DNA from: a virus | Direction: 5' to 3' (one strand) | Virus record (IMG/VR): IMGVR_UViG_3300024348_000110 | Location: 1 to 39,466 of that record | DNA: 39,466 nt | Part shown: positions 1-39,466 of the stretch, in pieces | Layout of the letters: every line of letters begins with the position of its first letter | Position numbering within the stretch: the first letter of the stretch is position 1 | Translations under genes and position numbers: made by a program | The notes under the pieces: model-generated | Database searches by the model: none | The model's input: the letters and a program-made list of their open reading frames with translations, nothing else | What the model was told of the DNA's origin: nothing

Positions 1-1
1 T

Positions 2-1300
2 TGTAATGATAAGATTCCTACTATAAGTCTAATAATAATGGATACGGCAGGTACATTTGATAGTGATTCAACACCAAGAGATGGAGATGTTATATCTATT
101 AGGATTGCTGCTAGGCAACAAGACACGTTTAGAGATATAAGAATAGATTTTGATATAGATGAAGTTTCAGGTCCTCCTAATAGAGATCTAGAAAAAGCTT
201 CAAATGGTTCAAAGTATTCTATGGAAGGAACTATGAAAATACCGACAATGCATTCTGAAGGGTGTGCATCATACGAAGGAACTTCAAGAGAACAGATTGA
301 GGAATTTGCAACTAAATTAAAATTAGGATTAGCTACTAACATTGATATGGCCGACGATAAGATGAAAGCTCTTAGTGCATGTCAACCTAATATCGAATTC
401 TTAAATAACCTAGTAGAACATTCATATATAGGAGAAGACAGTTTTCAAACGTATTGTATAGATCCTTATTATAATATATGTTTTGTCGATATTAATGCAC
501 TTTTAAACTCAGAAGAAGGTTTAGATGAAACATTCATTAATATGGCTATGGACTTCGATGAAGACGGAGAGGATCAGACTTCCAATAAGATAGAATCTCC
601 TAATATCCTAACAAACGCAGCTAACATGAATTCCACTAACACCTTTATTGAAAGTTATTCCCTGGTTAATAATGCAGGTTCACTTTCTAAAAAGAATGGA
701 TATAAAAGGAAAATGATTTACTATGAACCTGGTGTAGGAATAGTGGCTCATGAATTAGAACCTCTCGCAAGTGATGAGATGAAAGACGTTGAAGAACCCC
801 TAAAGGGCAGAAGAGGTGAAGACAGATATACTAAAGAAGTAAAATCAAAATTCGTTGGTAGGCTTCCTATTCAATCAGATGATTCACCGGGTACGCATCT
901 TAATTATTCTTATTCTGCGATTAGCAATCAGCAAAACCTAGATGAAATGAATAAAATGAAATTAGTAGTTAATCTTAAAACCTTTAACCCTGGTATTCAT
1001 TTATGGCAAAAGATACCTGTTCAGATTTTAAAAAGTGGATTTACACAAATGTCTGCTGCACAGGGAATCAATAAAGCAAAGGAAGATAAGGGATTTGATA
1101 CGGATCAAGAAACTGAGGCAGAACATGTTTCAGAATTAGGAACAGATCAGATTAAAGATGAATTTTTATCTGGTTTTTACGTTATTGCCGGAATCATATA
1201 TAGATATAAAGAAAGTACAGGAATTACTCAAGAATTAACATTATTAAGAAGAGAATGGCCTAGTAGACTTAATAATATTAACGCAGAAACAACATCATAA
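2..1300 (+). CDS. Baseplate hub protein, gp27-like (5' end cut by window edge)
   Basis: The reading frame is open to the left edge, so the first ATG in view (38) is probably internal and the true start lies outside the window. The visible N-terminus (ISLIIMDTAG, then a GDVISIRI segment) looks like the first beta domain of gp27/late-control-D hub proteins. The last 60 residues (SGFYVIAGIIYRYK followed by ELTLLRREWPSRL) look like their final beta domain. In T4, gp27 forms the trimeric ring that joins the tube to the gp5 spike. A gp5-like OB-fold gene lies two genes downstream, which fits. The length in view (about 432 residues) already slightly exceeds T4 gp27 (391). The middle is acidic and unrecognised. 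The family call rests on pattern and context and is moderately sure. Confidence 0.6.
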   Translation, partial: CNDKIPTISLIIMDTAGTFDSDSTPRDGDVISIRIAARQQDTFRDIRIDFDIDEVSGPPNRDLEKASNGSKYSMEGTMKIPTMHSEGCASYEGTSREQIEEFATKLKLGLATNIDMADDKMKALSACQPNIEFLNNLVEHSYIGEDSFQTYCIDPYYNICFVDINALLNSEEGLDETFINMAMDFDEDGEDQTSNKIESPNILTNAANMNSTNTFIESYSLVNNAGSLSKKNGYKRKMIYYEPGVGIVAHELEPLASDEMKDVEEPLKGRRGEDRYTKEVKSKFVGRLPIQSDDSPGTHLNYSYSAISNQQNLDEMNKMKLVVNLKTFNPGIHLWQKIPVQILKSGFTQMSAAQGINKAKEDKGFDTDQETEAEHVSELGTDQIKDEFLSGFYVIAGIIYRYKESTGITQELTLLRREWPSRLNNINAETTS

Positions 1301-1319
1301 TAATAAGAATATATAATCC

Positions 1320-2570
1320 ATGTCAGACTTTAAAAGCACAGTAGATTTTAAAAAAGGTAAATTAGCGCAGTCTCCGTATCAGGATCCTACGTATTTATCT
1401 TTTGTCATATTGTTTGACGTTAATAGCCATGAGCATTCTCCTATTTTTTCAGGAGCTGCTGAAGAATATTACACTCGACATCTGGGAGCAACTGGCTCTG
1501 ATAATTCAACCGCGGCTACTCCTGGCAAAATAGATCCTATTACGTTTAAGCCAGATGACAATGACCCTACTACTAGATTTTATACTGAAAGATTATCTAA
1601 TCTTATAAAATTTAAAAAGGCGCTATTAGATATTAATAAAAATACTCCATGGTTTTTTCAAGGAATACAGGGAGTAGAACGTGTTATAGCAGGTATAGAT
1701 CCTAATAATCCATATAGAGGTGGAGATGATGCAAAGCTTACTTTAAGTTGTTTAGAATCTATTAATCTTAGGGTTTCAGGTTTGATGCACTTATATAGAA
1801 AGGCCGTATTTGACGAACACAAACACAATTGGATATTACCTGAAAATCTTAGAAAATTTTCAATGACAATATATGTTACTGAGGTTAGAACTATAAAAAA
1901 TATGTCTAAAATTTCATTATCAGGAGTTCCTAAGAAAATATCTTTAGAGACTATTAAAGGATTTCCTGGTAATTTTAAACCTTCATTGGGTGTAGAAAAT
2001 GGAAATGAAGGTATTTCCGGAAATGCAGCAAGACCTTTCTTTATGTTTAGATTTAGAGAATGTGAATTCTCTCTAAATTCAGGAGCAGATCCTTTTGCAG
2101 ATCTTACTAAAAATCCAGGTGAACAGACTAGGCAAACTGTTGAAATGAAATATGAAGTTATAGATAAAGTCGATGCTAGAGTCTTAAATGGAATAGTATC
2201 AGACACATTTCCAAACGGATATTCACCAGCACCCGATTCTGAAGATTACGCAGCAGATGGTATACTTGGTTTCTTAAAAGATAAAGCACTAGGAAAGCTT
2301 AAAGAATTAAAAGATAGAGCAGAAACTGATATTAACAGATTAGCAAGAGAAAAGAAAGATGAATTAGTTCAAGGAGCAAGAGACGGTGTCAGAAGACGAG
2401 TTCCTAATTTCGAAAACATATATCAAGATGCTCTAAGGGGAGTTTCAGATGGAGTAGATAATATAGGAGCTAATATCGCAGAAAATGTGTTTAATGTAGA
2501 TACAAGTGCAACTGTTGGAAGTGCTTTAGAAAAAGCAGCCGCCCAATCTCTTGGTAATGTAAACGATTAA
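1320..2570 (+). CDS. Probable tail tube/baseplate junction protein (gp48/gp54-like)
   Basis: A 416-residue structural protein between the hub and spike genes. The N-terminus has YLSFVILFDV followed by a SPIFSGAAEEYY segment. Residues about 235-290 (a FRECEFSLNSG strand, then a TRQTVEMKYEVIDKVDARVLNG segment) resemble the last strands of tail-tube-fold proteins such as T4 gp19, gp48 and gp54. The C-terminal 110 residues are predicted long amphipathic helix rich in Lys, Arg, Asp and Ala, which could act in assembly or as a length or tape-measure contact. The ATG is 19 bases after the hub stop and only 3 bases separate its stop from the next gene. In T4, gp48 and gp54 cap the hub and start tube polymerisation. 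The assignment comes from fold-like pattern and position, not a confident family match. Confidence 0.45.
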   Translation: MSDFKSTVDFKKGKLAQSPYQDPTYLSFVILFDVNSHEHSPIFSGAAEEYYTRHLGATGSDNSTAATPGKIDPITFKPDDNDPTTRFYTERLSNLIKFKKALLDINKNTPWFFQGIQGVERVIAGIDPNNPYRGGDDAKLTLSCLESINLRVSGLMHLYRKAVFDEHKHNWILPENLRKFSMTIYVTEVRTIKNMSKISLSGVPKKISLETIKGFPGNFKPSLGVENGNEGISGNAARPFFMFRFRECEFSLNSGADPFADLTKNPGEQTRQTVEMKYEVIDKVDARVLNGIVSDTFPNGYSPAPDSEDYAADGILGFLKDKALGKLKELKDRAETDINRLAREKKDELVQGARDGVRRRVPNFENIYQDALRGVSDGVDNIGANIAENVFNVDTSATVGSALEKAAAQSLGNVND

Positions 2571-2573
2571 TAT

Positions 2574-3275
2574 ATGTCAACTGAAAAAGAATTAAATACT
2601 GATAATCTTAGAGACACTCATTGGTTAGGAGAAGTTATCGACAATGTCGATCCTCTTAAACTAGGTAGATGTAAGGTTAAAGTTTTAGGAAAGTTTGATA
2701 ATTTACCAGATGAATCTATTCCATGGGCAACTCCTATGAATAGAAACGCAGTAGGTTCTCACCAGGTTCCTAGAATAGGAGATATAGTTTCAGCTAGATT
2801 TGATAATGGTAATTTATATCATCCTGAATATTGGTTTCATATAGATCAAAACGAAGATCTTAAAACAGATATATTAGAAGGAGCTGGCAATGCTGAAAAT
2901 GTAATAAGTTTAGTATATGATGCTGAAAGAAACGTAAGAATTTATCACTCAGAAGAAGATGGTCTTATAATTACAAGAGGAAGCGGTGCGAAAGAAAGAC
3001 CATTAATGCAAATAGACGAAGCCGGAGATATTAAAATTTCTACAGAAGCTAGAATATTTTTAGATGCAGGTAATATATTTTTAAGTAATACTGGAGAACC
3101 CGGTGAAGACACTAATCAGCCAGCCGTAAGAGGATTAGACTTAGAGACATTCCTAAGGAATTTTATTACAGACTATAAAGCACATATTCATCCGACGGGT
3201 GTTGGTCCTTCCGGAACTTTACAAGTTCCATTTGCCGAAGGAGATCACAAGTCATATCAACAAGAAAATAAATAA
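2574..3275 (+). CDS. Baseplate central spike protein, gp5/gpV-like, without lysozyme domain
   Basis: Residues 17-95 match the OB-fold domain of gp5/gpV spikes: WLGEVIDNVDPLKLGRCKVK, then a PWATPMNR turn, VPRIGDIVSARF and a closing YHPEYWFHI strand. Residues 110-175 form short alternating strands suited to a beta-prism or helix. Residues 204-206 are His-Ile-His in an AHIHPTGVGPSG context. A His-x-His pair binds iron at the spike tip of P2 gpV, so this may be the tip. T4 gp5 has 575 residues including a T4-lysozyme domain after the OB fold. This protein has 233 and no sign of that domain. Its ATG is 3 bases after the previous stop, consistent with co-translation with the hub genes. Confidence 0.85.
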   Translation: MSTEKELNTDNLRDTHWLGEVIDNVDPLKLGRCKVKVLGKFDNLPDESIPWATPMNRNAVGSHQVPRIGDIVSARFDNGNLYHPEYWFHIDQNEDLKTDILEGAGNAENVISLVYDAERNVRIYHSEEDGLIITRGSGAKERPLMQIDEAGDIKISTEARIFLDAGNIFLSNTGEPGEDTNQPAVRGLDLETFLRNFITDYKAHIHPTGVGPSGTLQVPFAEGDHKSYQQENK

Positions 3276-3277
3276 TT

Positions 3278-4963
3278 ATGCCAGCACAATGGTCAACATT
3301 CATAGGTGAAGTATCGGATATTCTAGAAAAACCAGCATTGCAACCACTAGACGCGAAAGATTTTGGAAAAAAATTAGCGAAGGCATATTTAACAGCAGTT
3401 CAGGGCAATGCACAATGTATTCCGGGAATGGCTAATCATGAAAGTTCAGCAGGTGAATCTGCATTTATAGCAAGCTACGAACAGTGGTTTCATGATCTTT
3501 GGGAAAAAGGTGAACCGGTGATGGTAACCCCGGATAACGAAGAACCCCTTATAAATGAAAAAGATAATTTAATAGCATTCTTAGCGACAGCTGAAGGTGC
3601 TGCGACTAGATTAACGATTGCAGGGAAGGACAATGATCCTGAATATAATAAACTAGAAGGTGAAATAGGAGAAGGTATACAATATGAGCCAACGGAAGAG
3701 CTTGACAAGTATTTAGAAGAGTTTAAGGATGACGAAGCAGAAAACCTATATAGATATAGATATTTTGAATTCCACCGCTTAGATGGTAAGGAATCAGCTG
3801 ATGAATTAGCTCGAATAACTGCAACAAGATTGTTAATGACCTTTGAAGATATCTCAGATGGAGAAAAAAGACTAGATTTTTGGAAATGGCTAGAGCGTCT
3901 AGAAAAGAATACACATTTCACTACAAGTACTTCTATTATATACGACAGAACACGAAATAGGGATAACGCTATCGCTACGCTGAAGGGATTAGATTGGAAC
4001 TGGAGCTCATTTGCAGGATCTGGCACCGGAAATAAACAACGGTTTCATGAACTAGTTGTACAATATATAAGGGAGTCAATATTATTATCACATCCAGCCT
4101 CGACAGAATATATTAATAGTTCCGGAAATAAGGCATACCGCACAGTTGAAAAGGCGAATGAGGTGGCCGTAGAAATGGATAAAGTAAATGAAATGACATA
4201 TCCTTGGCCATTCGACACAACACTACCCGAGGGCTATGAAGAAATGGAACCTTCAGAAAAAATAAAGGTCAGATATCATTTTAAATTAAACAACCTAAAG
4301 ATACAAGAACCGTATGAAGAGAATCGGCAAATGCCGCCTGTACTAACACAGTCATTTGTTTCTGAATTTTCATGGAACGGAACTGATGATTATGGACAAA
4401 AGCATTCAAAGCTTAAATCAGAATATGTAGATACTGAGCTAAGAAAAAAGTGGCAAGGATGTCCATTAGGTACAAGTGACGAAGGCCAGGATTCTATTGT
4501 AAATATAGATATGTCTAAAACGGGAACTTTAGCTAAACAAATTAGAAATACTTTAATAGTAGAAATGGGAATTGAAGCTGCAATGTTAGCAGAAGGTGGA
4601 AGTAAAGATGATCCATATAAAGAACTTGCAAAGGCAACTCTTAAATACTGGAAAGATGCAACAATACAGCCATTTGCAACTGGTGACCCGACACCACCAT
4701 GTACATCAATACCTGTTCTTATGGGAAAATATATAGGTGTCAGTTATGGAAATCAAAAGAAATTAGCAGATAATTTAAGAAGAGCTCTTAATTCAGGAAA
4801 GGATTCTGATAACGTGCATGATGCAGCCGAAGACGTTGCAAGTGCATTGGCATATTCTTATTTTACACATCTTAGCCAAATGAAATTTATTTATATGGGC
4901 GGAATAGCGGTTCCTTTAGTTCCTTATATTCCTATGATAGGATTTGACGCCACCGTAATTTGA
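3278..4963 (+). CDS. Unrecognised 561-residue protein in the hub operon
   Basis: I do not recognise a family. The ATG is 2 bases after the gp5-like stop, and the gene ends just at a candidate promoter for the next unit, so it belongs to the hub/spike operon and is probably structural or an assembly factor. The first 60 residues and roughly the last 150 (ending in hydrophobic VPLVPYIPMIGFDATVI) are composed like the neighbours. The middle (about residues 60-390) is strongly charged, rich in Glu, Lys, Tyr and Trp. It uses CGN arginine codons in about 7 of 16 cases, while neighbouring genes use almost only AGA/AGG. This suggests an inserted or recently acquired central segment. No lysozyme, peptidase or transmembrane pattern was convincing, though the lack of a lysozyme domain in the neighbouring spike makes a cell-wall role here worth testing. 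Confidence 0.7.
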   Translation: MPAQWSTFIGEVSDILEKPALQPLDAKDFGKKLAKAYLTAVQGNAQCIPGMANHESSAGESAFIASYEQWFHDLWEKGEPVMVTPDNEEPLINEKDNLIAFLATAEGAATRLTIAGKDNDPEYNKLEGEIGEGIQYEPTEELDKYLEEFKDDEAENLYRYRYFEFHRLDGKESADELARITATRLLMTFEDISDGEKRLDFWKWLERLEKNTHFTTSTSIIYDRTRNRDNAIATLKGLDWNWSSFAGSGTGNKQRFHELVVQYIRESILLSHPASTEYINSSGNKAYRTVEKANEVAVEMDKVNEMTYPWPFDTTLPEGYEEMEPSEKIKVRYHFKLNNLKIQEPYEENRQMPPVLTQSFVSEFSWNGTDDYGQKHSKLKSEYVDTELRKKWQGCPLGTSDEGQDSIVNIDMSKTGTLAKQIRNTLIVEMGIEAAMLAEGGSKDDPYKELAKATLKYWKDATIQPFATGDPTPPCTSIPVLMGKYIGVSYGNQKKLADNLRRALNSGKDSDNVHDAAEDVASALAYSYFTHLSQMKFIYMGGIAVPLVPYIPMIGFDATVI

Positions 4964-4970
4964 TATATAA
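4962..4970 (+). promoter_or_regulatory. Candidate late promoter motif GATATATAA
   Basis: A 9-base match to the motif found before most operon heads in this window. It overlaps the stop codon of the preceding gene and lies 39 bases before the ATG of the S1-domain gene. It resembles the single-box late promoter of T4 (TATAAATA). The assignment is inference from recurrence. Confidence 0.45.
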
Positions 4971-5009
4971 CTAGTAAAACATACATTAACCCTTTTAAAA
5001 ACAAAGTAA

Positions 5010-6338
5010 ATGTCAACAAAGACAACTCAAAAACAAAAGAGAGCTAGACTCTCAGCGACAACTCAACTAGTTGAAGCAAATCAAGAAACAGAAGTTAAAG
5101 TAGAAACTTCATTAAACTCACCAGCCCCAGAAAAACCAACTCCCGGTCCAGATACAAATTATATGGATGAAAACGGAGAATTCATGTGGGACCAATATGA
5201 GGCAACATGCGTAACTAAGCTTAGGAAACCCAATCCACATATTAAAACACCTAAAGGTGTAAAGGTATATAGCAGAGAATCATACGCTCAAGAACTATTT
5301 GACATAATGGAAGGTCATTCATTGACCTCTAACACAATATATTCTTTACAATTAGGCGCTAGTTATACAGGAAAAGTATACGCAGTTGATTCAGAATGGG
5401 CATCAATTGATGTAGGATATAGAGAATTAGTCTATGTAGATTTATCAAGAGAAACCGTAGAAGTAAGAGAACTTTTAAAACAGGGAGTAGAAGTTGACGT
5501 TCAGTTAATAGCTGACACTTCAATGAATGTCAAAAAATATATGATAGGTTCAGTAACTGAAGGTCTTAAGACTAAGGTTATTAAAGAAATCGTAGCATCT
5601 ATTGACGATGGAAATACAGCATACAGTGGTGTTGTTGCTAAGATGATTCCAGGTGGAGGATATATGGTGCAAGTTCAAGGCATTGATTGCTTTATGCCAG
5701 GTTCATTAGCAGGTGTAAATAAATTACACGACTTCGAATCAATTATTGACACCGAAATGTATGTAGTACCTGTTAGTTATTCAGAAGAAAAAGGAACTGT
5801 TGTAGTTTCCCACAGAGCATACTTAAGAGCTCTTATTCCTAATACACTTAAAGAAATACAAGAGGACATTACATCTGAAAGAACAGGTCATGTTACAGGC
5901 TCTGCAAAATATGGTGTATTTGTTGAATTTGAAGGATGTTTAACGGGTATGATTCACGTTAACGACCTAGATACTGAGACATCAAAGGCACATAGAGATA
6001 GATCTTTAGAGCCAGGAACAGAAATTAAATTCTATGTTAAGGAAGTTATTAATGAAAGAAAAATTACACTTGTCCAAGGTTCTCCTGCTGAAAAGAAAGT
6101 AGATCCATGGGAAGGTATTTCTTCAAGATATACTAAGAAAACTGAAGTAGTAGGAAAGGTAAAATCTACTAAAGACTATGGTTTATTTATAGAAATAGAA
6201 GAAGGTGTTGTAGGACTCTTACATGTATCTGAATTCCCTGAGAACATAGATATTAAAGACATATCGAAAGGTGCAGATATTACTGTCCAAGTGATTAGAG
6301 TCGAAGAAGATACTAGAAAAGTATTCCTTAAACTATAA
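5010..6338 (+). CDS. Ribosomal protein S1-like protein with four S1 domains
   Basis: A 442-residue RNA-binding protein. After a disordered, Pro/Glu/Thr-rich N-terminus (1-55) come four S1 (OB-fold) domains at about 115-180, 202-268, 289-355 and 376-442. Diagnostic stretches are YTGKVYAVDSEWASIDVGY in domain 1, a GGGYMVQVQGIDCFMPGSLAG segment ending in VVVSHRAYL in domain 2, HVTGSAKYGVFVEFEGCLTG in domain 3 and VVGKVKSTKDYGLFIEIEEG in domain 4. Domains 1 and 2 look specifically like the first domains of ribosomal protein S1, which in E. coli bind the 30S subunit through S2; domains 3 and 4 are generic RNA binders. Bacterial S1 usually has four to six domains. It sits between structural genes but has its own candidate promoter and a terminator. 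Likely role: helping ribosomes select phage mRNA, or binding RNA in another regulatory way. Confidence 0.9.
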   Translation: MSTKTTQKQKRARLSATTQLVEANQETEVKVETSLNSPAPEKPTPGPDTNYMDENGEFMWDQYEATCVTKLRKPNPHIKTPKGVKVYSRESYAQELFDIMEGHSLTSNTIYSLQLGASYTGKVYAVDSEWASIDVGYRELVYVDLSRETVEVRELLKQGVEVDVQLIADTSMNVKKYMIGSVTEGLKTKVIKEIVASIDDGNTAYSGVVAKMIPGGGYMVQVQGIDCFMPGSLAGVNKLHDFESIIDTEMYVVPVSYSEEKGTVVVSHRAYLRALIPNTLKEIQEDITSERTGHVTGSAKYGVFVEFEGCLTGMIHVNDLDTETSKAHRDRSLEPGTEIKFYVKEVINERKITLVQGSPAEKKVDPWEGISSRYTKKTEVVGKVKSTKDYGLFIEIEEGVVGLLHVSEFPENIDIKDISKGADITVQVIRVEEDTRKVFLKL

Positions 6339-6358
6339 TCAAATCTATAATTTAATTG

Positions 6359-6384
6359 AAAGAGCCCGATCACTCGGGCTTTTT
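6359..6384 (+). terminator. Rho-independent terminator after the S1-like gene
   Basis: A perfect 7-bp GC-rich stem (AGCCCGA / TCGGGCT, loop TCAC) at 6363-6380. It extends outward by a G-T pair and A-T pairs and is followed by a run of T. It starts about 20 bases after the S1-like stop codon. It is the only clear intrinsic terminator in the window. Confidence 0.9.
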
Positions 6385-6407
6385 CACGTTATAGTGTATC
6401 TAACAGA

Positions 6408-6416
6408 GATATATAA
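6408..6416 (+). promoter_or_regulatory. Candidate late promoter motif GATATATAA
   Basis: Motif match 27 bases before the ATG at 6444 and just after the terminator, in the position expected for a promoter that restarts transcription. It is followed at 6420-6429 by the perfect 10-base palindrome AACTTAAGTT, which could be a second regulatory site. Confidence 0.55.
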
Positions 6417-6443
6417 ACCAACTTAAGTTATACAATTACGTAA

Positions 6444-7739
6444 ATGAATAATATTAATAATTCAGACATATTAAAGAATTCGCTACTAGGCGTTGAATTT
6501 GAATTCTATTCTAATAAGGATATCGATACGACTGCTAAAGAGTTAGCTGGTCTTTTAGGTAAAAAGATTAGAGTAGAAGCAAAGGCGCATAGTGATTTTG
6601 AAGTTACAAGAGACGAGTTCAAGATAGAACCTGATATGTCAGGTGGTGAAAAACTGATGGAACTCGTAACAGGTCCACAGCCTTATTATTCTGCAAGAAT
6701 GATGATCATCAAAGTATGTAAATGGATAGAAGAAAATGGATATACTAATGATAGAAGTTCTATTCACTTAAACATATCCTTTGATACAGATAAAATAGAA
6801 AATAAACACAGAATATCTAAAATGAATGTTCTTAAATTTATTTTAGATTTTAAAGAAAGTCAAGTCTTTAAGTTTTTTCCTGAAAGAAAAGATTCTGCAT
6901 ACGCAAAATCAATTAAATTCGTTTTACCTAAGTCAGATACTTATTTCTACGATGGATTAAATATTACTCCTAGTAATTTCATATATCCTGATTCTAAATA
7001 TTACGGAATTAACTTTGAAAAAAGACATAAGAATTATTTAGAATTTAGATATCTTGGCGGAGAAGATTGGGAAAAGAAAACTTCTAAGATTCTACAAATG
7101 CTAGATCTTTTTATAACTCAACTATGGAATAGCACGAGTAATGTTCAATTTAACAATCTTAATTCAATAGAGCTTAGAAAAATTCTTGCTAAGAATGAAA
7201 GAATTATAAAGGCTAGAAAAGATTGGAAATCTATCAATGCGGGATGGAATAAAGATGTTAAATTAACGGTCGATTTAAATGACAATGAAAAGATAATAGA
7301 TTTACACTGGCCTAATATTAGAGAAAGAGTTCTTAGATTATTTACACATGGTGAATTAACAAAAGGACATATTAACTATGATGCTGACAACGGAACTATT
7401 CAAGTAGAAGGCGGTAGATTATCATATTGTGTAGAATTAGAAGGATATGAATTTGTAAGATGTTCTTTGAGAGGAGAATTCACAAATTGTGATTTCTTCG
7501 GATGTGACATAAATGGATCTGACATACATACGTGTAATTTCTATCAATCTACACAGGTTAATTCATCTAAATTAGAAAGTTCATACGTTCACCAGTCTTG
7601 TGTATTAAAAGACTGTTACATATACGGAAATGGAATAATGAAAGGATCGATGCAAGGCGGTATATTTAGAGACGGTAGATATGATAAAAGAACTGCAAAG
7701 TTTGACAACACTGAAAAAATACTTTATACGGAAGTTTAA
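6444..7739 (+). CDS. Amidoligase-like protein (glutamine-synthetase fold) with C-terminal pentapeptide-type repeats
   Basis: Residues 14-230 carry the signature blocks of the Amidoligase_2 group of glutamine-synthetase-fold ligases. These are GVEFEFYS (Glu18, Glu20), FKIEPDMSGGEKLMELVTGP (Glu62, Glu73), a helix leading to SSIHLNISFD (His108), and NYLEFRYLGGEDWEKK (Glu200, Arg202) followed by a long helix. Such enzymes use ATP to join an amine to a carboxylate, forming amides or peptide tags. After a linker with helix (240-310), residues about 330-415 alternate Cys, Asn, Ser and aromatic residues in five-residue steps (for example FTNCDFFGCDINGSDIHTCN), like a pentapeptide-repeat beta helix. 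The gene heads the operon that holds the wedge genes, so its target may be a virion protein. The substrate is unknown. The fold call is fairly sure and activity is untested. Confidence 0.65.
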   Translation: MNNINNSDILKNSLLGVEFEFYSNKDIDTTAKELAGLLGKKIRVEAKAHSDFEVTRDEFKIEPDMSGGEKLMELVTGPQPYYSARMMIIKVCKWIEENGYTNDRSSIHLNISFDTDKIENKHRISKMNVLKFILDFKESQVFKFFPERKDSAYAKSIKFVLPKSDTYFYDGLNITPSNFIYPDSKYYGINFEKRHKNYLEFRYLGGEDWEKKTSKILQMLDLFITQLWNSTSNVQFNNLNSIELRKILAKNERIIKARKDWKSINAGWNKDVKLTVDLNDNEKIIDLHWPNIRERVLRLFTHGELTKGHINYDADNGTIQVEGGRLSYCVELEGYEFVRCSLRGEFTNCDFFGCDINGSDIHTCNFYQSTQVNSSKLESSYVHQSCVLKDCYIYGNGIMKGSMQGGIFRDGRYDKRTAKFDNTEKILYTEV

Positions 7740-7755
7740 AAATAATTAAAATAAA

Positions 7756-8589
7756 ATGAGTGATAATATAATAGGTAATAATAGCCACTTAGATAAGCCT
7801 ACTTGGGATGATGATAGATGCTTTAACGACTTTGTAAATGAGTTGGCATCAGAAGTAACAGGGTCTTGTATGATTCCTATGAATCTTCCAAAATCAGAAG
7901 TAGAGAATATTGTCAAGAGAGCAAAGAAATGGTTCTATAAAAATTACGAGTATTCAATGAAAGAAAACTTTATGGTTTTGCCTAAAGAACTTTTTGAGTC
8001 TAATCTTTTTAAATCTAGAAGATGCTTTACTCTTCCAGGGCCAGATCCAATAACAAAGGGTGGAGAAGTATATTCAGTATACGGATGTTTCGAAACTGGA
8101 TCTAAATATGCAGGTGGAACTGACATTAGATTTTCACAAGGTGATTTTGCTATTGAAAGAATGATGTATACTGGAATGTTCGGTGGAGATGGTGTAGTAG
8201 ATGCAGCAGAGAACCTTCAGTATTATGTGGTTAATGAAAGTTTCTTTGATATGGCTAGACAAATTCTAGAAAACCCTATCGGCTTTCACTATAATCAATT
8301 AACACATGAGATTAAATTTACTGGAGAAACTCCTAACAGAGATATTATATTAGAGGTATATGAAACTATTCCGGAATGTGCTCTTTTCGAAGATGAAGCA
8401 TTCTTTAGATACTGTGCTGCAAAAATTAAAATATCACTTGGCCAAAAGTTAAGTATCTTTGGATTTGCATTGCCAGGAAATATAGAGGTAAATGCAGATG
8501 CAATACAGGGATTAGGAGAAGGAGAATTAGAAGCTGTTATTGAAGAAATTAAATCAGATGAAGGCACCGATTGGATGATGCATTCTTAA
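7756..8589 (+). CDS. Conserved phage protein of unknown function, probably structural
   Basis: A 277-residue acidic protein between the amidoligase-like gene and gp25. The sequence has a helical N-terminus (residues 20-60), a mixed alpha/beta centre with a Gly-rich FGGDGVVDAAENLQYYVVNESFF stretch (residues about 140-160), and a C-terminal CAAKIKISLGQKLSIFGFALP segment followed by GNIEVNADAIQGLGEGELE. The segment after the helix looks like the Pro-Gly-x-Ile/Val-x-Ile-Asn pattern that recurs in myovirus structural proteins. I cannot name a T4 counterpart. The gene starts 16 bases after the previous stop and ends 16 bases before the gp25 ATG, so it is probably transcribed with the baseplate wedge genes. 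No signal peptide or transmembrane segment is seen. Confidence 0.7.
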   Translation: MSDNIIGNNSHLDKPTWDDDRCFNDFVNELASEVTGSCMIPMNLPKSEVENIVKRAKKWFYKNYEYSMKENFMVLPKELFESNLFKSRRCFTLPGPDPITKGGEVYSVYGCFETGSKYAGGTDIRFSQGDFAIERMMYTGMFGGDGVVDAAENLQYYVVNESFFDMARQILENPIGFHYNQLTHEIKFTGETPNRDIILEVYETIPECALFEDEAFFRYCAAKIKISLGQKLSIFGFALPGNIEVNADAIQGLGEGELEAVIEEIKSDEGTDWMMHS

Positions 8590-8605
8590 TAGAATATATA
8601 GTTAA

Positions 8606-8959
8606 ATGGAATTTTATATAAAAGCACAAGGAGATCCTGGTTTTGATCCAACAGAGATGGAAAATTATTCAGAAATTTCAAGGCTGTTAACTCAGATTGA
8701 AACCGTTCTTTTTACAAGAAAGGGAGATGTTCTAGGTAATCCAGAATTTGGAGCTAATTTAGAAGACTATGTGTATTCATTGAGTTATAATGACTATTTA
8801 TTAAAAAAAGTGGTAGCAGAGCAGATTTTTCAATTCTGTCCACTTGCACAAAAATTTAACGTGACTGTAGATGTCGACTTTACTAAAGAAGTTGACAGAC
8901 ATGCAGTCTTTATAGATATAAGAGTAGACAACAGATATCAGGTAGGTGTCTATGTATAA
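8606..8959 (+). CDS. 25: Baseplate wedge protein gp25-like
   Basis: A 117-residue member of the gpW/gp25 family (T4 gp25 has 132). The diagnostic block is at residues 29-52: ISRLLTQIETVLFTRKGD followed by LGNPEFGANL, the conserved 'I..ILLT..GER...PEFG' pattern. The C-terminus ends in alternating strands (AVFIDIRVDNRYQVGVYV). In T4, gp25 forms the core bundle of the baseplate wedge with gp6 and gp7 and nucleates sheath assembly; the same fold occurs in type VI secretion (TssE). The order gp25 then gp6 and a gp7-like gene supports this strongly. The AATATATAG sequence just upstream (8593-8601) is a weak version of the candidate promoter motif but lies only 4 bases from the ATG. Confidence 0.93.
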   Translation: MEFYIKAQGDPGFDPTEMENYSEISRLLTQIETVLFTRKGDVLGNPEFGANLEDYVYSLSYNDYLLKKVVAEQIFQFCPLAQKFNVTVDVDFTKEVDRHAVFIDIRVDNRYQVGVYV

Positions 8960-8976
8960 TAAAACAAAAAAGTAAA

Positions 8977-10797
8977 ATGGCAGATAATAACTTTTTATCA
9001 ACGTCTAGAATTAAAACTGGAGAAATGATCTCAGATGTGAGATCGTATGTTAGCAGGGTATATGGTGCAGTAGGAACTGCATTTACAACTGCTTCTCCTT
9101 TTTCACAATTACTAGATGTTATTTCAGAAATAGGAAAATTAATCTTCTTTTATATAGAAGATTCAACCGTTGAGCAAAATATACTAACAGCTCAAAACCC
9201 TGAATCAATATATGGACTTTCAAGATTAGCAGGACATGATTCATTTAGAGGAGCTGCCGCTTCTGGTGAATTAAAGCTAAGATTAGGTGTACAGGGATTA
9301 GATGATATTGCAGGAGATGCTTTAAACATTCCCGCTAATGCTATTATAAAATCAAATGACAATGGTCTAGTGTATACCCTAAGAACTAATAATGATCAAT
9401 TCAGATTAGACAAGTCTAATTCTAATTTTATATATGTTCCCGTAATTCAAGGAAAATATGAAGATCAGACGTTAACTTCAACTGGAGAATCATTTCAATC
9501 TTTTAATGTAATAACAAAAGGAATGATTGATCATGATCAAATCAGGGTAACTGTTAATTCTAACCTATGGTCTAAGTATGATTCACTATATGATATGAAG
9601 AAGGGAACACAAGGTTACATTGTGAAAACAGGTATTACAGGTGGATTAGATCTTTATTTCGGTAATGGTTCATTTGGAGAAATACCTGAAAAGGGAGCTT
9701 CAATTAAAGTAGAATACTTAAAGATTTCCGGATCAATGGGTAATTTAAATGGTAGAGCTGATTTAACCTTTAAGTTTGAAACTGAAGGAACAGATTCTTT
9801 AGGAAATACACATGACTTAAACGAGTTATTAGAATTTTCATTTACAGTTGCTCCTAAAATGGGAGCAAATCCAGAAGATATTGAATTAACAAAATTAATT
9901 GCCCCGCTACAGTCACATTCATTTGTATTAGCAACCCCTGATAACTATGAACACTTTCTTTCAAGATACGGTATGTTTTCATATTTAGATGCATATAATA
10001 CTACTGATGATGGATATTTAGATGATGATAATGTTATCTATCTGTTCATGTTACCTAATACTCCTAAAAAATTACAAAACAATAAAGATTATTTTAGCTT
10101 AGATACTTCTGAATTCTTTTTTACTGAAATAGAAAAAGAAGGAATTATGGGATTATTAGAAAAATCAGGAAGACAGATGGTAACGACTGAAGTTAAAATA
10201 GTAGATCCTTTACCACAATACTTTAGAATGGATATTAAGGTTAGATATTTTGAAGGATATCATAAAAATAACCTATCGTCTGAAATTAGATCTAAGGTCG
10301 CTGAATACTTAATTAATATTACAAGAAGAGATCGTCTTCCAAAATCAGACATAGTAGCAATTATTGAAGGTATTGAAGGTATTGATTCGGTTAACGTTAA
10401 ATTCACTTCTGAAAAAGAAGAAACTGCTAGAAGATTGGGATATTATACTTCTAAAACAGTAACAGTAACTCCTTCTACCCCATTGTTAGAAGATATAGGT
10501 AACGGAAAACAAAAAATGGTTTTCTTTAAAAGAAAGGTAACTACTTCACAGGTTAATTTTGAAGAAGGTGCTGCTCTTCCAGAGAATGTAATTAATTTAG
10601 ATTCATTTGGAGATATAATTTTAGAAAAAGAAGAAGTTGCGTTATTTAGAGGTGGATGGTTAGATCAAAATGGAAACATGGTGGATGATTCAGTAAAGAC
10701 TGGAGAAAAAGCAGCTCTTTCAATTTACTTTGATGAACCAGCTGTGAAAAATAGCATATTCGCTAAAGTTCAAGCTAAAAATAGAAAAGCTATATAA
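8977..10797 (+). CDS. 6: Baseplate wedge protein gp6-like (baseplate J family)
   Basis: A 606-residue protein, close to T4 gp6 (660). Residues about 215-265 contain the family's core motif: LDLYFGNGSFGEIPEKGASI, then KVEYLKISGSMGNLNGRADL, the 'FG(D/N)G..G..P..G..I.V.Y....G..GN' signature of gp6/P2 gpJ. Residues about 395-470 (VEVKIVDPLPQYFRMDIKVR-like strands, then helices and IEGIEGIDSVNVKF) match the C-terminal dimerisation part. Two gp6 copies and one gp7 form the heterotrimer of each wedge, which iris-opens during contraction. The ATG is 17 bases after gp25 stop. Its TAA overlaps the ATG of the next gene by one base (TAATG), implying coupled translation. Confidence 0.9.
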   Translation: MADNNFLSTSRIKTGEMISDVRSYVSRVYGAVGTAFTTASPFSQLLDVISEIGKLIFFYIEDSTVEQNILTAQNPESIYGLSRLAGHDSFRGAAASGELKLRLGVQGLDDIAGDALNIPANAIIKSNDNGLVYTLRTNNDQFRLDKSNSNFIYVPVIQGKYEDQTLTSTGESFQSFNVITKGMIDHDQIRVTVNSNLWSKYDSLYDMKKGTQGYIVKTGITGGLDLYFGNGSFGEIPEKGASIKVEYLKISGSMGNLNGRADLTFKFETEGTDSLGNTHDLNELLEFSFTVAPKMGANPEDIELTKLIAPLQSHSFVLATPDNYEHFLSRYGMFSYLDAYNTTDDGYLDDDNVIYLFMLPNTPKKLQNNKDYFSLDTSEFFFTEIEKEGIMGLLEKSGRQMVTTEVKIVDPLPQYFRMDIKVRYFEGYHKNNLSSEIRSKVAEYLINITRRDRLPKSDIVAIIEGIEGIDSVNVKFTSEKEETARRLGYYTSKTVTVTPSTPLLEDIGNGKQKMVFFKRKVTTSQVNFEEGAALPENVINLDSFGDIILEKEEVALFRGGWLDQNGNMVDDSVKTGEKAALSIYFDEPAVKNSIFAKVQAKNRKAI

Positions 10798-11066
10798 TGA
10801 GTATTTTTAAAAATCTTTTTAAAAGTAGAAGAGAAAGACTATACTCTATTAGAGAAAGTGTATTTGACGATAGAAAAAATCTTGGAAATGATTATAGAAA
10901 AAACATTTTAAAGAATTCTATATCTGGACATATATGGAGAAATAACCAAATGAATGATTTTATAAAGTTTATTCAAGAGGTGTTGGCTGATTGGGTAGAC
11001 TCTGTGAATTATTTAAAGAGTTATAAGTCTTATACTATTAAAAAGAACGATAAAAAAATTAGATAA
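10797..11066 (+). CDS. Small basic protein between gp6 and gp7-like genes
   Basis: Not recognised. This 89-residue, Lys/Arg/Asn-rich protein has a basic N-terminal half (FKSRRERLYSIRE) and an amphipathic helix at residues about 50-72 (MNDFIKFIQEVLADWVDSVNYL). There is no signal peptide. Its ATG overlaps the gp6 stop by one base and its own stop is 2 bases before the gp7-like ATG, so it is certainly part of the wedge operon and likely made in step with both neighbours. A small wedge accessory protein or chaperone is possible; T4 gp53 is larger (196 residues) and no resemblance was seen. Confidence 0.7.
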   Translation: MSIFKNLFKSRRERLYSIRESVFDDRKNLGNDYRKNILKNSISGHIWRNNQMNDFIKFIQEVLADWVDSVNYLKSYKSYTIKKNDKKIR

Positions 11067-11068
11067 CA

Positions 11069-13858
11069 ATGTCATACCAAAATCTAAGATTTTTTGATAA
11101 TAATTCTAACGAATTAAATCTAGAATATAATTCTGATTTAGGATATTCTACGGGTAATGCATTTTTACCTGAGATATCTACAGGCTTATATGAAACTTTA
11201 AACATATATGTGTTAGAAGAAGTAAAGGATGAATTAGATAATCAAAGGTTTGTACATCCTATATCAGTTGACGCAAATAAGAATACACTTAAATTTAAAT
11301 TCACCACAGAATATGGAGAAAGCACAGACATATTTCTTTATAGTGGTAAAATGAATAATGGTGATTATGATGTAAATGTAGATTCATTTCAAATTAGTGA
11401 AATGAGAGACAATAGTTATTATACATCAGTTAACGCAGATGGTTTTAAGATAGTTCCTCTAAATGCAGCTGCAATACAACCACAGGCGTGTATTGCTAAT
11501 GTTGCAATGAGTTCAGAACAAGAAGGATTTCATATTAGAAAACTAGAAGTATTTGCTACTGAAAACGGACTGGATGTAAAGGTTGCAGAAATTAAAGTAT
11601 ATGGAGAAATTGTTGCTGAAGATGAAAGACTAAAAAGCCTTTTAACTAACATGGCTCTTAATCTTACTGAAATGGATTACCTAATATTTAGAGATTCCGA
11701 TATTAAAGACCTTGGTGTAGATTATAAACTATTAAATAGAAAAAGAAAAGAACTTTTATTACAGGCTTCTACTATTAAACCCTTTATAGGAACTTATAAA
11801 GCCCTATTGGGTATTATAGATTTCTTTGGATATAATAATGTAAGTCTTAGAGAATATTGGTTAAATATAAATGAACAATCTGAAGGTTTTGGAAAAATGA
11901 TGGTTGTTCCTGTTGCTAATCAAACTGAAGTTGGTTTCTTAGCAAAGAAAAGTAAAAATACAAATCTTCCTAATTCTAATCAAAAGAAAACTTCTAGATT
12001 TTCATTAGCATACAGGTTAAATGTTCCTACTGGAAAACTAAATAAATTTGATTTACCAGAAGTAGAAGAAATTACAGACTTCTCACCAGACGAAATCTTA
12101 ATAAAGTTATATGCTTTAAAGCGTAAACTACAAAGAGAATATCTACCTCTTAATGCAAAGATCGTGGATATTACAGCAGAGGGTGATTACTTTGACGGAG
12201 TAAATCAAAGAGTTTGGAATAATCAACACCAAATACATGCACAGTATGCTGGACAAGATGTACATTATGATATATTTCCAGATGCTAAATCAATTTATAT
12301 AGAAGATCTTAGGAAAGTAGATTATAGACTAGAAGGTCGTAATCAAAAGATAGAAGTTTTTAATAAAATAGAAAGAAATGAATTAGAAGATTCTATTAGA
12401 TCTTTCTATACGGATTGGCACGACGAAGATATGTCTTCACATAATACTATGGCAGGAATTCCTATAGGAGCTCCTATTATTTTAACTGGAACTTCCCTTA
12501 AAGATACATGGGATGATGCAGATTTTACTTTTATAGATGCAAACGACACTGACGATGATGCTAATGTTTTACATTCTCCACCAGGACAACCTCCATACAC
12601 CACCTTACAGGATCCTTTCTTAACATGGGATGATTGGTGGAAAAGAAGTGTATATGAAATTGAATGGATAATTAAAGGTCCTAGAGGCTACTCTAAAACT
12701 ATCAGAGGATCTATTAACGACTGGTATACACTGCCAATAATACTTCCATATATAGGTGAGTATACGATTGATGTTGCTTTTTGGGATTTGTATAATGTTA
12801 GAAGCATTAGTCACAATGAAAAGATAATAGTTAAATCTAAGAATGTTGAAGTATATGGAATGTATCAGAAACTCACACCTGAATTAGACTGGGCAAATTA
12901 CAAATATAAATGGGAAGAAGCAGGTTCTTCATGGGAATGGGGTAGAGAAAACCTAAATACCGTCGAAGAAAGCATTGCTACATATTATATAACCCTCGAT
13001 AGAGCTAATTATTTACACGACGACGAAGATGGTAAAGAATTTTCAATAGTAAGAAGATTTGCTGATTCTACAACTCCGACTGGCTTTAATGAAACAACCG
13101 GACCATATCAGTGGAAATCACTAAGAAAACAAGTATGGAACGATGGTCCTGAAATATGCTGGGATCAAACTAGAGTCGGACCTGATTTAAATTCTTCTTT
13201 TAAAGTAGAATTAAACGGTGCTAACAATGGAACTATATCTATTTCGCAGTTAGATCCCTTTACAGATCTTGAAATAGTGGAAGAATATACTCCAACCACA
13301 ACATACCCTACATCCAATACTGACTTTGTTGCCTGGGAAAATTTAAAGGATGAATTAAATAATTTAAATCCTAATCAATACCCTATTTTTACTAAATTCA
13401 ATTGGAATCCAATATATAAAGACATTGACGGAAATATAGTAAACAATTTCGATGGAGCAGATATATGCGATTATATGCTAGTAGTGTCTAAACAACCTAA
13501 TCAAGTATATGATTTCTATAACGTAACGACAACTACTGGGATTATAGATCCTGCTAGTTTTGTTAAATACCAGGCCTACAATCCTAGCTTTAATGACTCC
13601 TATGTAATAGATGATCACGGTACTATAAATCTATTAAATCACATGACTTTTTCTTATGACTTGACTAAAATGCCAGGTATAATAAAGCAGAAATGGAGAT
13701 TGATAAATAATAGTGTAAAAAAAGAAGATATATATTATGATAATCAGTGGCTGACATACTTATTTGACACTAAGGGAGAGTACAGTATTGAGCTTGAATT
13801 AACTGATTTGAACGGAAATAAAAACATAACAAGAAAAAACATCTTAACAATTAAATAA
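11069..13858 (+). CDS. Baseplate wedge protein gp7-like, with C-terminal PKD/Ig-like domains
   Basis: A 929-residue protein right after gp6 (T4 gp7 has 1032). Residues about 185-270 look like the tail-protein-I core shared by P2 gpI and T4 gp7: an acidic helix (ERLKSLLTNMALNLTEMDYL), then a LLNRKRKELLLQASTIKPFIG helix and TYKALLGIIDFFGYNNVSLRE, the 'GT..al..il..fGy..v...E' pattern. The N-terminal 180 residues are beta-rich. Two later segments look like PKD/Ig domains: about residues 520-590 (YEIEWIIKGPRGYSKTIRG, then IGEYTIDVAFWDLYN) and the last 55 residues (ending GEYSIELELTDLNGN). In T4, gp7 clamps the gp6 dimer and reaches the outer wedge. The family call rests on position plus the gpI-like block. 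Confidence 0.65.
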   Translation: MSYQNLRFFDNNSNELNLEYNSDLGYSTGNAFLPEISTGLYETLNIYVLEEVKDELDNQRFVHPISVDANKNTLKFKFTTEYGESTDIFLYSGKMNNGDYDVNVDSFQISEMRDNSYYTSVNADGFKIVPLNAAAIQPQACIANVAMSSEQEGFHIRKLEVFATENGLDVKVAEIKVYGEIVAEDERLKSLLTNMALNLTEMDYLIFRDSDIKDLGVDYKLLNRKRKELLLQASTIKPFIGTYKALLGIIDFFGYNNVSLREYWLNINEQSEGFGKMMVVPVANQTEVGFLAKKSKNTNLPNSNQKKTSRFSLAYRLNVPTGKLNKFDLPEVEEITDFSPDEILIKLYALKRKLQREYLPLNAKIVDITAEGDYFDGVNQRVWNNQHQIHAQYAGQDVHYDIFPDAKSIYIEDLRKVDYRLEGRNQKIEVFNKIERNELEDSIRSFYTDWHDEDMSSHNTMAGIPIGAPIILTGTSLKDTWDDADFTFIDANDTDDDANVLHSPPGQPPYTTLQDPFLTWDDWWKRSVYEIEWIIKGPRGYSKTIRGSINDWYTLPIILPYIGEYTIDVAFWDLYNVRSISHNEKIIVKSKNVEVYGMYQKLTPELDWANYKYKWEEAGSSWEWGRENLNTVEESIATYYITLDRANYLHDDEDGKEFSIVRRFADSTTPTGFNETTGPYQWKSLRKQVWNDGPEICWDQTRVGPDLNSSFKVELNGANNGTISISQLDPFTDLEIVEEYTPTTTYPTSNTDFVAWENLKDELNNLNPNQYPIFTKFNWNPIYKDIDGNIVNNFDGADICDYMLVVSKQPNQVYDFYNVTTTTGIIDPASFVKYQAYNPSFNDSYVIDDHGTINLLNHMTFSYDLTKMPGIIKQKWRLINNSVKKEDIYYDNQWLTYLFDTKGEYSIELELTDLNGNKNITRKNILTIK

Positions 13859-13859
13859 A

Positions 13860-14414
13860 ATGGCAAGTATTACAACAATTTTAGGAACGCATTCTCTTTC
13901 TTCTTCAAGACTTACTATCAATAATAATTTTGATAACGTAAATGAAGAATTAGGATTAATCGCAAATGTTCTAGACACGACAAGTTCTACGTTATCTTTA
14001 ACTGGAGCTATTACGGCAGGCACACTGTCTTTAAATACAGGTACTTTAAATACGTTTAACGTAACTGCATCTTCATTAGAGGCAGGCGTTGAAGCTACTT
14101 TTAAAGAAAATGTAATTTTAGAAAAAGCACTTCAATTCGTAGTGGTTCCTACTGTTAATTTTCCAATAGGAAATCCTACACTAGGCGCTTATATTTACAC
14201 TGGTTCTAATAATATAGAGCTAGGAATTTCAACTGATGGACAAACTTTAACTATTATCGCATCAGTTCCGTTTTTAATGCAAGGTACGGAGTTAGTCAAT
14301 ATAAACGGCGCTGATACTGAAATAAGTGTTGGACAGAATGGTAGCATTAGTTTTATAGGAAGTACGGACGGCACTTGGTGGATTACAGGTTCACATAACG
14401 CCACAATTTCATAA
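13860..14414 (+). CDS. Short baseplate/fibre protein with gp9/gp10-type N-terminal module
   Basis: A 184-residue protein. Residues 11-32 (SLSSSRLTINNNFDNVNEELG) match the 'KIN.NFd.l...lG' N-terminal helix seen in T4 gp9 and gp10, where it builds a trimeric coiled coil that docks on the baseplate. The same module starts the two collar fibres at 25119 and 28660. The rest is low-complexity beta structure rich in Thr, Ser and Gly (repeats such as TGAITAGTLSLNTGTLNTFN) followed by a compact strand-rich C-terminus ending in a SIGSTDGTWWITGSHNATIS-like segment. That recalls the domain after the coiled coil in gp9 and gp10. It starts 1 base after the gp7-like stop. It probably forms a trimer linking wedges to fibres; T4 gp9 is longer (288 residues). 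Confidence 0.55.
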   Translation: MASITTILGTHSLSSSRLTINNNFDNVNEELGLIANVLDTTSSTLSLTGAITAGTLSLNTGTLNTFNVTASSLEAGVEATFKENVILEKALQFVVVPTVNFPIGNPTLGAYIYTGSNNIELGISTDGQTLTIIASVPFLMQGTELVNINGADTEISVGQNGSISFIGSTDGTWWITGSHNATIS

Positions 14415-14438
14415 TATAAAAATAAACCAGTTAATTAG

Positions 14439-16421
14439 ATGGCTACACCATTAATAAGGATTCCACAGGAACAAGGAGGTACGATGTATGCATTTGCTAA
14501 TGCAGCAAGGGATTTGACACGCGCTTATTACAATCCTGACATTAATTTTGAATTTTCTAAATTTGCATTGCTAGACTTGCCAGTATATGCAGATGCTAAT
14601 TTAAACGGTAATGACCCTATCACGGGACCTAACTATATTAACTATACGAATTTATTCGAAGGAGGCGGTGGTGAAAATGCTAGTGCGTATAACGACACAG
14701 CACATGATGGTAACGGTAATGTTCATTTCGCACAGACTTTTCAAAGTTACGCACTTAATTTAGAGAACATGCTTCTTAACCCTGAGGTTAATGACGATTT
14801 TGATGATGTATTGTTTCAAAGTGATGCAGAAAAAATATTCTTTAAATACCTATATCACATTAACGCGATAAGAGTAAGAACTGCAACTTCACAAGAAGTT
14901 TCAACAGGATATTCTAGAATGATTGAGTTAGATGATTCTACTCAGTCCGGTTCTGAATATAGTCAAGTTATAAAATACATTGGAAATATTGATGTAACTA
15001 ACGACAAGAACTATAAAGGACAACAATATAACGAAATATTTGTTAATGTTCCTTCTTCCGTGGGATATACTCCTGAAGTTTTATTAGAAACTTCTAAATT
15101 TAATACTAATAATATTAAGTTTGTACCCGGTTCTGAGATCGAAGGAAGAACCAGTGATGATATTCATCCAGATCCTTTCTTAAAATTAGAATCATGGGCT
15201 GATCAAGCTGACGGAACTTATAATACAAATGAAAATGAAATTCCAACATTTGGAATTGATTTTAATTCAAGCGCATACTCTAAAATAATAAATGATCCTA
15301 AATTAGATTCAATATTAGATTATTCTAAAAGAGGTGGAGATTTTAGATTCAATGCTATCCTAGTGTATTATGACATATATTCAAAGTCTAATATTGGAAA
15401 TAAAGCAACAAACCTATATGGTATAATATTATTAGATAACTGGAAAGAAGATACTTCTAATGATGGATGGTATATTCCAGAATTAACTAAGTATAAGCCG
15501 AATGAAGTTACTGGTCTTAATGGTAATGCATTCGCACTTAAATTAAATCTTAAGTTTAATTCTGCTTTAGATAATGTAGGAATAGAGAAGAATATTAATG
15601 ATTATTCTACTTTCTCAATGGATATTTTCTTAGACACGACTAGTGCTTTAGAAAATGCTGTTCAATTATTAAGAGATGCTAATAAAAGATACAATGATAT
15701 TTCTAAGAAAGTTGAAATGTTAGAAAGTTTCTTTTTAAGTTCTGAAAATTTACAAGGAATATCTAAAAGATTAGATCATATAGAGCAGGATGTTGAAAAC
15801 GCTACTATTAATTTCCAAGATGAAAGAAGTCTTCTAGACTTAATAACAAATACCAACTCTAGGTTAAATCAGGTAATATCTGGTGTAATCCCAGCAGAGA
15901 TACAATATAATACAGATGTTCTAGAATCAGGTAACCCAGGAGTCTCTATTGATAAATCAAGTAATGGTAAAGTTAAAATTAGTTGTGTAAATTATGGCTA
16001 TTCTTTAGGACAAGCCTATGTATATGACACTGTAACTTCTACTAATGAAAGAGAATTATCAGCAGATTCTATGTTTTTACCAGATGAAGCTGGTACAAAG
16101 GCGGTATGGCAAAGGCTCAAGGAGTTTGATAACTTAGTTAGAATATACACTGACCAAGCACAGAGCTTTGATTCTAATCTGAATATATACTTAGATGATA
16201 CAATAACAAGCTGGAAAAAAGGCCAAGTTGTTAGAGTAACTTTTAAAAATAAAATAAAAAACTTATCAACGCATTATATAACACTGTGGACTGATAAGAG
16301 TAATGGATGGTCGCAGAAACTTTCTATTTCTTTATCGGACTTATTATCTAATAAACCATATATTGAAATAGTATGCGTAGATCCAGTAAATAAAACGTTT
16401 GAATACGATATCTTAAGATAA
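14439..16421 (+). CDS. Structural protein with central coiled coil, probable outer baseplate component
   Basis: A 660-residue protein with no family I can name securely. It opens with IRIPQEQGGTMYAFANAARD and FEFSKFALLDLPVY, followed by a long mixed beta region (residues 60-390). A coiled-coil-like stretch covers about residues 395-490 (ALENAVQLLRDANKRYNDIS, then KRLDHIEQDVENA) with heptad hydrophobics, and a beta-rich C-terminal domain follows (490-660). That architecture suggests a trimeric, elongated virion component. The upstream gap (24 bases) includes TAATATAAAAATAAACC at about 14412-14428, which vaguely resembles a T4 late promoter. It ends one base before the next gene. T4 gp8 or gp10 could be functional analogues by position, but I see no residue-level support. 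Confidence 0.65.
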   Translation: MATPLIRIPQEQGGTMYAFANAARDLTRAYYNPDINFEFSKFALLDLPVYADANLNGNDPITGPNYINYTNLFEGGGGENASAYNDTAHDGNGNVHFAQTFQSYALNLENMLLNPEVNDDFDDVLFQSDAEKIFFKYLYHINAIRVRTATSQEVSTGYSRMIELDDSTQSGSEYSQVIKYIGNIDVTNDKNYKGQQYNEIFVNVPSSVGYTPEVLLETSKFNTNNIKFVPGSEIEGRTSDDIHPDPFLKLESWADQADGTYNTNENEIPTFGIDFNSSAYSKIINDPKLDSILDYSKRGGDFRFNAILVYYDIYSKSNIGNKATNLYGIILLDNWKEDTSNDGWYIPELTKYKPNEVTGLNGNAFALKLNLKFNSALDNVGIEKNINDYSTFSMDIFLDTTSALENAVQLLRDANKRYNDISKKVEMLESFFLSSENLQGISKRLDHIEQDVENATINFQDERSLLDLITNTNSRLNQVISGVIPAEIQYNTDVLESGNPGVSIDKSSNGKVKISCVNYGYSLGQAYVYDTVTSTNERELSADSMFLPDEAGTKAVWQRLKEFDNLVRIYTDQAQSFDSNLNIYLDDTITSWKKGQVVRVTFKNKIKNLSTHYITLWTDKSNGWSQKLSISLSDLLSNKPYIEIVCVDPVNKTFEYDILR

Positions 16422-16422
16422 T

Positions 16423-19400
16423 ATGAGCGCTAGCAATTCCATATCACATTTACTCGAACAGTTTCTAGAATTAAATACTAATTCACTAGAAACTTTCGAA
16501 CGTATCAATGAGGCTATTTCAACCGACAAAGAAACGGTTACAATAGATTTATTCGATAATCGCACAGGAGAAATGACTGCAATTCAGATTCCAGCATTTG
16601 GATTTTTGAAAAGAGAAATTGAAAGAATTGATAAGAACATGACTGCGATTAGCGGTTTAGATACTTCTAGCGCAAACGTAAAACTTAAAGATGGATCTTA
16701 TAGAAGAATACATACTTCTAAATTAAAAGGACCTTCTTTACCTATAAAATCCCTAGCAACTCCTAAAGAATTCAATACTCAATTAAATGATTTCTTTGAA
16801 GATTTCTTAAATCCTTTATTAACTATTAGTTTAGATGTTAAAGGACAGATTCCAGTAGATACTGAAAGAGTTTATACTGAAAGAGTTATATTCGATCATG
16901 AAGACCTGTCTTCTACAGAGTCTTTTGATGAAATTTTTAAAGGTCAAAATGATGTTAATTATTCTAAATTTATTTCTAAAATAAAAGAAGATGGTTTAAA
17001 ATATAGAATAGATGCAGAGACGGTAGATATGCCAATAAGATCTATCCAGTATAATGGCCAGTTAGACGTATTAAAAGTAGAAAATGTTCAAAAAACATCT
17101 TTAATAGACGGAACTAGTCAAACTAAAACCGTAAAGGTTTACACTCTAAATAAATTAACGTATTCAGACTCTAATAAAGAGATGAAAGATACTGAAACTC
17201 TAAAAATTGGAGATTCATTAGTAGTAAATACATCTGAATACAATACAAGATACATAGTAACCTCCATTGATTCTTCAACTACACAGGTTGAACTATCTCT
17301 TTTAGAAGGTTACGCACCAATTAAGATAGGAGCAAATGCTCTCGCTATTTACAAAGACATTGATGTTTCTGTTTCCATAGACATTAAAGTTGGATTTAAT
17401 GAAAGGCAAGTTGTTTTTGTTAAACCAATTGATCCTATCTCTAAATTACCAGCTACTGATTTCTCACCAGGTGTTGCATTCTTTTCGAATGAACTTACTA
17501 TTCAAAATGAAGATGGTATAGTTACTACACTTGCTAAATATTATAAAGAAGAGGTTGCTGATTTTGGTCAATTTATTAAAGCACTTAAGGTTGATTACAT
17601 TCCACCTGCATCAGAAGGTCTTATCCCAGATGCACCAATCGTAGAAGTAGATAACTTTAAAGTAACACAAATTAATAAACACCTTACTCAAAACGCTAGC
17701 GTTGAACAAGTAAAAAAGATCAAATCTGATAAAGTTAAAGCTAAAGAAGTTATTAAAAAGCTTGACACTACAATTAGAAAGAAAAGAAAATTAATTGCTA
17801 CTAAAAAGTTCTCATCTAAAATAGAAAGAAATAGAGAGAAAAATGAATTAGCTTCTATTATTAGAGAAAAGGCTGCTGAAACTAAAGTATTCTCTTCTAG
17901 TGTTGGACAGATTAAAGCGATTGCTGAATCGAATGAATTACCTAAAGTTAATCCTAAATATAGGGTAAGAGGTTTTTGGTCTATTCCAGAACCAAAGAAA
18001 GTTGGTGATGAAATTTCACAAGAAGTAGTTCAATTTATTGCTAGATATAGATACGTTTCCTCAACGGGTAAAACATCTGTAATAGAGCAAATCAAATTTA
18101 ATAAAAAAACTGCTGCATTTTCAAACTGGGTCGAAGTTAAGGGTCCTATTAGAAAAAGAGAAAAGCAAGCGGATGGTGGATATAGATGGATTCTAGAATC
18201 TGAAGAAGATTCACAGGCTATTAATTTTAACTCAATAGATTTATCTATTCAGCCTGGTGAAAAAATAGAAATGATGATTAAATCTGTTTCTGAAGCAGGT
18301 TTCCCACAAACCCCAGTAGAATCAGAATGGTCAGATATTATTACTATTCCTTTTCCTGATGGAGAAATATCTACAGACGGAGCAAATAGCCTAGTAAACC
18401 AAAATGATTTAGATAATGTTAAGGTTGAAATAAATGATGATTTAGAATCACAAGGATTATTTACACACCTTGATAGTGGATTTACGGCAGGAGATACTTA
18501 TTATGCACATGCCGCAGAATCACTAGCATCTGGGTTTTTAACAGGAGAACAGAATCCTATTAGCGTATATGATAAATTGTTGGAATTACAGAATCAATTA
18601 GAAAGACTACAAGCTAAGGTTGAAGGTGCCGTTGGAGAATTACAAATTAAAATTATTGACGAAGAAGGTGAAGTAACGCTAGTTAAAAATAATTCAACTG
18701 CTAAAATATTCGCAGGATATTATGTAGATGAAAAACCAGATGATGAAACTAAAGGATATATTGTTACTAAAAACTATAGAATAGAACTTCATAATACTAA
18801 AGCATCTGATCTAGAATTATGTGCAAGAATTAATGGAAATCTTACACAACCAGCTTACGTATCTTCATCACAACAAGAATATGGTCTAGGTATTATTAAT
18901 TTAGAAACTGGTAATAAACAACCAACTGGAACTACAACACCTGATGTTAAAATAGCAAATGATACATATTATATGACAGAGGCTCAGTATGATTTAGTCC
19001 CTGTTGTTTATCAAAATCTTACAGGTGATGGAAATTCATATAATCATTTTTCTGTTGCGCCAGACCAATCATCTCAATTAAATGGACAGTTTATTTATTC
19101 TAGATTTAGAAATATAGCTAATAACGCTGATCTTTATTCGATTATAGATCCTGATACTGACATGTCTAGGGATTCAAACTTAACAGGAGTAAGTAGCGCA
19201 GAATATGGATTAACATTTGCTGTAGATCCTAATAATGGAATTGGATCAATTTCTGATAGACCTCATTTACGAGATTTTAACGAAGTTCAAATATTACCAC
19301 ATCAAGATGATGCTAATAATTTAAACGGAGCTACCGATTTTATATGGAATGGAACATGGAATGATATTGGTCAGGGTGTAACGAATGACGATGAAAACGG

Positions 19401-20238
19401 ATTTATTACTGATCCGACCGATCCAGCAAATATTCTTCCGAACTCAGCTGATAGAGTTTCTGTTTCTCAAGTAACGGCTGCTAAGTATGATTCAGGTCTT
19501 TTTCTTCATAAATCACACCCGCTACTTCAGTCTGACATAGGTTTAAATACAAAGGATATAATTTCAACGGGAATTATATCGATGCCGAAATATGCTGTTA
19601 AAAGATCTAACGATAAGAATGGAAAAATTCAAACAGCATATCAGCCACTGACAATTACATTTAGAAGTGACGGTGAATCTGGACCAATAGATGAACAAGG
19701 TAATGTTATTGGTAAAAAGTCTTTAAAAAACTCATTTACGGAAGATGATCAATTTTTATTAGGTGGTCTTTCATGTGGTTCTTTCTTATACCTTTCACCT
19801 ATAAACCAAACTAGTCTATCAGTAGATGGACCTAACAAGTATGGTAAAAAATTAATTGAAGGTGGAAGTCAAAATGCAGTGTCAGTTGATATGGTATTCC
19901 AATATAGAATGACAGATTATTTTGGAGAGACTGAAACCGGTAAAGGTAGAGTTGCTGGAATATATGGAAATGCATTTACCAATTTAACATATTCAAAGAA
20001 AATAGGGCTAGACATCATAGATTCTTATAAAACTGAATTTAGCTTCGATGTAGAAGTTTACGCTAAATATAGAGCAGTTGGAACAAATAAAAATAGTATC
20101 AACAAAGTGATGCTGAGTAATTATAGAAACTCCCTTGGTTCCGGAAACTGGTGGTGGAATAGAAGAAGATTCTTCAGTGGATATAATGATTTTAGTTCAT
20201 CTAGATTATACGATTTCGATGCTCGCCCATATAGGTAA
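16423..20238 (+). CDS. Large structural protein with fibronectin-III-like segment and coiled coil
   Basis: A 1271-residue protein of the wedge operon. The N-terminus is helical (residues 5-35) and followed by an IPAFGFLKREIERIDKNM segment. Residues about 420-510 are strongly basic helix (KSDKVKAKEVIKKLDTTIRK, repeated Lys/Arg), probably a coiled coil. Residues about 510-645 look like a fibronectin-III/tail-tip-type domain: RVRGFWSIPEPKKVG, VVQFIARYRYVSSTGKTS, then a PGEKIEMMIKSVSEAGFP strand pair ending WSDIITIPFP. A second short helical pair lies near 715-745 (YDKLLELQNQLERLQAKVEG). The C-terminal 500 residues are beta-rich and end in an aromatic Trp/Arg-rich tail. It is likely a baseplate-periphery or fibre-attachment protein. 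I do not recognise a T4 homologue. Confidence 0.65.
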   Translation: MSASNSISHLLEQFLELNTNSLETFERINEAISTDKETVTIDLFDNRTGEMTAIQIPAFGFLKREIERIDKNMTAISGLDTSSANVKLKDGSYRRIHTSKLKGPSLPIKSLATPKEFNTQLNDFFEDFLNPLLTISLDVKGQIPVDTERVYTERVIFDHEDLSSTESFDEIFKGQNDVNYSKFISKIKEDGLKYRIDAETVDMPIRSIQYNGQLDVLKVENVQKTSLIDGTSQTKTVKVYTLNKLTYSDSNKEMKDTETLKIGDSLVVNTSEYNTRYIVTSIDSSTTQVELSLLEGYAPIKIGANALAIYKDIDVSVSIDIKVGFNERQVVFVKPIDPISKLPATDFSPGVAFFSNELTIQNEDGIVTTLAKYYKEEVADFGQFIKALKVDYIPPASEGLIPDAPIVEVDNFKVTQINKHLTQNASVEQVKKIKSDKVKAKEVIKKLDTTIRKKRKLIATKKFSSKIERNREKNELASIIREKAAETKVFSSSVGQIKAIAESNELPKVNPKYRVRGFWSIPEPKKVGDEISQEVVQFIARYRYVSSTGKTSVIEQIKFNKKTAAFSNWVEVKGPIRKREKQADGGYRWILESEEDSQAINFNSIDLSIQPGEKIEMMIKSVSEAGFPQTPVESEWSDIITIPFPDGEISTDGANSLVNQNDLDNVKVEINDDLESQGLFTHLDSGFTAGDTYYAHAAESLASGFLTGEQNPISVYDKLLELQNQLERLQAKVEGAVGELQIKIIDEEGEVTLVKNNSTAKIFAGYYVDEKPDDETKGYIVTKNYRIELHNTKASDLELCARINGNLTQPAYVSSSQQEYGLGIINLETGNKQPTGTTTPDVKIANDTYYMTEAQYDLVPVVYQNLTGDGNSYNHFSVAPDQSSQLNGQFIYSRFRNIANNADLYSIIDPDTDMSRDSNLTGVSSAEYGLTFAVDPNNGIGSISDRPHLRDFNEVQILPHQDDANNLNGATDFIWNGTWNDIGQGVTNDDENGFITDPTDPANILPNSADRVSVSQVTAAKYDSGLFLHKSHPLLQSDIGLNTKDIISTGIISMPKYAVKRSNDKNGKIQTAYQPLTITFRSDGESGPIDEQGNVIGKKSLKNSFTEDDQFLLGGLSCGSFLYLSPINQTSLSVDGPNKYGKKLIEGGSQNAVSVDMVFQYRMTDYFGETETGKGRVAGIYGNAFTNLTYSKKIGLDIIDSYKTEFSFDVEVYAKYRAVGTNKNSINKVMLSNYRNSLGSGNWWWNRRRFFSGYNDFSSSRLYDFDARPYR

Positions 20239-20264
20239 TATCTCGCTGTAACTAAGCAAGATAT
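20238..20264 (+). repeat. Inverted repeat overlapping the candidate promoter before the 1606-residue gene
   Basis: ATATCTCGCT (20238-20247), a 7-base loop, and AGCAAGATAT (20255-20264) form a 10-bp stem with one mismatch. No T run follows, so it is a weak terminator candidate. Its right arm overlaps the GATATATAC motif at 20260, so it could expose or hide that site. A second 6-bp hairpin (ACTCTA 20267-20272 / TAGAGT 20280-20285) lies in the leader. Confidence 0.4.
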
Positions 20265-20268
20265 ATAC
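20260..20268 (+). promoter_or_regulatory. Candidate late promoter motif GATATATAC
   Basis: Motif match 27 bases before the ATG at 20296, in a 57-base gap that interrupts an otherwise abutting gene string. The spacing is identical to the site at 6408. Inferred from recurrence. Confidence 0.5.
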
Positions 20269-20295
20269 TCTAACAAAAATAGAGTCTATTTATAA

Positions 20296-23200
20296 ATGGC
20301 GATAACGATTAACACACAAGCAGAAGGTATTTCGTATAAGGATAAGTCCTTTGCCCTATTAAGAACTAACCCTAAGTTAACTTCTAATGTCAAATTAATT
20401 ACTGACGAAGAGGGAGATATCTATTTAAGCTCAATTAAGGCAAATAGAACTCTATCACAGTATGAATATCAGAAATATCCTATTTCTAGTTCAGGTGAAT
20501 ATTGTAGGGATGTTGCTCAATTTTACGGAAAATTAAGCAAAGATGAAAGATATCAGGTAGGTAGGGAATTTACAGATTTAAGTGTTTCTAAAGACTATTC
20601 TACACAATATGAAAATCTATATAATTACGGAGCTTCATTTAATTATACAAAGGCCTATGACGAGCAGTATAGAATATTTGCTCCGATATGGCTGGAAGAA
20701 AGTGTTCCTGAAAAATTTATAATTTATAGAATTAAAGATGTAGATTTTAAAGAAAAATCTTTAGAAGCTGATCCTAGTCAAAATTCTAGAATTCAAGAAA
20801 TGTTATCTAATGCGACTTTAATAAAATCGTATGACATGACTAACAACTCTAAACTAGGGAGATATCTAAATAGTCACGTATCTAATCCCTTAATTCCTAA
20901 GTCACATATTGATTTTAATTTTGAACTAGATGATCCTACTTCGTTTAACGGAATAGACGTAATGATAGGTGGCTTTGTTGAAAAATCAGATTATATAGAT
21001 GATGATTATGTTAAAGAAGACATTCCTGAAATTTTAGCTAATAACACGTTAACGGCTAGTTTTGAAAGAAACGGAATTGTTTCTCATAATATAATTAATT
21101 TAGAATTTTTATTTGATGATAATGAGGCCGACGACTATAATATTTATAGATATTTTGGAATTTTCGTAGATGAACATCAAGAAGGAACCGTAGTTGTCAA
21201 TTCTGTAAATTCAATAGGGCACTTAAATTTAGATATAAGCAATTCATCACCTGATGATTTAGATAAATTACCATCTATGAAAGATTATACTCAACCGATT
21301 CTTGGATGGGTAAAAGATATTAATAATAAATATCATAACATTTTAAATAGATTTAGAAAGACTAGAATAGAAGAAAACCAAATACTAACATCGTATAAGG
21401 GAGACTCTTCTATTTTTGTAAATAAAAATCAAACAGAGTTTAACACTCCCGTAATAAGTAAAACACCATTTAATGGTTTTATAGAATTAAATATAATAGA
21501 ACAGCCTTCTGATAATGATAAGGTATTTCTAGGAGACTTACTTGAGATAAGTATTGAAAATTTTAATTTAGGTGATTTTGTTTTAATTGCAGATACATCA
21601 CTTCCAATCGGAACATTCCAGGAAAATAGATATTCTGCATTAGGTAATACTTCTCAAATAGCAGCAGCGCTTGCAGCGGCGATTAGAAATGCAGAAGTTA
21701 TACCGTATAATGCTAGCTCTATAAAGAACAGGGTGATCATAGATGACTACTCACAGGGAAGGAATAAGAATACAACTGTATTTGGTATTAATTCATCTAA
21801 TCCGAACCCCTTTATCGATATGCAAAGTTCAACCGACGCAAATCTTGCATTTTCAAATAAGTATAACGACTTTATAAGTGAAGGTGGAACTGTTACAGGT
21901 GGATTGCAATTAGGAGACTATGAAATTTACACTATGATAGGTGGATGTTCTGTTAATCAGGGTGTATTAATATCCCCTAACGAAATAGGAAACCTACAGG
22001 TAGGGTATTTTATTAAAGAACTTAATAAGGATAACTATGTTAGGATTATAGAAATAATAAAAGATCCTTATTCAGAAAACTTTAGAGTTATTTTTCAAAA
22101 ACCGGTGGTTTTTTCAATGGACAATGTGATTACAAGTTATGAAACCTATGATACTCCCTTTGGAAAGTTTTCAGCGTATGATTTCAAGGATTTTAATTTT
22201 GATTTCTACGATACTTCAAATTCTAAAATAGACTTTTTAGTTTTAGAGAGCATGCAATATAAGAATGATGAAGCTTCATTTGGAGTAGCAAATGTTTTTT
22301 CCATTAACGTCCTCGGAGCCAATGACCAACCTTTCCCTGGAGCAGATCCTTATATATTAATAAGTGATATAGACGTTAGTGAATTTATTAAAAAAGGAGA
22401 CTTTGTAAAGGTCGATACTGTAGGTAATCCCGGTGAACAGGAATGGACAGAGGTAAAAGATGTAATCTATACATCAATGGGTTCGAACTTCTTTACTAAA
22501 ATAATCACGAAGGATTTAGCATCTGCTAATTATTTTTTCAACCAGTCTAACGTTGCTGATATTTATGAAGATTTTATATTTAAACCGGGTCCTGGTAATA
22601 GTCAATTATTTAAGTTTAATTCTTTATCTAGTATTATTAGAGATGATATAGTTGAAAGTGATTTTATAGATACAGAAATCATTAATGAATATGATAGGTT
22701 AAAGGAGAACTCATTAAAGGAGACGAGTGTTAATTCAAGAGTCGTACCCACTATATGTAAATTTAATTTAAAAGATTCTACTAACTCTAGAAATTTATCA
22801 TACATCCTAAACACCAATGAAGCATTCGGTGTAAATAATTTATCAGCTGATATTACTAAGCTTTCAGAAAGATCAGCTGAAAAACTAAATATGGAACACT
22901 TCTATATACATAATATTCCTACATATTTATTAGAACCTAGCAGTATTCCATTACTTATGGATTATGTCTATGAAGGGTACGAAAAGCCTTATTCAGAATT
23001 AGTCGCAAATTTAAAAAGCACTGACTTTGATTATTTTTCAACTATATTAAACTACACAGGTGCTCATCAAAATGATAGCTCAGGTCTAGCGACAATTTCA
23101 CCTGGTGAATGGGTTAATTCAACCCCACTTAAAATGTACACTAAAATGCAAGGTGGAGATTCTGTTAATTTTTCATCTACAGTTTTTAAAGGATTAAGAT

Positions 23201-25116
23201 ATATTTATAAAGATAGAAGTGAATTTTTATCGACTAACCCGATATCTTTTAAATCTTCGTCTGATGTAAATGATTTTAAAGTTGCAACAATACTTAACTA
23301 TACTTCTAACGACGAAATAAACAACACGGGAGTAAATATAGAGGTTGTAAGAAATAATAAATTTAAAACTATTAGCATTCTTATAGATTTACAAGTTCCT
23401 ACAAATGATATATCACAACTAGACAGATATTTGTTATATACTTTAAATGATATTGAAAACAATGGAGAAATACAAGATAGTAATATTAGAGGTTTCTTAG
23501 AGTTTGGAGGTAGCTCAGTAACAGTATGGGATCCTGAAAATACAACAACCGTAGAGGCTTCTGTACAGTCGGTTGACGAAAATGCTCCTAAATTTACACA
23601 AGACATTTTTAAAATAGATGAGCAATATTCATACATATTGTTTGAATCTGCAGGTGAAACATATTCTTTACAGGTTGTTTCGGTGATAAATGATTCACAA
23701 ATAATTGTCAATGGTGTTCCTTATTTATGGGAATTAAATCAAGAGACAGGCGAATATTATCAAGATTTGAATGCCCCTTACAGTGATCCCTCTACGATTC
23801 CTAACATTACAGAGATAGTGTATTATAATGGTGGTAAAAAGGCATGGGATAATGTATTGCAAGACGTTTCTTCATTTGGATTTGCAGATAGAATTAATAC
23901 ACACAGAGATATAACATATACTACTATTTTAGAAAATGGTGATACATTGTCAGGTCAGTTTTGTTTAGAAATACAAGATGGTGTTGAATTTGTAAAAACA
24001 TCAATTTTAGATATAGAAATAGATGATGATAAACCTAAGGCATTTAAATTAAATAATGATACCATAGGTTATAATCTGGTTGCAAGAGAAGATGGTGGAT
24101 ATTACACTACTCTTAAAAGAATGAATGGTAGCTATGATCCTTTATTTAAAGATGTTGTAACTTTTTCATCTCCCTATGGCAATTATAAATTTAGAAATAC
24201 CTTAGATTCTTTAACTGAAGAGCAAATAAACAGAGATAAAAAATACAGTAGATTGATTGAAGTAAATTGCATGTTTAATTCTAATTTAGGAGTTGATGAA
24301 AATTATGGAATTATTAATAACTTCTTCTTTCATAAAGTAAATGAATTACAGCCGAATGTTATTAAACTAAGTCAAGAATCAGATAAACTACCCTTATACC
24401 CATTAATTGGTGAGATAGCAATAGATAAAAGAGATTTAAACCTATTTAAGAGTAAATACGCTAAAGACTATTATACAAGGTCCTTCGGTGGAACAAATAG
24501 ATCAGAAGAAGTTCATGGAACATTAAGTCCTATAGAGGAAAGATCTTTCTTTGCATCCACTGTAATGAAAGTTAAGAATGAATATGATATCACTTCATAT
24601 AATTCAAAAAGAGTAAGATCTCTTCAAGCTTTAGATGTAATTAGATATGATGAAAGAGAAGATGATGGTGCATATATCTTTGAAGATTCTCAGAAAATTC
24701 ATATCGATTTTTATATTGCTGATTCTATTGTGAGAAAATTAAAAGAAGAAAATATAACTTCACACTATTCAAGGTACGCTACTTCTGAGTATTCGTATGG
24801 AGATAAAACAACATTAGAAGATGATTCTACGGTATACATTGAAGAAAACATTATACCTAGATTTATAATAGATCAAATAAAAGTATATGGAACTGAAATA
24901 GCAGGATATCTTCCAAACGATAATATAAGTCAATCTAAATATAGTGAATTGGAAAGCGTAACTAATATAGAAGATATTACGTCTGATGGGTTTTTTGAAC
25001 TTACTAATTTTGAAATCAGAAGTTTCGCTGAAAAGCCTTTAAATTTCAGATTAATATATAATAAAAAACCAGGGTATCGATATAATTTGAGGGTCCATTC
25101 TAAAATAATTGCATAA
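20296..25116 (+). CDS. Giant virion structural protein (1606 residues), function unknown
   Basis: The largest gene in the window. The N-terminal 160 residues look like a conserved module: FALLRTNPKLTSNVKLITD, IYLSSIKANRTLSQYEYQKY, DVAQFYGKLSKDERYQVGRE and then EQYRIFAPIWLEESVPEKF with FIIYRI. I recall this pattern from large structural proteins of marine T4-like phages, where no function is established. The remainder is a long succession of beta-strand-rich, Asp/Asn/Tyr-rich segments without obvious repeats, transmembrane parts or catalytic motifs. The size and neighbourhood (just before the collar fibres) suggest a baseplate-periphery or fibre-support protein. It has its own candidate promoter, and its stop is 2 bases before the first fibre gene. 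Confidence 0.7.
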   Translation: MAITINTQAEGISYKDKSFALLRTNPKLTSNVKLITDEEGDIYLSSIKANRTLSQYEYQKYPISSSGEYCRDVAQFYGKLSKDERYQVGREFTDLSVSKDYSTQYENLYNYGASFNYTKAYDEQYRIFAPIWLEESVPEKFIIYRIKDVDFKEKSLEADPSQNSRIQEMLSNATLIKSYDMTNNSKLGRYLNSHVSNPLIPKSHIDFNFELDDPTSFNGIDVMIGGFVEKSDYIDDDYVKEDIPEILANNTLTASFERNGIVSHNIINLEFLFDDNEADDYNIYRYFGIFVDEHQEGTVVVNSVNSIGHLNLDISNSSPDDLDKLPSMKDYTQPILGWVKDINNKYHNILNRFRKTRIEENQILTSYKGDSSIFVNKNQTEFNTPVISKTPFNGFIELNIIEQPSDNDKVFLGDLLEISIENFNLGDFVLIADTSLPIGTFQENRYSALGNTSQIAAALAAAIRNAEVIPYNASSIKNRVIIDDYSQGRNKNTTVFGINSSNPNPFIDMQSSTDANLAFSNKYNDFISEGGTVTGGLQLGDYEIYTMIGGCSVNQGVLISPNEIGNLQVGYFIKELNKDNYVRIIEIIKDPYSENFRVIFQKPVVFSMDNVITSYETYDTPFGKFSAYDFKDFNFDFYDTSNSKIDFLVLESMQYKNDEASFGVANVFSINVLGANDQPFPGADPYILISDIDVSEFIKKGDFVKVDTVGNPGEQEWTEVKDVIYTSMGSNFFTKIITKDLASANYFFNQSNVADIYEDFIFKPGPGNSQLFKFNSLSSIIRDDIVESDFIDTEIINEYDRLKENSLKETSVNSRVVPTICKFNLKDSTNSRNLSYILNTNEAFGVNNLSADITKLSERSAEKLNMEHFYIHNIPTYLLEPSSIPLLMDYVYEGYEKPYSELVANLKSTDFDYFSTILNYTGAHQNDSSGLATISPGEWVNSTPLKMYTKMQGGDSVNFSSTVFKGLRYIYKDRSEFLSTNPISFKSSSDVNDFKVATILNYTSNDEINNTGVNIEVVRNNKFKTISILIDLQVPTNDISQLDRYLLYTLNDIENNGEIQDSNIRGFLEFGGSSVTVWDPENTTTVEASVQSVDENAPKFTQDIFKIDEQYSYILFESAGETYSLQVVSVINDSQIIVNGVPYLWELNQETGEYYQDLNAPYSDPSTIPNITEIVYYNGGKKAWDNVLQDVSSFGFADRINTHRDITYTTILENGDTLSGQFCLEIQDGVEFVKTSILDIEIDDDKPKAFKLNNDTIGYNLVAREDGGYYTTLKRMNGSYDPLFKDVVTFSSPYGNYKFRNTLDSLTEEQINRDKKYSRLIEVNCMFNSNLGVDENYGIINNFFFHKVNELQPNVIKLSQESDKLPLYPLIGEIAIDKRDLNLFKSKYAKDYYTRSFGGTNRSEEVHGTLSPIEERSFFASTVMKVKNEYDITSYNSKRVRSLQALDVIRYDEREDDGAYIFEDSQKIHIDFYIADSIVRKLKEENITSHYSRYATSEYSYGDKTTLEDDSTVYIEENIIPRFIIDQIKVYGTEIAGYLPNDNISQSKYSELESVTNIEDITSDGFFELTNFEIRSFAEKPLNFRLIYNKKPGYRYNLRVHSKIIA

Positions 25117-25118
25117 AA

Positions 25119-28100
25119 ATGAACATAAGAATCAAAGAACTTTTTAAGAGTGATCTAGATCCTAACAGTAATGAATGGTGGTCAAAAGATAAAATTGATA
25201 AAATTAATTTCAATTTTAGATTAATGAAAAACGGAGGGCCGCTTGGTCCTGATGGAATTGAAGGACCAAATGGAGAAGATGGTGATAAAGGTGAAATGGG
25301 TTCACAAGGAACTGAGGGTCTAATTGGACCACAGGGTACAATAGGACCAGAGTCAAGTGGAACTTGGAAATCAAAGGATATAGTATATTTAGACGGTTCT
25401 AAACCAACACAAAAAATAATATACCCTTCTGTTAGTGAAAATGGAACAGTTACATTAGCAGTCGGCGCAACAGCACACCTAGACATTAATGATGAATTAA
25501 TAAGTCCATATTATAGTGAGTTATCGACAGAGCCTATCAGTGCTTCAAAAAGCGGAACATTAAATATTATAACAGAAGCTGCAATAGGTTCACATCCCAA
25601 TGATATTGCTTCTTCTAAAGATTCTATTACACTTGCAGAAGATAAAAATCTTGAAAAATCATACAATATTGGATTAAAAATAGAAGAGGATAACAACATT
25701 GAATTTCCTGTCTTAACATTTAATCCACATAGTTCGGCTGAAAACTTACCGAATAAATTTGCTATAAAATTTGATAGAGATAATAGGTTTTATTTCGATG
25801 GAACCTCACAGAACGTGTTAGGAGCAGCATCTGTAATTCCGTATGAACTTAATGTAGATGCCACTGTACCGGGAAAAGTAATAGAATTTAAAGTAGGAGA
25901 AATTAAGTATTCTAATCACTCTCCAAGTTTAAATAAATTACTAAGATCATACGACACACAGGGAAGAGTTGAATGGGAAGATGTTTTTAACATGTTTTCA
26001 GTATTCCCCGTAGGATCTATAATAAGAATACCTAAAGATGATTTTTTTACAGATCTTAATTTTAATTTATTAGATGCCGAGACAGGGCCAATGGAAATAA
26101 TAGGATCTAACCAAAGTATTAGAACAAATTTTGGATCAGGTAAAACAACAGGACTTTATGGAGGATGGTACCTGTGTAATGGAGAAACATGGGGTGACGG
26201 TGGAATTGTAGAATATGAAACACCTAATCTAAATGGATTTGAATGGAACATTACTAACATACCCGGAATAACATCAGGTTTGTCTGGGATGGTACAGGGT
26301 GGTAGTTTATCATCGTATAACGGGAATATAATTTTTTCAGGAGGAATTAGTACATTAGGTGCGTCTGTATCGGGAGTTACTGCAAATGCTATAGGACATT
26401 CCTTTGATAATAGTATGGACGATATAAGAATATATGACGATGAAAATATTCTGTTTGCCGAGGATAAACATGTTATATTGGGAGAGCAAATTAGTATAAT
26501 TTATTTAAAAGAATATGGTTATAAATGGGGTACTTATGATCCTAATACAACATCTTCTAATATACAACTACAATATCATGCAATGACAGGTTCTATAGAT
26601 TCAAATACTGTCGCATCGGGTTCATATACTAACATAGATATTGCAATGCAATACGCAACTACATTAAACCCCGAAACAATACAATGGAATGCAGACGGTG
26701 CTCCAAGCGATGGCGCTCAATTAGACGCTTATTGGAATGATGATAGTAATTTTGCAAGCGGTAATGTAAGATGTTACTTAAACGGACAGGAAATAGCAGA
26801 TGGATGGTTAGCTAGAGAATCTGGTGGACAGGGTGAATGGGGCTATGCAAGAAAATATATTAATGGTGTTGGGATATCTTCAGATGACGCTTTAGAAACA
26901 GAGCCTAAAGAATGCTGGATGATGTATTCTGAAAGTGTAAATGGAGTTGACGGTACGTATTTTAGCATTGGTATTTCTAATAACGGGCTGCTCCCTCCTG
27001 TAACAATGACAGAGGCGGATGTAACCGGGTTTACTGGATGGCCAGCCGGTACTTCTTTGGAAAAAGTATTTATTTCTAATAAAATAGACAATCATCCAGA
27101 TGTAGTGGGATCTTCTAGCGATTTTAAAGATTATGAAAATACTTCACATATATGGAAACGTAATGATGGAAATAATACCATAGATCAATTAACTGATGGT
27201 TGGTATAGGAGTTTACCAAATACGGATGCGTATCTGGTTAATTTTGGCTTCGGTGGTACGTTAACAGTAGATTCTGGATTATATATGGCATGGAGAAAAT
27301 ATTGGTCAGCAAATGATAATGAATTTAAAGGAGATGTTATAAAATCTAGATTTGTACAATACTCAGTTGGAGACCTTTCTCTTGGAATAGGTGCTTCCAC
27401 TGCATGTGATGCAACTTCAGGTAATGATATTTTTTATTCTTCTGATATGTTTGAAATAGGAGAAAACCCTGGATCATGGCAGGTAACGAATTTGGGCGTA
27501 TATGATGGCCTTAATTCTCCCCAAGGAAGTGATGGCAGGCTTTATTCATGGTTGTCAAACCAGATATACGTAAGACAAGATGCTGCTTCAAATACAAATG
27601 GAGGCTCAATGACTAATCTTGGAAAATATCCACTTATATTGGTAAAATCAGATACATTTATTCCCGGAACAAATAACTCATTAAAGATAGCCGACTGGAC
27701 TGGAGACTCTGGTACATCAGGATATACGGGTGAACGTTATAAAAGTATTGATTCAACTAGTAAGGCAACTGCACCTAATGCAACGGCATGTCCGGGAGGA
27801 AATTCATCTGGTGTCACGTTCGATTGGGATGACGGAAATAACAATAATACACTTAGTTATTTTGGTAGTGGCGGTAGTGGAAATGTTTATTTTACGCTCA
27901 GTGGCATATCTCCATCCCAGCTTAGTGCTTCTAATTTTAGTATAGAGAATCCTGTTGGAACCCAAAATACTGCTAGTGTATCTTTCACCCCAGGAAACTA
28001 TTATGTATCATTAAATATCATTACACCAATACAAGAGGACTCTGAAATATTAGACTTAGATTTTACTTATAGCGGTATGCTAAGTCAAAGCAGCGATATT

Positions 28101-28607
28101 ACTATAGGAATTTCCATTGATCCATGTCACGTTGAAGGTACTGTAATTAGTATGGCAAATGGAACTACTAAATTAGTTGAAAACTTAAAAGTAGGAGATG
28201 TATTAGATTCGTTTGACATAAAAGGATTAAGCGATAGTGGTGAATGGAGAAATTTTAAAACTAATGCGATGGAATTCAGGGCTCCTAGGTCATCTGCTAA
28301 AATAGTCAGAATAATAAAAGGAACTTATAAGAACTATCAAGATATTAATAACGGATTAACTAAAATAACAAACGAACACCCTATATTAATAAAAAGACCA
28401 GATGGAGAAATATTCTTTAAACAGGCTCTCTATATTGATACGACCGACATGATATATGTTAATGAAAAATGGACAAGAGTTAGCTCTAATAAAACTATTC
28501 ACGAAACGGTTAACACATATTCTATTGATGTTGAAAATGAAGATGTTTATATTGCAGACGGTATTTTATGCCATAACGTTGAAAATATAGAGGAAAAGAT
28601 ACAGTAA
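25119..28607 (+). CDS. Collagen-like tail fibre with phage collar domain and C-terminal Hint (intein-like) domain
   Basis: A 1162-residue fibre. Residues 22-36 carry the KIDKINFNFRLM docking helix. Residues about 39-77 are Gly-X-Y collagen repeats (GPLGPDGIEGP and on). Residues about 294-372 are a phage collar domain (FPVGSIIRIPKDD to GGWYLCNGETWGD and PNLNGF), as in T4 gp12. A long beta-rich, Trp/Gly/Ser-rich receptor-type region follows. Residues 1003-1153 form a Hint domain: Cys1003 in a CHVEGTVISMANG block with VENLKVGDVL, block-B Thr1084-Asn-Glu-His1087-Pro, and a closing DVYIADGILCHN ending His1152-Asn1153. All catalytic positions of an intein-like autoprocessing domain are present. The residue after Asn is Val1154, not Cys/Ser/Thr, and only nine residues follow. 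Cleavage or ligation at the tip, not splicing, is therefore more likely. No endonuclease is inserted. Confidence 0.88.
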   Translation: MNIRIKELFKSDLDPNSNEWWSKDKIDKINFNFRLMKNGGPLGPDGIEGPNGEDGDKGEMGSQGTEGLIGPQGTIGPESSGTWKSKDIVYLDGSKPTQKIIYPSVSENGTVTLAVGATAHLDINDELISPYYSELSTEPISASKSGTLNIITEAAIGSHPNDIASSKDSITLAEDKNLEKSYNIGLKIEEDNNIEFPVLTFNPHSSAENLPNKFAIKFDRDNRFYFDGTSQNVLGAASVIPYELNVDATVPGKVIEFKVGEIKYSNHSPSLNKLLRSYDTQGRVEWEDVFNMFSVFPVGSIIRIPKDDFFTDLNFNLLDAETGPMEIIGSNQSIRTNFGSGKTTGLYGGWYLCNGETWGDGGIVEYETPNLNGFEWNITNIPGITSGLSGMVQGGSLSSYNGNIIFSGGISTLGASVSGVTANAIGHSFDNSMDDIRIYDDENILFAEDKHVILGEQISIIYLKEYGYKWGTYDPNTTSSNIQLQYHAMTGSIDSNTVASGSYTNIDIAMQYATTLNPETIQWNADGAPSDGAQLDAYWNDDSNFASGNVRCYLNGQEIADGWLARESGGQGEWGYARKYINGVGISSDDALETEPKECWMMYSESVNGVDGTYFSIGISNNGLLPPVTMTEADVTGFTGWPAGTSLEKVFISNKIDNHPDVVGSSSDFKDYENTSHIWKRNDGNNTIDQLTDGWYRSLPNTDAYLVNFGFGGTLTVDSGLYMAWRKYWSANDNEFKGDVIKSRFVQYSVGDLSLGIGASTACDATSGNDIFYSSDMFEIGENPGSWQVTNLGVYDGLNSPQGSDGRLYSWLSNQIYVRQDAASNTNGGSMTNLGKYPLILVKSDTFIPGTNNSLKIADWTGDSGTSGYTGERYKSIDSTSKATAPNATACPGGNSSGVTFDWDDGNNNNTLSYFGSGGSGNVYFTLSGISPSQLSASNFSIENPVGTQNTASVSFTPGNYYVSLNIITPIQEDSEILDLDFTYSGMLSQSSDITIGISIDPCHVEGTVISMANGTTKLVENLKVGDVLDSFDIKGLSDSGEWRNFKTNAMEFRAPRSSAKIVRIIKGTYKNYQDINNGLTKITNEHPILIKRPDGEIFFKQALYIDTTDMIYVNEKWTRVSSNKTIHETVNTYSIDVENEDVYIADGILCHNVENIEEKIQ

Positions 28608-28628
28608 TAATTAGTTCTAGAAATTAAA

Positions 28629-28637
28629 GATATATAC
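28629..28637 (+). promoter_or_regulatory. Candidate late promoter motif GATATATAC
   Basis: Motif match 22 bases before the ATG at 28660, within the 52-base gap between the two collar-fibre genes. It suggests the second fibre and its followers can be transcribed separately from the first. Confidence 0.5.
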
Positions 28638-28659
28638 TAAATAAATAAAGATTTAAGTA

Positions 28660-31600
28660 ATGCCAATACCTATTAATTTAAAGCAGATTCTACAATCTGA
28701 TACACAACAGGAAAAACTGGATAAAGTTAATTATAACTTTGACCAGTTAGTTGCTAATGGCGGTGGACCAATGGGAGCCATCGGTTCTATTGGTGAAACA
28801 GGATTTCAGGGTGCAACTGGTGACGATGGTCCTCAGGGTATTGACGGTCCTCAGGGTTTTCAAGGACCTGCCGACGCTTCTAATAATTCAAAATGGATAG
28901 ATGGTGCTCGATGGGTTAGTGGTGCACTTAATATTAAAACTATAGTACCTGAACATTTATTAGATAATCCTGCATCTTTTTCGAATTTCCCTCCTACTAA
29001 TGTATTGTTAGGTTATGCAAATAACGATGATGAATATGATGACCCATCTATAATATCACCATATTTAAATAGCGTTTTATTAATTAATAAGAATTCAAAT
29101 TATCATGATTCTAATATTAGATTAATATCTGAAAAAGGAACAGATAAGTATTTAGATATAGCATTGACTAATTATACTTCTTTAAATTCAATTGGTGAAC
29201 AATCTGTTCTTGAATTTAAATTTGCATCTAGTGTATCAGGTGGAGAATATAGATGGAACGCAGATACGTACATAATCAATGACGCTAATGATAACGAGAT
29301 GATGTCAATGGACGCTGTTGATGGTGTAAAATTTACAGGATCATTTCTTTCCACTAACGATGCAATATTTACGGGTAGTATTTTTAAAATTAATAACTCT
29401 TCCACGGGTGGAACAACTAACACTAACCCAGATGTAGATAAGATTGCGGTGGCATTAGACGATACTGGAACGATAGGTTTTAAGGAAGCATCTGAAATAG
29501 GTGCAAGTGTTCCTATAGGAACAATAATATCTTTTCATTATGATACATATATTGATATTAGCAATTTCACACAAACTCAAGCAATAGATGCAACTGTTGA
29601 TCCAGAACAAATAGATATAGTAGTCGGAAGAGGAATCGCAAATACACAATATGAGGGATGGTATTTATGTAATGGCCAAACTTGGAAAAATAACGACATA
29701 CAGTATACGGTTCCTAACTTAAATTCATTTTCATTTGATTTTACATCGGGAGGAATTCAAATAATATCTGCACCAGGTGCAAATACTCCTAATTTATTAG
29801 GAGGAGGTGAATTTGAATTTCAACAAAATGCAAATACCATTAGCTATACTATAGATGTTAATTCAACAGAAGCATGGGTAACACAGGCTCAAGCTAATTA
29901 TGCATCTACTGAATATAAGGTGGTCAAAACTCCTCAATTAATATATTTAGGTGCGACGGATTTATGGTATAATGTTTCTGCTCCGCCACCCGTACCAGCT
30001 TCTTTTCAAATTGACCCTATAATAGACAGCGGTATTACAATTCAACAGGATTTAACTCAACTTGGTTCTTATAGAGGTAGAATTTCTTCATACGGAATCA
30101 ACGGTGATAATGGCTCTGTTTTTTACACCAACCCTTCTATAGATTTAGAATACAATAAGCCAGCGCTAATATATGTTAAAGTAACTGGTAAATCATACAT
30201 TGCTCCTCCTTCTAACAACTTACAGTTATCGGAACCCACTACTTCAAAATATAGTTGGTTTGTTAATTGGAATGAGAGAATGTATTTCGATAATAGTGCA
30301 CCTAATAATTTTAGTACTGAAACATGGAATGATAGAGGAGACTATAACCCTAACGCAACATACAACCAGGGAGACGTGTTCTTCCTATCAGGTGCAGGTG
30401 GAGGCGGCCAATGGTATACTCTAGCTAAAGGTCTTTCTTCATGGAATGAGGCACAGGCGCAAAATTTAAGTAGTAGCTTTTCCCCTGAAAATGCATGTGT
30501 AAATTCTTCATGGAACAGGTTTGATCCAGTTGAAGGTGCTTATTTCTATAAACTTCCATGGGTTAACCAGCACAACGACAATAATACGCCTCATTCATAT
30601 AATGAAGGCGATGGATTTAATAATGTATGGAAGCCTAGCGTACTGGATCCAGGTTTTAATCTTCCCGGACAGGATGATATGATGAACATGAATCTAGAAG
30701 GTTCATATCAACCAGGAACCACTAATTCTATAGGTTACTCTCTTAGTAATGCATTTTATGATAGCGAAACTAATACTCATATATTTCCTCCAAATAGAAC
30801 AATTAATACGAACGAATCATTAGCTTCCTGGAATGGAGCTTTCACCCAACCTATGCAGGTATTATTAGAACCTGAAGGCAATGGTACTACTGGAGAAACA
30901 TACGAAGTTATACCTGTTGTAAATTCATATAATATTAGTGAAATACAGGCTCTATATCCCCAGTTGAACGTGACAAATAGCCATTTAGTACAATATACGG
31001 ATCCTCATGGATATACTGATACTAATCAATATTGGGATGAAACCAACTATTTAGATTATGACAGAGATACGTTTGGCAGCAGCGTTAAAAAGCATTTAAA
31101 CGGAAACTATACAATTGATTCTGGCAACAACCCTACAGCATATAATTCTGTTCATTCATGGAGACCTAATCAGCTTGACACGGATTTCAGAAGATATAAA
31201 TCAGTAATAATGACAGTTTTATTAGAACCTGATGCCGTTAATAAAATATTAGATAATGGATCTACTATAAAATTAGGACTAGCTCATTGGGAAGATTCTT
31301 TAGCTTATGGACCGATACCATTTATTCCTTCTAACTTCCAACCACTTGGGTCTAATAATGTAATTGAAGCATATAATAATCCATGGGGAGAACTACTTCT
31401 CCCAGATAGCTTAACTACAACTTTAGGAAATGGTGCTGATTTTGTAGTAAGTGATTATATAGGTGGAGCAGGAACGGGTTCCGACACGGTACCATATAAT
31501 GTATACCCTAATGATACAGCACCGAATGTTGTGGCGGGTCCATGGGCATGGTTGTTTACGATTACCGTAGGTGCCCCTGATTCTAATGGAGATGGAATTA

Positions 31601-31734
31601 TTACTATACAGAGTATTATGCCATGTGGCCAGGGTAATCAGTTAAGTACTCCAATCAGCTTTACAATAGCCCATCCGGATGATTCTACTATAGAAGTACA
31701 ATACGATGGATATTACAATAAGGCACAATGTTAA
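28660..31734 (+). CDS. Collagen-like tail fibre with phage collar domain (paralogue, no Hint domain)
   Basis: A 1024-residue fibre with the same plan as its upstream neighbour. It has a docking helix EKLDKVNYNFDQLVANGG (residues 18-35) and Gly-X-Y repeats to about residue 70. A collar domain spans about 283-350 (VPIGTIISFHYD, then EGWYLCNGQTWKNND and VPNLNSF). A long beta-rich, aromatic C-terminal region probably binds the receptor. Beyond the first 70 residues and the collar the two fibres have diverged, as expected for host-range proteins. This one ends in KAQC with no Hint domain. In T4, gp12 short fibres carry the collar fold and bind the cell irreversibly. Two such genes side by side suggest either a mixed fibre set or alternative receptors. 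Its stop is 6 bases before the next ATG. Confidence 0.85.
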   Translation: MPIPINLKQILQSDTQQEKLDKVNYNFDQLVANGGGPMGAIGSIGETGFQGATGDDGPQGIDGPQGFQGPADASNNSKWIDGARWVSGALNIKTIVPEHLLDNPASFSNFPPTNVLLGYANNDDEYDDPSIISPYLNSVLLINKNSNYHDSNIRLISEKGTDKYLDIALTNYTSLNSIGEQSVLEFKFASSVSGGEYRWNADTYIINDANDNEMMSMDAVDGVKFTGSFLSTNDAIFTGSIFKINNSSTGGTTNTNPDVDKIAVALDDTGTIGFKEASEIGASVPIGTIISFHYDTYIDISNFTQTQAIDATVDPEQIDIVVGRGIANTQYEGWYLCNGQTWKNNDIQYTVPNLNSFSFDFTSGGIQIISAPGANTPNLLGGGEFEFQQNANTISYTIDVNSTEAWVTQAQANYASTEYKVVKTPQLIYLGATDLWYNVSAPPPVPASFQIDPIIDSGITIQQDLTQLGSYRGRISSYGINGDNGSVFYTNPSIDLEYNKPALIYVKVTGKSYIAPPSNNLQLSEPTTSKYSWFVNWNERMYFDNSAPNNFSTETWNDRGDYNPNATYNQGDVFFLSGAGGGGQWYTLAKGLSSWNEAQAQNLSSSFSPENACVNSSWNRFDPVEGAYFYKLPWVNQHNDNNTPHSYNEGDGFNNVWKPSVLDPGFNLPGQDDMMNMNLEGSYQPGTTNSIGYSLSNAFYDSETNTHIFPPNRTINTNESLASWNGAFTQPMQVLLEPEGNGTTGETYEVIPVVNSYNISEIQALYPQLNVTNSHLVQYTDPHGYTDTNQYWDETNYLDYDRDTFGSSVKKHLNGNYTIDSGNNPTAYNSVHSWRPNQLDTDFRRYKSVIMTVLLEPDAVNKILDNGSTIKLGLAHWEDSLAYGPIPFIPSNFQPLGSNNVIEAYNNPWGELLLPDSLTTTLGNGADFVVSDYIGGAGTGSDTVPYNVYPNDTAPNVVAGPWAWLFTITVGAPDSNGDGIITIQSIMPCGQGNQLSTPISFTIAHPDDSTIEVQYDGYYNKAQC

Positions 31735-31740
31735 TAAAAT

Positions 31741-32562
31741 ATGAATATATTAAATACATATAAACTTTACAAAAACGCAATTCTTTTCGGAGGACTTGCG
31801 ATTTTGGTGTTTTGTCTTTTACAACAATGTAACTCTAATCAAAACTTAAAAAGAGAAATCGTACAAGTTCAGAAGGTATCTGATAGAAATCTTAATAACT
31901 ATAAGGCAACACAAGATACTATTATAATCGAAAAGAATAAAAATAAAGAATTAGTTTCTAGTATAAGATCATTCGAATATGATGTAAACACCCTAACTGA
32001 AAGTAATAAGAAACTAGTTTCTAAATATGCTAATCAATTAAATATTAATAACGAATTAGAGAATGTTAATAGTTTACTTTCAACAACTTTAAACGTAAAA
32101 GATTCTATAATAAACGCAAATGGAGTTGTAACAGTAGATACGGATTCTATAAATAATATAGATACAATAACAGTTGACGTAAACGATAAGTGGGAGTTTG
32201 ATAAATATAACTGGAGAAGATTTCAAGGAAGTATATCTCTTTTAAGGGATAGCACTAATTATAATTTATTCTCTTCTAGATTTGATATTATACAGGGAAT
32301 AGGGTTAAGCGCTGCCATCATTAATGAAGAAGGATTTGACAGACTTAAAATTACAACTCCATATAAAGGAGTAACGTTCACTAATATAGAAAATATAAAC
32401 TTAGTTAACGATAGATTAAATAATAAATACGAGAAAAAAGCAGGGTGGTCTATTGGCGTTGGATTTCAATATGGGCTTAACTTGAATAACAATCAAGTTA
32501 TAAGTACTGGTCCATCAATTGGTATAGGAGTATACTGGTCCCCTAAATTTCTTAGATTTTAA
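31741..32562 (+). CDS. Membrane-anchored coiled-coil protein, candidate spanin-like lysis protein
   Basis: A 273-residue protein with a basic N-terminus and a single hydrophobic segment (residues about 12-29, NAILFGGLAILVFCLLQQ). About 110 residues of coiled-coil-like helix rich in Asn, Lys, Glu and Leu follow (35-130), then a mixed middle. The C-terminus is made of alternating strands (WSIGVGFQYGLNLNNNQVIS, then GPSIGIGVYWSPKFLRF) ending in Phe, like the last strands of outer-membrane barrels. An inner-membrane anchor, periplasmic coiled coil and outer-membrane-seeking end would suit a spanin-type lysis protein of a Gram-negative phage, or a virion-associated envelope protein. The Cys at 30 is not in a good lipobox (LQQC). 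No holin or endolysin was seen nearby, so the role is tentative. Confidence 0.45.
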   Translation: MNILNTYKLYKNAILFGGLAILVFCLLQQCNSNQNLKREIVQVQKVSDRNLNNYKATQDTIIIEKNKNKELVSSIRSFEYDVNTLTESNKKLVSKYANQLNINNELENVNSLLSTTLNVKDSIINANGVVTVDTDSINNIDTITVDVNDKWEFDKYNWRRFQGSISLLRDSTNYNLFSSRFDIIQGIGLSAAIINEEGFDRLKITTPYKGVTFTNIENINLVNDRLNNKYEKKAGWSIGVGFQYGLNLNNNQVISTGPSIGIGVYWSPKFLRF

Positions 32563-32577
32563 AATAATAAATAAACA

Positions 32578-34635
32578 ATGGCACAATCATCCAAATTCTT
32601 AAGACTAGATGACGACATTCTAATGGAGTTCATGTATCATAATCAAAATGTTGATTATGTAGATGATGCTAAGATAGAAAACGACGACAACGGAAGTCAA
32701 TTTAAATTTTTAAACACAGAGGCAAACAATGATTCTGCCTCAAGATTCCTGATTCATGAATTAGGAGCAGACGTTGTTAACTTCAGTGTAAAGATACAAG
32801 ATGGCTATGTTTTTATTAATGACTTTGCATCTAGGCAATTAGTTCTTAAAAACGGTAAAACTTATAAATTTAACTTATCGGATTCTACAATCGATAATAT
32901 AACAGGGTTTACGATAAACGGCTCAACTACTCAATTAATAGGTAACACATACATATATACGCCTGGATCAAATGGAAAATTTGAATATTCTTATGAAAAT
33001 TTAGCAGGAGATAATTCCAGAGGTGGAGAAATAAATGTAGGGAATAGAGCTAATCCTTTATTTGCAGAACCAGAGCAAGAAACTGGAAATAGTATTAAAA
33101 CTGCAACTGGAGAAGTTGGAAGATATTATGGAGTTCCATCTAATAGTGATGGCAAATGGGCCTTACTTAAAAATGATTTAGCGTATTTAGATAATTCACA
33201 GTGGAATGGCACAGATTCTTCTCTTGCAAATGTAGATGATAGTATAGTTGGAGACGTTTGGTATGACACAATTAGATTACACCTAAGAACAGGATTTTCA
33301 TTTGCAGCAAGAGGTAAGGAAGGTTTTATGTTTCAGGTTAAGGTAAAAAGAGAATCTGGAGTTTATAACTATTTTACATCTATCGTATATTTAAATCATT
33401 CTAATTTCGAAATAAGTAATCCTAATTCGTTTGTACTAGGAGATACTTCATACTCTAAATACATACAAATTAAAGTACCTTCATTAATTCACTTTGACGA
33501 CACAACTAAAAATGAAGATTTTCACGACGCTTTCTTCGGTTCAGGGCAGGATTCAATACTGAATAGCACTAATTATGAAATAAGTTTAAAATTAATAGAC
33601 ACTTTAACTGAAGAAGCAAATATAGAATACATTAATGTCGAAGATACAATTGATGTTACCGTTTCTAGAGAAGACGAATACCTAGATATTGCAGCTAATG
33701 TAGAGGAAGTAGAAGACATGGATTATTTTCAGGTGTATGGAACTAAAGATGGTTCTAGGCAAGGTTTTGAAAATTACATCAACGGAAGAATACAGACTTC
33801 CAGTGATGACATTATAATATTTCATGATATAGAAGTCAGTGAGCAAATCGGATTAGATTTCCTAGATACATCTTCAATGACGTTTACACAGACCGCAAAC
33901 TATGAAGCTCCAATTCCTTTCAGACCTATTATATTTAATTCTAGCATAGCAAGTTCTTTTTATATTAGACATACTATGAGAATTTATAACGAAACTGATA
34001 ATACTCAAATTATTAAAGTTGCGACAATGACTTCTTATAATACTAAAAAGTATGGAACTAGAATGGAAAAGATTAATCTAAGAAATGTAGACCCTACTAT
34101 CATTTATAACAAGCTGCCTAACACTACGGTAAATAGAGAATTAAATCAATTTGTTAATTCAATTAGACCGAGTGTCGGAGAAACTAAATATGTTCCAGTT
34201 GCGTTAGATACCTACGGGATATTAGCATCTGCTACGAATGTTACAACAGATTTAACAGAATCTGAAGAATTAGATAACATTAAGTTTTTTGAAGAAGGAG
34301 AAGCTATTATAAAGCTGTCCAAGGTATCTGATAACTTTGTGAAATTCAATATTGCACAACCAGATGGAGACGATAAAAAAGCGGTTTCACTAGTAAGTGC
34401 AGAAAACGTAATGTTAATAATTAAAAGCGGTGCTACTGAAAAAACAATAGCACATGACCCATCCTTTCCTAACATAGATTTAGGTCTAGGAGAAGTATTC
34501 TTTAAAATACCAAAGGCAACTGCGGTTAGATTTGATAAAAAAGATACAAATAGATTCGAGGACAAATTCTATATTAATATAAAGAATGGAGAAACAGAAT
34601 CGCTATTGTATCATGGAAAAGTAGAAATAATATAA
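32578..34635 (+). CDS. Conserved structural protein, function unknown
   Basis: A 685-residue protein beginning KFLRLDDDILMEFMYHNQN, an N-terminal block I associate with structural proteins of marine T4-like phages without a known role. It is beta-rich throughout and acidic, with no signal peptide or transmembrane segment. Residues about 335-395 (TNYEISLKLIDTLTEEANIE, then a VTVSREDEYLDIAANVEE run) look like an Ig-like strand series. The last 110 residues again have paired strands (AVSLVSAENVMLIIKSGATE and a closing ESLLYHGKVEII). Its stop overlaps the ATG of the tube-fold gene by one base (TAATG), so the two are probably made together and may assemble together in the tail or baseplate. Confidence 0.65.
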   Translation: MAQSSKFLRLDDDILMEFMYHNQNVDYVDDAKIENDDNGSQFKFLNTEANNDSASRFLIHELGADVVNFSVKIQDGYVFINDFASRQLVLKNGKTYKFNLSDSTIDNITGFTINGSTTQLIGNTYIYTPGSNGKFEYSYENLAGDNSRGGEINVGNRANPLFAEPEQETGNSIKTATGEVGRYYGVPSNSDGKWALLKNDLAYLDNSQWNGTDSSLANVDDSIVGDVWYDTIRLHLRTGFSFAARGKEGFMFQVKVKRESGVYNYFTSIVYLNHSNFEISNPNSFVLGDTSYSKYIQIKVPSLIHFDDTTKNEDFHDAFFGSGQDSILNSTNYEISLKLIDTLTEEANIEYINVEDTIDVTVSREDEYLDIAANVEEVEDMDYFQVYGTKDGSRQGFENYINGRIQTSSDDIIIFHDIEVSEQIGLDFLDTSSMTFTQTANYEAPIPFRPIIFNSSIASSFYIRHTMRIYNETDNTQIIKVATMTSYNTKKYGTRMEKINLRNVDPTIIYNKLPNTTVNRELNQFVNSIRPSVGETKYVPVALDTYGILASATNVTTDLTESEELDNIKFFEEGEAIIKLSKVSDNFVKFNIAQPDGDDKKAVSLVSAENVMLIIKSGATEKTIAHDPSFPNIDLGLGEVFFKIPKATAVRFDKKDTNRFEDKFYINIKNGETESLLYHGKVEII

Positions 34636-35192
34636 TGATATTAAATAGTAGAAATAATTTATTTAACTTTAAGTTTCCTAGAACCTTTATTCCAAAGGAA
34701 GTAGTAGACAAGTACAGGCCTTATTTAAATAGAATACCAGGTAATATCCTAGAAGAACCTATTGATTTTATCAATTATTCTATACAGGGCTTAAGTATGC
34801 CAGGTATTAATTTTGATCCAATATCACAATCGCCTAATGACGGAACTATCACATATCACAGAGGATCTATTCCTATACAGAATACTATTGAAAGGCAATT
34901 TTCTATAGAGCTCCAATTATTAGATGGATATGTTAATTATTTTATAATGCAAGATACTTTATTGTATTATTATTCAAAACACGTCAGAGAACCATTTATT
35001 AACGATCTTAAACTTCAAATAATGGATTCTGAAGGTATACATTTAATGAGTGCAGTTTTCGAAAAACCCATTCTTAATTCAATATCAGAGTTAGAATTGA
35101 ATATGTCAAGTAATGTTGCGGAGTTTTCTACATTCACTCTTAATTTTTATTATAACAAGTTTAATATAACTCCTGAAATAGACAATAAATAA
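34635..35192 (+). CDS. Tail-tube-fold protein (gp19/gp54-like)
   Basis: A 185-residue protein, close to T4 gp19 (163). Residues about 45-60 (DFINYSIQGLSMPGINFDPI) match the N-terminal strand of tube proteins ('f.v.i.G..lP.i'). A central strand with NTIERQFSIELQLLDGYVNY follows, then an amphipathic helix (residues about 96-115). Final strands LKLQIMDSEGIHLMSAVFEK and FSTFTLNFYYNKFNI form the usual 'I...y..v......F.v.F.y......' closing pattern. This is the tube-fold topology shared by gp19, gp48 and gp54. Whether it is the major tube protein or a baseplate/tube terminator cannot be told from one gene. It ends just before a candidate promoter at 35197. Confidence 0.55.
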   Translation: MILNSRNNLFNFKFPRTFIPKEVVDKYRPYLNRIPGNILEEPIDFINYSIQGLSMPGINFDPISQSPNDGTITYHRGSIPIQNTIERQFSIELQLLDGYVNYFIMQDTLLYYYSKHVREPFINDLKLQIMDSEGIHLMSAVFEKPILNSISELELNMSSNVAEFSTFTLNFYYNKFNITPEIDNK

Positions 35193-35196
35193 ACGA

Positions 35197-35205
35197 GATA
35201 TATAA
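35197..35205 (+). promoter_or_regulatory. Candidate late promoter motif GATATATAA
   Basis: Motif match (in context GAGATATATAATCC, 35195-35208) 24 bases before the ATG at 35230. The same 14-base context, with AACC in place of ATCC, occurs at 6406-6419. Confidence 0.5.
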
Positions 35206-35229
35206 TCCATAACAATATAGACAATTATA

Positions 35230-35598
35230 ATGAAAACATTTTTTGAATACTTAAGCGAAGAGAATATAACTAAAGAGGAAATTACTCTATTAGAAGAATC
35301 TCTACAGTCTGAATGGACTGACGAATTAGAGCAAAAGGTTGATGCCGCATTAGAAGAATTTACTAAACAATATGCAAACGAAGACGGAACGTTTGATTTT
35401 GATAGATTTAATGAGGAATTAACAAATGAAGGTTTCTTAGGCTCTATATTCGGTGGACTTACTGGATTTGCTTTAGGTAAAACAATTGGTAAAACAGTTG
35501 CTAAGGTTTTAGGAATTCAGAAAGGTATTTTTTACGATTTATTAACCTCTAGATTAGTTGGTGCCGGATTAGGTGCTGCTATCGGAAAATCATTCTAA
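35230..35598 (+). CDS. Candidate internal head (injected) protein with capsid-targeting N-terminus and glycine-zipper C-terminus
   Basis: A 122-residue protein. Its first ten residues (MKTFFEYLSE) align residue by residue with the T4 internal-protein capsid-targeting sequence (MKTYQEFIAE). In T4 that peptide is removed by prohead protease gp21 after Leu/Ile-x-Glu. Leu8-Ser-Glu10 fits that cleavage rule. Next comes an acidic helical part (residues 15-68). The C-terminal half (69-122) is hydrophobic and full of spaced Gly (GSIFGGLTGFALGKTIGKTV and LVGAGLGAAIGKSF), a glycine-zipper pattern typical of membrane-inserting peptides. This suggests a protein packed with the DNA and acting at or in the host membrane. 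It has its own candidate promoter and overlaps the next reading frame. Its role is inference; the motif match is visible. Confidence 0.55.
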   Translation: MKTFFEYLSEENITKEEITLLEESLQSEWTDELEQKVDAALEEFTKQYANEDGTFDFDRFNEELTNEGFLGSIFGGLTGFALGKTIGKTVAKVLGIQKGIFYDLLTSRLVGAGLGAAIGKSF

Positions 35599-36265
35599 TT
35601 TGAATTACGTATCAGTAGACTTCTCATTAAACTCCCCAGGTATTTGTATATACCAGGACGACACTAACCAATATCATTTTATATCTTATATAAAAGAAGG
35701 ACAGGGCACAAAGAAAGAACGTGCATGGCAAGAAGATATATCACACCTCAAAGGCGTAACCCTACTACATCAACCAGATTGGCCTAAATCTTCAGAATAC
35801 TCGAGTGGAGAACTTTTAAAGATTAAAAGGTATATAGCAACCGCTGATACATTGGTGCAGATTATAATAGGAATAACTCAAACTAAAGAAGATTATATTA
35901 TTTCTTTTGAAGGGTCTTCTTATGGTTCTGCTATGGGAACTAACAATATTATAGATATGGCAGCAGGCGCAGCAATCCTTAAAGAGAGAATGCTTTCAGA
36001 ACTTGATGTACATGATATATTTACAATAGCTCCTACTTCTTTAAAGAAACATGCAGGAAAGGGTAATATGAACAAATCTGCCCTATGGGATGTCTTTTTA
36101 AATAATGTTTTGGAAGATAAAATTTTAGCTAAACACCCTATACATAATTTTTGTGTTAATGAAATTGGCCCATCTAAAAAGATACCTAAACCCTTTGACG
36201 ACTTAGTTGACGCTTACTTTTTAACTGACTATGTGAGGACCCTTAAAGCTAACACTGTGGAATAG
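35573..36265 (+). CDS. RuvC-like Holliday junction resolvase (RNase H fold)
   Basis: A protein of up to 230 residues with the acidic residues of a RuvC-type nuclease. Asp16 sits in the first strand (YVSVDFSLNSPGICIY), Glu113 in ISFEGSSYG before a helix, and Asp209/Asp210/Asp213 in PFDDLVDAYFL at the end. Between them is IAPTSLKKHAGKGNMNKSAL, matching the 'P...K...G.G...K' helix of RuvC relatives. The enzyme would cut branched DNA during recombination or before packaging, in place of T4 endonuclease VII, a different fold. Start is uncertain. GTG at 35573 overlaps the previous gene by 26 bases. TTG at 35600, two bases after that stop, would begin directly at the first strand and is biologically attractive. 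Confidence 0.75.
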   Translation: MLLSENHSNLNYVSVDFSLNSPGICIYQDDTNQYHFISYIKEGQGTKKERAWQEDISHLKGVTLLHQPDWPKSSEYSSGELLKIKRYIATADTLVQIIIGITQTKEDYIISFEGSSYGSAMGTNNIIDMAAGAAILKERMLSELDVHDIFTIAPTSLKKHAGKGNMNKSALWDVFLNNVLEDKILAKHPIHNFCVNEIGPSKKIPKPFDDLVDAYFLTDYVRTLKANTVE

Positions 36266-36286
36266 ATTTACCACTGAGGCTTAAAG

Positions 36287-36299
36287 ACTTAAGTTATAC
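36287..36299 (+). repeat. Copy of the 13-base sequence ACTTAAGTTATAC
   Basis: The same 13 bases occur at 6421-6433, also in a leader (23 bases before the ATG there, 61 bases here). Both copies contain CTTAAG flanked by an imperfect or perfect palindrome. It may be a shared operator or a non-late promoter element. The evidence is only this repetition. Confidence 0.3.
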
Positions 36300-36347
36300 T
36301 GTATCTGTCCCATAAAGTTTCATAATAATAAAAAAATATAGAATACC

Positions 36348-36539
36348 ATGAAAAACAAAACAATGTCATCAGCAAGATTACTAGCTCTTAAGACTATTCT
36401 TACAGAGATGTTACAACAAGATAGAATAACAGAAACAGAAATGCTAGATATTTTAAGAAAGGCCGGCCTTGCAAGGCTACCTGAATCTTCTTCTAAATGG
36501 ATTGATGAAGAGGGTTCTACATATACTTCAGTAGATTAA
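36348..36539 (+). CDS. Small helical protein of unknown function
   Basis: A 63-residue reading frame, not recognised. The start context (ATACCATG after an A-rich stretch) is like that of other genes here, and the sequence is mostly amphipathic helix (RLLALKTILTEMLQQDRITE, then MLDILRKAGL) with a polar C-terminus. It stands alone between an 82-base and a 135-base gap, upstream of gp32, so it may be an early or middle gene with a regulatory role. An internal stretch around 36460-36480 contains two overlapping GC-rich palindromes, unusual for this AT-rich genome, but they fall in codons and may be chance. Confidence 0.55.
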   Translation: MKNKTMSSARLLALKTILTEMLQQDRITETEMLDILRKAGLARLPESSSKWIDEEGSTYTSVD

Positions 36540-36565
36540 TATAGAAAGCCTGCCGGCCCGATACG

Positions 36566-36574
36566 GATATATAG
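36566..36574 (+). promoter_or_regulatory. Candidate promoter motif GATATATAG before the gp32-like gene
   Basis: A one-base variant of the recurring motif, 100 bases before the gp32-like ATG. If active, it would give a long leader carrying the TTAAAG repeats. SSB genes are usually needed early as well, so another promoter may exist between here and the operator. Confidence 0.3.
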
Positions 36575-36629
36575 ATTAGTTATAACTGTGAAACCTTTTT
36601 AGAATTGCATGTATAACTATTATAAGTTT

Positions 36630-36672
36630 TTAAAGAATTAAAGACATTAACGTAAATTAAAGTAAATTAAAG
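36630..36672 (+). promoter_or_regulatory. Probable autogenous translational operator of the gp32-like gene
   Basis: Four TTAAAG copies (36630-36635, 36638-36643, 36657-36662, 36667-36672), plus a TTAAC at 36647, sit directly in front of the ATG at 36675. The last two copies lie in a tandem 10-base repeat GTAAATTAAA. In T4, gp32 represses its own translation by binding cooperatively to unstructured UUAAA repeats before its start codon, nucleated at an upstream pseudoknot. A 7-bp stem is possible upstream (36578-36584 with 36612-36618); a pseudoknot is not established. Confidence 0.65.
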
Positions 36673-36674
36673 AA

Positions 36675-37631
36675 ATGGCAGAATTTGACATTTTCAACTT
36701 AAGCGTAAGCGATGTTGAAACCCACGAGACAAAGAGTGCAAACTCTACAAATGAAATCTACAAACCATCCGCAGATGATGGTAAAGATGGTACCTATAAA
36801 GCACTTATCCGCTTTGTACCAAATCCAACAAACCCAAGAAATTCACTAGTTAAAAAGTATGTACACTGGTTAACTGACGCTAACGGCGATGGAAGACTTA
36901 TTGATTCACCTTCAACGGTAGGAGATAAGTGTCCAATTGCAGATGCATTCTTCAAACTTCGTAAGAGTGATTCAGCAGTAGACCGTAAGATGAGCGACAA
37001 GCTTAAGCGTAGAGAGCAGTATTATTCTCTTATTAAAATAGTGAAAGACCCTCAGAATCCAGAATTAGACGGTACTTATAAAGTATTTAAATTTGGATAT
37101 AAAATCAAAGAGAAAATTGAAGAAGAAACTAAACCTGCTTTCGGTGAGCCGACTCAGATTTATGACCTATTTGAAGGAAAGAACTTTGAACTTATTATTA
37201 CTCGCCAAGGTGAATATAATAACTATGATAAGTCTAAATTCTCATCTACTAGATCAGCAATTGCAATTGATGGTAAGCCAGCTGAAAGAAATCAAGAAGC
37301 TATGACATCTATTAAAGCAGAATTAGATACAGCACCATCTTTAGATCCTTATGGATATAAGAAATGGGATGCTGAAGCTCTTGACTTTGTTAATGGTATT
37401 TTAAGACAATATCTTAACCCTGGTTCTTCAATGGATTCTGTAATTTCTACACCGAAACCAGCCGCTAAAAAAGCAGCAGTAAAAGAATCAACCCCGGTAA
37501 CAGGAAACGATGCTAACTTTGAATTCCCTGACACAATGACAGCGACTCCAACGACAGCAGAAACAAAATCTTCAACTGCATCAGCAGATAGCGATGATCT
37601 AGATTCTTTCTTAGATGAAATCGGAATCTAA
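36675..37631 (+). CDS. 32: Single-stranded DNA-binding protein gp32-like
   Basis: A 318-residue protein (T4 gp32 has 301). Core blocks align with T4 gp32: YKALIRFVPNP (residues 41-51), KLKRREQYYSLIKIVKDPQN (109-128), then GTYKVFKFGYKIKEKI, FEGKNFELIITRQGEYNNYD and DKSKF (185-189). The C-terminus ends in the acidic tail DSDDLDSFLDEIGI, which in T4 recruits replication and recombination partners. Two differences stand out. Of the four T4 zinc ligands only His64 and Cys86 seem kept (GDKCPIADAF instead of a Cys-x-x-Cys), so the zinc site is probably lost. The N-terminus is acidic, lacking the Lys-Arg-Lys-Ser-Thr type cooperativity motif. More CGT arginine codons than its neighbours fit high expression. 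Its end overlaps the primase start by 17 bases. Confidence 0.93.
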   Translation: MAEFDIFNLSVSDVETHETKSANSTNEIYKPSADDGKDGTYKALIRFVPNPTNPRNSLVKKYVHWLTDANGDGRLIDSPSTVGDKCPIADAFFKLRKSDSAVDRKMSDKLKRREQYYSLIKIVKDPQNPELDGTYKVFKFGYKIKEKIEEETKPAFGEPTQIYDLFEGKNFELIITRQGEYNNYDKSKFSSTRSAIAIDGKPAERNQEAMTSIKAELDTAPSLDPYGYKKWDAEALDFVNGILRQYLNPGSSMDSVISTPKPAAKKAAVKESTPVTGNDANFEFPDTMTATPTTAETKSSTASADSDDLDSFLDEIGI

Positions 37632-38697
37632 AAAAATCACAGAAGATTTAAAGCAGAAGGTCAGAAGTTTAGTTAAACAAGTTTGTGTAAAAGAACACGC
37701 TGACCCTAACAAGCACATGATTAAGGAAATGCCAGGTCGTTTAAACCTGGCATGCCCTTATTGTGGTGACTCGCATGGTGAAACTCATAAGAAAAGAGGT
37801 AATCTATATTGGGCAACGTTACAATTCCACTGCTTTAATTGTGGACAACATTCAGATCTATATGGTTTTTTAAAAGATCATCACCTAAAATTCCAAGATA
37901 CTCAAGATTCTATTGCAATTATAGAATATATTAAAGAACACAAAGTATCTGTTAATGAAGTAGACACTCTTCAGCATGGTGTATTTAAAACCTTATATGA
38001 TTTATCACCTACAAGAAAGGAACTTAAAGAAGTTTTTAAACTTGTAGAAATAGAACCAGGTGATCCAGCTTTTTTCTATTTAAAGAATAGATTTTTACAC
38101 AAAAAACTTAACAACTTTCTTTATTCTCCTAGAGATAAAAGAATTTTAGTTTTAAACTTAGCACCTGAAAATAAAGTCATAGGATTTCAAAGTAGATCTT
38201 TAAGGAAAAGTAAAAACACAAGATATCTAACATACGATATAGAAAAGATATATCAGGAAATGAATAAAGAAATACCTCTCCAGGATGAACAGCTTATATC
38301 CTCTAAGAAGTTATCAACTTTGTTTGGTATCATGACTGCAAACTTCCAAATGCCCTGTACGGTATTCGAAGGACCTTTAGATGCCTTATTTATGCCTAAC
38401 TCTATAGCATTGGCGTCTGTAACCAGATCAACTGAAGAGTTAGACGAAATTCCAACAATAAGATATATGTTTGATAATGACGAAGCAGGAAAATCAAAGA
38501 TGATGCAAAAATTAAAAAGAGGTAAAGAAGTATTTACATGGGACAAATTTCTGTCTGAATCAAAGATGGATAAATATCCTAGCAAGATTAAAGATCTAAA
38601 CGATCTAGTTATCGCTGCTTGGAAAACAAAAAATAAATGTTTATCTACAATGGATAAGTATTTTAGTAATTCACGACTAGATGCTTATTACTTATGA
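37615..38697 (+). CDS. 61: DNA primase gp61-like
   Basis: A 360-residue primase (T4 gp61 has 342). A zinc-binding domain lies at residues 45-80 with Cys47, Cys50, Cys73 and Cys76 (LACPYCGDSHG and FHCFNCGQ). The TOPRIM catalytic core has Glu252 and Asp256 (TVFEGPLDALFM) and the metal-binding Asp287-x-Asp289 (IRYMFDNDEAGK). Residues 173-200 (RDKRILVLNL, then KVIGFQSRSL) are the typical strand pair of the RNA-polymerase domain. It makes short RNA primers for lagging-strand synthesis with the gp41-type helicase, which is not in this window. The ATG lies inside the end of the gp32-like gene in another frame, so translation is likely coupled. Its stop overlaps the next ATG (TTATGATAG). Confidence 0.92.
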   Translation: MKSESKKITEDLKQKVRSLVKQVCVKEHADPNKHMIKEMPGRLNLACPYCGDSHGETHKKRGNLYWATLQFHCFNCGQHSDLYGFLKDHHLKFQDTQDSIAIIEYIKEHKVSVNEVDTLQHGVFKTLYDLSPTRKELKEVFKLVEIEPGDPAFFYLKNRFLHKKLNNFLYSPRDKRILVLNLAPENKVIGFQSRSLRKSKNTRYLTYDIEKIYQEMNKEIPLQDEQLISSKKLSTLFGIMTANFQMPCTVFEGPLDALFMPNSIALASVTRSTEELDEIPTIRYMFDNDEAGKSKMMQKLKRGKEVFTWDKFLSESKMDKYPSKIKDLNDLVIAAWKTKNKCLSTMDKYFSNSRLDAYYL

Positions 38698-38906
38698 TAG
38701 ACGATTACGTACAAATGGTAAATGACGAATTAGATCAATTCGAAGAAGATGGAAAAAGACACAAAAATCTAAAAATGATTATTGGGTTTGCAGCAGCCGA
38801 TTTATCACATGCTGAAAAAGAAATTAAAATAACTCCTAAATACAAAAAGAAATTTAAGAGTCAAGTTTATATTAAGAAGAATACTAATAATAACTCATTA
38901 TTCTAA
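38694..38906 (+). CDS. Small protein of unknown function after primase
   Basis: A 70-residue protein, not recognised. An acidic helical N-terminal third (IDDYVQMVNDELDQFEEDGK) is followed by a short hydrophobic helix (MIIGFAAADL) and a basic Lys/Asn-rich end (KYKKKFKSQVYIKKN). It overlaps the primase stop by 4 bases and is followed by the UvsY-like gene after 10 bases, so it is translated with the replication/recombination operon and may be an accessory protein there. Confidence 0.65.
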   Translation: MIDDYVQMVNDELDQFEEDGKRHKNLKMIIGFAAADLSHAEKEIKITPKYKKKFKSQVYIKKNTNNNSLF

Positions 38907-38916
38907 AAAACACCAC

Positions 38917-39354
38917 ATGACAGAACAATCAACTAACAAATCTAAGATTGTACAATTAGACGAATATTTAGCAAACCAAAGATCAGAATGGACTTTAAAG
39001 ATTAAAGAACTTACTGCAAACTTAAAAGAAGGTATTAACCTAGAAGATGTTAGTGCATACACGTTAAGTTATAGGCAAATATTAGTTGAAAATTTAGCAA
39101 CTATCGCTGGTAAAATTAGAACACAAAAAGGAACAGTAGACAAGTTATATAAACAGAAATGGATCGAATATTATAAGTTTGATTATAAGATAACGGATAA
39201 ACAAAGAGAACGTTTTATCGACGCAGATCTTTCAGATGATAAACAGATTTTGGATTTACTTGAAAGCCAAAAGGCCTTTATTGAAGGCTCAGTAAAAACT
39301 CTCGACAATATGGGCTTTGCAATAAAGAATCGCCTTGATATTTCGAGACTGTAA
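38917..39354 (+). CDS. uvsY: UvsY-like recombination mediator protein
   Basis: A 145-residue protein, near T4 UvsY (137). The C-terminal two thirds follow the UvsY layout. A helix comes first (SYRQILVENLATIAGKIRTQ), then KLYKQKWIEYYKFDY in place of 'a..ar..YY.g'. An acidic stretch (ERFIDADLSDDKQI) corresponds to the 'sE....l.aD' part. The closing helix is EGSVKTLDNMGFAIKNRLD, which mirrors the T4 end 'AI.SRGFAIKHIQDM'. UvsY forms hexameric rings that load the UvsX recombinase onto DNA covered by gp32. Here it lies in one operon with the gp32-like protein, its direct partner. The N-terminal 35 residues are polar and not conserved. The following gene may be uvsW, which is also near uvsY in T4. 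Confidence 0.75.
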   Translation: MTEQSTNKSKIVQLDEYLANQRSEWTLKIKELTANLKEGINLEDVSAYTLSYRQILVENLATIAGKIRTQKGTVDKLYKQKWIEYYKFDYKITDKQRERFIDADLSDDKQILDLLESQKAFIEGSVKTLDNMGFAIKNRLDISRL

Positions 39355-39371
39355 AAAAAGTTAAATGAAAA

Positions 39372-39466
39372 TTGATTTTAACTCTAACGGATGATAATCA
39401 ATTCTTACGAATTGATGAAGCAGAGGAACTTGAACTAGAGCAGATTAAAATATCTTTAACTAAAAG
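39372..39466 (+). CDS. Start of a gene cut by the right edge, possibly UvsW-type helicase
   Basis: The frame that begins with TTG at 39372 stays open to the window end. It encodes ILTLTDDNQFLRIDEAEELE followed by LEQIKISLTK. The ATG at 39365 in another frame stops after nine codons, so a TTG start (or a start slightly upstream by another codon) is the likely choice. The pattern of a short strand, then F-x-R-I-D and an acidic helix recalls the N-terminal domain of UvsW-type helicases (T4: 'HVRIDCEESTFHEL'), and uvsW neighbours uvsY in T4. With only 31 residues visible this is tentative. UvsW unwinds branched DNA and R-loops in recombination-dependent replication. Confidence 0.4.
   Translation, partial: MILTLTDDNQFLRIDEAEELELEQIKISLTK

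What the first reader, a model, noticed from the sequence alone, without database searches (positions are those of the whole stretch)
28125..28607. Complete Hint (intein-like) domain at the tip of a tail fibre
Residues 1003-1153 of the first collar fibre carry Cys1003, the T-x-x-H block B (Thr1084, His1087) and the terminal His1152-Asn1153, with VENLKVGDVL and DVYIADGILCHN blocks. No endonuclease is inserted and the +1 residue is Val, so classical splicing is unlikely. The domain sits at the receptor-facing C-terminus with nine residues after it. It may cleave itself off after trimer folding (maturation), leave a reactive thioester that couples the fibre to another molecule or to the cell surface, or diversify the tip. 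The neighbouring paralogous fibre lacks it.
Basis: partly seen in the sequence, partly recalled or inferred. Interest (0 to 1): 0.8.

Follow-up and report, generated by a model that had tools for sequence, protein, structure and literature searches.

The report
Self-cutting intein-like cap on phage fibre
A phage fibre ends in a conserved intein-like domain that sits just behind a rapidly changing tip and probably cuts itself off; similar caps end proteins of unrelated giant phages, and what they do appears to be untested.

Summary
ORF 25119-28607 (1162 aa, collagen-like fibre) ends in a 151-residue Hint domain (Cys1003, Thr1084/His1087, His1152-Asn1153) plus nine residues. The model has the Hint fold. 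[quoted passage not shown] by structural Z they are tied with a mini-intein and nearly so with hedgehog. Type-A BIL features readable from sequence are met. New facts: (1) Hint domains followed by 2-10 residues also close proteins of jumbo phages (NCTB, Alexandravirus, Rivsvirus, Yersinia fHe-Yen9-02, LR756508), several annotated as virion or tail proteins. (2) In this fibre family the ~100 residues before Cys1003 vary strongly while the Hint is conserved; the change-over lies at about the cleavage site. (3) Two orthologous fibre types lack the Hint and end differently. (4) The block-F His of BILs is Asp here, and residue -1 is Pro in the five distinct fibres compared. Best reading: a removable, constant C-terminal cap behind an exchangeable tip, using type-A BIL chemistry. 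Activity is inferred, not shown; covalent coupling of the tip is not excluded. 'Collar' has no support. Ten literature searches showed me no report of such a cap.

The parts
25119..28607 (+). Fibre gene, 1162 aa: collagen-like N-terminal part, variable tip, C-terminal Hint
   Evidence: PHROG tail fibre families and Pfam Collagen (below its cut-off) over residues 40-77
25236..25349 (+). Collagen-like Gly-X-Y stretch, residues 40-77
27810..28115 (+). Hypervariable tip, residues 898-999, exchanged between relatives
28122..28124 (+). Pro1002, residue -1, the same in the five distinct Hint-bearing fibres compared
28125..28577 (+). Hint (type-A BIL-like) domain, residues 1003-1153
28125..28127 (+). 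Cys1003, Hint residue 1, expected nucleophile of the N-S acyl shift
   Evidence: 22 of 22 sequences of A2; alignments to inteins start at model residue 15 (Cys1003) and intein residue 1
28368..28379 (+). Block B, Thr1084-x-Glu-His1087
   Evidence: T, E, H and the following P invariant in 22 of 22; T and H absent from the LR756508 Hint
28542..28544 (+). Asp1142, in the place of the block-F His of BIL domains
   Evidence: invariant in the 8 sequences of A1 and the 22 of A2; aligned to His of 2lwy and 6y75
28572..28577 (+). His1152-Asn1153, block G, expected Asn cyclisation
   Evidence: invariant
28578..28604 (+). C-terminal tail VENIEEKIQ, 9 aa
   Evidence: tails of 2-10 aa in the terminal relatives
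28660..31734 (+). Neighbouring paralogous fibre, 1024 aa, no Hint found

Best explanation
Residues 1003-1153 are a type-A BIL-like Hint domain used as a removable C-terminal cap of the fibre. Proposed order: the fibre is made with its tip followed by the Hint; the Hint folds; Cys1003 attacks the Pro1002 carbonyl (N-S acyl shift) and Asn1153 cyclises; hydrolysis or aminolysis of the thioester frees the fibre, which then ends at the variable tip (about residue 1002). The nine-residue tail is lost, or, as in type-A BIL splicing, may be joined to the tip. The cap is a constant module behind an exchangeable tip, so tips can be swapped while the same cap is always removed. Shown: domain, predicted fold, intact catalytic residues, position, conservation against variability. 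Inferred: that it reacts, in which order, and that the mature virion lacks it.
For: Fold: Foldseek ranks 1-5 are BIL structures (E 5e-8 to 3e-7). VIA-align Z 14.9 (rmsd 2.4, 137 residues) to BIL2 of Tetrahymena, 14.0 to a RecA mini-intein, 13.8 to the C. thermocellum BIL, 13.7 to hedgehog: ties or near ties, so structure alone does not separate the classes. Sequence profile A2: 2lwy BIL E 8.8e-11, 6y75 BIL2 1.3e-9, best true intein 9.1e-6. Cys1, T-x-E-H-P and HN invariant in 22 of 22 sequences of A2; A2 is the window, 2 of the 16 loci, 9 of the 11 and 10 of the 14, left-out loci not checked there. Purifying selection on the Hint: NG86 dN/dS 0.07-0.34 in ten pairs of five fibres. HN is kept although only 2-10 residues follow: 26 terminal rows with 15 distinct tails (rows include near-copies; the one virion-type row without HN, L091, is cut by the end of its stretch), which suggests that the C-terminal reaction matters. 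Hint against tip identity: 97/75% (window-L060), 93/45% (window-L084), 91/39% (L077-L078), 61/22% (window-L077). In L077-L078 nucleotide identity goes from 49% to 97% between neighbouring 25-codon blocks at the junction. +1 is V, I or Q here, and A, K, T or V in other phages.
Against: No activity data. Pro at -1 is, as I recall from intein vector practice (not from a call), unfavourable for N-terminal cleavage. The block-F His is Asp. A Hint without block-B Thr/His (LR756508) and one without a clear Cys1 (NCTB_135) exist, so some relatives may be inactive or C-cleaving only. The related Hint of loci L026-L036 is internal, with 100 or 104 residues after it (11 of 11 loci), so a terminal cap is not the only use. 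Two orthologous fibre types do without it. Nothing shows that the cap aids folding. His-Asn could also be kept for structure.
Confidence: 0.5

Rival explanations
1. Coupling device: the Hint forms a thioester at the tip (Pro1002) and hands the fibre C-terminus to an amine (Lys) on another fibre chain, a virion protein or the cell surface, making an isopeptide bond.
For: The top structural match, Tetrahymena BIL2, is reported to make Lys isopeptide bonds and to conjugate its N-terminal ubiquitin-like domain to other proteins without ATP (PMC8616854, passages). Each of the eight tails compared contains a Lys; the product of control fractions is 6e-4, but the count was made post hoc and the tails are not independent.
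Against: No acceptor identified. Lys is common at the C-termini of control genes (last nine residues: 16 of 25 window genes, 6 of 15 neighbours in jumbo phages). In type-A BILs cleavage products dominate (PMC4031507, passages).
Confidence: 0.18
2. Mainly a recombination anchor: a constant 3' module that lets tips be exchanged by homologous recombination, kept for that reason, whatever its chemistry.
For: Border of variability at the Hint. In window-L060 dS of the Hint segment is 0.042 against 0.29-0.46 in the five other fibre segments, 0.27 in the upstream gene and 0.32 in the downstream paralogue, so the Hint stretch itself was probably exchanged.
Against: The dS drop is about twofold in window-L084 and L060-L084 and absent in L077-L078 and window-L077. 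It does not explain invariant catalytic residues across phages with different carrier proteins.
Confidence: 0.12
3. A permanent structural or receptor-binding end domain; cleavage is slow or absent in nature.
For: Pro at -1 and the block-F Asp may slow the reactions (inference).
Against: The Hint is far less variable than the residues before it, unlike a receptor-binding part; catalytic residues are invariant in 22 of 22.
Confidence: 0.12
4. A decayed intein or BIL remnant without function.
For: No endonuclease, no +1 nucleophile; Pfam scores below cut-off.
Against: dN/dS below 0.35 in all ten pairs (NG86), invariant active-site residues, recurrence in unrelated phages.
Confidence: 0.08

Closest known systems
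Type-A bacterial intein-like (BIL) domains (C. thermocellum BIL, PDB 2lwy; that it is type A is recalled)
   Same: Hint fold, residue-1 Cys, block-B T-x-x-H, terminal His-Asn, no +1 nucleophile, no endonuclease, seat in a hypervariable protein region; best profile match
   Different: Carrier is a phage fibre; the domain closes the protein with nine residues left; block-F His replaced by Asp; Pro at -1 in this family
BIL2 of Tetrahymena thermophila BUBL1 (PDB 6y75, 6tmm)
   Same: Top fold match (tied with a mini-intein by Z)
   Different: Lies between ubiquitin-like domains in a ciliate (PMC9200820, passage); conjugation reported there, nothing shown here
Hedgehog C-terminal autoprocessing (Hog) domain (PDB 1at0)
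   Same: C-terminal Hint placed behind the part to be released; fold (Z 13.7)
   Different: Here His-Asn is kept (its lack in Hog is recalled) and no sterol-recognition region can follow, only nine residues
Mini-inteins (e.g. helicase inteins of Vibrio phages, L019, L024)
   Same: Fold and catalytic blocks
   Different: Those sit inside a helicase with Cys at +1 and 407 residues behind them
Peptidase S74 autoprocessing domain of tail fibres
   Same: Self-detaching domain of fibre proteins (S74 as described in PMC7824862, passage; its usual C-terminal position is recalled)
   Different: Different chemistry (conserved Ser and Lys in S74); no S74 match in Pfam at E 1; no evidence that the Hint aids folding
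PHROG_38766 virion structural protein (presumably the Alexandravirus gp112 type; membership not tested)
   Same: Virion protein profile whose C-terminal part matches this Hint; gp112 and relatives are collagen-like by eye with the same C-terminal Hint
   Different: 481 aa rather than 1162; Gly at -1; tail TDIVAKAEKT or similar

Membership tests
Type-A BIL domain | Hint fold | tested here: met
   AlphaFold2 model, pLDDT 79.5, Z 14.9 to BIL2, 13.7-14.0 to intein and hedgehog
Type-A BIL domain | Residue-1 Cys/Ser and block-B Thr-x-x-His | tested here: met
   Cys1003, Thr1084, His1087; invariant in 22 of 22
Type-A BIL domain | C-terminal His-Asn | tested here: met
   His1152-Asn1153; criterion in PMC4031507 and PMC7765530
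Type-A BIL domain | No nucleophile at +1 | tested here: met
   Val1154; V, I, Q in the family. Alexandravirus relatives have Thr
Type-A BIL domain | Seat in a hypervariable region of a non-conserved protein | tested here: met
   criterion as given in PMC7765530 (passage)
Type-A BIL domain | Sequence closer to BILs than to other Hint classes | tested here: inconclusive
   Profile A2 against PDB chains: BIL 8.8e-11, best intein 9.1e-6; only solved structures were compared and no tree of Hint classes was built
Type-A BIL domain | Block-F His (usual in the BILs and inteins seen; not named as defining in the passages I saw) | tested here: not met
   Asp in its place in 8 of 8 (A1) and 22 of 22 (A2); hence 'type-A BIL-like'
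Type-A BIL domain | Autocleavage or splicing | not testable with these tools
   needs protein
Classical intein | +1 Cys/Ser/Thr and insertion in a conserved host protein | tested here: not met
   +1 Val, terminal position, variable host region
Hedgehog Hog domain | Sterol-recognition region after the Hint | tested here: not met
   only nine residues follow
S74 peptidase / intramolecular chaperone | S74 domain | tested here: not met
   no such Pfam match at E 1

The most novel reading that the evidence does not exclude
The cap is a coupling enzyme: it turns the end of a variable fibre tip into a slow-reacting (prolyl) thioester and joins it to a lysine, so that phage fibres are covalently cross-linked in the virion or bonded to the host surface. 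This would be ATP-free, BIL-driven protein conjugation in a virus, shared by unrelated jumbo phages.
Probability: 0.15. Interest if true: 0.88.

Novelty: new variant of a known kind. Interest (0 to 1): 0.58.

Why it matters
BIL domains were described in 2003 (reference in PMC7765530) and have test-tube activities but, as far as I know, no settled biological role in bacteria or phages. Here one is fixed at the end of a phage fibre, just behind the part that varies, and related caps occur in phages that have been isolated. One mass-spectrometry run on virions could say what a BIL does in nature. If it is a removable constant cap, it is a second chemistry, beside S74, for self-removing fibre domains. 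If it couples, phages would have a covalent adhesion or cross-linking step of a kind I found no report of.

Tried and rejected
Tip fold: AlphaFold2 of tip plus Hint with six sequences failed (pLDDT 40.3); nothing is concluded from it.

The alignment scan with A1 returned an error (not conserved enough); single proteins were used instead. The LR756508 Hint found no relative in viral contigs (0 of 5 stretches).

Bacterial genomes: the one scan gave 1 of 19 stretches, a 33-residue match in a Rhodospirillaceae contig (L112); by eye the ORFs listed there show no Hint, so it was taken as chance.

Tip cyclisation through a Cys at the base of the tip: that Cys seems, by eye, to occur also in Hint-less orthologues (L076, L080), so it is not tied to the Hint.

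Link to 'hairy' tails: Y3 and AD1 are called hairy (PMC6143709, passages) and carry the Hint, but the hairy phage CBB is reported to have no Hint (PMC5259590, passage); dropped.

Literature: ten searches; several listings were capped (25 of 51, 20 of 23, 20 of 129, 12 of 30 and 15 of 287). Seen as passages only: PMC3556154, PMC5259590, PMC7824862, PMC5526547, PMC7765530, PMC4031507, PMC8616854, PMC9200820, PMC7412058, PMC6143709, PMC13282480. None of these passages describes a C-terminal Hint on a phage fibre. All other papers were seen as listings only. Database labels do exist: NCTB_136 is annotated 'contains intein domain'.

The rule on Pro at -1 and the low reactivity of prolyl thioesters are recalled; none of the 12 papers listed held the term 'prolyl thioester'.

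Counts left out: one search read 14 of the 28 loci; 3 of the 14 are cut by the contig end; of 11 complete, 7 have and 4 lack the Hint; several are near-copies, so five and two distinct sequences. YN00 dN/dS failed in seven of ten pairs, and one dS value in each of two pairs was undefined.

Full report
What is there. The window is a 39,466-base virus record with genes like those of T4-type myoviruses: baseplate hub and wedge, tail tube, single-strand binding protein, primase, UvsY-like protein. ORF 25119-28607 encodes a 1162-aa fibre with a collagen-like stretch at residues 40-77. Its last 160 residues are a Hint domain, residues 1003-1153, and a nine-residue tail. The gene lies between baseplate-wedge and tail-tube genes; I found nothing that marks it as a collar fibre.

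Is it a Hint? The full-length protein scores weakly in Pfam (Intein_splicing E 0.012, Hint_2 0.069), but PHROG_38766 covers residues 999-1156 (whole-protein E 1.1e-10). The isolated domain passes the cut-off of TIGR01443 intein_Cterm; its Pfam matches stay below their cut-offs. AlphaFold2 with 22 sequences gave pLDDT 79.5 and pTM 0.73. Foldseek's first five matches are BIL structures. VIA-align gives Z 14.9 to Tetrahymena BIL2, 14.0 to a RecA mini-intein, 13.8 to the C. thermocellum BIL and 13.7 to hedgehog; these are ties or near ties, and alignments to several inteins begin at Cys1003 and intein residue 1. By sequence profile the BILs come first by a wide margin (2lwy 8.8e-11, 6y75 1.3e-9, best intein 9.1e-6).

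Which class? Features of type-A BILs as given in two reviews (passages): His-Asn at the end, no +1 nucleophile, seat in hypervariable regions of non-conserved proteins, cleavage more than splicing. The window domain meets what sequence can show. One difference: the His of block F is Asp in 8 of 8 sequences of A1 and 22 of 22 of A2, where 2lwy and 6y75 have His.

Relatives in the same fibre family. A scan of IMG/VR with the Hint gave 16 loci, 90-100% identical; in 16 of 16 the Hint closes an ORF of this fibre, two of them cut at the 5' end. A scan with the fibre's N-terminal 394 residues gave 28 loci. Of 14 read, 11 hold the whole gene: seven with the Hint (five distinct sequences) and four without (two distinct sequences: L076; L080/L081/L086), the latter with a different end (no profile hit). 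A motif scan found 20 contigs with the N-terminal motif of this Hint; I did not read each one. Eight records behind these loci, searched whole, hold one Hint match each; they are mostly near-copies and may be fragments.

Tip against Hint. Identity over the last 100 residues before Cys1 and over the Hint: 75 and 97% (window-L060), 45 and 93% (window-L084), 22 and 61% (window-L077), 39 and 91% (L077-L078). In the last pair the rest of the fibre is 93-95% identical, so the tip alone has changed. In blocks of 25 codons the nucleotide identity of L077-L078 is 49% just before the junction and 97% across it; for window-L084 55% and 92%. Synonymous divergence: for window-L060 the Hint segment has dS 0.042, the other five fibre segments 0.29-0.46, the upstream gene 0.27, the downstream paralogue 0.32, which points to exchange of the Hint stretch; window-L084 and L060-L084 show about a twofold drop; L077-L078 and window-L077 none. 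Some dS values are near saturation or undefined. dN/dS of the Hint is 0.07-0.34 in ten pairs (NG86; YN00 failed for seven pairs).

The same cap elsewhere. tblastn in 50,697 phage records gave 55 records: Erwinia 39, Vibrio 11, Dickeya 2, NCTB, Yersinia, one uncultured. I read eight regions. In six (NCTB, Erwinia SNUABM_22 and SNUABM_5, Dickeya AD1, Yersinia fHe-Yen9-02, LR756508) a Hint closes a protein with 2-10 residues left. Five of these proteins are annotated as virion structural, tail or tail fibre proteins and are collagen-like by eye (NCTB_136 and the four of enterobacterial phages); NCTB_132 ('large intein domain protein') and the LR756508 ORF carry no such label. The other two regions, Vibrio phages, are true inteins inside a helicase with Cys at +1 (two of the eleven Vibrio records read). 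In IMG/VR, 14 of 14 loci found with the SNUABM_22 Hint have it at the end with 9-10 residues left; eleven loci found with the NCTB_132 Hint have it inside a protein of 426-462 aa (one cut at its 5' end), with 100 or 104 residues after it and Lys at +1; by eye I take the last part for a fibronectin-type domain. So a terminal cap is common but not the only place. Over all loci held, my profile printed 26 terminal rows (15 distinct tails) and 10 internal rows, near-copies included; each complete row has His-Asn.

Mechanism. The conserved parts are those needed for the two BIL reactions: Cys1 for the N-S shift, block B for its catalysis, His-Asn for Asn cyclisation. That His-Asn is kept when almost nothing follows suggests that the C-terminal reaction matters, or that His-Asn has a structural role. 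Pro at -1 is the same in the five distinct fibres; from memory, Pro there slows N-terminal cleavage and a prolyl thioester reacts slowly. I therefore propose self-removal, perhaps slow or gated, leaving the variable tip as the end of the fibre, at 0.5. Coupling to an amine is the boldest reading left open: BIL2, the top structural match, is reported to do just that (PMC8616854, passages), and the eight tails compared each carry a Lys, though this was a post hoc count and Lys is common in the controls.

Verdict. A real, intact, conserved BIL-type cap behind an exchangeable fibre tip; a known domain class in an unusual and recurrent setting; function untested. I saw no paper on it in ten searches of an open-access library that lacks most subscription journals.

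Noticed in passing
L018 6480-6941 (Phage NCTB gene 135): Free-standing 154-aa Hint-like protein directly behind a Hint-capped fibre gene; no clear Cys1 or block B, but the terminal His-Asn is kept.
   Followed up: partly
L022 7125-8423 (LR756508): Hint-capped 432-aa protein whose block B reads S-A-S-Q instead of T-x-x-H while Cys1 and the His-Asn-Lys-His end are kept.
   Followed up: partly
L026-L036: Family of viral proteins with an internal Hint, Lys at +1 and 100 or 104 residues after it; a second architecture.
   Followed up: partly
L077 and L078, residues about 850-952: Two fibres 93-95% identical elsewhere carry different tips; a natural tip swap with sharp borders.
   Followed up: yes
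L019 3158-5659 (Vibrio phage 13VV501A helicase): Besides the intein at about residues 286-434 of the open frame there is a second intein-like match near the N-terminus (residues 39-70 of the frame).
   Followed up: no
L020 6477-7610, L018 6941-8083: Behind the Hint-capped collagen-like protein lie two shorter collagen-like proteins with similar-looking N-terminal parts and no Hint (in NCTB with gene 135 between); a heterotrimer is conceivable.
   Followed up: no
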